Source: Opitutales bacterium (GTDB lineage: Bacteria; Verrucomicrobiota; Verrucomicrobiia; Opitutales; JABSRG01). From it: a stretch of 64,000 bases of DNA. Position numbers and translations under genes: made by a program. The stretch spans positions 62,001 to 126,000 of the forward strand of contig JANQKZ010000038.1 of the NCBI GenBank assembly GCA_028280845.1, given 5' to 3'. The notes beneath the pieces were generated by a model. It did not search any database. It had not been told where the DNA came from and saw only the letters and a program-made list of their open reading frames with translations. This document shows positions 1 to 64,000 of this stretch, piece by piece (positions within the stretch are counted from its first letter, which is position 1; each line of letters opens with the position of its first letter).

Positions 1-805
1 GGTTCTTAAAAGGATCAAAGGAGATCTCCCGGATGATTCGCCCATCTGTCGCATAAACCGCGCGTTCCACCACATTTTTCAATTCGCGGATATTCCCTGG
101 CCATCGATACTTTTCGAGTGCCTGCATGGCCCGCTCACTGAATTCAGGTACCTCCGCTAGCCCGATCTCCATCGACATTCGGGTAGCAAAATGCCGGGCC
201 AACAGCATGATATCTTCTTTTCGTTCCCTGAGCGGAGGTAGGAATAGCACTTCGAAGGATAGCCGATCCAAGAGGTCTTCTTTGAATTTACCCTCCCTCG
301 CCATCTTGGGTAAATCCGCATTGGTTGCCCCAATTATCCTGACATCCACTTCGATGGACTCCGACGAACCCACCCGCTCAAAGTGGCTATACTCCACCAC
401 CCTTAAAATCTTTTCCTGAACCGACATTGGAATCTGGCCAATCTCATCAAGAAACAACGTCCCCCCGCTGGCCGCTTCAAACCGACCTCGCCGGCGCCGG
501 GCCGCTCCCGTGAATGAACCTGCCTCGTGCCCAAACAACTCCGACTCGAGTAAACTTTCCGCCAGGGTGGCGCAGTTCAACGTCACCATCGGTCCCTGCC
601 ACCGCTGTGACAGGTAGTGTAATCTCGATGCCGCCAATTCCTTCCCCGTTCCCCGTTCCCCGATGATCAGGACTGGGCGCTCCACCTTCGCGACCTGACT
701 GAGCTGAGCTTGAAAGTCCAGGAAGACCTCAGCCTCTCCGATTGCCTCTTGCATCGGTGGATTTACTTCCTCTACATACCCATAACGTGCCTCTGACTTT
801 TTCAT
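1..805 (-). CDS. pspF: PspF-type sigma-54 activator, 3' end cut by window edge
   Basis: An AAA+ enhancer-binding protein that would drive sigma-54 RNA polymerase at the psp promoter. 268 codons are visible from ATG 805. There is no receiver or other N-terminal sensory domain; the AAA+ module begins almost at once, as in PspF. Visible motifs are a Walker A GERGTGKE (about residues 49-56), the sigma-54 contact loop as GSFTGA (about 96-101, usual form GAFTGA) and Walker B TLFLDE (about 116-121). The C-terminal helix-turn-helix lies outside the window. It is divergent from pspA, the usual psp arrangement, and PspA is known to inhibit PspF directly in enterobacteria. A PspF orthologue is most likely; another short NtrC-class activator is possible. 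Confidence 0.88.
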
Positions 806-933
806 AGCAACAGTGGTGGTTCGCACCAACCAATGGTAAATATCACCAAAAGCGCAATGGTTTTATGCATACTTTAAAAATCCATAAATTTTTAGTTCCT
901 GTTCATCAACACTTTAAGTATTTTTTTTCAGAG

Positions 934-951
934 TTGGCATATGCGTTGCAT
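934..951 (+). promoter_or_regulatory. sigma-54 (-24/-12) promoter of the psp operon
   Basis: TTGGCATATGCGTTGCAT fits the sigma-54 consensus TGGCAC-N5-TTGCW. The GG (936-937) and GC (948-949) dinucleotides are exactly 12 bases apart, so transcription should start near 960, about 33 bases before pspA. The adjacent divergent gene encodes a PspF-type activator, which strongly supports the call. Bases 806-930 would hold the activator site; an inverted GGTGGT/ACCAACC around 812-828 is a weak candidate. Confidence 0.85.
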
Positions 952-992
952 AATTGGAGACGAATCCAAAACAACATTAACTGATTTTAACA

Positions 993-1664
993 ATGGGTAT
1001 TTTTTCAAGATTTCGTGATATCGTAAATTCGAATATCAACTCCATGCTCGATAAGGCGGAAGATCCTGAAAAGCTGATCAAATTGATGATCCGCGAAATG
1101 GAAGATACGCTGGTCGAATTAAAAGCGTCCTGTGCAGGGACCATCGCCGCTCAAACCAAGAGCGCCCGCAAATTAGAAGATGCGAAAGAGAAGGCCACCC
1201 GCTGGCAGGAACGCGCCGAACTGGCCATGAATAAAGGCCACGAAGACCTGGCCCGCGAGGCGCTCCTCGAAAAACGCGCCGCCTCCGAAAATGTAGAAGC
1301 CCTCGAAGGTGAACAAACCAACCTGGCCAACCTCGTCGAACAATATAAGTCCGACATCGCCGAACTGGAAGCCAAGCTGGAGCAGGCCCGCAAAAAACAC
1401 CGCGTCCTGGTTCAACGCCACGTCCATGCCGCCAAAAAAGAACGCGCCCAACGCGATATCCGCCGGGTTCATTCCGCCGATGTCATGGGCAAGTTTGATG
1501 CCCTCGAAAGCCGGATCGACCGGATGGAAGCTGATGCCGATCTCGTCAACTACGGCGTGGGCACCAATATCGATGATGCCTTCACCAAGTTTGAAACCGA
1601 CGAAAAAATCGAAGCTGAATTGGAAGCACTGCGCAGCAAGTCCAAAGGGAAAGACTCTGAATAA
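993..1664 (+). CDS. pspA: Phage shock protein A (PspA/IM30 family)
   Basis: A peripheral inner-membrane protein that binds stressed membranes and, in characterised systems, inhibits PspF. At 223 residues it has the normal family length. It opens with the amphipathic helix MGIFSRFRDIVNSNI, continues with the hallmark DPEKLIKLMIREMEDTL, and then is almost entirely charged coiled coil to residue 190. It is the first gene behind the sigma-54 promoter and is followed by PspB-like and PspC genes. The Shine-Dalgarno sequence is poor; the ATG is fixed by the conserved N-terminus. Confidence 0.95.
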   Translation: MGIFSRFRDIVNSNINSMLDKAEDPEKLIKLMIREMEDTLVELKASCAGTIAAQTKSARKLEDAKEKATRWQERAELAMNKGHEDLAREALLEKRAASENVEALEGEQTNLANLVEQYKSDIAELEAKLEQARKKHRVLVQRHVHAAKKERAQRDIRRVHSADVMGKFDALESRIDRMEADADLVNYGVGTNIDDAFTKFETDEKIEAELEALRSKSKGKDSE

Positions 1665-1721
1665 GCGTCGCCATGGGGCCTAAAACCTGTTCACATTCAC
1701 CCCATCATCACCCTTTAAACA

Positions 1722-1985
1722 ATGGACGTTCTATTCTTATCCTTCATGGGCCGGTTTGACCCGATCATGATCCCGGTAATCGCAATTATCTGCGGCACCA
1801 TGATCGCCATAACGGCAATAATCAAAGGGAAGAATCCTCCATCCGACAAACCGGAGGAGGAAGAAGCTTCCCGGACCATCCAGGAAATCTATGCGCAATG
1901 CAATCGCCTGGCGGACCGAATCGAAGCCCTCGAAACGATTATTCTCGAGCGCGAACAACGCAATAAACCTGACTCCTCACGATAA
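1722..1985 (+). CDS. pspB: PspB-like small membrane protein
   Basis: 87 residues: a short N-terminus, one transmembrane helix (about residues 15-34, PIMIPVIAIICGTMIAITAI), a charged linker, and a C-terminal helix CNRLADRIEALETIILERE. That helix matches the PspB tail pattern, in which an R-x-x-x-R-I-x-x-L-E-x-I-L helix follows a single membrane span. Known PspB works with PspC to sense envelope stress and release PspA. The place between pspA and pspC, 57 bases after pspA, supports the call. The sequence is diverged, so this is family-level only. Confidence 0.75.
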   Translation: MDVLFLSFMGRFDPIMIPVIAIICGTMIAITAIIKGKNPPSDKPEEEEASRTIQEIYAQCNRLADRIEALETIILEREQRNKPDSSR

Positions 1986-2005
1986 TTTACCAACACCCCA
2001 CCCTT

Positions 2006-2395
2006 ATGAATGATTCATCCTCCAACCAATCCTCTGGATTATACCGATCCCGCGACGGCGTCATCTTCGGCGTCTGCCAGGGCGTGGCGGAATGGAGAGA
2101 TCTTCCCGTGGTCTGGATCCGGATCGCAGTCGTGGTGGCTACCCTGCTGGTTGGTGTCTGGCCCGGTGTAATCGCCTATGTGTTCGCCGGCATTTTCATG
2201 AAGCCCAAGCCAGCCATCCCGTTCAACGACAATGCAGACCGAGAGTTTTACGACTCCTACACGCGCTCAAAATCGATGGCCCTGGATCGTCTGAAAAAAA
2301 TTGCAGATACCCTCGAACGCCGGACCGGCCGCCTCGAAACCATCATCCTCGACCGGGAACGTGACTGGGAACGCCGCTTTAAGCGGGATACCTGA
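2006..2395 (+). CDS. pspC: PspC domain protein
   Basis: 129 residues. The N-terminal half is a PspC domain: SGLYRSRDGVIFGVCQGVAE, then a hydrophobic span about residues 35-70 ending in IFMKPKP. PspC is an inner-membrane stress sensor that recruits PspA. The C-terminal quarter is a coiled-coil helix (RLKKIADTLERRTGRLETIILDRE) closely resembling the tail of the preceding PspB-like protein, which suggests the two tails pair with each other or with PspA. It begins 20 bases after the PspB-like gene and is the last gene before a clear terminator. Confidence 0.9.
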   Translation: MNDSSSNQSSGLYRSRDGVIFGVCQGVAEWRDLPVVWIRIAVVVATLLVGVWPGVIAYVFAGIFMKPKPAIPFNDNADREFYDSYTRSKSMALDRLKKIADTLERRTGRLETIILDRERDWERRFKRDT

Positions 2396-2431
2396 CTTAG
2401 TTTTAATACACTTTCACCATACGCACACCAA

Positions 2432-2456
2432 AGCCGGGGCCCTCCCCGGCTTTTTT
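2432..2456 (+). terminator. Rho-independent terminator of the psp operon
   Basis: The stem AGCCGGGG / CCCCGGCT with a short loop is followed directly by six T residues, 37 bases after the pspC stop. No other gene ends nearby on the plus strand. Confidence 0.9.
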
Positions 2457-2678
2457 CGTCTAAAGGTCGCAGCAGATGAGAGTGAATTATAGGATAGAGC
2501 GTGCTTCAGAATGCCTGAAATTAGGACTCCTGTAACAATTTTGTATCCATCTTCTGATTACGGATTAAGATGTTGCCCCCGGAACCGTAGAATAATATTG
2601 ATTGCCAGTCAGTTAATTACTACCTGCACTAAAAGGCTCTCCCTTTTCTCTTCAATCTTATCGCCCTGATCATCCTGC

Positions 2679-3794
2679 ATGGAAGTCCATCAACACCCAT
2701 TCTTTAAAGGTTTTGGGAAACAGGAGTTGGAAAACCTCGTTCGCGTCAGCGAAACTCATACTGCTCAACCCGAGGAGTTGATTTTCGATGAAGGAAGCCC
2801 TTCTGATGCCTTGTATCTCCTTTTAGATGGTGAGGTTTCTTTCATTAAACCGTTGGAGAATGGCAAAGAGCAGATCATCAGCAAAGCGGACCCTGGTGAA
2901 TTTTTTGGTGAGGTTGGCCTATTCACCGGAGAGCCTCGCTCTCTGTCCGCTGTAGCCAGCACGACCGCCACCATCGCTAAAGTGCCCAAAGGCGCCTTAC
3001 TCGATTTCATCAAAAATACCCCCGGTCCGGTAGATATGATCCTTCAAAGTATAGTCGGACACCTCCACCACACGACCCGCCACTATATCGAGGATATGAT
3101 CAAAACGGAGAAGATGGCCGTGGTCGGGGCCATGATGAATACCATTATTCACGATTTTAAGAATCCCTTTACACTCATTAGCTTGGGGAGTCAGGTGATC
3201 ATGCAGCGCCACAGTGACGAGCGCACGCAGCAGATTTGTCGCAATATCGAGGAGCAGGTCCGGCGCATGGTCGATATGGCTAACGAAATTGCTGATTACT
3301 CCCGTGGTCAACAATCCCTTGAATTTGCCCCGGTCAATTTACCCAAACTCTTCAACCGTTTTAGGGACCTGAACTTCCCCTATTTCCAGAAGGACAATAT
3401 TGAGTTCAACATGGAAATTGAGGATATCACGATTGAGGCTGAGGAAAGTAAACTGATTCGGGTTCTTCAGAACCTCACCAGCAACGCTATCGACAGTTTT
3501 GAGGAACGCGGAGGCGGCGTCATCAGCATCGTAGCCCGTAAAAAGAATGACGGGGCGGAAATTCTGCTGAAAGACAATGGGGCCGGAATCCCCAAAGAAA
3601 TCCGGGACAAGTTGTTCGAACCTTTCGTTACCTTTGGAAAGAGCAGCGGCACCGGCCTGGGCACTGCCATCGTGAAATCCATCGTGGAAGCGCATAAGGG
3701 AAGCATTCGTTTCGAAACGCAGGAAAACCGTGGCACTGCATTCTTCATCTGGTTACCCAAACACCAGCCGCTCAACGTCGCCAAACGCGGCTAG
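2679..3794 (+). CDS. Histidine kinase with N-terminal cyclic-nucleotide-binding-like sensor
   Basis: 371 residues with no membrane segment, so probably cytoplasmic. Residues about 8-120 are a cNMP-binding-type beta-barrel (PEELIFDEGSPSDALYLLLDG, PGEFFGEVGLFTGEPRS). The dimerisation helix carries the phospho-acceptor H158 in IIHDFKNP, an unusual H-box with Phe after Asp where most kinases have E(L/I)KNP. The ATPase domain shows the N box (NLTSNAIDSF), G1 at D299 (DNGAGIP) and G2 (GTGLGTAIV). No response regulator lies within the window. The pspF product has no receiver domain, so it is not an obvious partner. No Shine-Dalgarno is evident before the ATG. Confidence 0.9.
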   Translation: MEVHQHPFFKGFGKQELENLVRVSETHTAQPEELIFDEGSPSDALYLLLDGEVSFIKPLENGKEQIISKADPGEFFGEVGLFTGEPRSLSAVASTTATIAKVPKGALLDFIKNTPGPVDMILQSIVGHLHHTTRHYIEDMIKTEKMAVVGAMMNTIIHDFKNPFTLISLGSQVIMQRHSDERTQQICRNIEEQVRRMVDMANEIADYSRGQQSLEFAPVNLPKLFNRFRDLNFPYFQKDNIEFNMEIEDITIEAEESKLIRVLQNLTSNAIDSFEERGGGVISIVARKKNDGAEILLKDNGAGIPKEIRDKLFEPFVTFGKSSGTGLGTAIVKSIVEAHKGSIRFETQENRGTAFFIWLPKHQPLNVAKRG

Positions 3795-3817
3795 AGCAAA
3801 GCATGCCTTTTCCTATT

Positions 3818-3894
3818 GGAGCGCAGACTTGCTGCGCCCGACGCCAAATTCAGTGGAAGCGACTTTACACCGTGAAGAACAAAGTCTGCGCCCC
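3818..3894. repeat. Palindromic intergenic element (REP-like)
   Basis: GGAGCGCAGACTT (3818-3830) is repeated inverted as AAGTCTGCGCCCC (3882-3894) with one mismatch, enclosing about 51 bases. It fills the gap between two convergent genes, a usual place for REP-type or MITE-like elements. There is no T-run, so it is not a simple terminator. No second copy is visible in the window. Confidence 0.55.
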
Positions 3895-3905
3895 GGGTTC
3901 ACATC

Positions 3906-4388
3906 CTATTCTTCCGCCTGCTCCTCAAGGATCTCCATCGCCACTTCGCGTACGCGCGCCACGTAATCACTGCGAACGCGATCCCGCTGTTTCCCATATT
4001 CCTGGCGAATAAATGTCGTAAGCGCGGCCACCTGCTCGTCATTCATCAGCAGGTAGTAGGCGGCCATGGTATTATCCGCATCCACGACTCGTTTTCCTTT
4101 GTTTAACTCAGGGTCCTGGCTCCCCAACAGGATTGCCCGTACCAGGGCCAGTGTGGAGCCTCTTACCATTTTCGAATCCACCAGGGAGGGATTTAAGCCC
4201 GGAACCCCCAGCCCGTTCGCCATATGACAGGAAGCACAATGGAGAAAATACTGCCTTCTTCCCAGTTTGAGTTGCTCAGCTAACTCGGCTTCCGCCTTAA
4301 CCGTAGTTTCACTTTTCCCACCGGTCTGGGCAAACCCCATCCCACAGCTGGCCATCCAAAAAATCAAAGCAATATGCCCGCGAGTCAT
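3906..4388 (-). CDS. Secreted mono-haem cytochrome c
   Basis: 160 residues from ATG 4388. A TTG two codons upstream is in frame, but the GGGGAGAGGGG purine run is placed 6 bases before the ATG and favours it. A signal peptide (IALIFWMASCGMGFAQ) precedes a haem-binding CASCH motif (C51, C54, H55), then a cytochrome c fold. The distal Met could be in NTMAAYYLLM, followed by the terminal helix ALTTFIRQEYG. The long charged C-terminal helix is an extra. It is the last gene of the serA-to-cimA run, 18 bases after cimA. A periplasmic electron carrier is likely; the partner is unknown. Confidence 0.85.
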   Translation of the reverse strand: MTRGHIALIFWMASCGMGFAQTGGKSETTVKAEAELAEQLKLGRRQYFLHCASCHMANGLGVPGLNPSLVDSKMVRGSTLALVRAILLGSQDPELNKGKRVVDADNTMAAYYLLMNDEQVAALTTFIRQEYGKQRDRVRSDYVARVREVAMEILEEQAEE

Positions 4389-4406
4389 TGCCAACCCCTC
4401 TCCCCT

Positions 4407-5996
4407 CTAGACTTCTCCATTTTCCGCTTCGCGCATAAGTACATATTCCATGGAATCTTTGAGTGCCTGCCAGCTGGCATCAATAATGTTGTCACTGGCC
4501 CCAACCGTTCCCCAAATCGCATCCCCATCGGTGGATTCAATAAAAACCCGTGTCGTGGCATCTGCCCCTTTCCGATTCTCCAGGATACGCACATTATAAT
4601 CGATCAGGCGCACCTGCTTGATAGCCGGAAACGCCTCTTCGAGAGCCTTCCGAATAGCATGGTCAAGCGCACCCACCGGACCATGAGATTCAGCCACCGT
4701 ATGCACCTCTTCACCGCCCACCTCTAACTTTACCGTAGCTTCCGAAATCGTCCGCCCAAGGGCAATCTGCCGACTGGAGGCAACCCGGTAACCCACGAGT
4801 CTGAAGGGAGCTTTCCAGCCTTTTAGAAATCGGTGCAGGAGCAGTTTAAAGGAAGCGTCGGCGGCTTCATATTCATATCCTCGATGCTCCAGCTCCTTTA
4901 ACTCCTGGAGAAATTTTTTCAATTCAGGAGAGCCGGATTCCAGATCAAAGCCGACCTCCCGCGCTTTCATCAACACACTGGCCCGTCCCGACAAATCGCT
5001 GACCAGCACCCGCGTCCGATTTCCAACCAGCTCGGGCTCGATATGCTCATAGCTGTGCTTCACCTTGGCCGCGGCATCCGCATGCACTCCCCCTTTATGC
5101 GCAAATGCACTGGCCCCCACAAAGGGCTCTTTGGGGTTGGAGGGATGATTGGCCAGATCGTCTACAAAGATCGAAAGATCCCGAAGCTTGTTCAGGTTCG
5201 GTTTACAGTTCAGCTCTCTGCCCAGCTTAATCACAAGATTGGGGATGATCGAAGTGAGGTTGGCATTTCCAATGCGTTCGCCAAAGCCGTTTAACGTGCC
5301 TTGCACCATCGTCGCGCCAGAACGCACCGCCGCCAGACTGACCGCTACCCCCACCCCACTGTCATTGTGGGCATGAATCCCCACCTGGGCCTCGCCGAGC
5401 CGTTCGCGCACATGACTCGTGATCGCCCCTACTTCTTCCACCAGGGTACCTCCATTGGTATCGCAGAGAGCAAGAAAGCTGGCGCCGCCTCGGAAAGCTG
5501 CCTCGAGGGTGTTCAGGGCATACTCCTGGTTATCCTTATAGCCGTCAAAAAAATGCTCTGCATCATAGATGACCTCCCGATTCGATTCGCTTAAAAAGCG
5601 AACCGTGTCTTCGATCATCCTCAGGTTATCCTCGGGAGTCGTCCGCAAAATCTCCTCCACGTGAAGTAACCAGGACTTACCAAAGAGGGAAACTGCCGGA
5701 GTTTCCGCCTCGATCAGCAATTGAACTTGAGGGTCTTCCTCCACCGCCAGCTTCGACCGCCGCGTAGATCCAAACGCCACAATTTTGGCATGCTTCAGAT
5801 CGACCTGTTTGACTGCTTCGAAGAAACTCATGTCCCGGGGATTGGAACCAGGCCAGCCGCCCTCAATATAATCCACACCGAATTGATCCAGTTTTTCTAC
5901 AATTCGCAGCTTCGCCGGAACAGGAAAGGAAATACCCTCTCCCTGGGTTCCATCTCGCAAGGTAGTATCGAAGATATGGATTAAAGAATCGCTCAT
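4407..5996 (-). CDS. cimA: (R)-citramalate synthase
   Basis: Condenses acetyl-CoA and pyruvate to citramalate, the first step of the threonine-independent route to 2-oxobutyrate and isoleucine. 529 residues, the usual CimA length. The alpha-isopropylmalate/homocitrate synthase barrel starts with FDTTLRDGTQGEG (D10, R14, D15 at the metal/substrate site), contains the metal-binding HAHND (near 210) and GTLNGFGERIGN, and ends with a LeuA-type regulatory domain (about 400-525). The architecture distinguishes CimA from LeuA. It sits 29 bases downstream of thrC in the aspartate-family operon, so both routes into isoleucine appear to be encoded together. Confidence 0.92.
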   Translation of the reverse strand: MSDSLIHIFDTTLRDGTQGEGISFPVPAKLRIVEKLDQFGVDYIEGGWPGSNPRDMSFFEAVKQVDLKHAKIVAFGSTRRSKLAVEEDPQVQLLIEAETPAVSLFGKSWLLHVEEILRTTPEDNLRMIEDTVRFLSESNREVIYDAEHFFDGYKDNQEYALNTLEAAFRGGASFLALCDTNGGTLVEEVGAITSHVRERLGEAQVGIHAHNDSGVGVAVSLAAVRSGATMVQGTLNGFGERIGNANLTSIIPNLVIKLGRELNCKPNLNKLRDLSIFVDDLANHPSNPKEPFVGASAFAHKGGVHADAAAKVKHSYEHIEPELVGNRTRVLVSDLSGRASVLMKAREVGFDLESGSPELKKFLQELKELEHRGYEYEAADASFKLLLHRFLKGWKAPFRLVGYRVASSRQIALGRTISEATVKLEVGGEEVHTVAESHGPVGALDHAIRKALEEAFPAIKQVRLIDYNVRILENRKGADATTRVFIESTDGDAIWGTVGASDNIIDASWQALKDSMEYVLMREAENGEV

Positions 5997-6025
5997 GACG
6001 CGTTGTGCTCAAAAAAGAGTCACTA

Positions 6026-7390
6026 TTAGAGACCTGCCGGATGAGATTCAATAAAAGATCCAATAGCCTCCGGAGTAGGATCCACTGGATAATAGCGTGC
6101 TTGTTTCTGCTTCAGCACTTCCAGCCGGGGATGCGCAGGATGCAGCCCAATGGCCCGCTCAATGGTATCGGGAAATTTGGCCGGATGCGCGGTGGCAACG
6201 AGCAGGGATGGTCGGTCCGGATCCAGATCCTTAAACCCGCAGGCCGTATGCGGATCAGCCACGTAGTCGAAGCTAGCCTTGGCTTGCTGGATTAGACGGA
6301 CAATCTCCTCGTCTATTGCCCGTGACGCGGAAAATCCCTCGGCTACAAAATGATCAAAGTGGTAAGCTCCACTTTGCCGGAAGGTCTCAATAATCTGTCT
6401 AACCCGGGCAGGATCTTCCTGGCAAAAGTAATAGAGGAAGCGCTCAAAATTGGAGGCCACCTGGATGTCCATCGACGGAGCCAGACTTGGCCTTACCGGC
6501 TCCTGGACATACTCGCCCTGATTCATCAGGCGGTAAAGGATATCATTCTGGTTCGTTGCCAGTCGGAATCGGGAAAAGGGCACCCCCATTTTCCGCAAGA
6601 TCCAACCAGCGAAGATATTTCCAAAATTCCCCGTAGGGACCACCACCTCGATCGTATCCCGGATAGCCGGAGGGAGCCGAAACCAGGCCCAAAGGTAATA
6701 TACACATTGGGCAAGAATACGGACCAGATTGATTGAGTTGACCGCAGACAACCGGTTGCGTATGCGAAAACCCTGATCTGAGAAAAGCGATTTGAGCGCC
6801 GCCTGGGCATCATCAAAAGAGCCTTCGATTCCGAGAGGAAAAACATGAGGATCCTCGGTGCAGATCATTTGGCGCTCTTGCAGAGGCGAAACCCGACCCA
6901 GCGGATACAAAATAAAGGTGTTCACACCGGGCGTGCCGGCCAAACCCTGAATCGCCGCCGCTCCAGTATCTCCGGAGGTGGCTCCCAATACATTGATGGG
7001 CTCCCCCGTCCGTTGAATCTGGGCGCCATACAAATTACCCAACACCTGAAGCGCGAAATCTTTAAACGCTAGCGTGGGTCCGTGGAAGAGCTCCAGAACC
7101 CAAGTGTGGTCCCCCAGCTGACGAACCGGGGCAATTTCCCCTTCGGCAAAATCGGAGTAAGCGGACTGAATACAGGACTCCAGAACATTGGATTCCATAT
7201 CGTCCGCGAACTCACTGAAGAAGGCAAGACAGAGCTCAGGATAACCGAGGTGGGACCAAGCCTCCAGATGAGGAGACAGGTCGGGCAGCCGGTCAGGCAG
7301 AAACAACCCTCCATCCGGGGCTAAACCGACCGCTACCGCATCGGAAAACCTGCTCGCCGCGGCCTCTCCTCTGGTACTGATATAGTGCAT
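6026..7390 (-). CDS. thrC: Threonine synthase
   Basis: PLP enzyme converting O-phosphohomoserine to threonine. 454 residues, in the range of the longer bacterial form. It starts with MHYISTRGEA and has the PLP lysine K110 in LAFKDFALQ, the phosphate-binding ATSGDTGAAAI and PTGNFGNIFAG. It begins 2 bases after lysC ends, indicating translational coupling. A homoserine kinase (thrB) is not seen in the window and must lie elsewhere. Confidence 0.95.
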   Translation of the reverse strand: MHYISTRGEAAASRFSDAVAVGLAPDGGLFLPDRLPDLSPHLEAWSHLGYPELCLAFFSEFADDMESNVLESCIQSAYSDFAEGEIAPVRQLGDHTWVLELFHGPTLAFKDFALQVLGNLYGAQIQRTGEPINVLGATSGDTGAAAIQGLAGTPGVNTFILYPLGRVSPLQERQMICTEDPHVFPLGIEGSFDDAQAALKSLFSDQGFRIRNRLSAVNSINLVRILAQCVYYLWAWFRLPPAIRDTIEVVVPTGNFGNIFAGWILRKMGVPFSRFRLATNQNDILYRLMNQGEYVQEPVRPSLAPSMDIQVASNFERFLYYFCQEDPARVRQIIETFRQSGAYHFDHFVAEGFSASRAIDEEIVRLIQQAKASFDYVADPHTACGFKDLDPDRPSLLVATAHPAKFPDTIERAIGLHPAHPRLEVLKQKQARYYPVDPTPEAIGSFIESHPAGL

Positions 7391-7392
7391 GA

Positions 7393-8616
7393 CTAGGCTC
7401 CGTTGGGCTGATCCCCCAAGCCGAACGCATCATGAACAGCGCGGGCCGCCTCGTCAGCTTCTTCAGGCTTGATCGCAACAGAAATTTTAATTTCTGATGT
7501 ATTGATCAACTGGATACTGATTCCCGTTTCGGCTAAGGCTGCAAAGAAAGCTGCCGCCACCCCGCTGTGAGATCGCATACCGATCCCCACCACGGAAATC
7601 TTCGCAATCTCATCGGCTGCCGAAAGGGTGACCTCGTCTCCATAAAGTTGTTTGACCGCTTTCTCGGCTTTATAGATATCATCTCGCGGTACGGTGAAAG
7701 TAAGATTGGCTTTTCCTTCATGACCAATGTTCTGGACGATCATATCCACGATGACCCCGGCCTCTGAGATGACTTGAAAAACCTTGGCCGCCGTTCCAGC
7801 ACGATCCGGCACATTGCGCACAACGATTTTAGCTTGGTTATTATCCACAGCGACGCCGCTAACGACGACATCTTCCATTGAGGGGGCTTCTGCTTTCACG
7901 ATGGTTCCGGTGTTATGATTAAAACTCGATCGAACTTCAAAGGTGACATTGTATTTTTGGGCAAATTCAACCGCCCGTGCCTGCATGACTTTACTCCCAC
8001 TGCTGGCCAGCTCCAGAAGCTCCTCGTAACTGATCTCCTGGATTTTTTGCGCGTCGGGAACAATTCGCGGATCGGCGGTATAGACTCCATCCACATCCGT
8101 ATAAATCTCGCATTTTTCCGCATCCAGCGCCGCAGCCAACGCAATGCCGGTCAGGTCGGACCCGCCTCGGCCAAAGGTGGTGACCTGGCCGCGTTCGCTG
8201 ATCCCCTGAAACCCTGCCACGATGACAACATTACGTTCAGCGAGGCGCTCTTTGATATCGCCTCCGTTAATGGATCGGATCCGGGCCCGGGTATGCGCAA
8301 AATCAGTCACGATGCCCGCTTGCGGTCCCGTGCGAGAGACGGCCGGCACCCCTAAGGACTGCAGGGCGATCGCCATCAACGCGATGGTTTCCTGTTCACC
8401 CACCGCCAGCAACATATCCATTTCGCGATCGCTCGGCACGGCACTGAGGCTGCGAGCCCGGTTGATCAACTCATTCGTGACCCCTGCACGCGCAGAGACG
8501 ACCACGATTACGTCCTGCCCGGATTCCCAGTCGGTTTTGATCCGTTTGGCCACTACCTTGATTCGATCAATCGAACCTACCGAGGTTCCCCCGAACTTTT
8601 TTACAACGAGTGCCAT
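7393..8616 (-). CDS. lysC: Aspartate kinase
   Basis: Phosphorylates aspartate in the first step of lysine, threonine and methionine synthesis. ATG 8616 is chosen because it gives the family start MALVVKKFGGTSVG; a TTG five codons upstream would overlap hom. 407 residues: kinase domain with KFGGTSVG (6-13), the GRGGSDLTG substrate motif and the TDVDGVYTADPR segment, then two ACT domains (about 265-400) that normally bind lysine or threonine for feedback control. It is monofunctional, not fused to homoserine dehydrogenase, and lies 4 bases after hom. Confidence 0.95.
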   Translation of the reverse strand: MALVVKKFGGTSVGSIDRIKVVAKRIKTDWESGQDVIVVVSARAGVTNELINRARSLSAVPSDREMDMLLAVGEQETIALMAIALQSLGVPAVSRTGPQAGIVTDFAHTRARIRSINGGDIKERLAERNVVIVAGFQGISERGQVTTFGRGGSDLTGIALAAALDAEKCEIYTDVDGVYTADPRIVPDAQKIQEISYEELLELASSGSKVMQARAVEFAQKYNVTFEVRSSFNHNTGTIVKAEAPSMEDVVVSGVAVDNNQAKIVVRNVPDRAGTAAKVFQVISEAGVIVDMIVQNIGHEGKANLTFTVPRDDIYKAEKAVKQLYGDEVTLSAADEIAKISVVGIGMRSHSGVAAAFFAALAETGISIQLINTSEIKISVAIKPEEADEAARAVHDAFGLGDQPNGA

Positions 8617-8620
8617 AGAG

Positions 8621-9934
8621 TCAGGGTTCAAATATTCGGAAGACGACCGGATTCTCTAATACGATGCTGCGCAATCGCTTGAATTTCCGCTTCATGTTTT
8701 GAATGGCCGCCTCATCGGTCATATGTGTGGTCAGATAAAGCGATGCCGCATCCACCTCTTCATCCGGAAGCTGGTTGACCGTAGCCACGCTGATCGACTC
8801 CTCACCCAGGATCGCGGTCAAACGGGCCAAGACCCCCGGCTGGTCCACCACCTTCAGGCGAATATAATATCGACTTTGGATATCTTCCAGTTTCGCCAGG
8901 GTCCGCTCCTGGCGAATCGGGGGTTGGCTGGTGCCTTCATGAATCGGAGCCCCCATCAGGGAGCGCACTCCATCGGCGATATCAGAAATCACCGAGCTTG
9001 CCGTGGCATCCTGTCCAGCCCCTCGCCCAATCATTACATTGGTGCCCACGACATCCCCATGGATGCTGACCGCATTGTAAACTTCATCCACATTAGCCAC
9101 GACCTCCTGGGTGGAGATCAAACTGGGAAGCACACTCACCGCGAGGTATTGGTCCGACCCCACGGTCTGGATCGAGGCGATCAATTTAATTTTATAGCCG
9201 AGCTCTCTGGCAACCTGGATATCCTGCAGGCGAATATCTCGAATTCCATCTACCAGCATCTGGGACAATTTCACCCACTTTCCATGAGCCAGGTAGGTCA
9301 GGATCACGGACTTATGTGCCGCATCAACCCCATCGAGATCGAGGCTTTCATCTGCCTCCACATAGCCCAGCGAACGGGCATCATCAAGGGTCGCATCAAA
9401 GGAGATACCCTCTCGCTCCATCCGTGTCAGGATATAGTTGGACGTCCCATTGAGAATCCCGAAAATCAGGGGAAAACGATTCGCCACCAGGCCTTCCTGG
9501 ATCGCTTTAATGACGGGGATCCCACCGGCCACACTCGCTTCAAAGAAGTAATGTCCCCCGCCCTGCTGAGCTGCCTTGAACAGGCGGTCTCCGTGGCTAC
9601 AGATCAGGGCCTTGTTGGCGGTGACAACCGTCTTACCCAATTTGAAAGCAAGCTCGGTCAAAGCCCTCGCCTCATCGGTGCCTCCCATAAGCTCGCATAC
9701 TATGTCGACCTTGGGATCCCTCACGATGCTTTCCAGGTCATCGGTCAGGTTGCGCTTAGGAATCTTTACATCCCGCTTCTTGCCAAGGTTTTTCACTCCT
9801 GCTTTAACGAGGTTCAACGACACACCCATGCGGGATTCCAATGCCTCCCGATTTGAGGCAATGTGTTTCCAGACTCCCTGCCCCACGGTTCCAAAGCCGA
9901 GGAGGCCGATTCCAATTTGCTTTTCTTCAGGCAT
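8621..9934 (-). CDS. hom: Homoserine dehydrogenase
   Basis: Reduces aspartate semialdehyde to homoserine with NAD(P)H. 437 residues: Rossmann motif GLLGFGTVGQGVW (9-21), the ANKALI segment, the catalytic-domain signatures GGIPVIKAI, GILNGTSNYILTRM and EADESLDLDGVDAAHK, and a C-terminal ACT domain (about 360-435, starting near VVDQPGVLARL) for feedback by threonine. Its substrate is supplied by lysC next door and by asd some 16 kb away. Confidence 0.95.
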   Translation of the reverse strand: MPEEKQIGIGLLGFGTVGQGVWKHIASNREALESRMGVSLNLVKAGVKNLGKKRDVKIPKRNLTDDLESIVRDPKVDIVCELMGGTDEARALTELAFKLGKTVVTANKALICSHGDRLFKAAQQGGGHYFFEASVAGGIPVIKAIQEGLVANRFPLIFGILNGTSNYILTRMEREGISFDATLDDARSLGYVEADESLDLDGVDAAHKSVILTYLAHGKWVKLSQMLVDGIRDIRLQDIQVARELGYKIKLIASIQTVGSDQYLAVSVLPSLISTQEVVANVDEVYNAVSIHGDVVGTNVMIGRGAGQDATASSVISDIADGVRSLMGAPIHEGTSQPPIRQERTLAKLEDIQSRYYIRLKVVDQPGVLARLTAILGEESISVATVNQLPDEEVDAASLYLTTHMTDEAAIQNMKRKFKRLRSIVLENPVVFRIFEP

Positions 9935-9961
9935 GGATAAGTCGTAATTAAGCGCTATTTA

Positions 9962-10570
9962 CTATTTTCGGGTAAACCGGTTTTCCTCACCTTTAATGAG
10001 ACGAACGATATTCGCATGGTGGCGGGCAACGATGAGGATTCCCAGGGCGAGGTTGAAATAGAATTCACCTATATGATCCTGGAAAAACCAGGCAGAAATC
10101 GGGAGACTCAGGCCTAAGAGGATAGATGCCAGCGAGACATAGCGGGTCGAATAAAAGGTCACCACCCAGACGATGACTCCAATCAGGATGACATAGGGCT
10201 CCATCGCCAGCAGTCCCCCAATGGCTGTCGCGACTCCCTTGCCGCCACGCAGTTTGAGGAAAACCGAAAAACTATGCCCCAGGATGGCCCCGGTCAGTCC
10301 AAGGATAGGATACAAGAGCTGCAGCCCACTTTCACCCGTAAAGACCAGGCTCGGCCACCCTGCCGCCACAAAGCCTTTAAGGAAATCGAGAAAGAAAACC
10401 GTATAGCCCGGCCCCTTCCCAAGCGTCCTCAATACATTGGTGGCACCGGGATTACCGCTGCCGGCCTTGAAGATATCGACCCCTTTCAGCCGGGAAATGA
10501 TGACAGCGAAGGATATAGAGCCGAGCACATACCCGGCTCCCAAAACCAGAAAGGCAAAGGGAATATCCAT
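9962..10570 (-). CDS. plsY: Glycerol-3-phosphate acyltransferase (acyl-phosphate type)
   Basis: Inner-membrane enzyme that transfers an acyl group from acyl-phosphate to glycerol-3-phosphate, the first step of phospholipid synthesis. 202 residues, normal for PlsY, with about five to six transmembrane helices and the three family loops: GSISFAVIIS, GSGNPGATNVLRTLGK and LRGGKGVATAIGG. It is placed between serA (44 bases) and hom (27 bases) in an otherwise amino-acid operon, so expression of membrane and amino-acid synthesis may be linked. Confidence 0.95.
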   Translation of the reverse strand: MDIPFAFLVLGAGYVLGSISFAVIISRLKGVDIFKAGSGNPGATNVLRTLGKGPGYTVFFLDFLKGFVAAGWPSLVFTGESGLQLLYPILGLTGAILGHSFSVFLKLRGGKGVATAIGGLLAMEPYVILIGVIVWVVTFYSTRYVSLASILLGLSLPISAWFFQDHIGEFYFNLALGILIVARHHANIVRLIKGEENRFTRK

Positions 10571-10613
10571 CGCTACAGAGGGGCGGTAAGTCGTGGTTTC
10601 AAACGCCTCCCGC

Positions 10614-12206
10614 TTAGGGCTTGATGAGCGTGGCGTTCAGGATCCCTTCGCTTTGGCGTATTCGCTCAATCGTTTCGCTCGTCGGACAGGTGTCCAGTTC
10701 AAAAATAGCGAGTGCCGTCTCCGCCTCATGCGACCGGTGCAGGGAGAGATTAGCGATATTCAGCCGATCTTCTCCCAGGAGCGTTCCCAACTTTCCAACC
10801 ATACCGGGAGTGTCGGTGTTTTCCACCATCAAAAGACACCCCGTAGGCGTAATCTCGATGTCCCGCCCATTGACGTGGACCACACGCGGGGTATTGGCAT
10901 TGCCAATCAGGGTGCCTCGCACCACATACTCGGCGCCCGCCGGGCAAAGCGCACGCACTTCAATGAGCTCGCTGTAGTCCCTTTCCTGGGAACTTTTCGT
11001 GGTCTCTACCTGGATCCCCAGTCGCTTCAGTTTCAGGGGAGCGTTGACGTCGTTGACCTCGCTGCCGACAATTTCCAGCAGGTATCCTTTTTGAATGGCC
11101 CGGGTCAGCGGCATGGCATCCAGATCCACTATTTTGCCCCAGTAAGTGATGCGTAGTTTCTCCACCTGGTCTGGAGTGATTTGCTGAATAAAGGTGCCTA
11201 ATCGCGTGCCCAGATTCAAATAAGGCTGAAGGGCCTCCAGCGTCTTGGAATCAACCGTTGGAGCATTGATCGCGTTGCGAATTACCCCACCGCGCAAGGT
11301 CTCTACCACGGCTTCGGCAATTTGGATACCCACGCTTTCTTGGGCCTCCCGGGTCGATGCGCCTAAATGGGGTGACAGGACAATATTATCAAATTTCCGG
11401 AACGGGTGATCCTCGGCCAGGGGTTCTTCCTCGAATACATCCAGACCCGCAGCGGCAACTTTTCCCTCATCCAGGGCTTTAACCAGAGCGGCTTCTTTGA
11501 TGATTCCCCCACGCGCCACGTTGAATATCCGCACACCATCCTTCATCTTGGAAAAGGCAGTCTCGTCGATCATGTATTTCGTGCCTTCCGTCAGAGGCAT
11601 GTGGACGGTGATGTAATCGGCCCGAGGTAGTGCCGTTTCCAGATCCGCCATTTCCACATCCAGGGATTTTGCCCGGGTTTCCGTCAGATAAGGGTCTACC
11701 GCCAAAACGACCATGCCAAAAGCCTGGGCCCGGCGAGCAACCTCGGTCCCGATCCGCCCCATTCCGATAATGAGCAGGGTTTTCCGATAAACTTCCGTCC
11801 CTGCAAAGCCTTTGCGGTTCCACTCTCCCGCTACCATCGACGCATGCGCCCTTGGCAACGGCCGGGTTCCGCAAAGGATGTGGGTAAAGGTAAGTTCGGC
11901 CGTGGCGATGGTATTTCCCTCTGGCGCGTTCATGACGACGACCCCCTTCTCTGTAGCAAATTCCACATCAATGTTGTCTACGCCGACCCCGGCTCGACCG
12001 ACCACTTTCAGCGTTTTGGTTTCGTCCATGGTCTCCCGGGTCACCTTGGATTCACTGCGCACAATGATGGCCTGAGCCTCATTAGCCAAAGCCGCCAATT
12101 GCGCAGGCTCAGATCCAAAGGCTTCCACTACTTCAATGTCGTCCTGGCTGCGCAGGTATTCAATTCCTACCGGTGCGATACGATCGGCTACGATGATCTT
12201 AAACAT
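10614..12206 (-). CDS. serA: D-3-phosphoglycerate dehydrogenase
   Basis: First enzyme of serine synthesis from 3-phosphoglycerate. ATG 12206 (MFKIIVADRIAPVG) gives 530 residues, the standard long-form length; an upstream in-frame extension to 12257 has no family support. Motifs: NAD-binding GMGRIGTEVARR, catalytic-region VARGGIIKE and LSPHLGASTREAQ, an intervening allosteric substrate-binding (ASB) domain, and a C-terminal ACT domain (NTDTPGMVGKLGTLLG) that binds serine in studied enzymes. It appears to be the first gene of the minus-strand operon that runs through cimA; the upstream region holds a strong palindrome. Confidence 0.96.
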   Translation of the reverse strand: MFKIIVADRIAPVGIEYLRSQDDIEVVEAFGSEPAQLAALANEAQAIIVRSESKVTRETMDETKTLKVVGRAGVGVDNIDVEFATEKGVVVMNAPEGNTIATAELTFTHILCGTRPLPRAHASMVAGEWNRKGFAGTEVYRKTLLIIGMGRIGTEVARRAQAFGMVVLAVDPYLTETRAKSLDVEMADLETALPRADYITVHMPLTEGTKYMIDETAFSKMKDGVRIFNVARGGIIKEAALVKALDEGKVAAAGLDVFEEEPLAEDHPFRKFDNIVLSPHLGASTREAQESVGIQIAEAVVETLRGGVIRNAINAPTVDSKTLEALQPYLNLGTRLGTFIQQITPDQVEKLRITYWGKIVDLDAMPLTRAIQKGYLLEIVGSEVNDVNAPLKLKRLGIQVETTKSSQERDYSELIEVRALCPAGAEYVVRGTLIGNANTPRVVHVNGRDIEITPTGCLLMVENTDTPGMVGKLGTLLGEDRLNIANLSLHRSHEAETALAIFELDTCPTSETIERIRQSEGILNATLIKP

Positions 12207-12328
12207 GGTCAGTCTTTCGGTCAGTTTGTGAAAAGGGAGATTCAGTAACGATGCCACCGCCTAGCCAAGTGGATTTTTCCAATTTTCGCATTTTTCTAAC
12301 GGATTTCTCATATTCCTCATGCAATCTC

Positions 12329-12355
12329 GGGCTCTACCTAAATTTAGGTAGGCCC
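12329..12355. promoter_or_regulatory. Palindrome upstream of serA (operator or hairpin)
   Basis: CTACCTAAATTTAGGTAG (12334-12351) is a perfect 18-base palindrome, flanked by GGGC (12329-12332) and GCCC (12352-12355), which lengthen the pairing. It lies 123 bases upstream of the serA ATG. It could bind a dimeric regulator or fold as an RNA hairpin on either strand. No T-run follows closely. Confidence 0.6.
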
Positions 12356-12431
12356 TTAGGTTTTCCCCTTATCCTCTTTGGTAATACTAGTTCTACTAAT
12401 CGGCTTGTGGCCAGGAACGAGGGTAAAATTA

Positions 12432-12469
12432 GGTTTCGTGGGTTCCCCTGCTTCACGAAGCCTTTTTTT
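12432..12469 (+). terminator. Terminator-like hairpin in the leader of the hydrolase gene
   Basis: GGTTTCGTG (12432-12440) pairs with CACGAAGCC (12454-12462), with one G-U pair, and is followed by seven T residues. It points along the plus strand but precedes, rather than follows, the gene at 12512. It could therefore end a small RNA starting near the palindrome at 12329, or act as a leader attenuator. Confidence 0.6.
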
Positions 12470-12511
12470 GTTTCCTCTGGAACGAATACGGGTCATGTAT
12501 CCGGGTCTGGG

Positions 12512-13492
12512 ATGAAAAAGTGGCTCAAATTTACTGTCTACGGCATAGCCGCTAGCCTTGCGCTCATGATTGCTTTCCTGTTACTCGGTCCTCGACCTCG
12601 GGTAGAGCCCGTTACTGCCCTGCCTTCACTTCCGGAAAATTGGCAAAACATCCACCTAGAGGATAAACGTCTGCACCCCGATCTGCGGCCAGACACCGAG
12701 AAGCGCATTCTCTGGATTGACCCCCGGACAAAAGCCAAAACGAGGCTGTCTCTGGTTTTCTTTCATGGCTATTCTGCCAGCCGGGATGAAATCAATCCGA
12801 TCCTCCAGCGAGTCGGAAAAGAACTCGGGGCTAATATCTACTTCAGCCGTCTTCCCGGTCATGGAATTCCAGGCGATGCCATGGGACAAACCGACGTCCA
12901 ACATTGGGTAGAGGAAGGATTACTCGGCTGGCAATTCGGGAAAGCCCTGGGAGATAAAGTGGTTCTCGTCGGGGTATCTACGGGATCCACCCTGGCTACT
13001 TGGCTATCCTTTCAGGATCACTTGGGAGTAGATCCTCATGGCCTTATACTGGTTGCGCCCAATTACGGCCCCAAAGATCCAAGATCTGAGTTGATGGTCT
13101 TATCCGGAGCCCGGGTCTGGGCCCCAATCCTCGGGGGAACGATGAGGAGCTGGCCGGCCGACGACGCGGAATCCCTTCGCATTTGGACCAACCCTCATCC
13201 CACTGTTTCAGTCATTCCCATGATGGCACTGGTCGTCCATACGCGCCGCCTCCCCTTTGACCAAGCCAATGACCCCGCCCTTTTCGTCTACTCGGAAAAT
13301 GACACCGTCGTGGAAGCCACATTAACTCATGGAGTCTACGGGGAATGGCCCGACGCCCTGAAGGAGCGATGGATGATTGAGCTTCCGGACCCTCACAATA
13401 ATCACAACATTTTAGGAGATCTGCGGTCACCGGAAAAAACGGACGAAGCTGTCGAGCGTTTCACCACCTTTATTCGGCAACTCGAAAACTAA
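12512..13492 (+). CDS. Membrane-anchored alpha/beta hydrolase
   Basis: 326 residues from ATG 12512, chosen because it directly precedes a lysine-rich start and a hydrophobic anchor (about residues 8-27). Alpha/beta hydrolase fold: oxyanion segment FFHGYSASRDE, nucleophile elbow GVSTGS with S156, an acid strand near YSENDTVVE and a histidine in DPHNNHNIL. The catalytic domain is probably on the outer face of the inner membrane. The substrate is unknown; lysophospholipase/carboxylesterase-like enzymes are the nearest general class. It stands alone, 62 bases before ffh. Confidence 0.8.
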   Translation: MKKWLKFTVYGIAASLALMIAFLLLGPRPRVEPVTALPSLPENWQNIHLEDKRLHPDLRPDTEKRILWIDPRTKAKTRLSLVFFHGYSASRDEINPILQRVGKELGANIYFSRLPGHGIPGDAMGQTDVQHWVEEGLLGWQFGKALGDKVVLVGVSTGSTLATWLSFQDHLGVDPHGLILVAPNYGPKDPRSELMVLSGARVWAPILGGTMRSWPADDAESLRIWTNPHPTVSVIPMMALVVHTRRLPFDQANDPALFVYSENDTVVEATLTHGVYGEWPDALKERWMIELPDPHNNHNILGDLRSPEKTDEAVERFTTFIRQLEN

Positions 13493-13554
13493 AAACGTTC
13501 CTTGTTTTTACCCTCTACCCGAGGTAGGAGTATCTGTTTTTTCTATCGGGACCT

Positions 13555-14910
13555 ATGTTTGAAAGTCTAACAGATCGCTTGGGATCCGCCCTGCGGAATT
13601 TACGTGGAGTCGGGAAACTAACCGAAGACAACATGGGCGAGGCCCTGAAGGAGGTTCGCCAGGCCCTGCTCTCCGCGGATGTCCACTTCAAGGTGGCGCG
13701 CCAATTTATTGAGAAGGTCAAAGAAGACTGCATCGGGCAAGACGTGCTGAAGAATGTCACGCCCGGCCAACAGATCGTAAAAATCATCAATGACCGTCTG
13801 GTTGAGTTACTCGGGGAAGGAACTGCTCACCTGTCCGAAAATCGCCCCCTGAAAATCATGATGGTCGGCTTACATGGTTCGGGAAAAACCACGACCTCTG
13901 CCAAGTTGGCCAAACACCTTTCATCGAAAGGCCTTCACCCCGCCCTCGTCGCCTGTGATGTCTACCGACCTGCTGCTATCGACCAGCTGGAAACCCTCGC
14001 CGATCAGGGCCAATTCAGCTTCTACGCTGACCGCAATTCCAAGGATGTCCCGAAGATTGGGAAATACGGGTTGAAATCCGCCACTGAAGCCGGTGCTTCC
14101 GCTATCATTTTCGATACCGCAGGGCGCTTGCAGATTGACCAAGACCTGATCGAAGAAGTCAAACGGCTGCGTTCCACCATTCAACCGGACGAAGTGTTCC
14201 TGGTGGGAGATAGCGCACTGGGCCAGGAAGCCGTTAATGTGGCCAAGCATTTCCATGAAGCTGTCGACCTCACCGGCATCATCCTCACCAAGCTCGATGG
14301 AGATGCCCGCGGGGGTGCGGCTCTCTCCATGAAAGAAATCACAGGAGTGCCCATCAAGTTCATGGGAGTGGGTGAAAAAATGGACGACCTTGAGGTTTTT
14401 CACCCCGACCGGATGGCCTCCCGAATCCTTGGCATGGGGGATGTCGTCTCGCTGGTCGAGAAAGCCCAGGAAACCATCGAGGAGGATGAAGCGGAGAAAA
14501 TGGCGGAAAAAATGCGCCGGGCCGACTTCAACCTCGAGGACTTTCTCCAGCAGATGAAACAGATTAAAAAAATGGGATCCATCGGTTCCCTCATGGGAAT
14601 GTTGCCGGGAATGAACGGAGTGGAAATCGGAGACAATGAGGAACGTCAGATGCGCCGGACGGAGGCCATTATCCTTTCTATGACCATGAAAGAGCGCCAA
14701 AACCCTAAGATCCTTAATGGTCGCCGTCGAATGCGAATCGCCAGGGGCTCCGGAGTGGAAGTCCGGGAGGTCAATCAACTCCTCAAACAGTTTGGCATGA
14801 TGAAGAAAATGATGAAATCCATGCAGGGTGCGAAGGGGAAAAAGATGATGAAGCGAATGCAGGCCATGGGGGGCGGAGGGGGATTCCCCGGTGGCATGCC
14901 TAAGTTCTAG
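13555..14910 (+). CDS. ffh: Signal recognition particle protein Ffh
   Basis: GTPase that binds 4.5S RNA and signal sequences to target membrane proteins. 451 residues with the full N-G-M order: four-helix N domain, G domain with [10 protein letters not shown] (105-114), DTAGRLQID and [10 protein letters not shown], and a methionine-rich M domain from about 310 that carries [10 protein letters not shown], the RNA-binding motif. The tail is rich in Met, Lys and Gly ([20 protein letters not shown]). The SRP RNA gene is not seen nearby. Confidence 0.97.
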
Positions 14911-14958
14911 GCAAGCCCTTCCATCTCGATACGATAGCAATTACTCACTTTGATTCCC

Positions 14959-16071
14959 ATGAAGATCGGTGTTCCCACTGAAATTAAAACCTTAGAAAAT
15001 CGGGTGTCCGTCCTTCCCGGTGGTGTTGAAGTATTAGTTCAGGACGGTCACGAGGTTGTCGTTCAGGCTGGTGCAGGCCTGGGCAGTGGGTACCTGGACG
15101 AAGCCTACGCAGAGGCCGGTGCTACCCTGCTCGATTCAGCCGAAGCCATTTTTGAGCAGGCCGATATGATCGTGAAAGTAAAGGAACCTCTGGAGCCTGA
15201 ATACGACCTTATCCGCAAAGACCAGATTGTCTTCACCTACTTCCATTTTGCGGCTAGCGAGCCCCTCACCCGGGCCATGATACGTTCCGGATGCACCGCC
15301 ATCGCCTATGAAACGATCGAAACGGCGAATGGCCACCTCCCCCTCCTCACTCCCATGAGTGAAGTTGCGGGTCGTATGGCGGTCCAACAAGCGGCAAAAT
15401 ATTTAGAAAAAGAATGTGGAGGTAAAGGAAAACTCCTTGGCGGAGTCCCCGGGGTGGAACCAGCCGTGGTCATCATTCTGGGTGGCGGGGTCGTTGGCAC
15501 CAACGCCGCTAAAATTGCTGCCGGTATGGGAGCTGATGTCACCCTGCTCGATATCAGCCTCGATCGTCTGCGCTACCTGGACGATGTCATGCCCAAAAAT
15601 GTAAAGCTGGTCATGTCCAATCCCGCCAACGTTCGCTCCCTCGCGGAGCGGGCAGACGCTATCCTGGGTTGCGTGCTCGTTCCCGGGGGGAAAGCACCTA
15701 AGCTCGTCTCCCGCGACATGCTGGGCCTGATGCAACCAGGTACCGTTTTAGTAGATGTCGCGATCGACCAGGGAGGTGCGTTCGAAACATCCAGACCTAC
15801 CACCCATGACGAGCCTGTCTATGAGGTCGACGGTATCTTGCATTACTGCGTGGCCAATATGCCTGGAGCGGTTCCCGTCACCTCTACCAGGGCTTTGACG
15901 AACGCCACCTTCCCCTATCTGCGCAAAATGGCCAACCAGGGTTGGCTCGTCCTGGCCCGAACCAATGCTGGCTTCGCCATGGGACTGAATGTCATTAACG
16001 GGCAGGTCACCTATAAGGCCGTAGCCCAGGCTTTTGATCTTCCCCATACCCTCCTCAGCGACCTGTTGTAA
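14959..16071 (+). CDS. ald: Alanine dehydrogenase
   Basis: NAD-dependent interconversion of alanine with pyruvate and ammonia. ATG 14959 (MKIGVPTEIKTLENRVSV) gives 370 residues, the exact family size; a TTG three codons upstream is unlikely. Substrate and catalytic residues match characterised enzymes: R15, K75 (VKVKEP) and H96 (FHFAAS). The NAD-binding loop is ILGGGVVGTNAA (about 173-184) and the family signature MPGAVPVTST follows. Transcribed with or just after ffh (48 bases apart) and convergent with the ABC exporter genes. Confidence 0.96.
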   Translation: MKIGVPTEIKTLENRVSVLPGGVEVLVQDGHEVVVQAGAGLGSGYLDEAYAEAGATLLDSAEAIFEQADMIVKVKEPLEPEYDLIRKDQIVFTYFHFAASEPLTRAMIRSGCTAIAYETIETANGHLPLLTPMSEVAGRMAVQQAAKYLEKECGGKGKLLGGVPGVEPAVVIILGGGVVGTNAAKIAAGMGADVTLLDISLDRLRYLDDVMPKNVKLVMSNPANVRSLAERADAILGCVLVPGGKAPKLVSRDMLGLMQPGTVLVDVAIDQGGAFETSRPTTHDEPVYEVDGILHYCVANMPGAVPVTSTRALTNATFPYLRKMANQGWLVLARTNAGFAMGLNVINGQVTYKAVAQAFDLPHTLLSDLL

Positions 16072-16081
16072 AAACTACGTG

Positions 16082-17455
16082 TCAGGAAAACAGGTCACCC
16101 ACCCGGAACCGCCAGGTGGAGATCGCCATAACGATGGTAATGATGATCAGGAGCATCCCAAGGTATGGGAGAGCTCCCACCAATCCTGCCTGGTTCCATA
16201 ACACCTGTTGAAAGCCTTCTACAGCCCAGTAAACCAGAGTGAATTTGCTCAGGGTTTGCACCCAATCCGGCATCAACGAAACCGGAAACCAGGCCCCTCC
16301 AACGGCACTCATGGTGAGGACCAGCATAGTCCCAAAGCCGTTGGCTTGGGCCGCTGTTTTAGAAATGCTGCTGAGGAACATACCAAAGGCGGTACAGGAT
16401 GCCCCCACTACCAGGCTGACCACCGCCAGTGGTACAATGAAAGGAAAGACCTCAACCCCAAACATCGCCCACCCTGCAACAAAACAGAAAACCAGTTGGG
16501 ATAAACCAATCAGGGTCAAATGCACAAACTTGCTATACAGGATCAAGTCACGGGAGACAGGTCCGGAAAACAGACGATGGAAGATAGAGGCTTTCTTCTC
16601 ATCAAACAACGAACTGGCTGCCCCCGTCATGGAAAACAGGAGAAACATGACGGCCCACCCTGCAATTAAGCGTGTGGCTTGCGGGTTTCTGACGTCCTGC
16701 CCTACCAGTTGTTCGTCTTTGATTTCAAACAGGCTTCCGACCATATCCCCCATTTGCTCGCCCACGGATTCCATCGATTGCAGCTCTTCACCCGGCTCGG
16801 GAGCCATCAGAAATTGCATGGGATTCCCTTCAGCCACTTCTTCCCGCACCACGTCGATATCCATCTCAAAGATCTCGCTGACTGCCTCAGCTATCTTCGT
16901 GTTAAACAGGTCAAAGTCCTCCTGTGTGAACACCCCGCTCATCTCCCCTCGCAAGGTTTCAATCAACAGCAACGGGTATTCCTTGAAGAGATTCATTGTC
17001 AAGAGACCCCGAACCATCTGGTCCTCCACCTGGTTTTTGGGGTTATTCAACAAGATCATCTTCAGCCCGGGGGCCACCCCGGTGGCGTCAGGTGGAAAGA
17101 CCAATGCGAAGTTTACCCGGTTACGAAGGATCCAGTCGCGCGCGTCGTCCTCGGAAAACTTTACCCACGTGTCGGCTTCAGTTTGCTTCTGGGTCCATAG
17201 TCGCAAGCCATCGTGCTTCGCCATCTTTTCGATAAGGGCCTCAATAAGCGGATCCTCGCTTTGATTGACCACGATTACCGCAGGACCGGTCGGCCCGTTA
17301 TCCTCACCGGCCACTCCGTCCCTTCCACCTACGCCGAGGACCGAACCAAAGAGAAAGATGACCAAAAGCGGCAGCGCATAAGTCAGCATCACGGCGACTT
17401 TGTCCTTCAGGAACAAGGTCATATCCTTTTTGACGAGCTGTATCAGAATTCGCAT
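16082..17455 (-). CDS. ABC-2 type transporter permease
   Basis: 457 residues: one N-terminal transmembrane helix (about 22-42), a long extracytoplasmic region (about 45-255) and a block of about six C-terminal helices, the layout of ABC2_membrane_3/NatB-type exporter permeases. The external part contains acidic stretches and EEVAEGNPMQF. It lies 2 bases downstream of the ATPase gene, forming one export unit. The substrate cannot be deduced. Confidence 0.88.
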   Translation of the reverse strand: MRILIQLVKKDMTLFLKDKVAVMLTYALPLLVIFLFGSVLGVGGRDGVAGEDNGPTGPAVIVVNQSEDPLIEALIEKMAKHDGLRLWTQKQTEADTWVKFSEDDARDWILRNRVNFALVFPPDATGVAPGLKMILLNNPKNQVEDQMVRGLLTMNLFKEYPLLLIETLRGEMSGVFTQEDFDLFNTKIAEAVSEIFEMDIDVVREEVAEGNPMQFLMAPEPGEELQSMESVGEQMGDMVGSLFEIKDEQLVGQDVRNPQATRLIAGWAVMFLLFSMTGAASSLFDEKKASIFHRLFSGPVSRDLILYSKFVHLTLIGLSQLVFCFVAGWAMFGVEVFPFIVPLAVVSLVVGASCTAFGMFLSSISKTAAQANGFGTMLVLTMSAVGGAWFPVSLMPDWVQTLSKFTLVYWAVEGFQQVLWNQAGLVGALPYLGMLLIIITIVMAISTWRFRVGDLFS

Positions 17456-17457
17456 GG

Positions 17458-18378
17458 CTAGTCTCTCAGGCTCCTTCCCGTCAGGTGCAGAAACAGAGCT
17501 TCCAAAGTGGGCTGCCGCAACCGGATGTAACGATAAGACAGGCCCACTGTTTCCGCCGTCTTAAAGAAATCGGATAGCTTCTCTTCAGCATTCAGCTTGA
17601 TCAGAGTACCCCCATCTTCCATCGATTCAACAGATGAAAAATTCGCGCTAGCCGCCTTCACCGCAACTTCCGGAGCGCCCTCCGCCAGACGGATTTCTTC
17701 CTCATAGGGCAACAGGTCGAGGAGTTCATTCAACGTACCCAGTGCAATTAATTTTCCATGATCGATAATTCCGATGCGGTTACAGAGCCGCTGAACTTCT
17801 TCCATGTAGTGCGTGGTATAGACCACCGTGACCCCTTGCCGGTTGAGCTCTTCTAAAAACTCGAATATCGCGTTCCGTGAGTGGGGATCCACCCCGACTG
17901 TGGGCTCATCACACAGTAAAATTTTGGGCTCATGCAGCAGGGCCGCCCCAATGTTCAGCCGACGCTTCATCCCTCCCGAAAATCGACTCACCCGTTCCTT
18001 GCATCGATCGGTTAACTGGATCCGCTCCAGGATTTCTGAGGCTCGCGCTTCCAGCCGCTTTTTAGGGATGCCGTACATACCCCCAAAAATCATAAGGTTC
18101 TCCCAGGCATTGCATTCCTCGTAGAGAGCTACGTTTTGAGGCACAAACCCGATCATGTGACTCAGGCTGTTGTCTCCCCGTTTTCGCAGTCGGTCGTCAA
18201 AGTGCACCGACCCCTCATCCAGATTTAAATAGCCTGACAGGATGTGGATCAGGGTACTCTTCCCTGCTCCGTTCGGGCCGAGGAGCCCGAAGAAATCACC
18301 TGATTTGACTTGGATATTAACCCCTTTCAGCGCCTGCGTTTTGCCGTAAGCCTTTTTGACGTCCTGAATCTTGATCAT
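17458..18378 (-). CDS. ABC transporter ATP-binding protein
   Basis: 306 residues with all nucleotide-binding motifs: Walker A GPNGAGKS (34-41), Q-loop in IGFVPQN, signature RFSGGMKRRLN, Walker B ILLCDEPTVGVD and the switch histidine in YTTHYMEEV. A C-terminal extension (about 225-306) is typical of the NatA/CcmA-like exporter subfamily. Partner of the permease that follows. It starts 6 bases after trpF. Confidence 0.95.
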   Translation of the reverse strand: MIKIQDVKKAYGKTQALKGVNIQVKSGDFFGLLGPNGAGKSTLIHILSGYLNLDEGSVHFDDRLRKRGDNSLSHMIGFVPQNVALYEECNAWENLMIFGGMYGIPKKRLEARASEILERIQLTDRCKERVSRFSGGMKRRLNIGAALLHEPKILLCDEPTVGVDPHSRNAIFEFLEELNRQGVTVVYTTHYMEEVQRLCNRIGIIDHGKLIALGTLNELLDLLPYEEEIRLAEGAPEVAVKAASANFSSVESMEDGGTLIKLNAEEKLSDFFKTAETVGLSYRYIRLRQPTLEALFLHLTGRSLRD

Positions 18379-18384
18379 GAAAGA

Positions 18385-19071
18385 TTAACTGGATGAAGAT
18401 GAGGACATGCCATCGGCAATCCTTGAAAAAAGCAAGGTGAGCTTTTCCTTGTTTTTCACTCCAGGTGCATCCTCCACGCCGCTGTTGATATCATACACAT
18501 CCGCTGAGGTAGACGCCAACGCAGCCAGGATATTGTCGGGACTTAACCCACCCGCCAGCACCCATCGCTTGTGCTGATACAAGGTCCTCCACTCCTCGAA
18601 TCGCGCCCAATCCCCGATCCGGCCCGTCCCCCCGAACACCAGCGGATCGTTGGAATAAGAGTCGAACAGCACTGTATTCACAAATTCGAGACAAGCCTGG
18701 GGAAAGGGCTCTTCCGGAGGCACCTTTGGCGCAAGCCAGAGTCGATCCGGTCCGCCCACCTGCCCGGCCCAACTGGCCAGGGTCGCCCAGTCCAGATCAA
18801 AGGGACAATGCAGCTGAAACACATCGAATCCGAGATCTAACATCTGCTCCAACTGATCCGTGCCCGGGTTAACGTCCACGAGGACCCGCTTCCCTTCGGG
18901 TATAAACCGCATGAGCTCCTTGGCCCGGTCCGGGCTGACCGATCGTGGAGACCGCTCAAAAAGATTCAGGCCAATATAATCCACACCCAGGGCCAACGCA
19001 TGCTCAGCGTCCGCTTCCCGGGTAACTCCACACAGCTTGATCGGAGGTCGCGCTCCCATCCCACCAAACAA
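18385..19071 (-). CDS. trpF: Phosphoribosylanthranilate isomerase
   Basis: Amadori-type isomerase of tryptophan synthesis. 228 residues as a TIM barrel: IKLCGVTREADAE at strand 1 (catalytic Cys in KLCG), VDVNPGTDQLEQM, FDVFQLHCP, a GGTGRIGDW phosphate-binding loop (GGTGK.F.W is usual), VLAGGLSPDNI and VYDINSGVEDAPGVKN. The start could also be the Met four codons in, at 19059. No other trp gene is in the window; trpF instead leads an ABC exporter operon, so it is scattered from the rest of the pathway. Confidence 0.93.
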   Translation of the reverse strand: MFGGMGARPPIKLCGVTREADAEHALALGVDYIGLNLFERSPRSVSPDRAKELMRFIPEGKRVLVDVNPGTDQLEQMLDLGFDVFQLHCPFDLDWATLASWAGQVGGPDRLWLAPKVPPEEPFPQACLEFVNTVLFDSYSNDPLVFGGTGRIGDWARFEEWRTLYQHKRWVLAGGLSPDNILAALASTSADVYDINSGVEDAPGVKNKEKLTLLFSRIADGMSSSSSS

Positions 19072-19124
19072 ACCATCCCTCCCACCCCCCGCAATGATTA
19101 TTACGCCCAGGGTGTCAATACACA

Positions 19125-19136
19125 GTGTATATACAC
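19125..19136. promoter_or_regulatory. 12-base palindrome upstream of trpF
   Basis: GTGTATATACAC lies within a longer imperfect repeat bounded by GGTGT (19111) and ACACC (19133). It is 54 bases before the trpF start and 20 bases after the end of the preceding gene, so a promoter/operator for the trpF-ABC unit could lie here. No clear -35/-10 pair was recognised. Confidence 0.35.
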
Positions 19137-19155
19137 CTCGCCGGAGGAGGTTGCT

Positions 19156-20301
19156 TTAGAGGAAGCGGATGACGCCGTGGAGGATGGGGAGGCTGGCGGT
19201 GATCCAGAGGGGGTAGAACCAGCGGTTGGACGGCAACAGACAATAGAAGGCGGCCGTCATAGGGAGCACGATCCGAGCGACAGCCCAATAACCCTGCCAG
19301 GGAAAGTCTCCCAGACATACCATGAGCAGGCCATAAACGACCCCAATTCGCCAGAGCGGGCTATCCCACTTGCGGAGTGACAGGAGGACGCCCCATTGTA
19401 AGAGGAGACCCACACCCCCGATCAGACCAAAGCTGTTTCGCCAAGTCCAGTTCCCGGCCAGTATCTGGTTCAACCAGAGGAGCAGGTGCTTCCCGCAGGC
19501 AACAAAAGGCGCAGAGAAGTTATTGGAAAGCCCATGACTGGGCTCAAACACACTCAGAACATAGGCCTGCCAAATGAAAAAAGGAACCGTGCAGACAACC
19601 CCGAATGCGGCCACTTTTAACCAGCTGTTAAGCTGAAAGCGATTCAGGCCGGGATGGCCGATTCCGCTCAAGATTGCTGTCTCTCGAGCCAGCACCCCCA
19701 GAGCCAGGCTCAGCCCGGAGGGAATTGGTTTGGATTGCTGGGCGAAAGCCAGAAAAAGGAATACAAACCACAGCATAGGGAGGTCTGTGAGAGCGAGGCT
19801 GATGCTGTCCAGGACTCCCAGGCTGAACATGATTCCAAACCAACGCAGGAAGCGCTTCAATTCAGAGTTTTCTTCCGGAAGAAAGCGGGGTAACAAGCAA
19901 CCGAGCGCAACCCAAAAGCCCAGATTGATGAGGGAGTAAACCGTCAAAACCCAGGCTGGCTGGCCAAGGCCAAAGGCCCAAGCCAACCCGGGAACCAGGA
20001 TGCGCCGGGATCGGTAGGCCGCCCCGTCCAAGGCGGTAGAAAAGTCTTCGGTCTGCAGGCTGGGATCCAACGCGATCTGGGCGTAAAACTGCCCATCATA
20101 CCCGAAGGAATCGGCTTTCACCTCGTAGCTCAACCCCTCCATCACGACGGAGCGGCGATCCTCCCACCCGTCTCCAAAGGCGATTAACCGGGTAAATCCC
20201 TGTCCCCCTCCTCGAAAGTTGAGGGCAACGAGCAGGAGCAATATGCCAAAGCAGGTCCACGCCGCCCATCGAAACGTGAGTGTGCCTGCCGGTGTTTTCA
20301 T
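19156..20301 (-). CDS. Polytopic membrane protein, GT-C-like (unknown function)
   Basis: 381 residues with about nine to ten hydrophobic helices. An acidic, Tyr/Gln-rich first external loop (SFGYDGQFYAQIALDP, near residue 65) resembles the D/E-containing loop of GT-C lipid-linked glycosyltransferases and related integral membrane proteins. I do not recognise a characterised family. Its ATG overlaps the stop of the cobA-hemD gene by 4 bases, so it is translationally coupled to tetrapyrrole synthesis, though no functional link is known. Confidence 0.7.
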   Translation of the reverse strand: MKTPAGTLTFRWAAWTCFGILLLLVALNFRGGGQGFTRLIAFGDGWEDRRSVVMEGLSYEVKADSFGYDGQFYAQIALDPSLQTEDFSTALDGAAYRSRRILVPGLAWAFGLGQPAWVLTVYSLINLGFWVALGCLLPRFLPEENSELKRFLRWFGIMFSLGVLDSISLALTDLPMLWFVFLFLAFAQQSKPIPSGLSLALGVLARETAILSGIGHPGLNRFQLNSWLKVAAFGVVCTVPFFIWQAYVLSVFEPSHGLSNNFSAPFVACGKHLLLWLNQILAGNWTWRNSFGLIGGVGLLLQWGVLLSLRKWDSPLWRIGVVYGLLMVCLGDFPWQGYWAVARIVLPMTAAFYCLLPSNRWFYPLWITASLPILHGVIRFL

Positions 20302-21833
20302 TGATCCGCTTTGACCACATCGATGATGGCCTCGAGCAATCCATCCAGGCTCTGGTTTTTAGCCTCGGCGTCTACGGGTAAATTATAGGACCTTAAGGTT
20401 TTGGAAGTGATGGGACCCATACTGCAGGTCGTGGGCATGATTCCCCCATCGGGAATTAACTCCGCCTTCCGCTTATAAAAATGGTGCACCGTGGAGGAAC
20501 TCGTAAAGGTGATAAAATCGACCCCATGCTCGCGGAAATCTTTTGCCTCGGGTAACTGTTCCAGGTCGGTCGGGATCGTTTCATATACCTGAAGTGTATC
20601 GACAATGGCTTCCCCTTTTTGCTCAAGCGTCCTGGCCAGGACATCCCGGTTCTGATTCCCGGTGATCACCAACACATTGGCACTGGGCAGGCTCCCCGTC
20701 TCAATTAGGGCCTCGGCGAGAGATTCGGATACCGACTCCTCCGGCAAGAGATCAACCTCGATATTCTGTTTCTGCACTTCCCTCGCAGTACTTGCCCCGA
20801 TGGCGGCAACGCGCATGCCCCCGAAACTGCGGATATCTTTGAAGGCTTTGAAAAAGATCTCGAAGAAATAGTTCACCCCGTTGGGACTGGTAAACACGAT
20901 CCATTCGTAACTGCTCAGGCCCGCAAACACCTCGGTGACCGTGGTTGAATCCATTTTGGGTCGCACCTCGATGAGGGGAAGTTCCAGAACCTCAGCCCCG
21001 ACCGACTCGAGCCGTTGTTTCAGTTCCCCAGCCTGATTCCGACTCCGAGTGATGGCCACCCGTTGGCCAGCTAACGGTTTGCGGCCAAACCAGTCCAGAC
21101 TGTTGGGAGAACCAGCTACTTTCCCAATAATGATAATGGCTGGAGAGCCAACGCCAGCAGATTCGACCGAGCTCACGAGGTCGCTCAACCCTGAGCGCAC
21201 CACGGTCTGACGGCCCAGGGTAGCCCACTGGATAACAGCCGCTGGCGTATCAGGATCCAGTCCGGCGGCCAGCAACCGACTGACCAGGGACTCCAAGGTC
21301 CGCATCCCCATATAAATACATAGGGTCCCTCCCATCCGAGCCAGCTCCTCCAGTTGCACCTGAGAGAAGGCTTTAGTGGGATCTTCATGACCGGTCAAAA
21401 AAGTCAAAACCGAACTGTGATCGCGGTGGGTCAAAGGGATCCCGGCATATCCGGCGGCAGCCAGGGCAGCCGTCACGCCCGGAACTACTTCATAAGGGAT
21501 ACCCTCAGCGTGGAGCCGCTCCATCTCCTCGCCCCCACGTCCAAAAATGAAGGGGTCTCCGCCTTTCAATCGAACCACCTGCAGGCCGCTCTTAGCCCGC
21601 TCCACCATGAGGGTTTCAATTTCATCCTGGGACACGCTGTCCTTCAGCTCGGGCCCCTTCCCCATCCTAACCACTTCGCATCCCGGTTTCACCCTGCCAG
21701 TGAGTGCATCGTTCACCAGTTGGTCAAAGATCAGGACGTCGCAGGATTCGATCAATTTGAGCCCCTTCACAGTGATCAACCCTTCGTCTCCAGGGCCCGC
21801 ACCCACCAGATAAACTGTTCCCGCACTGACCAT
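20298..21833 (-). CDS. cobA-hemD: Uroporphyrinogen-III C-methyltransferase / uroporphyrinogen-III synthase fusion
   Basis: 511 residues joining two enzymes. Residues 1 to about 245 are SUMT (CobA): VYLVGAGPGD, RLKGGDPFIFGRGGEE and PGVTAALAAAGYAGIPLTHR, methylating uroporphyrinogen III towards sirohaem and cobalamin. Residues about 250-511 are HemD, which cyclises hydroxymethylbilane (starting PLAGQRVAITRSRNQAGEL, with VFTSPNGVNYFF and FTSSSTVHHF). It acts on the product of hemC, which lies 3 bases upstream. Such fusions are known in several phyla. Confidence 0.95.
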   Translation of the reverse strand: MVSAGTVYLVGAGPGDEGLITVKGLKLIESCDVLIFDQLVNDALTGRVKPGCEVVRMGKGPELKDSVSQDEIETLMVERAKSGLQVVRLKGGDPFIFGRGGEEMERLHAEGIPYEVVPGVTAALAAAGYAGIPLTHRDHSSVLTFLTGHEDPTKAFSQVQLEELARMGGTLCIYMGMRTLESLVSRLLAAGLDPDTPAAVIQWATLGRQTVVRSGLSDLVSSVESAGVGSPAIIIIGKVAGSPNSLDWFGRKPLAGQRVAITRSRNQAGELKQRLESVGAEVLELPLIEVRPKMDSTTVTEVFAGLSSYEWIVFTSPNGVNYFFEIFFKAFKDIRSFGGMRVAAIGASTAREVQKQNIEVDLLPEESVSESLAEALIETGSLPSANVLVITGNQNRDVLARTLEQKGEAIVDTLQVYETIPTDLEQLPEAKDFREHGVDFITFTSSSTVHHFYKRKAELIPDGGIMPTTCSMGPITSKTLRSYNLPVDAEAKNQSLDGLLEAIIDVVKADQ

Positions 21834-21836
21834 CAG

Positions 21837-22691
21837 TTAACTCAGTTCTTTTTCGACAAAATCTTCAATTTTGGATTCAGCCGTATCCAGCGAATCACCG
21901 TTAATTTTGAGCGATTTCATACCGAAATCCTCGTGGAAGACCAATAATTTCCCGTCCGAAAAATGCACCCCCACGGCCGTGTGGCACCCGCCACCCAGCT
22001 TACTCAACATCATACGCTCAATGGTTACGGCGCGAAACGTCTGCTCACACAACAGGGGTCGCACCCATCCGACTTCCGCCTCTCGACACTGAATCGCAAT
22101 CGCTCCCTGGCCAGCCGCAGGCACCATCTTGTCCACCGCGAAATCTTTGAATTTCAACCCGGGGTAGCTTTCAATTTCGAGGCGATCCAAACCGGCTTTT
22201 GCCAGGATGGTAGCGTCGGCCGCTCCATTCATCACCTTCTTTAACCGGGTTTCTATATTTCCTCGAATCTCCCCCCAGCAGCAACAGGGGAAAAAGGCCT
22301 TGGCTTGCTGGCGCCGGCGCGGACTACTTGTCGCTACCTCGACCACCTGCTTCGCATCTTCCCGCATGACGAGGACATCCGCAGGGTTGTGCCGCGGTAG
22401 ATACCCGGCAATTTCGAGACCCGGCACACCTTCCGTTGGCATGTCCTTGGCACTATGGACAGCCAAATCTGCCCGTTCCTCAAGCAGCGCCACTTCCAGT
22501 TCCTTGGTGAATAGTCCCTTACCTCCCTTGTTTTCCAACGACCATGCCTTTTGTCGGTCGCCCGTGGTTTCCATGGGCTGAATCTCAAAACTGAGATCCG
22601 GACACCGCTCACTCAGGTGAGCGATGGTCAACTCGGTCTGACGCAAAGCGAGTTGGCTTTTTCGAGTAGCCAATACGAGTTTTAATTTCAC
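21837..22691 (-). CDS. hemC: Porphobilinogen deaminase (hydroxymethylbilane synthase)
   Basis: Polymerises four porphobilinogens. 284 residues, slightly short of the usual 305-315. KLVLATRKSQLALRQTE opens domain 1; HSAKDMP and ATSSPRRRQQA (the usual form is GTSSLRRQ.Q) follow. The dipyrromethane-anchoring cysteine is C236 in GGGCHTAVG. It is upstream of and nearly abuts cobA-hemD, its pathway successor; hemA, hemB and hemL are not seen. Confidence 0.95.
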   Translation of the reverse strand: MKLKLVLATRKSQLALRQTELTIAHLSERCPDLSFEIQPMETTGDRQKAWSLENKGGKGLFTKELEVALLEERADLAVHSAKDMPTEGVPGLEIAGYLPRHNPADVLVMREDAKQVVEVATSSPRRRQQAKAFFPCCCWGEIRGNIETRLKKVMNGAADATILAKAGLDRLEIESYPGLKFKDFAVDKMVPAAGQGAIAIQCREAEVGWVRPLLCEQTFRAVTIERMMLSKLGGGCHTAVGVHFSDGKLLVFHEDFGMKSLKINGDSLDTAESKIEDFVEKELS

Positions 22692-22715
22692 TAATTGAAT
22701 ACCTTATAAATGGAA

Positions 22716-22745
22716 AATCGCGACTGGAGCAATCCAGTCGCGATT
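22716..22745 (-). terminator. Terminator of ilvC
   Basis: A perfect 13-bp stem (AATCGCGACTGGA and its complement) with a 4-base loop lies 25 bases past the ilvC stop. On the minus strand it runs into TTTTCC. It separates ilvC from hemC. Confidence 0.85.
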
Positions 22746-22770
22746 CGGGCCCTTAAATGATGATCCGCGC

Positions 22771-23802
22771 TTAACTGGAGTAGGAAGCCTGCGTGCCCTT
22801 CAAATTCTTCTTTGGAATCCACGGCATGAGAGCCCGCAGGCGACGTCCGGTTTTTTCAATGGGGAGCTGGTTCGTGTCCTTCAGCCACTGGTTATAGTTC
22901 GGCAACCCGTCCTTGTATTCTTTTACCCACTTGCGTGTGAACTTGCCGGATTGGATATCCTTCAAAATGGCATTCATCGCCTTTTTGGTCTGACCAGTAA
23001 TGACCCGGGGGCCGCTCACCATATCACCGTATTTGGCGGTTTCAGACACGCTGAAACGCATTCCAGAAATCCCCGACTCCACAAATAAATCGACGATCAG
23101 TTTTAATTCGTGGAGACATTCGAAATAGGCCATCTCAGGCTGATAGCCGGCCTCGATCAGGGTTTCGTAGCCCGCCAGAACCAGGTGGCTGGCGCCTCCG
23201 CAGAGCACGGCCTGTTCCCCGAACAGATCGGTTTCCGTCTCTTCCTTGAAAGTCGTTTCGATGACGCCGGCACGCGTTCCACCCACGCCCTTTGCCCAAG
23301 CCAGAGCCACCCGCTTGGCCTTCTTCGTGGCGTCATTGTGAATCGCGATGAGGGCAGGGACGCCCTTACCTTCCAAATACTGGGAGCGCACGACATGCCC
23401 CGGGCCTTTGGGAGCAACCATGATCACGTCTACATCCGTCGGCACATCAACCAGGCCGAAGTGAACTGACAGGCCATGCGTGAAGAGGAGGGTTTTACCC
23501 GGCTCGAGGTGGGGCTTGATGTCATGCTCAAAGACTTCAGCCTGTTTCATATCCGGCACACCTACCATGATTACATCCGCTGCCTTGACCGCATCGGCAG
23601 TCTCCATCACTTCAAAGCCGTGATCCTTAGCCACGGGGATGGACTTACTTTTCTTATAGAGGCCGATGATGACTTTGCAGCCGCTATCTTTTAGATTGAG
23701 AGCGTGGGCATGCCCTTGTGAACCATATCCGATGATCGCCAGTGTCTTGCGATTGATATTGTTCAGGTTGGCATCTTTTTCACGATATACTTTGGCAGGC
23801 AT
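22771..23802 (-). CDS. ilvC: Ketol-acid reductoisomerase (class I)
   Basis: Converts acetolactate and acetohydroxybutyrate to the dihydroxy acids of valine and isoleucine synthesis. 343 residues, the class I length. It has the NAD(P)-binding GYGSQGHAHALNLKDSG (25-41), the APKGPGHVVR and HNDATKKAK segments and the ETDLFGEQAVLCGG metal-binding region followed by a single knotted domain ending near GRRLRALMPW. Downstream of ilvN by 116 bases and probably co-transcribed. Confidence 0.96.
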   Translation of the reverse strand: MPAKVYREKDANLNNINRKTLAIIGYGSQGHAHALNLKDSGCKVIIGLYKKSKSIPVAKDHGFEVMETADAVKAADVIMVGVPDMKQAEVFEHDIKPHLEPGKTLLFTHGLSVHFGLVDVPTDVDVIMVAPKGPGHVVRSQYLEGKGVPALIAIHNDATKKAKRVALAWAKGVGGTRAGVIETTFKEETETDLFGEQAVLCGGASHLVLAGYETLIEAGYQPEMAYFECLHELKLIVDLFVESGISGMRFSVSETAKYGDMVSGPRVITGQTKKAMNAILKDIQSGKFTRKWVKEYKDGLPNYNQWLKDTNQLPIEKTGRRLRALMPWIPKKNLKGTQASYSS

Positions 23803-23918
23803 TTATTTGACGTGGGGTCTATTGTTAGGGTGCAGTGAGCACCAATGGGAGAAAAGGATGGAAAACAAGGCGGTTTTGCCTCGCAAGGCAACTCCGAAAT
23901 CTGAGCAGGAACGGAAGC

Positions 23919-24425
23919 TCAATCGTCCATTTCAACAGGGGATTCCGTGAAACGGGCACGTTCCAGGGCAACATTTCCCGTGCGCGCCATTTCCACTACA
24001 CCGAATGGAATGATGAGCTCAAGGAAAGCGCGAACTTTGTTTTCATTACCAGTGGCTTCAATCACAAGAAAGTCGGTAGCCACATCGATAATTTTCGCAC
24101 GAAAGACGTCGCAAATCTGTATAATTTCCGCCCGCTTGGAAGCGTCGGCTTCCAACTTGACCATGACCAGCTCACGGGCCACGGCTTCAGTTCCGGTGAA
24201 ATGCTTCACTTCGATAACATTCACCTGCTTTTCCAGCTGCTTAAAGGCCTGATCCAGAGCCTGGTCATCACCCAGGATCGTGGCAGTTATCCGGGAAAAT
24301 TCGGGCTTATGGGTCGGACCAACATTCAAGGTCTCAATATTGAAACCGCGACCACTGAACATGCCGGCGATTCGTGCCAGCACTCCGAATTTGTTTTCCA
24401 CTAGGACAGAGATTGTGTGTCTCAT
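23919..24425 (-). CDS. ilvN: Acetolactate synthase small (regulatory) subunit
   Basis: 168 residues: an N-terminal ACT domain (RHTISVLVENKFGVLARIAGMFSGRG) that binds valine in known enzymes, and the ACT-like C-terminal domain (VIEATGNENKVRAFLELI). It regulates the catalytic subunit IlvB. It precedes ilvC as usual, but no large-subunit gene lies upstream; the next gene is a STAS-like protein, so ilvB must be elsewhere. Confidence 0.93.
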   Translation of the reverse strand: MRHTISVLVENKFGVLARIAGMFSGRGFNIETLNVGPTHKPEFSRITATILGDDQALDQAFKQLEKQVNVIEVKHFTGTEAVARELVMVKLEADASKRAEIIQICDVFRAKIIDVATDFLVIEATGNENKVRAFLELIIPFGVVEMARTGNVALERARFTESPVEMDD

Positions 24426-24521
24426 GGTATTTCAGCGTTATAAGAACCGCCCACCCAAAAGAACCCAACCCCCCTTGTCGAGGATTTGATTCGCTTTTCT
24501 CAGAGCACAACCTCAGCGCCA

Positions 24522-24911
24522 TTAAAAGAGCTCCTCAATCACATCGGAAACCCGCTCGCAAGTGCGAATGGCTACATTCGAGTCGTAGTGGAAAGCCGAC
24601 ATGATGGAAAACCCGATATCCTGCTCCGGTTTCGGAATGAGGCGAACCACCTTACTGACTTGAGCCCGTTGGCAGGCATCCATGATCCCTTTAATTTCAC
24701 CAGTGCATTCGAAATCCATCGATTCCAGCCCTGCCAGGTCTGTGAGGACCCGATAGCCAGGTTCCATCTCCTCTACGAACCTTTCGATCGTCTCGCGGCT
24801 GCTCCGTCCGTCCTGAACACCCACCTGGCCCCAATAAGCCAAGTGCAAGAGCTTCCGGTCCCTATCTAAAATTATCTTATGCATTGCGGATATATTATAT
24901 ATCACAGACAT
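24522..24911 (-). CDS. STAS/SpoIIAA-like small protein
   Basis: 129 residues from ATG 24911 (MSVIYNISAMHK), supported by GGAGAAGG eight bases upstream; a longer reading frame would run back through the tRNA-Val gene. The alternation of a conserved Asp (YRVLTDLAGLESMDF), an amphipathic helix (GEIKGIMDACQRAQ) and a strand VVRLIPKPE resembles SpoIIAA-like STAS folds with the Asp in the place of the phospho-Ser region. The function is unknown. A near-perfect 24-base palindrome just upstream suggests its own regulation. Confidence 0.65.
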   Translation of the reverse strand: MSVIYNISAMHKIILDRDRKLLHLAYWGQVGVQDGRSSRETIERFVEEMEPGYRVLTDLAGLESMDFECTGEIKGIMDACQRAQVSKVVRLIPKPEQDIGFSIMSAFHYDSNVAIRTCERVSDVIEELF

Positions 24912-24926
24912 CGACCTTCTCCAGGT

Positions 24927-24950
24927 TTGATCGATTTTAAAGTCGATCAA
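24927..24950. promoter_or_regulatory. 24-base near-perfect palindrome, probable operator
   Basis: The arms TTGATCGA (24927-24934) and TCGATCAA (24943-24950) are perfectly inverted around TTTTAAAG; only one base pair of the whole 24 breaks symmetry. It lies 15 bases upstream of the ATG of the STAS-like gene and overlaps its expected -35/-10 area, so a dimeric repressor or activator site is plausible. Confidence 0.6.
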
Positions 24951-25059
24951 TAGTTCACATTCCCCATGACAGCTCCCTCTCCCGCCAGGACCCTGGCGAA
25001 CGTCATCCTCAGCAAGGTAAAGCTGGCGTGCCATCCGTAGCTCCGGGGGGGGCGAAGGG

Positions 25060-25137
<78 letters not shown>

Positions 25138-25220
25138 GTTCCAAGAAACGATGGAAAAAAGGGAAAAAGCGAAAGAAGATCAAGCCATTTCGAAAGAATT
25201 CCGAAATTAAAGAAGTGTCC

Positions 25221-26354
25221 CTATTTCTTTTTCCGAGCCGCAGCCTTTTTCCCGGCCAGCACCTTCTTCTTAGCCGTGGTCTTCTTTTTGGCGGCCGCTT
25301 TTTTCGCCGGTGCGACGAATAATGGTCGTGAGGGCATGGTCAATTTCCCAGCCATATCAAGGGACTCTGCAATTTGGACAGCATTCAGGGCAGCCCCCTT
25401 CCAGAGTTGGTCTCCCGAGACAAACAGCGCCAAACCATTATCAAACACTGAGTCTTTCCGCAACCGCCCCACCCCGCAACGTACCCGCTCGGAGAATTGG
25501 AGCGGTGTGGGATATACGCAGGATTCCGGCTCATCACACAGCTCGGCGCCTTCAAAGATCTCTATCGCCTGCCGGGCCAGTCGAAGGTCAACCGGCTTCT
25601 CGAATTCTGCGTTCATCGCAATACTGTGAGCGCGAAATACGGGAACCCGGACACAGGTGGCAGAGAGCTTCAATTCCGGAAGTTCGAGAATTTTTCGTCC
25701 TTCCTTCAACATTTTGGTCTCCTCTCCGGTATAGCCATCCTTGCCAAAGCGATCCACATGCGGAATAAGATTAAAGGCAATGTTGTGGTGGGGAAACACC
25801 TGAGGTTCCGCCTCCTCCCTGCCTTCGGCCCAGGCATGGACCTGGTCTTGCAATTCAGTGAGCCCTTCGGCCCCGGCACCGGAAACCGCCTGGTAAGTTG
25901 AACAAATGACCCGCTTTAACCCAAAGGCCTTATGTAGTGGATACAGCCCCATCAGGGACACAGCGATCGAACAATTCGGATTCGCCAGCAGCCCACGGTG
26001 CTTATATCCGGCCCCGGCATTGATCTCCGGAATGACAAGGGGCACCTGCTTATGCTGGCGGTAGGCAGAACTGTTATCAATGACGACACAGCCCCGTTGA
26101 ATGGCCTCCGGAGCCAACTGCTGGGCAAGTTCTGCGCCCGTTGCGAAAAACGCAAGATCCAGAGATTTGAAAATGGTCTTCCGAGTCTCCTCGATTTCAA
26201 TCGGTTTCCCCGCCACTGTGATGGATTTCCCCGCCGAACGCCTGGACGCAAAACACCGGAGTGACTCCATGGGAAACTCCCGTTGGAGTAATAATTGAAT
26301 GAGCTCTTGACCGACAGCCCCGGTCGCTCCGACAATTCCTACACGATATGACAT
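25221..26354 (-). CDS. asd: Aspartate-semialdehyde dehydrogenase with lysine-rich C-terminal tail
   Basis: Reduces aspartyl phosphate (from lysC) to the semialdehyde used for homoserine and lysine. 377 residues. NADP-binding GIVGATGAVGQEL (6-18), active-site C128 in NPNCSIAVS, the STYQAVSGAGAEGL segment and the substrate-binding RVPVFRAHS are all present by residue 340, where typical enzymes end. A tail of about 32 residues follows, almost only Lys, Ala, Arg and Thr (AKKAAAKKKTTAKKKV), like histone H1 or AlgP repeats. This extension is not part of the known enzyme and could bind nucleic acid or acidic surfaces. Confidence 0.95.
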   Translation of the reverse strand: MSYRVGIVGATGAVGQELIQLLLQREFPMESLRCFASRRSAGKSITVAGKPIEIEETRKTIFKSLDLAFFATGAELAQQLAPEAIQRGCVVIDNSSAYRQHKQVPLVIPEINAGAGYKHRGLLANPNCSIAVSLMGLYPLHKAFGLKRVICSTYQAVSGAGAEGLTELQDQVHAWAEGREEAEPQVFPHHNIAFNLIPHVDRFGKDGYTGEETKMLKEGRKILELPELKLSATCVRVPVFRAHSIAMNAEFEKPVDLRLARQAIEIFEGAELCDEPESCVYPTPLQFSERVRCGVGRLRKDSVFDNGLALFVSGDQLWKGAALNAVQIAESLDMAGKLTMPSRPLFVAPAKKAAAKKKTTAKKKVLAGKKAAARKKK

Positions 26355-26371
26355 GGGTGGATACGATTGAT

Positions 26372-26902
26372 ATGAAGCCGCGATTCAGGGACATGTGTGA
26401 GAGCATGTCAATCCCGGTCCCTGAGAGCTATCTCCTGGTATCCATCCCCCAGCAGGCCTTGTGTTTTGCGGAGAAAAGCGGGGAGCCCGAGTGGTATCCA
26501 ATATCCACTTCCAAAGCACCCCCCTCCTGTGTAGAGGATAGCTTCGGTACACCGCTGGGTTTGCACCGGGTGAAGGAAAAATTCGGCGATGGTGAACCGA
26601 TAGGAACGGTCTTCAAGGGCAGACGCAGTGTGGGGCAAACCTTTGATCAATTACCTCCGGAGGATAACATCTGCAACCTGATTACCAGCCGTATCCTCTG
26701 GCTGGAAGGATTGGAGCCCGGCCGGAACCGCGGGGCGGGTATCGATTCCTACCACCGCTATATCTATTTCCATGGAACTAACCATGAAGAGCGGATAGGC
26801 CAACCCTTCAGCGGGGGCTGCATCGAGTTTCGCAATCAGGATATTATCGACCTTTACCCGAGAATACCCCTGGGCAGCCTGGTCTGGATTGACAACCAAT
26901 GA
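26372..26902 (+). CDS. L,D-transpeptidase (YkuD domain)
   Basis: About 176 residues. The YkuD catalytic block is near the C-terminus: YFHGTN, then IGQPFSGGCIEF, with the catalytic Cys in SGGC, spaced as in B. subtilis YkuD (HGTN...S-x-GCIR). The Arg after GCI is replaced by Glu here. An N-terminal strand YLLVSIPQQALCF is the usual domain start. No signal peptide is clear. The start is uncertain: an ATG at 26348 would overlap divergent asd, and one at 26405 also fits. It would crosslink peptidoglycan or attach lipoproteins if exported. Confidence 0.8.
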   Translation: MKPRFRDMCESMSIPVPESYLLVSIPQQALCFAEKSGEPEWYPISTSKAPPSCVEDSFGTPLGLHRVKEKFGDGEPIGTVFKGRRSVGQTFDQLPPEDNICNLITSRILWLEGLEPGRNRGAGIDSYHRYIYFHGTNHEERIGQPFSGGCIEFRNQDIIDLYPRIPLGSLVWIDNQ

Positions 26903-27119
26903 GTGAAGACGGGCAGTCTCCCCAGTGACCCAGGGAAGAATCATCTAACTCCACCCGATCATTGCGGATCCGTATTATCCTCGCTTGAGCAGTTTGGTTC
27001 AAATGGTCGGGCTGGCTGCTGCAGAACACCTTAAATACGCTCGACCCTTACAGCTCTGCGAAAAGCCCGAATTCCATGATAGCCAAACTGCGGAGGCCAG
27101 CTTACCTGCGATCGAAAAC

Positions 27120-28940
27120 TCAGGTCCCCAGGAGACGGGATTTGAGCAACTCGCGTTCGTAAACCATCTCCTTAGGAAGGTGATCATGGAGTTGAATAAA
27201 CAGGCCTTCGTGCTGCAGCGTAATTTCCTTCCAGGCGTTATTGTCAAAGTCCATCAATTCCTCCCAGTCTTCCTGGGGGTAATCCAGGCCCGACCAACTG
27301 ATATCTTTGTAGGCCGGCATCCAGCCGAGTGCCGTTTCTACCCCATGAGCTTGTCCGGTAGACCGTTCTACGATCCATTTTAATACCCGCATATTCTCAC
27401 CAAAGCCGGGCCATAGCCAACGTCCATCCCGGCTTTTCCGGAACCAGTTTACATGAAAAACCCGTGGACGATGCTTGAGCCGGTTTCCCACTTTGATGTA
27501 GTGCCGAAAGTAATCCGCCATATGATAGCCAATAAAGGGCTGCATGGCCATAGGATCCCGGCGCAATTCTCCCGCCTTGCCTTCTGCGGCCGCGGTTTTC
27601 TGCGAACCCATGGTCGCTCCAAGGTATACGCCATGGTTCCAGTTAAAGGCCTGGAAAACAAGCGGCACATCGGTGTCTCGGCGACCGCCGTAGATGAAGG
27701 CACTGATTGGAACGCCGTCCGGTCTTTCCCAATCGGGATCCACACACGGACAATTCCGGATCGGGGCGGTAAACCTGGAATTCGGGTGCGCGGCCAGGCG
27801 GTCACTATCCGGGGTCCAGTCCTCCCCCCTCCAATCGATCAGGTGCGCAGGCGGCTCTTCCGTCATACCCTCCCACCAGACGTCGCCATCGTCGGTTAAG
27901 GCCACATTGGTAAAGATCGTATCACGGCTACAGGACTCCATCGCGTTGGGATTGGTCGCATAGGATGTCCCGGGGGCCACTCCGAAAAATCCCGCCTCCG
28001 GGTTGATCGCATGGAGCCGCCCATCATCACCCGGTTTAATCCAGGCAATATCATCGCCGACGCAGGTCACCTCATAGCCTTCGTCCTGCATGTTTTTGGG
28101 CGGGATCAGCATGGCAAAATTGGTTTTGCCGCATGCGCTGGGAAAGGCCGCAGATACATAGGTTTTCTTTCCACTCGGTTCTTTAACTCCCAGAATAAGC
28201 ATATGTTCGGCCAACCATCCTTCATCCCGGGCCATGCAGGAGGCAATCCGCAGCGCAAAGCACTTCTTCCCTAGGAGCGCATTGCCCCCGTAACCACTGC
28301 CAAAGGACACAATAGTCCGCTCTTCCGGGAAATGTACGATGTAGGTATTCTCCGGGTTGCACGGCCAGGAAACATCTTCGGCTCCTCCCAGTAACGGTTG
28401 ACCCACGGAATGGAGGCAGGGAACAAAAAACCCACGATTTCCAAGCGCTTCGAGCACGGGATCTCCAATTCGCGCCATGATCCGCATATTGACCACCACA
28501 TAGGGAGAGTCTGTCACCTCCACTCCAATCTGAGATATCGGTGACCCGATCGGGCCCATGCAAAAAGGAATAACATACATGGTACGGCCCCGCATGCAGC
28601 CCTGAAATAGTTCCTTCATTTTCCGCCGCATTTTTCGCGGCTCCTCCCAGTTATTGGTCGGGCCGGCCGCATCCTTGGAATTACTACAAATATAGGTCCG
28701 ACTCTCTACCCGCGCCACATCGCGGGGATCAGAACGGAAGAGATAACTGTTCGGCCGCTTTTCCTCATTCAGCTTCACACACATCCCACCGGCCACCATG
28801 CGATCAAAAAGAGCATCGGCCTCGGCTTGAGAGCCATCTGCCCAATGAACCGAATCCGGCTCACACATCTTGATCATTTTATCCACCCATTTCAGCAGCG
28901 CGGAATGGTTGGTTTTCGGAAGTGTTTCAACAATTGACAT
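27120..28940 (-). CDS. pckG: Phosphoenolpyruvate carboxykinase (GTP)
   Basis: Decarboxylates and phosphorylates oxaloacetate to PEP with GTP, the entry to gluconeogenesis. 606 residues, the normal size of the GTP class. Visible motifs: [17 protein letters not shown] (metal-binding Lys), AEHMLILGV (metal-binding His), the P-loop [23 protein letters not shown], and the guanine-site [21 protein letters not shown] likely PPi-dependent PEPCK is encoded 1.1 kb away beyond a GbsR-type regulator, on the opposite strand. Confidence 0.96.
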
Positions 28941-29086
28941 AAAACATCACAAGTTAGGGGGATACCCGTCCCCAATCCACAGGGAACATTAGGAGAACTA
29001 AATGAATTTTAATCCGATGAAAGCAATTCAAATACCAAAAATAAGGGGATCCCAACCACCAGGGATGAACCGAGTCCCTCTTCCCC

Positions 29087-29254
29087 TCACACACCCTTGC
29101 TGAATACGAGCTTCAGCAGAATAAAAAGGGGCCGGAGTAAAAGCAATCCCAAGCCAGGGGGCTCTCCAACTTGAAACAGCTGAGTGGCCGAATGCCGGGG
29201 CTCCAGCTGCGTCTGGGTTCCCGAAGGAGGGGCGGATGGATATGAGGGGGTCAT
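29087..29254 (-). CDS. Small hypothetical protein downstream of the GbsR-type regulator
   Basis: 55 residues from ATG 29254, which has a very good Shine-Dalgarno (AAAGGAG, eight bases upstream), better than most genes here. The N-terminal 30 residues are Pro/Ser/Thr/Gln-rich; the C-terminal 20 are a hydrophobic helix (LGLLLLRPLFILLKLVFSK), so it may be a tail-anchored membrane peptide. It begins 14 bases after the regulator stop and 146 bases before pckG starts on the same strand. No family is recognised. Confidence 0.5.
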   Translation of the reverse strand: MTPSYPSAPPSGTQTQLEPRHSATQLFQVGEPPGLGLLLLRPLFILLKLVFSKGV

Positions 29255-29267
29255 GATTTTCACTCCT

Positions 29268-29801
29268 TTAACTAACAAGTTTTAAAATTTTTGGAATCAC
29301 CGACCCCTGCGGGGATCCGGCCACTTTCTCCAATAACACCTCAGCCCGGGTGACAAACTCTTCCAGGCCACTGGTCACTTCATGAAAGTGCTGGGCCGCC
29401 TCACTTTCCAGACCCTTGGTCTGGTCCTTGCAGCGCCTCAGCGTCTGCACCGCGGGCTCGATCTCCCGCCGCTTCCGCTCCCGGGCAATCGTGCAAAACA
29501 TAGTCCAGATGTCGCTTTCCGCTTCAAAGTGTTCTTTGCGGTCTCCTTTAAAATAAACACTCTTTACCAGACCCCACCCCACCAGATCCCTCAGATTCGT
29601 ATTCGCATTACCCCGGCTGATTTTCAGATCATCCATGATCATGTCGGTCGTCAGCGGGGTCGTGCTCGTCAAAAGCAGCGCATGGATCTGCGCCATTGTG
29701 CGATTGATCCCCCACGCCCCTCCCATTGCCCCCCATTGGCTGATGAACTCATCCCGCGCGGCCTGCAGGGCTTCCATTTCTCTATTTTCAGCATTCTCCA
29801 T
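29268..29801 (-). CDS. GbsR/MarR-type transcriptional regulator
   Basis: 177 residues from ATG 29801 (MENAENREMEALQAARDEF); a longer frame reaching 30026 overlaps the divergent gene and reads as non-coding. A winged helix-turn-helix follows the GbsR pattern: FISQWGAMGGAWGINRTMAQIHALLL, LTTDMIMDDLKISRGNANTNLRDLVGWGLV and VYFKGDRKEHFEAE, then a helical C-terminal dimerisation region. GbsR senses choline in Bacillus; here the neighbours are pckG and a second PEPCK-like gene, suggesting control of the PEP/oxaloacetate node instead. Confidence 0.88.
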   Translation of the reverse strand: MENAENREMEALQAARDEFISQWGAMGGAWGINRTMAQIHALLLTSTTPLTTDMIMDDLKISRGNANTNLRDLVGWGLVKSVYFKGDRKEHFEAESDIWTMFCTIARERKRREIEPAVQTLRRCKDQTKGLESEAAQHFHEVTSGLEEFVTRAEVLLEKVAGSPQGSVIPKILKLVS

Positions 29802-30012
29802 AATTTCGAATTTCCGAAAAAAAATGAAAATGAAAACCAGGAGATTGGCAACGCTTTTTGAATGAGTTTCGATCGATTTTGCTCGATTGCTTACCAAAAT
29901 CAAAACACAGTCCGCCCCCCATTCGCATTGACCACCGGATAAGATCCTTAAAGATGATCCATCCTCTATCCTAGTAATAATCCTCGTACTGCCACTGCCA
30001 GCTCTCCCTCCT

Positions 30013-33000
30013 ATGGACTTCCCCAAAAGACTTGGAATTTACAGCGACAAAGCCGCTCAAGAAGCAACCTACGAAGCCCTGCGCTCCTTCATTCGTATCA
30101 AATTGAAATCAATCGGCCTGCCGACCCTGGACAGCAACAAAACCGGTCACGAGGGACTTCTTGAAATCGCAGAACCGATTATTGAGCACTACCAGGAACA
30201 ATTCCGTATGCTGAAGGGGACGCTCTCTCCGGTGGACCAACGGATTAAGACTTTTCTTGATGATTACTTTTCGGATTACATCCAGGATGACGAAATCACG
30301 TTCCCCGAGACCACCCTCGTTCTCGATAGGCATGGAGTAGCGCGAACTCTCTCCCTACCCGCCCATGGAGACAAATTTCAGTCCGATATCGTCAACTCCT
30401 ACCGGATCAAACAAGGTGTCCTGCACAACCCCCAAAAGGATCGTCGTACCACCAAGGGGGTTTTTCACATTGCTGAAGGGGGGTTGCCTATCCCAAATGA
30501 CAAAAAGGCCGTGCCGAAAGTTACGGCGGCTCGACTGCTGAAGGCCGCCTTCCGCCCGCCCGAAGATCTGTTGCTCCTGCCCTACCATTTCGGCAGCGAA
30601 AATCCCGCCCGGACTTGGGTATCGCTGCTCCTGCGGCCGCTGGTGTGTCCGGAAGTCCCCGGCTTTATTCATGAAAAGACGATGGAAGTCCGCTTTTATG
30701 CTCCCGGCAACCTGGTGAGCAACCTCGACTTTGTGGAGTCCATCTTCGGAAATGCCGGAGACCCATTCCTTTCTGAGAATGACGCCGGTCTCGATGTCAT
30801 GCATTGGACCGGGCACACGGGCTGCGTCATTCTGGCTCCCCATCTCCTTCAGCTCACTAAAAAGGAGCTCGGCTTGCCCCATATCAGTGAGGCGACGGAG
30901 CGCCAGAAACGGGATGCCATGTGCTGGGAAAATGAAGATGAAAAATACAACGATGGATCCGCCTTTAAAATTACTTGCCGGGACGAACGCGGAGTAATTG
31001 TCACAGCCATCGCGGACAACTACTTTGGCTACTGCAAAAAGGAGGTGAAAACCCAGATCAGCTATGCGGCCAACCTCTACGGACTGTGTGAAGAGGAACA
31101 CGCCGGAGGCACGATGGTGTATCCTGCATACGACTTGGGAGAAGTATTCCAACTCAGTAATTATTCCTCTGAGGTAGACCATACCTTTGAACAGATGGTC
31201 GACATGTTTGGCGATATCATGGAAGTCCAGCCGGAGGGCTTCGCCTTGGACAAATCGCATCCGAACATCATCTACCTGCCCGAAACGGCGATCATCCGTT
31301 TGGTCGGCCAGACTGCCAGTTGGGAGAAAGACGGAGAAAAACAGGAACTTCATATTGAGCCGGGGAAGACCTACGTCCTCCCGAGCGGGTATAAAGTTCA
31401 AATGGTTAAGCCGCACGAGGATCGCCGCTGGCGCTTGATCGGGGTATCTGCCCAGGCCAGTTTCTGCCACAAGCCCTGCACCGTGTCAGGCGGTGGTAAG
31501 AGCGAAATTTCCAAGTCCCTTAACGACGCCATTATAGTAGGTCCCCACTACATGGAAAACTTCAAGGAAGATTTCGACCTGCTCGAAACCATCCTTTACC
31601 GGGACTATCGCTTCCGCTTCAAAGATCCTGAATTACGCAAGAAAGACAGTAGGCCAATCCTCAGCCCCAAACGCTCCCTGGGGTCCGTCATCAAACTGAT
31701 GACTCCCTCAGCCAGCGAGTACACCGAAGAATACAATGCCTGGTTGGAATCCATTCCGGAGCATGTCAGGAATACCGTGTTCACCATCAAGCGTTTCTAT
31801 AAGGAGGACTGGGAATCCAACTGGCGGACACGCTTCTCCGTCGACACGATCAACGGGCAAGCCGGTAAGGAGCTCCGCTACCAGAATAACAAGATCCTGA
31901 CCCACTACCTTCGGGTAGGCTACCTCCCCGATGGCTCCTGGCGCATCTTCCAGTTGCGGAAAGACTTTTACCCGGCCGCCAAACTGTCCATGGAGGATGA
32001 TATCACAGCGTCAGTGACCACCCCTCTGGCCACCATCCCCTATCTCAAGGATAAGTTTAAGTATCACAGTTTAAAGTATGCCCAGAACTGTGAATACCGC
32101 TTTTTCCAGCGCCCGGACGACGCCATTATCCGAGGGTATGACAAACAGGCGGAAGGTGATATCTCCAGCCCGGGAGCTTTCCTTAGTAACTACGAACCGC
32201 TCAACCGGGATGAGGCCATCGATCAAGTCCAGGACGTCATTCGTTTTGATAAGTATACCGATCAGATGAAGGAATTCATTCAGGAGATGGCGGATGGCGA
32301 AGGTCCGGACTATTTCTGTTCTACGGCGAATCCGAGGATCGTGAATGGCAAGCCCACCAAAAACCCGCGATATCTCCAGGTCCGTCCGGATATTGTTGAT
32401 GAACCAAGCCGTTACCTTGCCTGGGTCGGATCCCATTTCTTCTATCGGATCCCCCCCGAACAGGTGGCTCCCTTCCCCATCACGGCCATCCTGCCGGGCC
32501 GCAGGAATAATCCGCCGGATCCTACCACAACCCCACCCACCCGGGCCCTCTGCGTCTACAATCCTATTCACTACATGGATCTTCCTGAACTCTTTATGGA
32601 GTTCATCGCCAGCTTGACCGGCAAATCCCCCAGCACGACCGGAGCAGGCTCGGAGGGCGCTCTGACCAAAGCTCCCTTCAACGCCCTCCTTCCGATCCAC
32701 GATCTGAACAGTGCGCTGGTCGCCTACGTTATGGTGGGCGCACCGGCCTTCCTGAGCTCTGCAGGACATGTGGGTCCGAAATACCGGGTAGACCACGATG
32801 TGAGTTTGCTCATTCCTGAAATCTGGAGCCGTATGCACATCGAGGAGCAGAACGCTGAATTCCTCATCGAGAATGGTTATCTCGAGAAATGTGAAGATTT
32901 TGAACACAATGGAAAAACCGTCATGGCCAGCCGGCTGGGTTACCGGATCAACAACAACTTCATGCGAATTTTTGGCGGCCGGGTCTTTACCAATCCATCC

Positions 33001-33495
33001 ACCGTGTTTCCTGAGGAAATGATGAAACCCGAGCTACAGGACATCGATATTTTCGTGGACGGAATCGACAACATCACTTCTGCCCATAAGTGGGTCGCTG
33101 AAAACTACTTTGCAGATAATTCAATCGAGTTGGCCTGCCCCCCTCTTAAAGCTATTCTCCACATCATGGTGCATGGGGAATACAAGGGCAAAACCATCGA
33201 TGACCCGGAAGTGCGCAACCTGTTTAAACGAGAGGTCGTCCTCCAGAGCGATTGGTATCAACAGCGTTTGAAAAATCGCCAGGAAGGGGAAACCAGAATC
33301 TGGAAAAAACAAATCGAGAATCTCAAGCAATTCATGGCGAAATCTCACTACCATGAGGTGGCCGAAGAATTAAATTGCGCAGAACGTCTGGTCCAGGCGG
33401 AACACACCCTGGAGCACGTCCAAACTTCGGAGCGTCTCAAAGAGCTGGAGGGTACGATTGGCACCGACACCTTCTACTTCGAGAATTCCAGATAA
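30013..33495 (+). CDS. Putative PPi-type phosphoenolpyruvate carboxykinase
   Basis: 1160 residues, soluble, no signal peptide. Size and motifs fit PPi-dependent PEPCK, known from Entamoeba and Propionibacterium at about 1100-1200 residues, which makes PEP and PPi from oxaloacetate and phosphate or runs in reverse. Seen in sequence: YFGYCKKEVKTQ (337-348) and CEEEHAGGTM (359-368, H363), placed like the metal-binding Lys and His of ATP/GTP-PEPCKs (compare YAGEMKKSIFTVMNY), then a P-loop-like VSGGGKSEISKS (492-497 core, K496). The order Lys, His, P-loop matches PEPCK. About 650 residues beyond the P-loop have no counterpart in GTP-PEPCK. It is divergent from the GbsR-type gene. The PEPCK assignment is firmer than PPi specificity. 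Confidence 0.68.
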   Translation: MDFPKRLGIYSDKAAQEATYEALRSFIRIKLKSIGLPTLDSNKTGHEGLLEIAEPIIEHYQEQFRMLKGTLSPVDQRIKTFLDDYFSDYIQDDEITFPETTLVLDRHGVARTLSLPAHGDKFQSDIVNSYRIKQGVLHNPQKDRRTTKGVFHIAEGGLPIPNDKKAVPKVTAARLLKAAFRPPEDLLLLPYHFGSENPARTWVSLLLRPLVCPEVPGFIHEKTMEVRFYAPGNLVSNLDFVESIFGNAGDPFLSENDAGLDVMHWTGHTGCVILAPHLLQLTKKELGLPHISEATERQKRDAMCWENEDEKYNDGSAFKITCRDERGVIVTAIADNYFGYCKKEVKTQISYAANLYGLCEEEHAGGTMVYPAYDLGEVFQLSNYSSEVDHTFEQMVDMFGDIMEVQPEGFALDKSHPNIIYLPETAIIRLVGQTASWEKDGEKQELHIEPGKTYVLPSGYKVQMVKPHEDRRWRLIGVSAQASFCHKPCTVSGGGKSEISKSLNDAIIVGPHYMENFKEDFDLLETILYRDYRFRFKDPELRKKDSRPILSPKRSLGSVIKLMTPSASEYTEEYNAWLESIPEHVRNTVFTIKRFYKEDWESNWRTRFSVDTINGQAGKELRYQNNKILTHYLRVGYLPDGSWRIFQLRKDFYPAAKLSMEDDITASVTTPLATIPYLKDKFKYHSLKYAQNCEYRFFQRPDDAIIRGYDKQAEGDISSPGAFLSNYEPLNRDEAIDQVQDVIRFDKYTDQMKEFIQEMADGEGPDYFCSTANPRIVNGKPTKNPRYLQVRPDIVDEPSRYLAWVGSHFFYRIPPEQVAPFPITAILPGRRNNPPDPTTTPPTRALCVYNPIHYMDLPELFMEFIASLTGKSPSTTGAGSEGALTKAPFNALLPIHDLNSALVAYVMVGAPAFLSSAGHVGPKYRVDHDVSLLIPEIWSRMHIEEQNAEFLIENGYLEKCEDFEHNGKTVMASRLGYRINNNFMRIFGGRVFTNPSTVFPEEMMKPELQDIDIFVDGIDNITSAHKWVAENYFADNSIELACPPLKAILHIMVHGEYKGKTIDDPEVRNLFKREVVLQSDWYQQRLKNRQEGETRIWKKQIENLKQFMAKSHYHEVAEELNCAERLVQAEHTLEHVQTSERLKELEGTIGTDTFYFENSR

Positions 33496-33975
33496 TTATT
33501 CTGCTTGGTTTTCCAGATAATCCCTCACACGGTACGTTTTCATTACCGCAGATATCCGCTCTCGAAGCGGGATATCCGGGAACAACCGGTAACTCGGGGC
33601 AATAATCGGTTCCACCCGTTCCGGTCGAATCCGGATAACCGCTCGAATAGGGTAGTCTGGCCCGATTTCAGAGACCAGGGAATCGTGTAAACAGGGGTAG
33701 TCGGGATCGTCGGGTTTCAATACTTCGGCAGTCCCTTTGACTTTCAGCCCTTTCTGCAGAAATACCTCAATAAAGCTTAAACAGACCTGCTGGCCCCGAC
33801 CGATGTTTTTCACGCTTTGAGGGGATGCGATATGTGCCACCAGGATCGATTCACTGGCCGCATCATATTTCCAGGCCTCTTTGGGAGAAACATTGGGATG
33901 GCCATTCGCATCCACGGTAGCGAGCCAACAGAGGACCGATTGCTCTATGAGCATGAGTGCATCCTGATCAAACAT
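33496..33975 (-). CDS. Pyridoxamine 5'-phosphate oxidase-like FMN-binding protein
   Basis: 159 residues of split-barrel type: LCWLATVDANGHPNVSPKEAW (cofactor-binding strand pair), ILVAHIASPQSVKNI and VCLSFIEVF, the pattern of general-stress/PNPOx-like flavin proteins. The tail beyond 115 is an added domain that carries RPERVEPIIAPSYRL. It is convergent with the PEPCK-like gene, with no bases between the stops. The substrate is unknown. Confidence 0.85.
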   Translation of the reverse strand: MFDQDALMLIEQSVLCWLATVDANGHPNVSPKEAWKYDAASESILVAHIASPQSVKNIGRGQQVCLSFIEVFLQKGLKVKGTAEVLKPDDPDYPCLHDSLVSEIGPDYPIRAVIRIRPERVEPIIAPSYRLFPDIPLRERISAVMKTYRVRDYLENQAE

Positions 33976-34079
33976 GGGACTCCTCTATCCCGCCAGACAC
34001 CTTCGGCCAAGCATAACTGACCTATGCACTTAAGATACCCATCGGTTTGCGCTTCTCCTAAACCCTTTTAAGTTATGGT

Positions 34080-34607
34080 ATGCACGCGTTCAAGCTTACC
34101 TCAGGCGGTACCCTGCCCGCCATTGAACTGCCTACGATTGATGGGGCTACCATTGTACTAGGACAAGCTGCCAACCCAGATAATTGGGCTTTGGTGTTCA
34201 TCTACCGCGGACTTCACTGCCCGATCTGCAATAAATACCTGGCTAAGCTGGAAAGCCTTTACGCAGGCTTTAAAAAGGCGGGGGCGGAAATTGTAGCGGT
34301 GTCGGGAGATCCCCTGGAAAAAGCGAAAAGGATGGCGGAGGCCAATTCCCTTAACTTTCCCATCGCTTACAACCTCTCCATTCCTCAAATGAAACAGTTG
34401 GGGCTTTATATTTCGCATCCGCGCTCACCTCAGGAAACGGATCACCCTTTCGCTGAACCTGCCCTCTATGCCGTAAATACGGAGGGCAAACTTCACCTGA
34501 TCGATATATCCAACACCCCCTTCAACCGGTCCGACCTGATGGAGTTACTGGATACCGTCGAATGGGTGAGAGCAAACAATTACCCAATCCGCGGGACCTA
34601 CGAGTAG
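34080..34607 (+). CDS. Peroxiredoxin-like (AhpC/TSA) protein
   Basis: 175 residues with a thioredoxin fold. The active-site segment is [13 protein letters not shown] (C47, C50), typical of the peroxiredoxin-like family, in which the CPxC form replaces the classical [41 protein letters not shown] and [18 protein letters not shown] complete the fold. There is no signal peptide, so it is likely a cytoplasmic thiol peroxidase or reductase. It stands alone. Confidence 0.88.
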
Positions 34608-34814
34608 GTTGGAGTTAACTCCACCATCACTCTACTTTCTCCAAAAGAAATGGGCCGCCGTTGGTGGTCTAGGCCAACGACGACCCTAGGTGTTCGGATG
34701 GTCTTATCTTACATTTCCCATGCAGGCTTACTACACACTACACTGCCTCTATGGCACCTGCATGGAAAGGGGGTGAATCAGGGCTATGATTCAAATTTCA
34801 ACCAGCAACCCGGC

Positions 34815-35360
34815 CTAGAGCAGGAAGGGAGAATCGCTTCCCATATTCGCGAGCCAATCTGGAGAGTCCACCGCCAGGCCGAGACCGGGAAAACGGTGGT
34901 GATGCTTGATCTGCTCAAATCCCGCCTCATCGCGATATTGCGGATCACGGGTTAAGGTCATTGGAAGATAGACTTTTTCATCTTTAAAAAAGCTGCTTTC
35001 GAAGACCGCTTTGATCACATGACGGGGAAACACATAGAATTCAGTGTCCTGAACAAGATTACTCGTAAATCGGGCAATAACATGAAAATCCACAAAACTC
35101 GCCCCCTTCAACTGGGCCGGAACTCCCTGGGATTCTACCACCGAACCGGCATGGCGGTAACCTTCTACTTTTAAGCGAAACACCCGGTTTTCCTGCAGGA
35201 CCAGTAAAGAACACTCGCGTCTGCCGGTCGGAGCCTGAAAGGTTGGAATATCCAGCAGGGCAAGCTGCTGCTGAACTAACCCGATAGGATGTTGAAGATG
35301 GGCTTCGGTTGGGGTGTCTTCGGCCGGTTGCTTAGACTGGTGGTTTACTGAATATGGCAT
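34815..35360 (-). CDS. Hypothetical protein
   Basis: 181 residues; composition and codon pattern look genuine, but I recognise no family. The central part (RRECSLLVLQENRVFRLKVEGYRH, then FVDFHVIARF and EFYVFPRHVIKAVF) alternates strands and helices. It faintly recalls restriction-like nuclease folds, but no catalytic PD-ExK set is evident. There is no membrane segment and no clear Shine-Dalgarno. It lies alone between two gene-poor stretches. Confidence 0.5.
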   Translation of the reverse strand: MPYSVNHQSKQPAEDTPTEAHLQHPIGLVQQQLALLDIPTFQAPTGRRECSLLVLQENRVFRLKVEGYRHAGSVVESQGVPAQLKGASFVDFHVIARFTSNLVQDTEFYVFPRHVIKAVFESSFFKDEKVYLPMTLTRDPQYRDEAGFEQIKHHHRFPGLGLAVDSPDWLANMGSDSPFLL

Positions 35361-35780
35361 AGGAATTGGATAAAGATAAGCTCGCTTCCGATAATGAAAG
35401 GGGACATGTCACTCCCGGTCGCTGAGGCATTGGAATCGTGTGTGTTTACCTGTCGGCCAAGCCAACGGGTTCACAGGTTCCCTTCCTGTTTTCCAAATCC
35501 CGAATACGTTGTTTCCTGATTGTCCTGCTTTCTCCAAAACGGCGGCAGTTTATCGCCGCTGACTAGATCGTGGATAAGCTCCCTCTACCCGGAAGGGTAG
35601 ATTGATCCATATCTCTAATACAGGTGTCATGGTTTTAACAGGTTCGCCTTTTCTATCGCCCATTCCCGTTCATGCTTAATGAAAAATCGTAGAATTCATC
35701 ACCTGACTCCGGGATTCTAAAGATTGGAAATTCACCCAAAAAAGAATGGTTAAGTAATTCCAGCCTGATAGGATAGGGAC
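35361..35780. other. 420-base intergenic region
   Basis: No convincing gene. It holds a short hairpin TCTACCC-GGAA-GGGTAGA (35584-35601), a GCGGC/GCCGC inverted pair (about 35544-35561) and AT-rich DNA before the lipoprotein gene, where GATAGGAT could belong to a promoter or ribosome site. I see no tRNA, and no recognised RNA family. Confidence 0.5.
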
Positions 35781-35990
35781 ATGAAACTGAGAGTTTTGCT
35801 TTTATCTCTGGGACTCACCTTAACAGCCTGCTTTTCCGGATGTGTGAGTGCGTCGGATCATTCAACGACTAAACAGCCCACGACCGGGCAGGAATTGATC
35901 GACTTGAAGAACGCCTATGATCTGGGCGCCCTGACGGATGCCGAATACGAGGTTGAGAAAGCCAAGATCCTGAATCAGCGGACCCAGTAA
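35781..35990 (+). CDS. Small lipoprotein with SHOCT domain
   Basis: 69 residues: a signal peptide ending in a lipobox-like FSGC (Cys about residue 21), a short Ser/Thr linker, then a SHOCT module (ELIDLKNAYDLGALTDAEYEVEKAKIL), a short helical oligomerisation motif. GGATAGGG precedes the ATG. Likely anchored in a membrane, outer leaflet of the inner membrane or inner leaflet of the outer membrane. Function unknown. Confidence 0.8.
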   Translation: MKLRVLLLSLGLTLTACFSGCVSASDHSTTKQPTTGQELIDLKNAYDLGALTDAEYEVEKAKILNQRTQ

Positions 35991-35999
35991 GGATGACGC

Positions 36000-36467
36000 C
36001 TATTGGATTTCCATAATCTGCCCCGCCCTGCCGTTCGGTAATAGAAACGGGTCGCCGGTCGATTTTCCGAGAAGTGCATGTCCCAACGGACTTTGCAGGG
36101 TAATGGTTGTTATCTCCATTTCCCCGACCAGCAGGCTTTCTCCCCCGTCAACCGGGGCGACATAATAGTGTTCCCGCTCTCCGTCAAATTGACAGGTCAC
36201 CAGGGCTCCGGCGGCAACATGATCCCGATCGATCACCATTTCCTCCCGCAGGCGGTCGAGGTCGTCCATGTATTCCACCAGTTGTTGTGCATGATGGGCC
36301 TGCCCCGCCGCCAGGTAGGAGGCTTCGGTTGCCTGCGTATCCCATTGGGATTCCGCGCGACTTTCCTCATCGGTTGCGTAGGAAGCAGCATCGTGCTGGG
36401 CTGCTCGCGTGGCATCCAATTGTTTGCGTAGGGCATCACACAAGGCATTGAATACCTGTTCTTTCAT
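36000..36467 (-). CDS. GreA/GreB-type transcription factor homologue
   Basis: 155 residues from ATG 36467 (MKEQVFNALCDALRKQL). The N-terminal coiled coil has the conserved ATDEESRAESQWDTQATEASYLAAGQAHHA, typical of a GreA/B-like subfamily; the C-terminal domain (VTCQFDGEREHYYVAPVDGG... ITLQSPLGHALLGKSTGD) is the Gre FKBP-like fold that binds RNA polymerase near the secondary channel. An in-frame ATG at 36554 is possible but reads less like the family. Divergent from the OmpH-like gene. Confidence 0.85.
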   Translation of the reverse strand: MKEQVFNALCDALRKQLDATRAAQHDAASYATDEESRAESQWDTQATEASYLAAGQAHHAQQLVEYMDDLDRLREEMVIDRDHVAAGALVTCQFDGEREHYYVAPVDGGESLLVGEMEITTITLQSPLGHALLGKSTGDPFLLPNGRAGQIMEIQ

Positions 36468-36571
36468 AAAAGAATTACATAGCTGGGAGACGCGTTTGAC
36501 AACCGATTTCACTCCACCCTTTTCCTGGATTCGGATTGCTGCCTCATGGACCATAATCTAAGCCTGAGCTT

Positions 36572-37138
36572 ATGAAATTGCTCCGTTCATTCACCATCGC
36601 TCTCTGCCTGGTCCCCGCATCACTGCTTATCAGTCAAGACAACCCGCCCCTACGCTACGCCTTTGTCAATACGGACAGAGTTCTGGACGAGACTGGTCTT
36701 CGCGATGAAATCACCAAAGCCTACCGGACGGAGCTCAGCAGCAGCAACGCTCTCCTCCAGGAAAAGCAGGAGGAACTGAATTCCAAGATCAGAACCTATA
36801 ATGCCAAGGTTCAGGATGGCACCTGGGATGATACCCGGCAGCAGGAAGAAAAGCAGATCATCAGCACGGTTCAGAAGGAGGTGGAAACCATGCGTGATGT
36901 CCTCGACCGGCAATTACAAACCAATGCCAAAGAACGGGACAGCAACACCATGCTCGGGCTGATCGCGTTGATTAATAACGTTGCCTCCACTGAAGGCTAC
37001 GATTGGGTATTTCAAGTTACCAATACATTGACTCCCGGCGTCCTGGTAGCCCCGGCACAGGATGACCTGACCGAGCGGGTGATCCTTTATGTGAAAGATT
37101 ACATCGCCACCCAGAAAGCCAATTCAACGGACGAGTAA
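36572..37138 (+). CDS. OmpH/Skp-like periplasmic chaperone
   Basis: 188 residues: signal peptide (SFTIALCLVPASLLIS), then AFVNTDRVLDETGLRDEI, the usual OmpH start strand and helix, a long charged coiled coil (about 60-120) and a C-terminal helix-strand portion. Skp-type proteins hold unfolded outer-membrane proteins as jellyfish-like trimers. The family is divergent, so this is called by architecture. A GreA/B-like gene lies divergently upstream and a PQQ dehydrogenase gene downstream. Confidence 0.75.
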   Translation: MKLLRSFTIALCLVPASLLISQDNPPLRYAFVNTDRVLDETGLRDEITKAYRTELSSSNALLQEKQEELNSKIRTYNAKVQDGTWDDTRQQEEKQIISTVQKEVETMRDVLDRQLQTNAKERDSNTMLGLIALINNVASTEGYDWVFQVTNTLTPGVLVAPAQDDLTERVILYVKDYIATQKANSTDE

Positions 37139-37182
37139 ATTCCAGTTGGTCCTCTCCCCATTCTCACATAATTCCATATCAT

Positions 37183-39300
37183 ATGCCCCACCCCAAAATA
37201 AGGATTAGTCTTCACTCTGCTCTTCTGCTCTGGCCCCTCACCCTCTTCTCCAACAATCAGAACTGGTCGACCTATCTGGGCGATGCCCACTCCTCCCAAT
37301 ATTCCACCCTCGATCAGATTACCACCGAGAACGTTGATCAGCTGGAAGTAGCCTGGCGTTGGGATGGAGGCATGGCCTCTCCTGAAAATCGATCCCAGAT
37401 CCAGTGCAACCCCATCGTGATCGACGGGGTGCTCTATGGAAGCACCGCCATGCTGCACCTGGTCGCCCTCGATGCCGCCACCGGGGAGCAACTCTGGAGT
37501 TTCAATCCGTTTTCCATGGAGGCTTCCCGTTCGGGGCTCGGGGTGAACCGGGGATTAACTTACTGGGAATCGACAGACAGGTCAGATCGCCGGATCCTAT
37601 ACGCGACATCCCACTTTCTCTGGGCCATCGACGCCTGGACCGGGAAACCAATCCCCACTTTTGGCAAAGGCGGCCGGGTCGACCTCCGGGAAAATATGGG
37701 GCGCGACTCCGAGGGGCTTTTTGTGATTTCGAATTCTCCCGGTGCAATCTTTGAAAACACCATCGCCATGCCGGTCCGAGTAAACGAAGGCCCAGGCGGC
37801 AATCTGGCTCCGGGCCACATTCGGGCCTATGATGTGATAACCGGGGAGATGCAGTGGATTTTTCACACCATCCCCCAGCCCGGTCAGGAAGGCTTTGAGA
37901 CCTGGTCCGAAAATGCTCACAACGAGGTCGGTGGAGCCAATGTGTGGTCTGGTATATCCGTGGATCCGGAACGGGGTATCTTCTTCTGTCCGACCGGTTC
38001 TGCATCCTTTGATTTCTGGGGCGGCAACCGGCTCGGCGATAACCTCTACGCCAACAGCCTCATTGCGCTCGACGCCAGAACGGGTGAGCGAATATGGCAC
38101 TATCAGATCGTCCGCCATGACCTCTGGGATCGGGACCTTCCGGCATCTCCCAATCTGTTAACCATCGAACGGGACGGAAAACCCATCCCGGCTGTCGCCC
38201 AAATCACCAAGTCCGGACATGTGTTTGTCTTCCACCGGGAAACAGGCGAACCGCTCTTTCCCATCGAAGACATCATGGTCCCCAGCTCGGATTTAATTGG
38301 TGAGGTGGCCTCCCCCACTCAGCCTTTGCCTACAATCCCTAAGCCCTTTGCCCGACAGATTTTTTCGGCCGACCTGATCACCGATATTTCTGCGGAATCC
38401 CGGCGAGCAGTATTGGAGCGTTTCCACACCCTTCGCCCGCATATGCCGTTTACGCCGCCCAGCACTCAGGGGACGATCATCTTTCCCGGCTTTGACGGGG
38501 GTGGAGAATGGGGAGGCGCCGCACACAACCCCGATGGCATTCTCTATGTAAATGGAAATGAAATGCCCTGGGTGTTGACCATGGTCGACGCCCAGATTGG
38601 AGGACATCCCGGTCGGCAGATGTATTTGCAAAACTGCGCCGGGTGTCACGGCGCTGATCTCAAGGGAAGCCCTGCGCAAAACATCCCTACATTGGAAGGC
38701 TTAAGAAACCGACTCACCCCAGGCCAAGTCGCGGACATCGTCATGAATGGTAAGGGAGTCATGCCCAATTTTAAATACCTTCCGGAGAACTACCATAAAC
38801 AGATTGTGGACTTCATTCTCGACCCTGAGAAAGCGAGTACATCATCCCCCGTCCGCTCGATCAATCCCGGCATTCCCTACACTCACACCGGGTATCGCCG
38901 CTGGACCGACCCCGACGGTTACCCGGCGGTCAAGCCTCCCTGGGGCACCCTGAATGCAATCGATTTAAATACCGGGGAATATCTTTGGGCTGTTCCCCTG
39001 GGCGAAGTGGAAGCCTTAACTCAACGGGGTGTTCCCCCAACGGGTATTGAAAATTATGGCGGCCCCGTGGTCACGGCCGGAGGGCTCCTTTTTATCGCCG
39101 CAACGAAGGATGAGTTTATGCGCGCCTTCGATACTGCGACCGGCGAAGAACTCTGGAAATTCAAATTACCTGCTGGAGGATATGCCACTCCTGCCACTTA
39201 CAGCATCGACGGCAAACAATATGTCGTTATTGCCTGTGGAGGGGGTAAAATGGGGACACCGAGTGGGGACACCTACCTCGCCTTCAGCCTGCCTCAATAA
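37183..39300 (+). CDS. PQQ-dependent dehydrogenase with inserted cytochrome c domain
   Basis: 705 residues with a signal peptide (HSALLLWPLTLFS). An eight-bladed quinoprotein propeller is shown by repeated ALDAATGEQLW-type tryptophan-docking motifs (LVALDAATGEQLWSFN, LIALDARTGERIWHYQ, AIDLNTGEYLWAVPLG, FDTATGEELWKFKL). The propeller is interrupted at about residues 475-560 by a c-type cytochrome domain (NCAGCHGADLKG, CxxCH at about 482-486) that would pass electrons from PQQ to a respiratory carrier. Substrate: glucose/alcohol/aldose class, undetermined. No pqq biosynthesis genes are in the window. Periplasmic. Confidence 0.9.
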   Translation: MPHPKIRISLHSALLLWPLTLFSNNQNWSTYLGDAHSSQYSTLDQITTENVDQLEVAWRWDGGMASPENRSQIQCNPIVIDGVLYGSTAMLHLVALDAATGEQLWSFNPFSMEASRSGLGVNRGLTYWESTDRSDRRILYATSHFLWAIDAWTGKPIPTFGKGGRVDLRENMGRDSEGLFVISNSPGAIFENTIAMPVRVNEGPGGNLAPGHIRAYDVITGEMQWIFHTIPQPGQEGFETWSENAHNEVGGANVWSGISVDPERGIFFCPTGSASFDFWGGNRLGDNLYANSLIALDARTGERIWHYQIVRHDLWDRDLPASPNLLTIERDGKPIPAVAQITKSGHVFVFHRETGEPLFPIEDIMVPSSDLIGEVASPTQPLPTIPKPFARQIFSADLITDISAESRRAVLERFHTLRPHMPFTPPSTQGTIIFPGFDGGGEWGGAAHNPDGILYVNGNEMPWVLTMVDAQIGGHPGRQMYLQNCAGCHGADLKGSPAQNIPTLEGLRNRLTPGQVADIVMNGKGVMPNFKYLPENYHKQIVDFILDPEKASTSSPVRSINPGIPYTHTGYRRWTDPDGYPAVKPPWGTLNAIDLNTGEYLWAVPLGEVEALTQRGVPPTGIENYGGPVVTAGGLLFIAATKDEFMRAFDTATGEELWKFKLPAGGYATPATYSIDGKQYVVIACGGGKMGTPSGDTYLAFSLPQ

Positions 39301-39860
39301 ACTTCTGGCACCCCTGGCTTAGAGAGGGGAACCTGATCCTGGGTTCGGACAGGGATCGTTTTGGGCGACTTTGGCAACGAGGCTGATTTCTTGCCTTCCT
39401 TGGGCGGCTTCACCATCGGGGTTGGCTTCGGGACTCCGTGGTCCGTTGGCACCGTTTGCGGAGAGGCTGGTGGCTCGGGCTTTGGCCGGTATATCGGCAC
39501 CGGCGCAGGATTAGGCTTTGGCTTCGGGGTCGGCCCCTGAATGGGCACCGGAACCGGTTTGGGTTTCGGTTGCGGCGACGGGCTTGGATTCGCCTCGGGT
39601 GGAGGCGTTGTCGCAGGCGGAGGCACGGGGTCAGGAATTGGACCCGGTTGAGGTGGCCCATATCCCGGAGGATAGTCCGGGTATGGGCTCCCCATGTCTG
39701 GATTCGCCAACCAGATCATGGCCACCTCCATCACAACAGGCGCCATATCAACCGCGACCGCATCCCACTTATTCAGAGTGGAACATCCTGTCAGTCCTCC
39801 AACTCCCAGAGTTCCCATCAGAGTGACGAACAGAGGCTTCGCTAGGGGATATGGCTTCAT
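39294..39860 (-). CDS. Proline-rich lipoprotein
   Basis: 188 residues: signal peptide with lipobox GLTGC (Cys about 26), a short hydrophobic stretch (APVVMEVAMIWLA), then about 110 residues dominated by Pro alternating with Lys, Thr and Ser (KPKPVPVPI-like repeats). Such P-K rods span cell-wall or periplasmic space in other proteins. Its stop overlaps the convergent PQQ dehydrogenase by 7 bases. It lies 51 bases downstream of the gene for a membrane protein, on the same strand. Confidence 0.65.
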   Translation of the reverse strand: MKPYPLAKPLFVTLMGTLGVGGLTGCSTLNKWDAVAVDMAPVVMEVAMIWLANPDMGSPYPDYPPGYGPPQPGPIPDPVPPPATTPPPEANPSPSPQPKPKPVPVPIQGPTPKPKPNPAPVPIYRPKPEPPASPQTVPTDHGVPKPTPMVKPPKEGKKSASLPKSPKTIPVRTQDQVPLSKPGVPEVY

Positions 39861-39910
39861 ACCCCTAAAACGAATGTCTCAGCAGCCCTTGCAGGGCAAA
39901 ATACGGAAAA

Positions 39911-41212
39911 TCAGGCGTATTCTCCTCTTACGTCCGACTCGCGGGCGGCTTCTCCCATCCGGCGGCTCATTTCCTTAAACGAACTGTCACCCTCTGGAGC
40001 CTCTCCAGTGAAATCCGCACCCATTTTGTCAACGAGTTCACCAAAGCAGGGATTATAGGAACGGCTGAAGTTGTATTTAAATGCGGCCACTCCTCCCTGA
40101 TCAATCCGTATGGAATGGGCTATAAAACCGCGAACCACTTTCACTTCCCCCATCTCGGGCACAACTTCCATGGTCACATATCCGCCAAAGGGCTTATTGC
40201 GCGCAATAAGGTGGTTTCCATCCTTGGTTTTAATCCAGAAGCTGCGAACGCGCTTGGGAAATCCATCCAGCTTTTTGCCGGGATACACGGGTAACACGAC
40301 CTGGGGTTCCGGGTAAGCTGCGCGCAAGTCTTTAGGCAACCGGGTGGATGTCGCGGTCGGTTCCTTCCCCAGACCAATCCCGCGCAACATCCCCTTGAGG
40401 ATTGGGCCAAAGAGGACAATTCGATAGTAATTGGTCATCCGCATCGCCCACTTGAATAGGAGCAGGCAGAAGAAAAAGATGATGAAATTCAATAGCGTGG
40501 CCAGGGTCGGGCTAAAAATATAAAGCGCCATCAAGCCAGAGCAGATTACTTTTAATGCCGATTCGAACAGAGCATCGATCGCCGGAACCGGGCTTAGCCA
40601 AATCAACACCTCGAATAGAAACTTAATCGTGTTGATCACGAAAATGTTCACCGCGGAGACCACCATCAGGAGCGTACTCGCAGTCATGCTGACAATGCCC
40701 GCCTGCATCACGACTTGTTCTTCGCCCCCGCCCCCAAACTGAATGGTACTGATCCCCTGCATGACGGCGATTGTAGCAATCCCGGCATAAGCTTCCAACT
40801 GATCGATGGCCTGAGCCATTGGCTTAGTGACTTTCGTAAATTTCGGAAGCGATGTGAATACGGTCAGCCCAAGGAAGGAAAGAAACACGAGGGGATTATT
40901 CAGAGTTTTACTCCCCTGCAGGAAGGCATTATCGGGAAGGAGGCCCGCATCTACCAGAAAACTGGCTCCAGACAACATGGTTATCCCAAAAAAGGGACTC
41001 AAGGCAACCGGAGCCAAGGGCCCTATATACTCTGCTATCGGTATACTGGATGCGAAGGTGCTTCCCTTCTCCAGGGAATCGCTCCCCTTTCGGTTCATTT
41101 CATCCACCTGCCCGAACAACAGGCATGGTATCAGCAAACCAAAGCAGAGTCCCATAACCACCAAATGACGCGTTACACCTAGTTCCGGCGGGGCACCTCT
41201 GGATTTTCGCAT
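39911..41212 (-). CDS. Polytopic membrane protein of unknown function
   Basis: 433 residues. An N-terminal hydrophobic segment (about 17-34) and about six more transmembrane helices up to residue 265 are followed by a soluble C-terminal domain of about 165 residues with strand-rich content (FWIKTKDGNHLIARNKPFGGYVTMEVVP). I recognise no family. A Gly/Glu-rich loop GGGGEEQ near residue 163 is notable. It precedes the proline-rich lipoprotein gene on the same strand, and the pair may work at the envelope. Confidence 0.6.
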   Translation of the reverse strand: MRKSRGAPPELGVTRHLVVMGLCFGLLIPCLLFGQVDEMNRKGSDSLEKGSTFASSIPIAEYIGPLAPVALSPFFGITMLSGASFLVDAGLLPDNAFLQGSKTLNNPLVFLSFLGLTVFTSLPKFTKVTKPMAQAIDQLEAYAGIATIAVMQGISTIQFGGGGEEQVVMQAGIVSMTASTLLMVVSAVNIFVINTIKFLFEVLIWLSPVPAIDALFESALKVICSGLMALYIFSPTLATLLNFIIFFFCLLLFKWAMRMTNYYRIVLFGPILKGMLRGIGLGKEPTATSTRLPKDLRAAYPEPQVVLPVYPGKKLDGFPKRVRSFWIKTKDGNHLIARNKPFGGYVTMEVVPEMGEVKVVRGFIAHSIRIDQGGVAAFKYNFSRSYNPCFGELVDKMGADFTGEAPEGDSSFKEMSRRMGEAARESDVRGEYA

Positions 41213-41382
41213 GCAAGTAAGATTGCCGCCTCCCGCCCATAGAGCAACGGATTTATTCCCCGGTGCATTTCAGGCAATTTTGGCACGCCATTGTCACAGT
41301 TCGGGACATTTAGACCCATTGGCGAAATAAGGAAAAATGCTCAAATCACTATAAATCAACATTTTAAAGAATAAAAACAGCC

Positions 41383-41398
41383 TGGTATGCCAGATGCA
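41383..41398 (+). promoter_or_regulatory. Candidate sigma-54 promoter of hsp20
   Basis: TGGTATGCCAGATGCA carries GG (41384-41385) and GC (41396-41397) at the required 12-base spacing, with three mismatches to TGGCAC-N5-TTGCA. The predicted start near 41409 leaves a 26-base leader with AAGGA eight bases before the hsp20 ATG. The site is weaker than the psp promoter, but its placement is ideal. No CIRCE element is seen. Confidence 0.5.
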
Positions 41399-41434
41399 CT
41401 ATGAGGGGTGAATCCAAACCAAGGATAAACAACC

Positions 41435-41851
41435 ATGACTCTAATAAAATACGACAATTACTACAATGATCCCTTCAGTGAGTTAGACCGGTTGCTGGAA
41501 TTTTCCTTTAATCCCCGCAATCGCCTGACTCGCTTCTTCCAGGAAACGGGAAGCCGGGACTTCCGTCTCGATATCTATGCCGATGACGACAACACCTATG
41601 TCATTGCGGAACTTCCCGGCATCCAAAAGAAGGACCTCGACATCCAACTTCACAATTCAGTGTTAACCATTACCGCTGAACGTAAGCAAAAGAAGGGGGA
41701 TACCGAGTCCAGCTTTCGTGCCAAACGAGAAGTAACCCTCAGCGATGACGTTAGACCTGAAAAAGTCGAGGCCCGCTTCGAGGACGGCTTGCTCAAAGTC
41801 ACCCTTCCCAAGCGGGAAGAGCGTAAACCCAAAGCAATCACCATCAATTAA
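41435..41851 (+). CDS. hsp20: Hsp20/alpha-crystallin small heat-shock protein
   Basis: 138 residues. The alpha-crystallin domain (about 45-135) shows ADDDNTYVIAELPGIQKKDLDIQL, VLTITAERK and the C-terminal GLLKVTLPKREERKPKAITIN with the I-x-I/V tail (ITI) that docks on neighbouring dimers. An ATP-independent holdase forming oligomers. First of two Hsp20 genes, 16 bases apart, and preceded by a possible sigma-54 promoter with a good AAGGA ribosome site. Confidence 0.95.
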   Translation: MTLIKYDNYYNDPFSELDRLLEFSFNPRNRLTRFFQETGSRDFRLDIYADDDNTYVIAELPGIQKKDLDIQLHNSVLTITAERKQKKGDTESSFRAKREVTLSDDVRPEKVEARFEDGLLKVTLPKREERKPKAITIN

Positions 41852-41867
41852 CCCAGATTTATCACTC

Positions 41868-42242
41868 ATGGATACCCAAATTACTAAGGAAACTCCGGCT
41901 AAAGCCGCCAAAGAACAACGTTACCTGCGTCCCCGTTATGAGGTCGATACCAGCCAGGACGAATACTTCGTCCGCGTCTATCTGCCCGGCGTCAAAAAGG
42001 AAGCGGTAGACATCACCCTCGACAACGATGACCTGCTCATCCTCGGGCACCGTTCGTCCGTCGTCCAGGATGGTTGGAAAACCATCTACCGTGAACTTCC
42101 GGACGCGGATTACCGCCTGAAACTCCAACTCAATGTCCACATTGATGGATCCCGAATCGGGGCAAAGGTAGAGGACGGAATCCTGACCGTGACCCTCCCG
42201 GTGGCAGAGGAGGCTAAGCCGCGCCAGATCTCCGTGAACTAA
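41868..42242 (+). CDS. Second Hsp20/alpha-crystallin family protein
   Basis: 124 residues from ATG 41868. Core domain: DTSQDEYFVRVYLPGVKKEAVDITLDNDDLLILG and EDGILTVTLPVAEEAKPRQISVN, with an I-x-V tail. It lacks most of the N-terminal arm that drives large oligomers in its upstream partner, so the two may form mixed assemblies. Co-transcribed with hsp20 and ended by a strong terminator. Confidence 0.93.
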   Translation: MDTQITKETPAKAAKEQRYLRPRYEVDTSQDEYFVRVYLPGVKKEAVDITLDNDDLLILGHRSSVVQDGWKTIYRELPDADYRLKLQLNVHIDGSRIGAKVEDGILTVTLPVAEEAKPRQISVN

Positions 42243-42319
42243 TTTCACCCATTTGAGAGGTAGTGAGAACACAGGGAGGACCTAGTCTTCGGACTCCCCT
42301 CCCTGTCAAAAGATAAGGT

Positions 42320-42357
42320 GGCCGCGGTGAGCATGCTTGCATGCACCGCGGCCTTTT
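42320..42357 (+). terminator. Terminator of the hsp20 pair
   Basis: A GGCCGCGGTG/CACCGCGGCC perfect 10-bp stem with a 13-base loop (which itself contains GCATGC) is followed by five T residues. A weaker hairpin with an AGTC-TTCG-GACT core (near 42290) precedes it. Confidence 0.9.
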
Positions 42358-42405
42358 TGGATAGTTTTCCCTTGATTGAAACTGCCTATTCCGCGGTTGC
42401 TCATT

Positions 42406-43401
42406 ATGGACTTTAAAGATTACTACGAAACACTCGGGGTTTCCCGGGATGCCTCCCAGGAAGAAATAAAGAAAGCCTTCCGCAAGCTGGCGCGTAAATA
42501 TCACCCGGATCATAAGCAGGAGCATGAGAAAGCTGCCGCTGAGGAGAAATTCAAGGAAATCAATGAAGCCTATGAAGTGCTCGGGGATAAGCAAAAGCGG
42601 GAGAAATACGATCTCCTGGGCGCCAACTGGAAACAGGCCGCAGGGGCGGGCGCAGGTGGATTTAATCCTTTCGGGCAAGGGTTCCCCGGCGGTGGATATG
42701 GCCAGACCTACGAATCAGGGCCCGGCGGTGGATCGTTTCACTTCGGTGGGACTGGCTTCAGTGACTTTTTTGAACAGTTTTTTGGGATGGGCTCAGGGAT
42801 GGACGGGTTCTCTCATGGGTTCCCCGGAAACCGGGGACGATCCCGGCAAGCCACCCCCAATTTAAATGCGGAAGCAGACTTACTCGTCACTCTGGAAGAA
42901 GCCTTCAAAGGAACCGATAAGCAACTGACGCTGCAACGCACGGGGGAAGATGGCCATGCGACAACCGAGTCGCTACACGTTAAAGTGCCTTCCGGTATTC
43001 GGGATGGGCAAAAGCTTCGACTCAAAGGTAAGGGACATCCCGGGCAAGCGGGCCAACGGGGTGACCTCCTGTTAAATTTGAAGTTCGCCCTTCACCCGGA
43101 CTACCGCCTGGAGGGAGATGATCTCCTCTCTACCCTGGAAATCGCACCGTGGGAAGCCGCCCTGGGCACCCGAGTCAGCCTGCATACCCTGGAGGGAACT
43201 ATTCGACTCAATATCCCGGCCGGGACCCAAAGCGGCAAAAAACTAAAGCTCAAGGGCCGCGGCTGGAAACGAAAAGATGGCACCCGGGGTGACCATTTTG
43301 TCACCGTTCAATTGGTAGTCCCCCACCCGCTCTCTCCCGAAGAAGAACGGCTCTTCGGCGAACTGGCCGACCGTTCAGCCTTTAATCCCAGGGGAGATTA
43401 G
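42406..43401 (+). CDS. cbpA: DnaJ/CbpA-type J-domain co-chaperone
   Basis: 331 residues from ATG 42406 ([12 protein letters not shown]). J domain (1-70) with the HPD triplet in KYHPDH, needed to stimulate DnaK; a Gly/Phe-rich linker (about 85-150); then two C-terminal substrate-binding domains ([16 protein letters not shown] to the end). It has no zinc-finger CxxCxGxG repeats, which marks it as CbpA-type rather than DnaJ. It follows the hsp20 pair beyond a terminator, making a small chaperone cluster. Confidence 0.93.
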
Positions 43402-43536
43402 CGCCTTCCGCATAACCAGCTAGAGGCCTTGTCTTTGATCCGGCTTTTCATCCCTAACCTACAAAAAACAGTTGACCCCTCTACCCGGAATCTGTGTTTT
43501 CCTATGTTTCCTTTTGGCCAATGTGGCCAATCCCAT

Positions 43537-43613
43537 GCACCGCTAGCTCAATTGGATAGAGCACCTGACTACGGATCAGGAGGTTGGGGGTTCGACTCCC
43601 TCGCGGTGTACCA
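43537..43613 (+). tRNA. tRNA-Arg (ACG anticodon)
   Basis: Acceptor GCACCGC/GCGGTGT (first pair G-U), D-arm GCTC...GAGC, anticodon arm CCTGA-CTACGGA-TCAGG reading ACG, T-arm GGGGG-TTCGACT-CCCTC and an encoded CCA (43611-43613). The last 21 bases are repeated 174 bases downstream. Confidence 0.97.
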
Positions 43614-43940
43614 CCCATTTTCTAAGGGGCTACGCCCTGTACAGAAAATGGAGGGCCGCGGCGGAGCTTCAGCGGAGACGGGCATCCACACCTTAGCCGG
43701 TCCACGTCGAACCCCCAACACGCGCTGACGCGCTCGTTTGTGGTGGTTGATCGGCTTTAGCCTGAACGACTCCCTCGCGGTGTACCACCTATTTTCTAAG
43801 GGGCTACGCCCTGTATAGAAAATGGAGGGCCGCGGCGGAGCTTCAGCGGAGACGGGCATCCACACTTTAGTCGGTCCACGTCGAACCCCCAACACGCGCT
43901 GACGCGCTCGTTTGCGGTGGTTAATCGGCCTTAGCCGGAA
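43593..43940 (+). repeat. Tandem 2 x 174-bp repeat starting inside the tRNA-Arg 3' end
   Basis: CGACTCCCTCGCGGTGTACC begins both at 43593 (inside tRNA-Arg) and at 43767, and the copies stay nearly identical to 43766 and 43940, with about ten scattered differences. Each unit holds a hairpin (CCATTTTCT ... AGAAAATGG), a G+C-rich core and GACGCGCTCG. The antisense reading frames are open but show only tRNA and repeat sequence. Bases 43614-43949 contain no gene. The structure resembles duplicated attachment sites left at tRNA genes, or a slipped amplification. Confidence 0.85.
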
Positions 43941-43949
43941 CTAAGGCGC

Positions 43950-44477
43950 TTAGCTATCGCCCTTTTTGAGCTCTTCCACATCGATGAACTCATAGAGGTC
44001 CCCCGGAACCGCAGGCAGGGCCATGGACAACTTCAAATCAACCGCGCTCAGGAGGAGGCCCTCCAGTTGGAAGAACCGGGTGGCCAGCCCAACCCCGATC
44101 TCTTCCACAAAAATGTCATAATACTTCATTTTCATTTCAAGGCGTTGTTTTTCCAACGCCATAGAGCGCCTGGCCAGATCCAGGGTTTCTTTGTCAGTCA
44201 GGCCCATGGTATACAGATTCAGGTAATCGCGGATCAGTTGGATGCGGTCATTCTGCAAAGGCTGTAAGGCCTGCTCATATTTATTGTAGACGGGCCAGAA
44301 CTTGGCAGCTTCGTCCGAGGTAAACCGCATGCCATCAGATATGAGCACCATCTTTTCCTGGTTCATTTCCTGGCGGATCCTCTCAAGAAACGCATCCACC
44401 GATATGTCCATATTCGCAGCAAGAGCTCCAGGGAGGATTCCGATAAGCATGAGGGAGAGCGGAAGGAGTTTTTTCAT
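43950..44477 (-). CDS. Secreted helical protein, Spy/CpxP-like (tentative)
   Basis: 175 residues: signal peptide (LLPLSLMLIGILPGALA), then an almost entirely helical mature part. Features such as FTSDEAAKFWPVYNKYEQALQPLQNDRIQLIRDY and the Leu/Met/Lys-rich helix EKQRLEMKMKYYDIF recall periplasmic helical chaperones and stress proteins of the Spy/CpxP type, but the LTxxQ repeats of that family are not clear. It lies divergent from the barrel protein gene. Confidence 0.6.
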   Translation of the reverse strand: MKKLLPLSLMLIGILPGALAANMDISVDAFLERIRQEMNQEKMVLISDGMRFTSDEAAKFWPVYNKYEQALQPLQNDRIQLIRDYLNLYTMGLTDKETLDLARRSMALEKQRLEMKMKYYDIFVEEIGVGLATRFFQLEGLLLSAVDLKLSMALPAVPGDLYEFIDVEELKKGDS

Positions 44478-44576
44478 AGGAGAGAAGATTGGTTAGAGGT
44501 TAAGGCTGGTAAAAGAAGCCTGTTTCTATTCCTTTTCAAGGGGATACCTCTATTTTGCTAGGAACCGCGGCTATTT

Positions 44577-45881
44577 ATGCTCAACAAGTTGATCCAACAA
44601 ATCGTCCTGGTTGGTGTGGGGCTCTCCTGCCTCCCTCCCCTGCACGGCCAGCTTCGTTTTAAGCGGATCGACAAAGAATCTACCGATTTCAGCATTATCG
44701 TTCCCTATATGCTGAGAACCGAAAGCATGAAGACCGTCCTCGGGGTCGCCGGTGGCACCAATCGCCTGGGCCAGGATTATTCCAATCTGTATGGTGCCAT
44801 CCAAGGGTCCAGCAACGACTCTCATCTCTACCTCTTTGGTGGAAATAATATTCGCTTAGGCGACAGCCAATCCCGGTGGTTCCTCGATATCATGGCCTCT
44901 ACGGGGCGGACTGCTGAACGGAAAATATACGGTGGGTTTGATCCTACATTCCCGAGCTTGCGCTACGGGAGCCATGACTCTGCCCGGGATGACTTTTTCA
45001 TCGATGATACCTGGGAAACGATCGCGGATGTCAGTTTCAAATATTTGCTACCCATCGGAAATTTAACGGAAGGTCCCGTTCATACCTATGCAGTCGAAGG
45101 GGGCATGTTGCAGGAGCACCCGTCCGGGGGAAACCCGTGGAACCCATTACAAAGCGGACGCACCATCCTGTCTTTTACCCCTGCCTATCGCGAGCAATAC
45201 ATCAACCTCACAGAAGATCTGCGGGCCACCGCCAGAACCTTTAATTTCCAGCTCGAGGTCAAGTATGATAACTCCGACTTTTATCCGAACCCTATGCGTG
45301 GAAGCCGGACCCGCATCCAGCTTAAGATGGATCCGGGCTGGCTCGACGGGACCGACCCCTGGTATTCCTTCGAAGCTCAGTTCTCCAAATACATTCCACT
45401 GCCAGCCGGGGACCAGGTGAAACACCAGGTATTAGCCTTCGACTTCTGGACCTCACACTCCCCTTCCTGGAGGAACACCGTCGGTCCTGGAGGTATCCCT
45501 CGGGTCGAAAATGCTCCACCATATTTTGAGAGCAGCACCCTGGGCGGTTTCTGGCGCTTGCGCGGATACCCTTCCAACCGTTTTCATGACCGGTCGGCCA
45601 TCCATTATACCATGGAGTATCGGGTCATTCCCAACTGGCGGCTCCTGGACTTCCTCTACCGCATCAAAATCCTGGATCTACAATGGATCCAATACGTGGT
45701 CGCTGCCGAAGCGGGCCGGGTCGCTCCCCAGTATGACTTGGGCACCCTGCATACCGACATGAAGTGGGACCTGGGTTTTGGCATCCGTGCGATGTTTGGA
45801 AATGCCGTGGGCCGACTGGAGTTCTTCTATTCTGAAGAAAATCCCCTCTACATCAGCGGGATGATTAACCAGACATTTTAG
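44577..45881 (+). CDS. Omp85/BamA-like outer-membrane barrel protein (no POTRA)
   Basis: 434 residues with a short signal sequence (IVLVGVGLSCLPPLHG). The C-terminal half has alternating strands and the barrel motif LGGFWRLRGYPSNRFHD followed by EYR, the LRG(Y/F) element of the Omp85 surface-antigen family that lines the barrel lumen; the protein ends in Phe (MINQTF), a beta-signal. There is no POTRA domain, so it resembles D15-like barrels in which the N-terminal domains were lost. It is divergent from the secreted helical protein gene. Confidence 0.75.
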   Translation: MLNKLIQQIVLVGVGLSCLPPLHGQLRFKRIDKESTDFSIIVPYMLRTESMKTVLGVAGGTNRLGQDYSNLYGAIQGSSNDSHLYLFGGNNIRLGDSQSRWFLDIMASTGRTAERKIYGGFDPTFPSLRYGSHDSARDDFFIDDTWETIADVSFKYLLPIGNLTEGPVHTYAVEGGMLQEHPSGGNPWNPLQSGRTILSFTPAYREQYINLTEDLRATARTFNFQLEVKYDNSDFYPNPMRGSRTRIQLKMDPGWLDGTDPWYSFEAQFSKYIPLPAGDQVKHQVLAFDFWTSHSPSWRNTVGPGGIPRVENAPPYFESSTLGGFWRLRGYPSNRFHDRSAIHYTMEYRVIPNWRLLDFLYRIKILDLQWIQYVVAAEAGRVAPQYDLGTLHTDMKWDLGFGIRAMFGNAVGRLEFFYSEENPLYISGMINQTF

Positions 45882-45910
45882 ACAGCATCACAAATTTCCC
45901 GCGAAACGAC

Positions 45911-47563
45911 CTAGGGCGTGTCGCCCAGCATCTCAGGCAGGGGAGTCCCGACACAACCCGACGGAGGTTTCACTTTCAAGAGGGCTGCCAGCGTAGCAGC
46001 AATGTCAACCGGCGCAGAGGGCCGATGAATGTGACGCGGCTGGTCCACTCCATGTCCGGCAAAAATCATGGGAACGAACCGGTCATACGCCCACGGGGTG
46101 CCATGCATTCCGGTAACCAGCGCGGGAACCGGATCATGGTATAAATACCAATACTGGTCGGGAATGAGATAAACATGACCCGACCGTCGGGGATGAAAAC
46201 TGTTTTTCACGCGACGATAGATCGGATCATCCGGGAAGTCTCCCAACTGAAGCTGGGAATGCGGAATGGCATACGCAAAACCGGGAATATTCAGGACTAT
46301 ATCCCTGACCGCGAATTCAACTTCGGACAGGCTCAAGCCCTCCATCGTGATCTGATCCAAGTCAAGAAACAGGTAAGGGGTAACAAAGGTATCCACGAGG
46401 TCGACTCCAATTTCAAAGCGATCATAAAGGGCCCGATTAATTTGGGTGATGAAGGCTTCCGAGCTATCGTGACGATGCACGTCCATGCCCAGGGCATGCA
46501 TATGTTCCGGTGCCTCAGGCACACCATGATCCGAGGAGAGGACAATCAAGGTGTTCTGCAGACCGACCTCCTGATGAATGAACGTAAAGAGGTCTGCCAG
46601 GGTTCGGTCGAGCCGAAGGAGATTATCCTCATACTCCAGACTGGCCGGCCCCCAAACATGCCCAATGTAGTCTGTAGAGGAAAAACTGACGGATAGGTAA
46701 TCCGTATAGTCCCCTGCTCCTACCGCCTCGGCCACCACCAGAGTTTTGAGAAAATCCAGCGTGATTTCGTCGCCAAAGGGGGTTTTCGTCAACCCATCGT
46801 AGAAATCCGCATCCGACTCTGCAGCCAGCTCATGGGGAAACTGGTTATCCAGATGTTTATATGGAATTTCAAAGGGCCGGTCATCCGAATCCCCGTACGT
46901 GTAAGTCTCCTGTGGATACATGAGTTCCCAACTGTCGTCCCGAAAGGTATCCGGAAGGTTGCGATCATTCCATTCAGTCAACCACTCGGGATTCGCATCA
47001 TAATAGTAGGTCGTGGTCACGAACTCCCCGACAGCTTTATCGAAAAAGAACGCCTTTCCCTGAAATCCCGCCATCAGGATCGCTCCCCGATCTTTGATCG
47101 ATACCCCGAAGGCCCGGCTTTTCCCGTTGTTAGCTAATACGATCTCATCTCCGATGGTGGAGGAGAGTAAGTTCTTCGGGGAGGTGCCAACCTTCGGATC
47201 CGGCTCCTTGCCAATCACTGTATAGTCCAGGTCTTGCGTATTGTAGACCCATTCCTGGACATCCGGGTCATACCAGTCGTTGGAAATAATGCCATGCTGG
47301 GCCGGATGCGCCCCCGTAGAGAGCGTGGCATGCCCCGCTGCGGTTAGCGTCACCGCATGTTCATAATGAGTATTCGTGTAATAGAGCCCTTCTTCGATCA
47401 AATATCTGAGTCCTCCCCGACCGAATCGGTCTTGCATACGAAGCGGAAAATCTCCTCTTAATTGATCTACCGTCACTTGCAGGACTAACTTCGGGGACTG
47501 AGCAGATAGATTTCCGGAAAGGCCAACGATAATACAAAGCAGAGCAAGTAGGGGACGTTTCAT
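45911..47563 (-). CDS. PafA-like alkaline phosphatase / phosphodiesterase family
   Basis: 550 residues with a signal peptide (ALLCIIVGLSGNLSAQ). Alkaline-phosphatase superfamily metal sites: D33 in TVDQLRGD, the probable threonine nucleophile T74 in VTLTAAGHAT, DYIGHVWGP and the SSDHGVPEAPEH block. The ordering fits PafA-type calcium-independent phosphatases, which release phosphate from many monoesters in the periplasm. The exact substrate is open. It lies alone, minus strand, convergent with the barrel gene. Confidence 0.88.
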   Translation of the reverse strand: MKRPLLALLCIIVGLSGNLSAQSPKLVLQVTVDQLRGDFPLRMQDRFGRGGLRYLIEEGLYYTNTHYEHAVTLTAAGHATLSTGAHPAQHGIISNDWYDPDVQEWVYNTQDLDYTVIGKEPDPKVGTSPKNLLSSTIGDEIVLANNGKSRAFGVSIKDRGAILMAGFQGKAFFFDKAVGEFVTTTYYYDANPEWLTEWNDRNLPDTFRDDSWELMYPQETYTYGDSDDRPFEIPYKHLDNQFPHELAAESDADFYDGLTKTPFGDEITLDFLKTLVVAEAVGAGDYTDYLSVSFSSTDYIGHVWGPASLEYEDNLLRLDRTLADLFTFIHQEVGLQNTLIVLSSDHGVPEAPEHMHALGMDVHRHDSSEAFITQINRALYDRFEIGVDLVDTFVTPYLFLDLDQITMEGLSLSEVEFAVRDIVLNIPGFAYAIPHSQLQLGDFPDDPIYRRVKNSFHPRRSGHVYLIPDQYWYLYHDPVPALVTGMHGTPWAYDRFVPMIFAGHGVDQPRHIHRPSAPVDIAATLAALLKVKPPSGCVGTPLPEMLGDTP

Positions 47564-47640
47564 GATTCGTATAGTGTTCTAGGTCAATCCGGCTGACTTC
47601 GGATTTGAAACCTTAAATGATGACTTAGGTCACAGACATG

Positions 47641-47829
47641 TTAAACCTGCTCACATGCTCCCGGGGGATCAGCTTGACCATTGACGATACGGTTGAAGGC
47701 CCCCGACATCGGCAACAGCGGGCCAGGACGATCTGAAGTTCCAGTCCGTGTGGCTCCATGCAGACCCGGAGCGATCGAAGCCGCCCCCGCGGCTCCCATG
47801 AGTGTGTGTAGAAAAGAGCGCCGTTTCAT
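47641..47829 (-). CDS. Short Tat-signal ORF (possible gene remnant)
   Basis: 62 residues. The first 25 are a complete Tat signal (MKRRSFLHTLMGAAGAAS, RRSF twin-arginine), cleaved near GLHGA; the remaining 37 residues have no fold I can recognise and end abruptly. It is either a very small exported protein or the 5' remnant of a larger Tat substrate. It lies divergent from an aldo/keto reductase that also has a Tat signal, so the two may share an origin. Confidence 0.4.
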   Translation of the reverse strand: MKRRSFLHTLMGAAGAASIAPGLHGATRTGTSDRPGPLLPMSGAFNRIVNGQADPPGACEQV

Positions 47830-47957
47830 GAGGCAATCCTACCGGCCCAAAGAGTGGAATCAAGCTATTGAGAACGCCTGTCCTTCAAGATAACGGTCCC
47901 ATCCGATTTCCCGGAATCACCATTGCCCCCGACTTTCTCCACGCTACACTTTTCGAT

Positions 47958-49166
47958 ATGGATCAAGATCGTTCGCTTTCTCACCCCTCTCGCCGTTCAT
48001 TTATTAAAGGAGCGATCCTGACCGCGGGAGCTGCCGCCTCCAGTGCCAGACTTCACGCCTCGGATCAGAAGAATCCCCCTAACGCAGCCGTCAGTAATCC
48101 GCCCGAATGGCGCAATAAAGTGGATGGAATGGCCTATCGCCGCCTGGGCCGATCCGGCATGATGGTGTCAGAATTGACCCTTGGGGGTAGTGGACAGCTC
48201 AACAACCCGGAAAAGGTCAATGTTCACCTGGCGGCTATTGAGCGCGGGGTAAACTACATCGATTCAGCCTCTCGCTACAACCGGGGAGACAGTGAAAAGG
48301 GCTGGGGCAAAATGCTGAATGATCACCCGGGGCTCCGGGACAAACTTTTTATCGCCACGAAGATGAGCTCCTATTTGCAGACACTCCAGGGTTTGACAAA
48401 TGATTGGTTGAAGGGGCAACCCTCCGAAAAGCAAAATGCGATTCGGGCCAGAGCGGTAGAAATGGCGGAGGCCCGCCAGGTCGCCAAACCCGGCTACTTC
48501 ATTCGCTTTTTCAACAACCAGCAAAATGAGATTACCCGCGGTTATCTCCTGCAGGCCATCAAGGAAGAATCCGGATTCCTCGCTGCCTGGAAAGCAACGC
48601 TGGAAAAATCCTTGATCCAGGAGGTCGAGACCAGCTTATCCCGACTCGGTGTGGAAACGATTGACGTGTTGTTCTGTCCCCACGGTGCACGCCTCCCCGA
48701 AGATTTAAAGGACGCAATCCTTCCCGAAACCTTCGCGGCCCTGAAGCAGCAGGGAAAGATTCGCTTTACTTCTTTTTCCTCTCACACCGACCCACCCCGG
48801 GTGTTAAGGCAAGCCGCAGACCTGGGGTACTATGACTGCGCAATGGTGGCTTACAATATCGCAAACCAGGGAACCATGGAACCGGCCATCCGCTACGCGG
48901 TGGAAAAGGCAGACATGGGGATTATCGCCATGAAAGCCGCCGCCGCCGTCCACACCGATAAAAAAGGTATCCTTCCCCTACCGGCCTGGCGCCAGCAGAA
49001 ACTGGACACCATCATCCCCGGAGACATGAATCCTCCCGTGAAAGGCTACCTCTGGGCCCTTCAGAACCAAAACATCGGGGCCGTCATCTCAGAAATAGGA
49101 AGCCGGGAAATGATTTTGGAGAACTTAACCATTGTCGGTAAAAAAGTGGATATGGACTTTGCCTGA
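47958..49166 (+). CDS. Tat-exported aldo/keto reductase
   Basis: 402 residues from ATG 47958. A twin-arginine signal (SRRSFIKGAILTAGAAASSA) precedes an AKR barrel: RRLGRSGMMVSELTLGG, YIDSASRYNRGDSEKGW (the Asp and Tyr of the catalytic tetrad region) and the NAD(P)-binding tail region around GAVISEIGSREMILEN. Insertions (ATKMSSYLQTLQGLTND; the segment about 150-215) make it longer than classical AKRs. Tat-exported AKR-like proteins are abundant in planctomycetes and Verrucomicrobia. The substrate is unknown. Confidence 0.88.
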   Translation: MDQDRSLSHPSRRSFIKGAILTAGAAASSARLHASDQKNPPNAAVSNPPEWRNKVDGMAYRRLGRSGMMVSELTLGGSGQLNNPEKVNVHLAAIERGVNYIDSASRYNRGDSEKGWGKMLNDHPGLRDKLFIATKMSSYLQTLQGLTNDWLKGQPSEKQNAIRARAVEMAEARQVAKPGYFIRFFNNQQNEITRGYLLQAIKEESGFLAAWKATLEKSLIQEVETSLSRLGVETIDVLFCPHGARLPEDLKDAILPETFAALKQQGKIRFTSFSSHTDPPRVLRQAADLGYYDCAMVAYNIANQGTMEPAIRYAVEKADMGIIAMKAAAAVHTDKKGILPLPAWRQQKLDTIIPGDMNPPVKGYLWALQNQNIGAVISEIGSREMILENLTIVGKKVDMDFA

Positions 49167-49244
49167 ATTGTATCCTTTTTTTGGGTACAAAAATAATCCT
49201 TGGGGAAGCTCGACTTTTCGAGCCATTCAAGGAAAACTCTTGAG

Positions 49245-50492
49245 GTGACTGACGCGCAACAACTCAAGCCAGGCTCTCCGGCCTTGCCCCCGGATTACCC
49301 GGACCAGCCGGTCCGGGCCAGAATCACTTATCGCAATGAGTTGCTGCGTTCAGTCTTTCACAACACCCTGGGGGAAGGGATTGTCGCCTTTGGCTTATTG
49401 GTAGCTATCCGGCACTTCGATGCTCCGAGCCTCGGAAAAAGCCTGCTTTCAGCATCCTTTGCCATTGGACTCCTGGTCACTCCCATCGGCCTCTATCTGG
49501 CCCGGCAGACCGGACTCCGTGTGAGCCACATCGGCAGCTTATTACTGATTTTTGCTTCCTTCGGTCTGATCAGTGCGGCATCGGCCGACACCTTTGTGTA
49601 TTACGTTTGCGGGGTCCTGGGAGCGAATTTGTTGATCGCTCAATTGCCCCAGTTGGTCGTGCAGATGTATACCAATAACTTCACCGCGAGGGAGCGCGGA
49701 AAGAAACTATCTCACTTCATTATCCTCGGCGGGGGCACAGCCGGTATCGCTTCGTGGTATTTTGGAGGCCTGCTCGATTTAAATATCCACTACTTCAGTC
49801 TGATCTTCTTGTTCCTTGCCGGGTGTAGCTTAATCTCCGGTTTGCTCCTGCGGAATAATCCCAGCCTGCCCCTCACCCAAGCCAACAGCGGGAACCCATG
49901 GGAGAATGTCAGCCTGGCCTGGCAGGATAAAATTTTTGGATATATGCTGGCCGGTTGGATGATTCTGGGAATTGGCAATATGCTCGCTATGCCCCTGCGC
50001 TATGAATACCTCGCCAACCCCCTTTATAGCGTCAATCTCACCAATGCGGAAATCGCCTTAATCCTCGTACTGGTCCCCAATGTGTTCCGGATTTTCGGGG
50101 CCCTGTCCTTCGGACTCCTGTTCGACCGCGTCAATTTCATCCAGATACGCATCTTTCTGAACCTGTTAATCGTTGGAGGGATTTTTATCTTTTTCCACAC
50201 CACTTCAATTTCCCTGCTCATGGTGGGATCGGCCTTGACCGGATTAGCCATCGGGGGAAGTAATATAGCCTGGACCCTGTGGGTCACCAAATTGGCCCCG
50301 GAAAACAAGATTGCGGCCTATATGAGCGTGCATACCGGGTTTACCGGGCTACGCGGTATGCTGGCGCCGTTTGCCGGCTACATGTTGCTGGACCTGGTCG
50401 GGCCCCAACGAGCGGGAGAAGTAGGATCCCTGCTCGTCGTCATTTCGATCTTCATGTTCCTCGGGCTGTGGAAGAGCCCAAGATTCCGATAA
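49245..50492 (+). CDS. MFS transporter
   Basis: About 415 residues from GTG 49245, which follows AAGGA at about 11 bases; an in-frame TTG at 49200 is less likely. Twelve hydrophobic helices with the inter-helix-2/3 and central-loop pattern of the major facilitator superfamily, e.g. RITYRNELLRSVFHNTLGEGIVA before TM1 and FTARERGKKLSHFIILGGGTAGI near TM5. The substrate is not deducible; distantly like sugar-phosphate and drug permeases. Adjacent to the aldo/keto reductase gene, same strand. Confidence 0.85.
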   Translation: MTDAQQLKPGSPALPPDYPDQPVRARITYRNELLRSVFHNTLGEGIVAFGLLVAIRHFDAPSLGKSLLSASFAIGLLVTPIGLYLARQTGLRVSHIGSLLLIFASFGLISAASADTFVYYVCGVLGANLLIAQLPQLVVQMYTNNFTARERGKKLSHFIILGGGTAGIASWYFGGLLDLNIHYFSLIFLFLAGCSLISGLLLRNNPSLPLTQANSGNPWENVSLAWQDKIFGYMLAGWMILGIGNMLAMPLRYEYLANPLYSVNLTNAEIALILVLVPNVFRIFGALSFGLLFDRVNFIQIRIFLNLLIVGGIFIFFHTTSISLLMVGSALTGLAIGGSNIAWTLWVTKLAPENKIAAYMSVHTGFTGLRGMLAPFAGYMLLDLVGPQRAGEVGSLLVVISIFMFLGLWKSPRFR

Positions 50493-50498
50493 ACGGTA

Positions 50499-51560
50499 TC
50501 AAAAGATATCAAACAACAGCTCGAGATGCATTTTCAGTCCACGGCCCAGGGTCGGGTTCTCCCCGGAGAACTTCAGGCTCGATCGGCAGGCATTGGCTTC
50601 AATCAAAGCCCGATCATACTCCAGCAACTGCACATTGCCAGGATCACCCTGTATGCCGTCACTCGCATACCGGGGGATCCAGCGGAGGGGTAAGTTGTAG
50701 TAGGAGAAATCCACATCCCAGGCCTGCAGAGTTTCATTTCGCAATGAACCCGCAATGAGAGAGGGATAACGTTTCACAAAATCGGGGATTTCCTGGGTGT
50801 AAATCCGTAGGGAAACCGCTACGGGTTCCTGGTTGAGGAAGTCGATCGGTCCGGCCACCTGGCCCTGCATCATTTTTTGAAAGAAATCAACCGGGTCAAA
50901 GCCGACCAGGTTCATTCCATTCCAAAGACCATGTTTATTCTCCGATTCATAGCGTTGCTTTCGATACCAGGAATCAAAGTCATCGCTCAAGCGGAGTCCG
51001 ATTTCAAAATGCAGGTGTGCCCGGGACTTCGGAATGGTATAGCCTCCGGCGGATCGCCCCATGATACCGATTTCATCTCCGGCCAGAACCCCCTGCCCGA
51101 CCGACAGACCGGGGGCCGCCACTTTCAGGTGGGCATAGAGTGTATAGACGGCAGGATGGAAGTCCGGGTGCTCCAGGACAATATAGCGACCATAACTACT
51201 GTTTCCCGCCACCGTATTGATATGGACCACTTTCCCGGGAAAGGCGGCATAGATGGGATCGGTGGCTTCATTCCGCGAATCGCGATCGATGGCTTTCAGG
51301 TCCACTCCTTCATGGAAGCGAAATCCGTCATTGCGCACGCAGCCAAACAAGGCCGATTCCAGACGGCCAGACACGGTCGGCTGCAGGTAGGTCGCCGGGT
51401 CCTTCCCCTGAAAAAATGAAGGGTTCGGTGTGGGCCAGACCACATTCAGCGTGACCGGACTATCGTTGGCCACGAGGGCAATCCAGCCGGACCAGGCGCC
51501 CATACCGGACACCAGGCCCATCCATAGGCAGACCCGCCTGATGTTAAAATATGAGGTCAT
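50499..51560 (-). CDS. M23 (LytM-type) metallopeptidase
   Basis: 353 residues with an N-terminal hydrophobic segment. The zinc ligands of M23 endopeptidases are present: H and D in FRFHEGVDL, and HLHFEIG; the glycine-rich loop VVHINTVAGNSSYGRYIVLEHPD lies between. The extra C-terminal 145 residues contain WNGMNLVGFDPVDFF. Such enzymes cut peptidoglycan cross-links. Its first 17 bases overlap the end of the preceding minus-strand gene, suggesting coupled translation. Confidence 0.88.
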   Translation of the reverse strand: MTSYFNIRRVCLWMGLVSGMGAWSGWIALVANDSPVTLNVVWPTPNPSFFQGKDPATYLQPTVSGRLESALFGCVRNDGFRFHEGVDLKAIDRDSRNEATDPIYAAFPGKVVHINTVAGNSSYGRYIVLEHPDFHPAVYTLYAHLKVAAPGLSVGQGVLAGDEIGIMGRSAGGYTIPKSRAHLHFEIGLRLSDDFDSWYRKQRYESENKHGLWNGMNLVGFDPVDFFQKMMQGQVAGPIDFLNQEPVAVSLRIYTQEIPDFVKRYPSLIAGSLRNETLQAWDVDFSYYNLPLRWIPRYASDGIQGDPGNVQLLEYDRALIEANACRSSLKFSGENPTLGRGLKMHLELLFDIF

Positions 51561-52110
51561 CGAGGGTGGACTGCAGGGAAGCCACGGTTTCGGGGGTTAA
51601 GGGAAAGACCGGGACGACATATTCCTTTTTCCGTTTCACGTGGAGATACATCTGGTTCCCTTCGGCCTGCCGGCGACCGATCGCTCGGAGCACCCGCTTT
51701 CGCTCCAACATGAGGGCAAGCAGGTGTTTTAAAGTGTTTTTGGCCTCCTTGGATTCTTCAGATAAGTCCCCATCCTCAACCGGCGGCGCAAGGGGTTCCG
51801 GCATATCCGCTTCTGCTGCTTCTTCGAGCTGTTCCCCATACAGGGATAAAAACAAGGCTTCCGAAGATTGGACCCGTGCCGCCGCGGCCTCCTTATCATT
51901 CTCAGGGTCCTTGATTTCCCGGACCCATCGGCCCAACTCAGGGCCCACCGGCGTTTCCGCAGAATCATCCAGATCTTCAAGGTGAATATCAAAGCGGGCT
52001 ACCTCTCCCGTTTCATTTAAATGCAAAAGGGTGACCACCTTATCGCCGGGTTCAAAAGCCCGATTATTCAGGCTCGATGACCGGGAAAGGGGCGCAAATG
52101 AGTAGTTCAT
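51544..52110 (-). CDS. Hypothetical protein
   Basis: 188 residues from ATG 52110 (MNYSFAPLSR); a longer frame up to 52518 overlaps the divergent phosphoesterase gene and is discarded. An N-terminal half with strands (KVVTLLHLNETGEVARFDIHLEDLDD) and an acidic, Glu-rich centre (about 75-115) are followed by a basic region (LMLERKRVLRAIGRRQAEGNQMYLHVKRKKEYVVPVFPL). No family is recognised. It overlaps the M23 peptidase gene by 17 bases. Function unknown. Confidence 0.6.
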   Translation of the reverse strand: MNYSFAPLSRSSSLNNRAFEPGDKVVTLLHLNETGEVARFDIHLEDLDDSAETPVGPELGRWVREIKDPENDKEAAAARVQSSEALFLSLYGEQLEEAAEADMPEPLAPPVEDGDLSEESKEAKNTLKHLLALMLERKRVLRAIGRRQAEGNQMYLHVKRKKEYVVPVFPLTPETVASLQSTLDDLIF

Positions 52111-52167
52111 ACGTTTTTTGTTTACGCAGCGGGACCCAGTTGGCAAAGACTTTTCCACACGAGCGGC

Positions 52168-52857
52168 ATGGGTAGAGTGATTGCGATAGGTGATGTACAC
52201 GGTTGCTTCGGCGAATTCGAGGAGCTCCTGCGCCTCTTGGAACCTGCAAGTGACGATAAACTCATCCAGTTGGGTGACCTCATCAACCGGGGCCCCGATA
52301 GTAGTAGAACCATTCAGCTGGCCCGAGAGGCTGGAATCCGCTGCCTCATGGGAAACCATGAACAGCGCCTGCTCCGCTACCACTGGAGCAAAGAGGACGC
52401 CATCCTCAAAAAGTATGATTATGAAACCCTGGGGCAACTCAGTGACCAGGATTGGGAGTTCCTGGAAGGGATGAGCCTCTTCCATCATGAAGCCTATATG
52501 CAGACAGTTTTTGTGCATGCCGGGTTTTTACCAAATTCAAATATTCCCTGGTATAATCAGTCCGCTGAAATTCTTGCCCATATCCAGGTGCTCGATGAGA
52601 TCGGCCAGCCCTCCAAGCGATCCGTGTCTCCGGAGGGGATCTCCTGGGCCGATTATTGGAGTGGCCCGCCCTTTGTCGTTTACGGCCATACCCCACGCCC
52701 TCGGGTCTACCGCACCCGGTGGTCGCTGGGGATCGATACCGCCTGCGTCTACGGGGGCTTTCTGACCGCCTGCATTTTCCCGGGACAGGAAATTATCCAG
52801 GTCCGCGCCAGGGAGACCTACGCCTATAGTAAAACCCTGCCCCAACCCGTCGCTTGA
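52168..52857 (+). CDS. PPP-type metallophosphoesterase
   Basis: 229 residues. The binuclear metal motifs of the calcineurin/PPP family are all present near the N-terminus: GDVHGCFGEFEELL, GDLINRGPDSSRT, GNHEQRLL and FVHAGF; the later VYGHTPRP completes the active site. It fits bacterial serine/threonine protein phosphatases or diadenosine tetraphosphatases of ApaH/PrpE type. Divergent from the hypothetical gene upstream; the isochorismatase-like gene follows 34 bases later. Confidence 0.9.
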   Translation: MGRVIAIGDVHGCFGEFEELLRLLEPASDDKLIQLGDLINRGPDSSRTIQLAREAGIRCLMGNHEQRLLRYHWSKEDAILKKYDYETLGQLSDQDWEFLEGMSLFHHEAYMQTVFVHAGFLPNSNIPWYNQSAEILAHIQVLDEIGQPSKRSVSPEGISWADYWSGPPFVVYGHTPRPRVYRTRWSLGIDTACVYGGFLTACIFPGQEIIQVRARETYAYSKTLPQPVA

Positions 52858-52891
52858 GCTTAGCGGCAAGACCCTCTACAACGGTTTTACT

Positions 52892-53476
52892 GTGAACACC
52901 GAAGACTCCGAATCTTTCATGCAAAATGTGGCCCTGCTCGTTGTCGACATGCAGTCCACGTTGCTCAACCTCATCCCCGGTTGCGATTCCATTATTCGCC
53001 GAACCTGCTTCGCTCTGGAGGCCGCCAACCTCTTCGGTATGAAGGTATTCCTTACCGAACAATCGCCGGATAAGCTGGGCCCGACGCATTCGGATGTCCT
53101 GGCCGCGGCCGAGATCGAAGACCCTCAGGATAACAGCGTGTTTTCCAAAGATGCCTTCAATGCCCTGAAAATAGATGCGCTCCGCGAGGAACTGCTCGAC
53201 CACGGGGTTCAACACCTCGTCATCGGCGGGGTGGAAACCTCCATTTGCATCTATCAGACCGCGCTTGGGGCCTTGGACGTGGAATTGGATGTCACTCTGC
53301 TCAGTGACTGTATCGGGGGACGACGGGAAGCGGACGCCGGCCCCATTCTGGCCATGCTGCAGGAAACCAGCTGTTACCACCTTCCATCAGAGGCCATTTT
53401 CTACAGTCTCCTGAAGTCAGCGACCCACCCCGCCTTTCGGGATTTCAATCGCCTGGTAAAAAAGTACAGCGTTTAA
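52892..53476 (+). CDS. Isochorismatase-family cysteine hydrolase
   Basis: 194 residues from GTG 52892; an ATG at 52919 (MQNVALLVVDMQ) is an alternative. Alpha/beta fold with catalytic Asp in LLVVDMQ, a cis-peptide/Cys segment VIGGVETSICIYQTA (Cys in SIC) and VTLLSDCIGGRREADA. A functional Lys may be provided by VFSKDAFNAL. The N-terminus of mature family members normally starts at the DMQ strand. The substrate (nicotinamide-like or other amide) is unknown. Confidence 0.85.
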   Translation: MNTEDSESFMQNVALLVVDMQSTLLNLIPGCDSIIRRTCFALEAANLFGMKVFLTEQSPDKLGPTHSDVLAAAEIEDPQDNSVFSKDAFNALKIDALREELLDHGVQHLVIGGVETSICIYQTALGALDVELDVTLLSDCIGGRREADAGPILAMLQETSCYHLPSEAIFYSLLKSATHPAFRDFNRLVKKYSV

Positions 53477-53488
53477 CGCCGATTTCCC

Positions 53489-54859
53489 ATGTCCAGCCCC
53501 AAGGATAAACCAACAAAGGACACAAGCGGATACCTGAAACGGGATATCCGTGAAGCAAACTTTGAGGATCTCATTGAGATGGACGCCGGCCGTCTCGAAA
53601 ACACCTCCAATGCCGTGCTCGCCATGGCGCTTTCCCACTTCAAGGTAGATGACCGTCGCACCTTCCTCCGGATCGTCTCCGAGGAAAAGGCTTCGGAAAT
53701 CCTGTCCGAAATGGATGACGACGATGCCGCTGAGGTGGTGGGAGCCATGCGGGAATCCCGGGCTGTCAAAATGCTCGAGGAATTGGACCCGGATGACGCG
53801 GTAGACGTGGTCCAGGAGCTGGAGGAGCCGGACCGCCAGCGCCTGCTCGAGGCCATGGAGCCCGAAGCGGCCTCCGAGATCAATTACCTCCTTTCCTATG
53901 ACCCGGACACGGCCGGGGGCATCATGACCACCGAGGTGGCTACCATCGGGAAAAACCAAACGATTGAGGAAGCCATTCAGGAGGTTCGGCGGCAACGCGA
54001 GGAACTCGAACAGATCTATTATTTTTACGTGGTAGATGAGGACATGCGCCTGGAGGGCGTCGTCTCGCTCAGGGAGTTGCTCCTCGCCCCTAGCGGAACC
54101 TTGATTAAGGACACCATGAAATCTCCGGTCGAGGGCGTCTGCATCCCCTCCGTCGACAAGGAGGCGGTTTCACTGGCCATGGCGGAACACAACTTGACCG
54201 CGCTCCCCGTCACCGACGAAGACGGCCGGCTGATCGGAATGGTGACCCACGACGACATCCTGGACGTTGTCCAGGAAGAGGCCACGGAAGACATTCAGAA
54301 AATGGTAGGGGCCGGTGCGGATGAATCGATTTTTGACCCCATCCGCTACAGCATTCAGAAACGAAATCCCTGGCTCATCGTAAACCTCATCACCATCAGC
54401 ATGGCCTCGGCCGTCATCTATTTCTACGAGGAGCAAATTGCGAAAATTACCATTCTGGCCGTCCTCATGCCGATCGTCGCCAATTTAGGCGGAAACACCG
54501 GAGCCCAAACCCTCGCCGTCCTCATCCGGGGCCTGGCTGTGGGGGAAATTCGGGATAAAGACACCCTTCAGATCTGTATCCGGGAATCGCTGAAAGGAAT
54601 CACCAACGGAATCATCATCGCCACGATCGCCTGCCTGCTGACCTGGGGATTGACCGGGGAACTCCTCATCGCGCTGGTCGTTTTCCTCGCCCTTACCTTG
54701 ACCATGGGGTTTGCCGGGCTGGCCGGGGCATTCATCCCCCTCTTCCTTAAAAAACTCAAATTTGATCCGGCGCAGAGTTCCTCCATTTTCCTCACTGGAG
54801 TGGTCGACATTGTGGGATTCCTCATATTCCTGCAGCTCGGCGCCATGCTCCTCTTCTAG
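53489..54859 (+). CDS. mgtE: Magnesium transporter MgtE
   Basis: 456 residues with the whole MgtE plan: helical N domain (about 25-135, with acidic EEKASEILSEMDDDDAAEV), two CBS domains (about 135-260, the second ending GRLIGMVTHDDILDVV) and a five-helix membrane part (about 300-456). The selectivity segment is PIVANLGGNTGAQTLAVLIRGLA. The cytoplasmic domain senses Mg2+ and closes the pore. No Mg2+ riboswitch is visible upstream, and only 12 bases separate it from the isochorismatase-like gene. Confidence 0.96.
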   Translation: MSSPKDKPTKDTSGYLKRDIREANFEDLIEMDAGRLENTSNAVLAMALSHFKVDDRRTFLRIVSEEKASEILSEMDDDDAAEVVGAMRESRAVKMLEELDPDDAVDVVQELEEPDRQRLLEAMEPEAASEINYLLSYDPDTAGGIMTTEVATIGKNQTIEEAIQEVRRQREELEQIYYFYVVDEDMRLEGVVSLRELLLAPSGTLIKDTMKSPVEGVCIPSVDKEAVSLAMAEHNLTALPVTDEDGRLIGMVTHDDILDVVQEEATEDIQKMVGAGADESIFDPIRYSIQKRNPWLIVNLITISMASAVIYFYEEQIAKITILAVLMPIVANLGGNTGAQTLAVLIRGLAVGEIRDKDTLQICIRESLKGITNGIIIATIACLLTWGLTGELLIALVVFLALTLTMGFAGLAGAFIPLFLKKLKFDPAQSSSIFLTGVVDIVGFLIFLQLGAMLLF

Positions 54860-54973
54860 GAAAACGAAATCCAAGAAGAGTGCGCCGAAGCCTACCGCAG
54901 GACCCCCACTTTTGACTCGGCATAGCCGTAGGCGACGACAGTCGCGCGGGATCGATGGCTGCTCTCCCTCCGT

Positions 54974-55004
54974 AAAAAAAAAATCGGGACCCCGAAGGGC
55001 CCCG
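54974..55004 (-). terminator. Terminator of the MFS gene
   Basis: CGGG...CCCG arms (54985-55004) around CCC/GGG form a hairpin that on the minus strand is followed directly by ten T residues (54974-54983 on the complement). It lies about 150 bases beyond the MFS stop. The rest of 54860-55151 has no gene. Confidence 0.85.
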
Positions 55005-55151
55005 AAAGTGTGGTATCAGGGTACCAACCAAAGACCTGACACCGTTTACTGGATTTGCCTGTAACCAGCGAAACTATCCCTAACATAAGCCGAAATCCCC
55101 AAAGTCAACCCGCTCTTCGCGGATTTTCCGGGTAAGCTCACCAGAGCAGGG

Positions 55152-56588
55152 TTATGCCTTCAGTTTCCGCTGCGGATTATCCGCGCGCAGGCTCGCCAGG
55201 CCTAAGCTGAGGGAGATCACCCCCATCGCCAGGAAGGGGATCTGATAGTGTCCGAACTGGGTATACAACAGACTGAAAAAGATGGGGCCGAGTGAACTCG
55301 AAATGACGGTTGTCGACATGAAAAACCCATTGATCGCCCCCAGGTGCGACCGCCCGAAAAAGCGAGGCCAGACCACCCCGGACAGGGCGCCGAAGCCCCC
55401 GCCGGAGATGCCCAATCCCAGAATGAACAATAGTTTTCCACCCAGCCCGGGCATCAGCAGAATGGAAAGCCCCCCGATGACCTGCCCCAGATTCATGACG
55501 CCGAGCAGGTATTTCAGGCGGGTCTTTTCCGAAAGCCACCCCATGGTAAAGTTGACCGCTACCCCCACCACCGAAATCGGCAAAAACAGCGCGAGAATTT
55601 CAGCGGTCGGTATCCGGAGCGACTCCCCAATGCTCACGATATGGAAAGTGTATCCCGTGATCCAGAAGGCCTGCACGGCAAACGTGAGATTAAAGACCCA
55701 GAAACTGAACGTCCCCAGAGCCTCCCCGCGATTGAAATCTCTTACAATCAGCAGGTCTTCAATCGGCGCTTTATCGGTTTGGGGACGATAATCCCCGTCC
55801 ATGGTCAATCCGCTTTCCTCCGGATTATCCCGGAAAAACACATAGGCCACCCCCGCCATGACGAACCCACAGGTGATCGCGAGCAGGCGATAGGTCGCCT
55901 GCCATCCGATCCACTCCAGCAGGGCATTCAAGACCAGGGGCGTGGCGGAAAACCCGATTGAGATGACCACTCCCCGGCTCGACTGGGCCAAGCCCCGCCG
56001 ATAATGAAACCATTTTCCCAGCATGGCGGTGGAAACCATCGACATCATGCCCTGCCCCGTGAACCGGATGCAGAAAAACCCCAACAGCGAGATGCCAAAA
56101 CCAATAGACATCGCCCCCGCCCAGGGGAGCACCCCCATCAGATTTGACCACAGACGATCCACCCAGCTGAAATAGAGGCACACCAGGCCCAGGCCCGTCG
56201 AGGCCAGGACCATCATTTTCCGGGCGCCCAGGCGATCGAACCACACGCCGCCCCAGGGCAGCAAAAACCCGCTGGAAATCGTTCCGATCATATAGGCCAG
56301 ACTGATCTGATCCCGGGTGAGGTGAAGTTCCTGCATCAGGATTTCGATAAACACGCTGAATCCCATCGTCTGGCCCGGCATACTGGCCAGGGTGCCCATG
56401 GCCGAACAGGCCATGATCCACCACCCGTAGAAAAAGGGCCATTGGGATGGATTGACGGGAAAATACGGGTCCCAGAGGCGGGAATCGGTCTGTTCGGCAG
56501 ATTTCAAATGAGCACACCCAGGTGACAGCCACCCTGCGCGAAAAGGCCCTCCCCTCTGTGAGATTCCGGTAGGGCCCGTTGCCCGCAA
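55152..56588 (-). CDS. MFS transporter, OFA-like
   Basis: Up to 478 residues, twelve transmembrane helices. It resembles oxalate/formate antiporter-type MFS proteins: MPGQTMGFSVFIEILMQELHLTRDQISLAYMIGTI and LPWGGVWFDRLGARKMMVLAS between TM2 and TM3 (the conserved D-R-x-G loop). The start is uncertain: the frame opens with a TTG at 56588 and the residues before about 45 look unlike a family N-terminus; TTG 56507 is an alternative. A 32-base motif common to repeated intergenic DNA lies just upstream. Confidence 0.85.
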   Translation of the reverse strand: MRATGPTGISQRGGPFRAGWLSPGCAHLKSAEQTDSRLWDPYFPVNPSQWPFFYGWWIMACSAMGTLASMPGQTMGFSVFIEILMQELHLTRDQISLAYMIGTISSGFLLPWGGVWFDRLGARKMMVLASTGLGLVCLYFSWVDRLWSNLMGVLPWAGAMSIGFGISLLGFFCIRFTGQGMMSMVSTAMLGKWFHYRRGLAQSSRGVVISIGFSATPLVLNALLEWIGWQATYRLLAITCGFVMAGVAYVFFRDNPEESGLTMDGDYRPQTDKAPIEDLLIVRDFNRGEALGTFSFWVFNLTFAVQAFWITGYTFHIVSIGESLRIPTAEILALFLPISVVGVAVNFTMGWLSEKTRLKYLLGVMNLGQVIGGLSILLMPGLGGKLLFILGLGISGGGFGALSGVVWPRFFGRSHLGAINGFFMSTTVISSSLGPIFFSLLYTQFGHYQIPFLAMGVISLSLGLASLRADNPQRKLKA

Positions 56589-56619
56589 CGTGGCTAAAAA
56601 ACTTCAGAGTAACCCAGTT

Positions 56620-56652
56620 CAACCACGGAATGCGGGGAAGACACGGAAAAAA
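56620..56652 (+). repeat. Dispersed-repeat motif (AACCACGGAA ... AGACACGGAAA)
   Basis: The piece around 56621-56651 reads AACCACGGAATG, GGGGAAG, then ACACGGAAAA, a near-tandem ACACGGAA motif that I know as a common non-coding repeat in environmental bacteria with large genomes; a short echo GGATAACCACGGATAATC appears near 58366. It has no coding role. Confidence 0.45.
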
Positions 56653-56752
56653 CACTTCCTTTGCCCACATTCCGAAAGGTTTGCAGTTTTATCCGCTCCA
56701 CCTCTGTTTTTTGTTGAGTGAGCCCTTTATGATCCAACCATAGCAGTTACCT

Positions 56753-57199
56753 ATGGCGAAAATTGATATCGAGACCCTGAAACTGATCCTGCAACGCAAT
56801 AACATTGAAACCCGTAAGCAGGCAGAAATTCTAGAAGACATCACCACGGAGTTGGAAATCCAGGCCCAGGAAAAAGAGGACCGCCCGCCCCCCGTCAAAA
56901 AGCAATTCGTCATGCTCGTCAGCGACCCGGAGGGCAGCCTGAAATCCAAAGACTTTACCGGCTGGGTCTTGCAAATCCCCGAGGAAGAATCCCCCTACAC
57001 CGCCACCGATAAGCTTATCGCCTCCGCCTACGAATATAACACCACCCCCAAGGGCCAGCGCCTCCCCTTGAACTCCATCGGGGAAACTTGTGAGGTTGTC
57101 ACCGCCAAGATCGCCAAAGAGCAAAACCTCTGGATCAAGACCAAAGAGCCCATTCTCGTCGTGACCACCGACAACATCGTCCCCAAAGCCGAGGGATAA
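56753..57199 (+). CDS. Hypothetical protein
   Basis: 148 residues; an N-terminal helix rich in Lys and Glu (IDIETLKLILQRNNIETRKQAEILEDITTELE), a Pro-Pro linker, and a mostly beta C-terminal part (KKQFVMLVSDPEGSLKSKDFTGWVLQIPEEE... ILVVTTDNIVP). It looks like a small cytoplasmic protein; I recognise no family. The codon pattern agrees with a real gene. Confidence 0.6.
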   Translation: MAKIDIETLKLILQRNNIETRKQAEILEDITTELEIQAQEKEDRPPPVKKQFVMLVSDPEGSLKSKDFTGWVLQIPEEESPYTATDKLIASAYEYNTTPKGQRLPLNSIGETCEVVTAKIAKEQNLWIKTKEPILVVTTDNIVPKAEG

Positions 57200-57511
57200 T
57201 CCAAGCTGGGTCTTTTCTCCGTTAGGTCACCTCTCTTTTAGCGTGTGAAATAGACTGATTTTGACTCACGCAGGCTCGGGAGGGCGTGAAATCAAATTGA
57301 ATCGCATCGGAGGGATCTAAGCCTATGGTTGAACCAGGTAACTTTGAACAAGACGTGGGCAGTAACGCTGACTGTCACTTCACCCTGCTGACCGTCTTCG
57401 CTAAAGTTACGCCGTATCAGGAGCATGCGAGCCGCAAGCGCCGTCGGCTCAGCTCGATTATTAGCTCAAAAGAAGAATGGATCCCTCTCCAAACTTGAAT
57501 AAATTGATCCT
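57200..57511. other. 312-base intergenic region at the start of the accessory run
   Basis: No gene recognised. It contains a lone GTTAGGT (57224-57230), which matches the integron core-site pattern GTTRRRY, but with no inverted partner nearby, so it is not called as an attC site. The following sequence, including CGCATGCGAG-like stretches near 57424, is not repeated in the window. Confidence 0.4.
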
Positions 57512-57721
57512 ATGCTGACCGAAGATCTAAAAAAGTTTTCCAAATCAGAGAAGTTACTGCTGATTAACGACTTATGGGATGACATATCTCAAGACCCGGA
57601 AGGTATCCCCCTGACCCCGGAGCAGATTTGTAAATTGGATGAACGATACGAGGAATTTCTGAAATCCCCAGAAGAAGGAATAAGCTGGGAAGAATTCAGG
57701 AGCGAACTCAAAGCGATGTGA
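57512..57721 (+). CDS. Addiction-module antitoxin (RelB/TIGR02574-like)
   Basis: 69 residues with the pattern of small addiction-module proteins (KKFSKSEKLLLINDLWDDI, then PEGIPLTPEQICKLDERYEEFLKSPEEGISWEEF). It would bind and neutralise a ParE/RelE toxin encoded directly behind it. Its TGA overlaps the toxin start, the usual coupling. The downstream toxin is damaged, so this antitoxin may be an orphan. Confidence 0.82.
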   Translation: MLTEDLKKFSKSEKLLLINDLWDDISQDPEGIPLTPEQICKLDERYEEFLKSPEEGISWEEFRSELKAM

Positions 57722-57942
57722 AGGATTACCAGATTATTATCCGCAATCGAGCGCAGGTGGAGATTGTGGAAATCATGCAATGGTATGACGAGAAGGAGAA
57801 AGGGTTGGGCCAATATTTCCTCCTTTGCCTGGAGGAAACCCCCTTTTCTTTCAGGGATCAAATGAAACTTTGGGCGATAGAAGGAGTGTTATCCGAAGAG
57901 GAAATAGAATCCTGCAAAAGGAGTGTTGATGGGAATGGATAA
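57718..57942 (+). pseudogene. Truncated ParE/RelE-type toxin
   Basis: 74 residues from a GTG that overlaps the antitoxin stop. Residues 1-40 (YQIIIRNRAQVEIVEIMQWYDEKEKGLGQYFLLCLEE) match the N-terminal half of ParE/RelE toxins. After residue 40 the expected strands (the Y-x-x-L-x-x-F-P region and catalytic end) are missing; the rest, rich in Glu and Arg, looks like readthrough of unrelated DNA. Probably a broken, harmless toxin. Confidence 0.7.
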
Positions 57943-57995
57943 GCTGTCATCCGGAAGCAATCCCGAATCCCTACATCACATATGCCAAAACGACC

Positions 57996-58361
57996 ATGAA
58001 GACCACCAAAGCACATGACGAACGAATTGCGACCATGAAGTTTGCCTCCGTCTATCCGCACTATGTTACGAAGGTAGAGAAGAAGGGACGGACCGTCGAA
58101 GAATTACATCAGGTAATTTCCTGGCTGACCGGTTTCACAGCGAACGACCTGCAGCGTCTGATTCAGAATAACGCTACGTTTGAACAGTTCTTTGCTGAGG
58201 CCACGGTCAACCCCAATGCGACCCTGATCACCGGCTCAATCTGTGGTTATCGAATTGAAGAGATTGAAACGCCGTTGACCAAACAGGTCAGATACCTGGA
58301 CAAGTTGGTGGACGAGCTGGCCAGGGGACGCAAGATGGAAAAGATCCTGCGGTCCCCCTAG
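57996..58361 (+). CDS. DUF2200 family protein
   Basis: 121 residues. The sequence, with FASVYPHYVTKVEKKGRTVEELHQVISWLTGF and VNPNATLITGSICGYRIEEIETPLTKQVRYLDKLVDELARGRKMEKIL, is the full-length DUF2200 pattern, a small cytoplasmic protein of unknown role often found among accessory genes. It follows the broken toxin by 53 bases. Confidence 0.88.
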   Translation: MKTTKAHDERIATMKFASVYPHYVTKVEKKGRTVEELHQVISWLTGFTANDLQRLIQNNATFEQFFAEATVNPNATLITGSICGYRIEEIETPLTKQVRYLDKLVDELARGRKMEKILRSP

Positions 58362-58499
58362 TTCGGATAACCACGGATAATCTGCCGGGGCTCCCCACCG
58401 CGAGCCGAGTGTGTCATGCCGACCACAACCCCGACCTTGAAGTCGAAGCGGCGTTGCCGCTAAACTGCAGCAGACCCTGAAGGTTGGGCAGAATATACT

Positions 58500-59012
58500 A
58501 TGGGATCTCCACATATAATGTCGTTGTCAGGAAGGAAATTTCCGACTTTTCCGGTGAGTCTCTTAGCATTTGTCATCGATGACCGTCATCGTTTTCTTTT
58601 GCTCAAGCCACAGGGTGAGGCTGGCTGGCAGGTTCCCAGTGGTGGAATGGAGGAAGGCGAGACCGTCGTCGAAGGCTTAAAGAGAGAGTTGAGAGAAGAG
58701 TTAGGCAGGGATGTGAAAGTCGAACCTGTATGTTCTCTGGATGCGTTTACCTATCGTTTGGATGAGCGCATTGAGACGATGATTAGCATTGTTTACCTGT
58801 TTAAGTATCGAGGTGGAACAATAATCCCATCCGATGATATGAATGGAGCGAAATGGGATTGGTTTGCGGTTTCGGATTTAAGAAATAGGATTGAGGTCGC
58901 CATCCCGCATGAAAGACTCGACCTGTTTGCTCATGCCATCGCATGGATGGAGCATGCAGGTTGTGAACCCGAAACCAGCCCAACGACAGGAGTCGGCGAC
59001 AGAGAGACCTGA
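58500..59012 (+). CDS. Nudix hydrolase
   Basis: 170 residues. The Nudix box is complete: GGMEEGETVVEGLKRELREELG (G, E, R-E-x-x-E-E in place), which binds Mg2+ and cuts nucleoside diphosphate derivatives. The N-terminal strands VSLLAFVIDDRHRFLLLKPQGEAGWQVPSG belong to the fold. The Cys/Pro-rich end may be partly non-conserved. The substrate is unknown. Confidence 0.9.
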   Translation: MGSPHIMSLSGRKFPTFPVSLLAFVIDDRHRFLLLKPQGEAGWQVPSGGMEEGETVVEGLKRELREELGRDVKVEPVCSLDAFTYRLDERIETMISIVYLFKYRGGTIIPSDDMNGAKWDWFAVSDLRNRIEVAIPHERLDLFAHAIAWMEHAGCEPETSPTTGVGDRET

Positions 59013-59118
59013 AGATAATCCAAAGATCTTTAAAAAAATGAAAAACAAGACGCAGGAGGTAACATCACCCGTCACCGCACTCCGGCTATGCCGCTAGCTA
59101 TAAAAATCTGCTTTTGCC

Positions 59119-59544
59119 ATGTCTGCTGAATCCGTAGTAAAGACACCGGGCATTGCGGTCTCGTTGACCGTAAAGAATTCGGTGGATGCCTTAGCGTTTT
59201 ACAAAAAGATGCTCGGGGCCACGGAACTCTACAAGGTGACGGGCCCCGACGGAAGCGTTGCCCATGCAGAGTTTGCCGTTCGTGGCACGAAGCTCTACAT
59301 CTCAGACGAAGCAGAAGAATTCAAAGCGTTTGCCATGCCGGAAGGAAGGATGGCGAGCTGTCTTTTCTGCATCGCAAGTGACGATTGTGATGGCGACTAC
59401 AAGCGCGCAATAGAAGCTGGAGCGATTTCCATCACTGAGCCGGTGGATCAATTCCATGGTGTCCGCAATGCCGCTGTTCTTGATCCTTTCGGCTACCGCT
59501 GGTGTTTCAACCAAGTCATAGAGAAGGGGCATACGGGATATTAA
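59119..59544 (+). CDS. VOC (glyoxalase/PhnB-like) family protein
   Basis: 141 residues in one or two beta-alpha-beta-beta-beta modules: VSLTVKNSVDALAFYKKMLGATELYKVTG and VDQFHGVRNAAVLDPFGYRWCF. The His/Asp metal ligands of glyoxalase are not fully present, as is usual in PhnB-like members. Substrate and metal are unknown. Confidence 0.85.
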   Translation: MSAESVVKTPGIAVSLTVKNSVDALAFYKKMLGATELYKVTGPDGSVAHAEFAVRGTKLYISDEAEEFKAFAMPEGRMASCLFCIASDDCDGDYKRAIEAGAISITEPVDQFHGVRNAAVLDPFGYRWCFNQVIEKGHTGY

Positions 59545-59553
59545 AGGTAATCA

Positions 59554-60105
59554 ATGAAACTCATATTCATTCATGGTCCCGCAGCATCGGGGAAGCACAC
59601 CATTGGAAAGCTCCTGAGCGATGAATTAGGAATCCCGCTTTTCCACAACCATTTGGTGGTGGATGTGGCGAGATGCCTATTTGAATTCGGTGAGCCGGGA
59701 TTCGTCAAAATCAGGGAAAACATGTGGCAGTCCTGCTTCCGGGAAGCCGCGAAGGCCCGGAAGTCATTTATCTTCACCTTCAATCCGGAACGGACTGTTG
59801 CGCTCGAGCTCATCGAAAACCTGGTTGGGCTTTATGAAGCGGAAGGCGGTAAGGTGCTCTACATCGAACTCCTTTGCTCAGACCAGGAGGTTTTACGCCG
59901 AATCGGAAACGAGAGCAGAAAACAATTTGGAAAACTCACGGATGGAAAGATTTACAAAGCGTTTAAGAACGATGGAGGGTTTGATTTCCCCAGCCTCCCA
60001 GACCCGCTTTTGAGAATCGATACAGAAGCAAACACGCCCCGGGCATCGGTAGACCTCATTGTTCAATCCCTCAAAAGCGAACCAGGCGGAGCCGGTAATG
60101 CCTGA
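59554..60105 (+). CDS. P-loop nucleoside/small-molecule kinase-like protein
   Basis: 183 residues with a Walker A GPAASGKHTIGKLL (residues 8-21), a strand-helix FHNHLVVDVARCLFEFGEPGF, and the lid/LID-like region around EVLRRIGNESRKQFGKLTDGKIY, resembling adenylate/shikimate-kinase-like ATPases of unknown substrate. It starts 9 bases after the VOC stop. It could modify an antibiotic or metabolite but nothing in the sequence says which. Confidence 0.75.
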   Translation: MKLIFIHGPAASGKHTIGKLLSDELGIPLFHNHLVVDVARCLFEFGEPGFVKIRENMWQSCFREAAKARKSFIFTFNPERTVALELIENLVGLYEAEGGKVLYIELLCSDQEVLRRIGNESRKQFGKLTDGKIYKAFKNDGGFDFPSLPDPLLRIDTEANTPRASVDLIVQSLKSEPGGAGNA

Positions 60106-60138
60106 CGGCGCGCCTATCCTATGGTTTGGTAATAAAAG

Positions 60139-60837
60139 ATGAATCCTACAGAGGCAAAGCGCGTCTTCCTTAAACTCTTCATTGGCTTTCTCAGCCTGAC
60201 GGCGGCTATCGCTATACTTTCTGTCTTGAGCGGTGACTTTGGCGAATTTCAGCTAAAAGTCTTAGTGACGACATTTTCCATATCCGCCGCCAGTATATGC
60301 TCCATGTCATGTGCCGCCTTTATGGAAAAGAAGAAGAAAAAGGAATTGGGCATACTGGGTATACTATTCGCAGCAATAGCAACAGCCTTGGTCGTGGGTA
60401 GCCTATGGTGGGAAATAAACGAAGCAGTATACTGGAAGGTGACGATCTCATTTATTGTTTTTGCTGTGGCATTTGCACATGCCTTCCTCCTGGTCCTTCC
60501 AGACCTGGATCCAGGACATCGGTGGACGCAGAAAGCATCTGGCGTCTGCATCGGTGTCCTCGCCTTGCAGATCGTAAGCGCCATCTGGGGCGAAATTGAT
60601 CATGAAGGCTACTTCAGGTTGATCGCAGTCGTCTCCATCGTTGTCGTACTGCTTACACTTGTAATCCCCATTTTGATGAAAATTCGAAAGGGGGGTGCGG
60701 ATTTGGTAAGAACCCTCGTGCTCACTGAAAATCAGGACGGCACATTTTGCGACCAGTCCGGAACCGTTTACAGCGTTACAGAGGTGAAGACCGAACCAGA
60801 CAGTGGTGGCAACAGGCTGCAAGATGACAGCAATTGA
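60139..60837 (+). CDS. Polytopic membrane protein
   Basis: 232 residues with six strongly hydrophobic helices between about residues 14 and 190, separated by short loops and a KKKKK cluster near residue 63, and a soluble charged C-terminal tail of about 40 residues (LVRTLVLTENQDGTFCDQSGTVYSVTEVKTEPD). No family recognised. Confidence 0.7.
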   Translation: MNPTEAKRVFLKLFIGFLSLTAAIAILSVLSGDFGEFQLKVLVTTFSISAASICSMSCAAFMEKKKKKELGILGILFAAIATALVVGSLWWEINEAVYWKVTISFIVFAVAFAHAFLLVLPDLDPGHRWTQKASGVCIGVLALQIVSAIWGEIDHEGYFRLIAVVSIVVVLLTLVIPILMKIRKGGADLVRTLVLTENQDGTFCDQSGTVYSVTEVKTEPDSGGNRLQDDSN

Positions 60838-60936
60838 TCCATCAATCGATATGTGAAATTGACCCTTCTCTGAAAGGAAATCCAACCCACTACTCGAACA
60901 CTCAACCGGCGAACAAGCCGGTGTAGACAGATAGCA

Positions 60937-61389
60937 ATGGATATATCACAGGTCGACAAATCTGAGGCGCCACTAGGTCTCTTGTTGATGGCTGATCCTT
61001 CGGAAGAAGCAGTACTGAGATACATCGTATCTGGCAGGGTTTTCGTGGGGAAAATGGAGGGAACGGTCATTGCTACGGCAGTCCTCGAGAAAAACGAACA
61101 GCAGTTTGAAATAAAAAACATTGCCGTGGATCCGAAACACCAGGGGAAGGGATACGGCAAGTTGATGCTATCTCACTTAATTCAATTCGCCATAGAGTCC
61201 AAAGCCCAAGAGGTTTTCCTTGGAACGGGAAACTCCAGTCTTTCACAGTTGGCTTTCTATCAGAAAATGGGATTTCGGATTACGGGTGTAATCCCTGACT
61301 ATTTTGCAGGCTATGATCCGCCAGTTTTTGAAAATGAAATTCGTTGCTTAGATAGGCTGATCCTCACATATAAAGTTCCCCATGCCTGA
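60937..61389 (+). CDS. GNAT family N-acetyltransferase
   Basis: 150 residues. The acetyl-CoA binding core is IKNIAVDPKHQGKGYGKLMLSHLIQF (Q/RxxGxG/A); EVFLGTGNSSLSQLAFYQKMGFRITGV is the typical beta-alpha end. It probably acetylates a small molecule or protein N-terminus. Its last 8 bases overlap the next gene's start. A hairpin and a GAACAAG-CCGGT stretch precede it (see findings). Confidence 0.9.
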   Translation: MDISQVDKSEAPLGLLLMADPSEEAVLRYIVSGRVFVGKMEGTVIATAVLEKNEQQFEIKNIAVDPKHQGKGYGKLMLSHLIQFAIESKAQEVFLGTGNSSLSQLAFYQKMGFRITGVIPDYFAGYDPPVFENEIRCLDRLILTYKVPHA

Positions 61390-62119
61390 AAACCGTTTCG
61401 TCGGAGAGATTGCCCGCACCTATGACCGTGGAGTAGCCGGTATGTTTGCCCCGGAAATCCTTGGGCCAACCGTGGACTGCCTGGAAGATCTTGCGGGAAA
61501 CGGCCCCATCCTTGAATTCGCGATCGGCACCGGGAGAGTCGCGATTCCGCTTGCCGCCCGAGGTCTTGAGATAACGGGTATCGAGCTGTCTGCCGACATG
61601 CTCACCGAGCTGCGAGCCAAGCCTGGAGCTGACTCCATCACAGCCGTCGAGGGAGACATGGCCACAACCCGAATCCCTGGTGACTTCTCGCTTGTCTACC
61701 TGGTCTTCAACACAATCACGAATCTCACCAGTCAGGACGAACAGGTCGCTTGTTTCGAGAACGCCGCCCGTCATCTCCGTCCCGGCGGCCGATTCGTAGT
61801 CGAGAACGGCATCCCCAAGTTACGTCAACTCCCTACCGGCAGCATGGCCACTCCATTCGCAGTGAGCGATAATTACGTTGGCATCGATGAATACACCGAT
61901 CTTACCCATCGACAACTTTTCCGCTCTCGACATTTCAGCCGCCATGCCGACGGACGCTTTGGAGAAACCGGAAGTCCTTTCCGATATGTGTGGCCCTCCG
62001 AGCTCGATCTCATGGCCCGGATCGCCGGCATGACCCTCGAGCATCGCTGGTCCGGCTGGGACCGATCCCCCTTCACCGGTGAGAGCGACGCTGCAATCAG
62101 TGTCTGGCAACGGGGATAG
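61382..62119 (+). CDS. Class I SAM-dependent methyltransferase
   Basis: 245 residues. The SAM motif is ILEFAIGTGRVAIPLAARGLEITGIELSADML; SLVYLVFNTITNLTSQDEQVACFENAARHLRPGGRFVVENG follows. The N-terminal RTYDRGVAGMFAPE and the last third (MTLEHRWSGWDRSPFTGESD) probably bind the substrate, which is unknown. It overlaps the GNAT gene by 8 bases, so the two may be co-translated and act together. Confidence 0.92.
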   Translation: MPENRFVGEIARTYDRGVAGMFAPEILGPTVDCLEDLAGNGPILEFAIGTGRVAIPLAARGLEITGIELSADMLTELRAKPGADSITAVEGDMATTRIPGDFSLVYLVFNTITNLTSQDEQVACFENAARHLRPGGRFVVENGIPKLRQLPTGSMATPFAVSDNYVGIDEYTDLTHRQLFRSRHFSRHADGRFGETGSPFRYVWPSELDLMARIAGMTLEHRWSGWDRSPFTGESDAAISVWQRG

Positions 62120-62222
62120 GAAAGCTGAGACGTTCATGCCTTCGCTGACTCCCTACCCTACAGGAAAAACACAAACTAAATCGAGAAACCTGAAAATCGA
62201 GAAAGGTAATGGGTATTCCGCT

Positions 62223-63122
62223 ATGCTGCACGAAGGAGAAATCGAAGTAGATCAATCCGCTGTTCGTCAGCTGATTGCAGACCAGTTTCCCCAGTGGAAC
62301 GCCTTCCCGCTGGAGCAGGTTGAATCCGAAGGGACAAGCAATGTCCTCTTTCGAATCGGGGACGAATGGATTGCCCGGTTTCCCCGAACCCGGGGGGCCG
62401 CAGAGCAAATAGAAAAGGAATGGGCCTGGTTACCCTATTTAGCAAAACAGCTCCCCCTCCGAATCCCGACTCCCGTCGCTCAAGGTGCCCCCCAGGACCG
62501 CTTTCCTCAAATCTGGTCGATTTACCAATGGCTGGAAGGGAACGCCTTCCCGGAATCCGGCGATATTGTACAGCCCGAATTCGCAAAGGACCTGGCCAGG
62601 TTTATCCGGTGCCTGCAGAGCATTGACACAAAGGGAGGTCCTGCCCCGGGATCTCACAATTTCTATCGAGGTACTCCGCTCCGCTCGCGCGACAGACCCA
62701 CCCGGGAAGCGATTCGTACCCTCAGCGGAAAGATTGATGAAAAGGCAGTCACCGCAGCCTGGGAAACCGCTCTCCTCGCCCCGGAAGACAACAATCCTAC
62801 ATGGATACATGGGGACCTGTTACCCGGAAATCTGCTTTTTGATCACGGGCGATTGACTGGCGTGATCGATTTCGGGGGCTTGGGCGTCGGCGACCCGGCG
62901 TGTGATTTGATGCCGGCATGGAATTTTTTCGCCCCGGAGACCCGGCAGATTTTCCGTAAGAGCCTGGAGGTCAACGAAACCGCCTGGGTTCGGGGACGAG
63001 GTTGGGCACTGTCTCAGGCGCTGATTTACATCCCCTACTACCTTGGTAAACGACCCCAAGGCGTTTCCCATGCATTCCGTGTGATCGATGAAATTGTTGC
63101 CGAACAGCAGAGCGAGGTCTAA
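62223..63122 (+). CDS. Aminoglycoside phosphotransferase-family (APH/ChoK-like) kinase
   Basis: 299 residues from ATG 62223 (MLHEGEIEVDQSAVRQLI), preferred over a frame that begins inside the methyltransferase. Catalytic signatures of the APH/choline-kinase fold: WIHGDLLPGNLLF (Brenner HGDLxxxN) and GVIDFGGLGVGDPACDLMPAWNFF (the DFG-like metal site), with an ATP-binding start NVLFRIGDEWIARFPR. Members phosphorylate aminoglycosides, macrolides, homoserine or choline; the substrate cannot be told from this sequence alone. Confidence 0.9.
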   Translation: MLHEGEIEVDQSAVRQLIADQFPQWNAFPLEQVESEGTSNVLFRIGDEWIARFPRTRGAAEQIEKEWAWLPYLAKQLPLRIPTPVAQGAPQDRFPQIWSIYQWLEGNAFPESGDIVQPEFAKDLARFIRCLQSIDTKGGPAPGSHNFYRGTPLRSRDRPTREAIRTLSGKIDEKAVTAAWETALLAPEDNNPTWIHGDLLPGNLLFDHGRLTGVIDFGGLGVGDPACDLMPAWNFFAPETRQIFRKSLEVNETAWVRGRGWALSQALIYIPYYLGKRPQGVSHAFRVIDEIVAEQQSEV

Positions 63123-63180
63123 CCCATGGATAAACCCAAACGCTAACCACATCGGATCATCCGAGACATTCGACAGAAAA

Positions 63181-63615
63181 ATGGAATCAAGAATCAGCAT
63201 AATAACCCTCGGCGTATCAGACCTGGATCGATCAATTCGTTTTTACCGGGATGGCCTTGGATTCAGGACGAAGGCAAACGAAGGGGATGATATCGCTTTC
63301 TTCGGTCTCAACGGGACGGCACTCGCTCTATACCCATTGGAAAAACTTGCGGAAGATATCGGTCCGGATATTCGGCCATCCCCTTCTGGCTTTTCAGGAG
63401 TCACGATTGCTCATAATGTTCGTAACAAGTGTGAAGTAGCAGCTGTGCTCAGTTTGGCTGAAAAATCCGGAGGTGTAGTCGTAAAGCAAGCCCAAGATGT
63501 ATTCTGGGGCGGGCACAGCGGTTATTTCACCGATCCGGACGGTTACTACTGGGAAGTTGCCTGGGCTCCGAAAGCTACTTTCGATGAAAATGGAAACCTT
63601 GAGTTTGAGGGCTGA
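63181..63615 (+). CDS. VOC family protein
   Basis: 144 residues from ATG 63181. Two beta-alpha-beta-beta-beta modules: ISIITLGVSDLDRSIRFYRDGLGFRTK and SGYFTDPDGYYWEVAWAP (the DPDG-x-x-W end of the metal-binding VOC module). A likely glyoxalase-, fosfomycin-resistance- or dioxygenase-type enzyme, substrate unknown. It lies 59 bases after the APH-like gene. Confidence 0.9.
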   Translation: MESRISIITLGVSDLDRSIRFYRDGLGFRTKANEGDDIAFFGLNGTALALYPLEKLAEDIGPDIRPSPSGFSGVTIAHNVRNKCEVAAVLSLAEKSGGVVVKQAQDVFWGGHSGYFTDPDGYYWEVAWAPKATFDENGNLEFEG

Positions 63616-63758
63616 GCGTGAATCGAACAAGCAGTTGGAGCCCAAAAATGTCTTCAAAACCACTTATCCTTAACAGATTTCTTCTTGCGCAAACAGGTCT
63701 CACCTAACATCCTCCTTACAGGGCCAAAGGGGCCGGTTATTCGCTTAAGCTACCAATT

Positions 63759-64000
63759 ATGAAGATAGTTAGACTTTTCTTATTCTATTTTGTTTCGGCT
63801 CTTCTGTCTTCGATTTCGTTGTCAGCGATAGTGACTCTATATAGCGAGAACTTCCAGGGTATGACCGTAGGAAATCCTCCTGTTGGCTGGACGGACACTA
63901 CCGCCAACGACTCTTTTGCGGAAGTAGTCAATAATCCATCGGCGAGCGGTATCAATACCAGCACGCGGGTGTTAGGATTTACCGACACAGGTTTCACTAA
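63759..64000 (+). CDS. Secreted protein, 3' end beyond the window
   Basis: At least 80 residues, open to the window edge. A clear signal peptide (IVRLFLFYFVSALLSSISLSA) is followed by LYSENFQGMTVGNPPVGWTDTTANDSFAEVV, an opening typical of large secreted beta-rich proteins (LamG-, or PEP-CTERM-like). The C-terminal sorting signal that would decide the type is not in the window. Confidence 0.7.
   Translation, partial: MKIVRLFLFYFVSALLSSISLSAIVTLYSENFQGMTVGNPPVGWTDTTANDSFAEVVNNPSASGINTSTRVLGFTDTGFT

Follow-up and report, generated by a model that had tools for sequence, protein, structure and literature searches.

Genes for tRNA and tmRNA are classic landing sites of bacterial mobile DNA, and the locus described here raises the question of what re-creates the 3' end of such a gene immediately downstream of it. 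The window, that is, the whole 64-kb stretch of DNA that was analyzed (C55:62001-126000), belongs to a 4.79-Mb draft genome of 62 contigs (97.74% complete, 1.52% contamination). In it, the last 21 bases of a tRNA-Arg(ACG) gene recur exactly at 43767, and the whole 174-bp unit that starts with them is present twice, as an earlier note on this DNA had reported and as our analysis bears out. The note offered attachment-site duplication by an integrase or an unequal amplification as the cause and suggested that the unit, which carries a palindrome, may itself be a mobile repeat.

The duplicated unit behind tRNA-Arg(ACG)

The features of the locus, followed by those at the second tRNA gene of the window, are as follows (window coordinates):

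43537-43613, + strand: tRNA-Arg(ACG), CCA encoded
43593-43766, + strand: unit 1, consisting of the tRNA 3' tail (T-loop position 56 to CCA), hairpin H1, hairpin H2, and a spacer
43615-43651, + strand: hairpin H1 of unit 1, outer stem CCATTTTCT/AGAAAATGG plus inner stem
43655-43683, + strand: hairpin H2 of unit 1, GCCGCGGCGGAGC..GCGGAGACGGGC
43706-43719, - strand: 14-nt antisense copy of the tRNA-Arg T-arm in spacer 1, repeated at 43880-43893
43767-43940, + strand: unit 2, tandem copy with 95% identity to unit 1
43767-43787, + strand: exact 21-nt duplicate of the tRNA-Arg 3' end, from T-loop position 56
43789-43825, + strand: hairpin H1 of unit 2
43829-43857, + strand: hairpin H2 of unit 2
25025-25059, - strand: element of the CCTTCGC..CGGATGGCACGCC type, directly behind tRNA-Val(TAC)
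25060-25137, - strand: tRNA-Val(TAC), the window's other tRNA

Each unit thus comprises the last 21 nt of tRNA-Arg(ACG) and 153 bp of further sequence, and this duplication is the only tandem array in the 64-kb window. The palindrome is real and perfect in unit 1, where it is the outer stem of H1, and one base of this stem is altered in unit 2 (CTATTTTCT). The 14-nt spacer copies, one per unit, are perfectly antisense to the T-arm of the gene at 43583-43596. An 11-nt antisense copy of its own T-arm lies in the spacer behind tRNA-Arg(CCT) (L082, +95..+105), and no such copy was seen at tRNA-Cys. At gathering thresholds, Rfam recognized only the two tRNAs in the window; at a loose threshold it gave no family for the element, and an antisense Plastid-ycf2 match over the tRNA was below its cut-off. 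Comparison of the duplicated DNA with plasmids and phages returned no match.

Attachment-site duplication by an integrase found no support at this locus. An integrase domain is absent from the ten window proteins scanned (37183-51560), most of which are encoded by ordinary chromosomal genes (DnaJ, HSP20, PQQ dehydrogenase, Omp85, etc.), a search near the locus found neither an integrase nor an island, and the four integrase-domain genes of the genome are situated elsewhere. An unequal amplification, the other cause put forward, fits the local duplication. As for further copies of the unit, the full 174-bp sequence occurs in the genome at this locus only, and its two-hairpin core recurs elsewhere as a genome-wide family tied to tRNA and tmRNA 3' ends, which lends support to the suggestion of a mobile repeat.

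A covarying two-hairpin element directly behind tRNA and tmRNA genes

The core is an element with a defined location, a shared architecture, and covarying stems. Its distribution was cataloged with a covariance model of H1-H2 (R1) built from 11 copies of this genome. Among the best 150 of 2602 first-look candidates, R1 recognized 27 places in the 4.79-Mb genome (E ≤ 1), and all of them lie behind a tRNA or tmRNA 3' end, behind a duplicated tRNA or tmRNA tail, or inside an array of this kind, with one tail match being weak. The bases upstream of these places were matched against the 3' termini of the genome's 40 tRNA genes and its tmRNA gene. At 18 of the 27 places, the 18 upstream nucleotides agree with a tRNA 3' end at 16 to 18 of 18 positions, and the maximum reached in 3000 random window positions was 14 of 18. 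Another three (a Tyr copy, tmRNA, and an Asp remnant) follow a tail that is complete or nearly so when read in a shifted register, short remnants precede four (tmRNA, 10 nt; Asn, 10 nt twice; and Asn, 7 nt, the weak match), and two are inside the tRNA-Ser(GGA) array.

Furthermore, a separate R1 search of 264 kb of sequence from this genome placed all 12 hits of at least 28 bits at such tRNA or tmRNA ends; away from these ends nothing in the 264 kb exceeded 18 bits, the next best hit having 17.8 bits. The CGGATGGCACGCC sites behave similarly, as 15 of the 16 are near tRNA ends or the GIY-YIG element described below, the exception being C26:121427. Behind tRNA-Cys there is a four-copy array with a unit of ~170 bp, in which the later units each start with the tRNA-Cys 3' end. 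The H1 pattern had no match in viral contigs. Its one match among named genome contigs, in a Saprospiraceae MAG, was set aside as chance, with no tRNA nearby and, by eye, an apparent position within coding sequence.

By inspection, 23 of the 40 tRNA genes carry an element directly behind the CCA, and the tmRNA gene likewise carries one of the same architecture. The tRNA genes are distributed by stem as follows:

CCTTCGC/CCTACGC type (n = 12): Ala-GGC, Arg-CCG, Asp, Lys-CTT, Lys-TTT, one Met, Pro-TGG, Ser-GCT, Ser-GGA, Tyr, Val-CAC, Val-TAC
CATTTTC type (n = 6): Arg-ACG, Arg-CCT, Cys, one Gly-TCC, His, Thr-TGT
Other stems (n = 5): Leu-GAG, Leu-TAG, Leu-CAA, Ala-CGC, Arg-TCT

The copies share one plan, in which the tRNA CCA is followed by H1, by H2 ending in GGGC, and then by a locus-specific spacer. 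Since the element begins directly behind the CCA, the tRNA or tmRNA gene remains whole. Pairing was evaluated in 24 copies (the copies that lie above E 0.05 among 25 chosen loci) in an alignment fitted to the model, a bias that favors the structure: 91% of the cells are paired versus 74% in shuffles, both sides have changed at 15 of the 19 pairs, and the covariation score is 0.460 versus 0.150 when shuffled, a value that 0 of 500 shuffles reach. Shifting the pairing partners by one column abolishes the signal. H1 is the bearer of this signal; H2 keeps its outer GCC/GGC pairs, and one assumed inner pair fails (1 of 24 copies). The organization is not that of a MITE, and this identity was rejected: terminal inverted repeats bounding the whole unit and a target-site duplication were not found, the inverted repeats that were found there, namely, the T-arm copies and one unrelated pair, do not bound the unit, and the two consecutive hairpins are both at one end.

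Small GIY-YIG genes beside the element

All three small stand-alone GIY-YIG genes of the genome lie behind a tRNA gene and an element, at tRNA-Val(CAC), tRNA-Arg(TCT), and tRNA-Lys(TTT). At tRNA-Lys(TTT) and tRNA-Arg(TCT), the small GIY-YIG gene has a copy of the element on both sides. The third gene is at a contig end that shares a 71-nt overlap with the contig end behind tRNA-Val(CAC), and it is counted with the others because of this overlap. The genome has two further PF01541 matches, both within larger open frames (539 and 232 aa). In full versions of the element, the nuclease has 82 to 83 residues, little beyond the catalytic domain, and the PF01541 matches (E values of 6.5e-14 and 4.1e-12) identify it as a GIY-YIG protein. 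Residues of the catalytic type are retained across 23 aligned proteins (Y in 23, G in 22, R in 22, H in 22, and E in 23). Within this genome, Q replaces the conserved R in the tRNA-Arg(TCT) copy, two in-frame stops interrupt one Lys copy, and the other Lys copy is, by eye, apparently frameshifted. The window copy and most other copies of this genome have no nuclease gene, which counts against a reading based on the nuclease.

In a survey of the order, 33 of 177 genomes, including this one, have a GIY-YIG relative, and the same-family genome G001 has none. A tRNA or tmRNA 3' end precedes 23 of 30 GIY-YIG loci inspected in the order, an association of the gene with its candidate target. A complete tRNA or tmRNA gene is 86 to 533 nt upstream on the same strand at 18 of them, and an orphan 3' end was recognized by eye at 5 (L152, L158, L160, L164, and L169). 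Seven loci have neither: a contig edge truncates two of them (L165 and L167), one (L172) comes second in a tandem gene pair, three (L174, L176, and L177; no tRNA end) resemble other GIY-YIG proteins, and L149 (no recognizable tRNA) has element-like sequence. Most complete tRNA and tmRNA genes at these loci have NCCTTCGC or NGCTTCGC immediately after the CCA. Applied to 32 GIY-YIG loci, R1 gave 10 hits, of which 8 begin at or within ~3 nt of the tRNA or tmRNA CCA; the model was trained on our genome only, and the scores in other genomes are individually weak (12.8 to 21.3 bits). The GIY-YIG units have no downstream copy of the tRNA tail (two 11-nt matches only, for 19 tRNA or tmRNA genes), and consequently tail duplication is an event separate from insertion. 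No match was found for one GIY-YIG protein against plasmids, for another against phages, or in an alignment against viral contigs.

A known parallel is SegB of phage T6, a homing endonuclease of the GIY-YIG type (PMC13096335). It cleaves inside tRNA genes with a preference for RAWTSGAAC, and tandem amplification of the tRNA-segB segment requires it. The reverse complement of this site, GTTCSAWTY, appears to read like a tRNA T-arm. As with SegB and other free-standing phage GIY-YIG homing endonucleases (PMC13096335), a small enzyme is found here beside tRNA genes of many isotypes, and segments containing tRNA sequence are amplified in tandem. In contrast to SegB, the element is chromosomal, its enzyme has 82 to 83 aa, it sits directly behind the CCA with two hairpins, and it has many nuclease-less derivatives; homing would be assigned to it by analogy. 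By the same analogy, it may work like a free-standing homing-endonuclease element, with which it shares both domain and location.

On balance, we favor the reading that this is a selfish element specific for tRNA and tmRNA ends with a homing-type GIY-YIG nuclease, and that the window copy is a nuclease-less, tandemly amplified derivative. Its mobility and cleavage we infer as follows. The nuclease would cut tRNA genes in the conserved T-arm or T-loop (T-arm sequence GTTCGAATCC), and repair of the break would copy the element behind new tRNA or tmRNA ends. Tandem units that each start with a tRNA 3' tail could arise when a T-loop break recombines with the right end of the element, and the window copy, whether it has lost the nuclease gene or was always without it, would rely on copies at other places. 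As judged from SegB, T-arm breakage could account both for how the element spreads to tRNA ends of every kind and for tandem units starting in the T-loop. If this is true, extra tRNA tails and tandem attachment sites are explained without an integrase, and the element is a simple bacterial counterpart of the phage tRNA/SegB system.

The element is probably a little-known kind of selfish DNA homing to tRNA genes. Descriptions of bacterial GIY-YIG elements behind tRNA genes were not found in searches of open-licence literature, which is weak evidence of absence, and there is a fair chance that the element is a class of its own. More tentatively, it is possible that it represents an undescribed selfish class specific for tRNA and tmRNA CCA ends, co-transcribed with the tRNA and made of two hairpins and a minimal GIY-YIG nuclease. 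Such a class could spread to any tRNA or tmRNA because its nuclease would read the universal T-arm, and its T-loop breaks would make extra tails later used by larger islands.

Tail duplications, islands, and other explanations

The chief rival to a homing element is an integrase acting on T-loop sites. The units would then be miniature integrase cassettes, namely, shrunken islands with attP-like arms (H1-H2; CTCGGAA or GACCC) that a tyrosine recombinase places at attB sites of the T-loop type and that accrete in tandem. We consider this rather unlikely, and the tail duplications, which start in the T-loop and have conserved flanks, speak for it. Among tRNA-tail copies scored within 1.5 kb, those of Arg-ACG, Leu-GAG, and Ser-TGA start at T-loop position 56, those of Pro-GGG (twice), Ser-GGA (twice), Tyr, and Met start at position 58, those of Cys start near 55/61 with mismatches, and there is one partial Leu-CAG copy; the remnant tails of islands start at 45 (Val), 54 (Leu-TAG), and 61 (Asp). 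Copies that start at position 56 are preceded by CTCGGAA or TGAA, and those that start at 58 by GACCC or a similar sequence. GIY-YIG enzymes leave 2-nt overhangs, and integrases have T-loop sublocation classes. The two groups of copies are offset by 2 nt, which would be consistent with a staggered GIY-YIG cut and also with two families of recombination sites, and defined recombination ends account at least equally well for the conserved sequences on the left flank of the duplicated tails.

Islands are a second point for the cassettes. The R1 remnants far from tRNA genes are the distal ends of islands of ~2.8 to 11.5 kb, which extend from the tRNA or tmRNA to a remnant tail with H1-H2 at Val(GAC) (~8.8 kb), Leu(TAG) (10.7 kb), Asp (2.8 kb), and tmRNA (4 kb), with several more at tRNA-Asn. 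An integrase-domain gene is present in each of the tRNA-Val(GAC) and tmRNA islands, and by eye integrase-like fragments are near two GIY-YIG loci of other genomes (L158 and L169). As in tRNA- or tmRNA-integrated islands and attR fragments, a partial tRNA 3' end is re-created downstream, here as a 21-nt direct repeat with similar ones at other tRNAs; tRNA fragments re-created by integrated islands are well known (PMC9897764). Unlike such islands, the units measure ~100 to 270 bp and have no integrase, and a single family lies behind many different tRNAs. An integrase in or next to the element was found only in the Val and tmRNA islands and not at the window locus, and the four integrase-domain genes of the whole genome are far below the number of element-bearing tRNAs. 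Moreover, more than 20 different tRNAs are followed by one and the same element family, although an integrase core has to match its tRNA, and the GIY-YIG units have their left end at the CCA with no tail copy.

The islands at tRNA-Asn (L050, C41:108000-127900) contain CBASS-like genes (SAVED, DncV-like), FRG, and PIN/HTH pairs, with a repeated ParB-like HTH gene at island ends. A gene for an HUH replication-initiator-like protein (PF23343; L045:8920-10161, - strand, C38) adjoins the tRNA-Val(GAC) remnant tail. It was considered as a mobilizer and dropped, since elsewhere in the genome it matches nothing but a short antisense stretch of the repeat. A homologue of pentameric ligand-gated ion channels (Neur_chan_LBD, E 3.3e-27) is encoded at L051:13037-14230 (+ strand, C41).

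It appears improbable that the hairpins are a host feature, that is, the tRNA terminators or processing signals of this lineage, with plain replication slippage producing the 174-bp duplication. Their position directly behind the CCA and their strong conserved pairing would suit this role, and by eye many of these genes are without an ordinary U-tailed terminator directly behind them. However, the hairpins are missing in a genome of the same family and another genus (32 tRNA genes from 30 loci out of 37 matches). Inverted repeats of at least 6 nt, 0 to 3 nt behind the CCA, occur at 21 of 40 tRNA genes here (shuffled, 9.1%) versus 4 of 32 there (shuffled, 8.0%), and those of at least 7 nt at 13 of 40 (shuffled, 2.5%) versus 1 of 32 (shuffled, 1.9%), by a measure that catches a few ordinary hairpins (e.g., one tRNA-Met terminator) and misses many CCTTCGC types. 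Likewise, the element was not seen by eye at 29 tRNA-Arg genes in 28 loci of order relatives, which have ordinary downstream sequence, often with a U-tailed terminator. Some tRNAs of our own genome keep ordinary terminators as well, and the nuclease genes, tandem arrays, and patchy presence point to a mobile element.

Quite improbable, finally, are REP sequences mobilized by RAYT (Y1 HUH) transposases that prefer tRNA ends. The elements are small two-hairpin palindromic repeats, some in tandem and possibly transcribed, as are the GTAG- or CGTC-tagged REPs and REPINs with their RAYT, the genome has four Y1_Tnp domains, and REPs are widespread in bacteria, including one REP-rich verrucomicrobium (PMC3733652); yet the four Y1_Tnp loci have no R1 match at E ≤ 10, the copies are few and confined to tRNA and tmRNA ends rather than scattered between genes, and the recurrent neighbor gene is GIY-YIG. 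The identity as a tagged REP was rejected on two grounds, as no RAYT adjoins the element and a constant end tag is lacking: its end shows neither an unpaired GTAG nor an unpaired CGTC motif, the bases directly behind the CCA are variable, and GNAG occurs inside H2 only.

Another repeat that trails tRNA genes, GGATGAGAAC..GTTCGACG..GGAGATGG (L056, L079, L083, and L086; in the same family, L190, L192, and L193), is common, in similar form, to our genome and the same-family genome G001.
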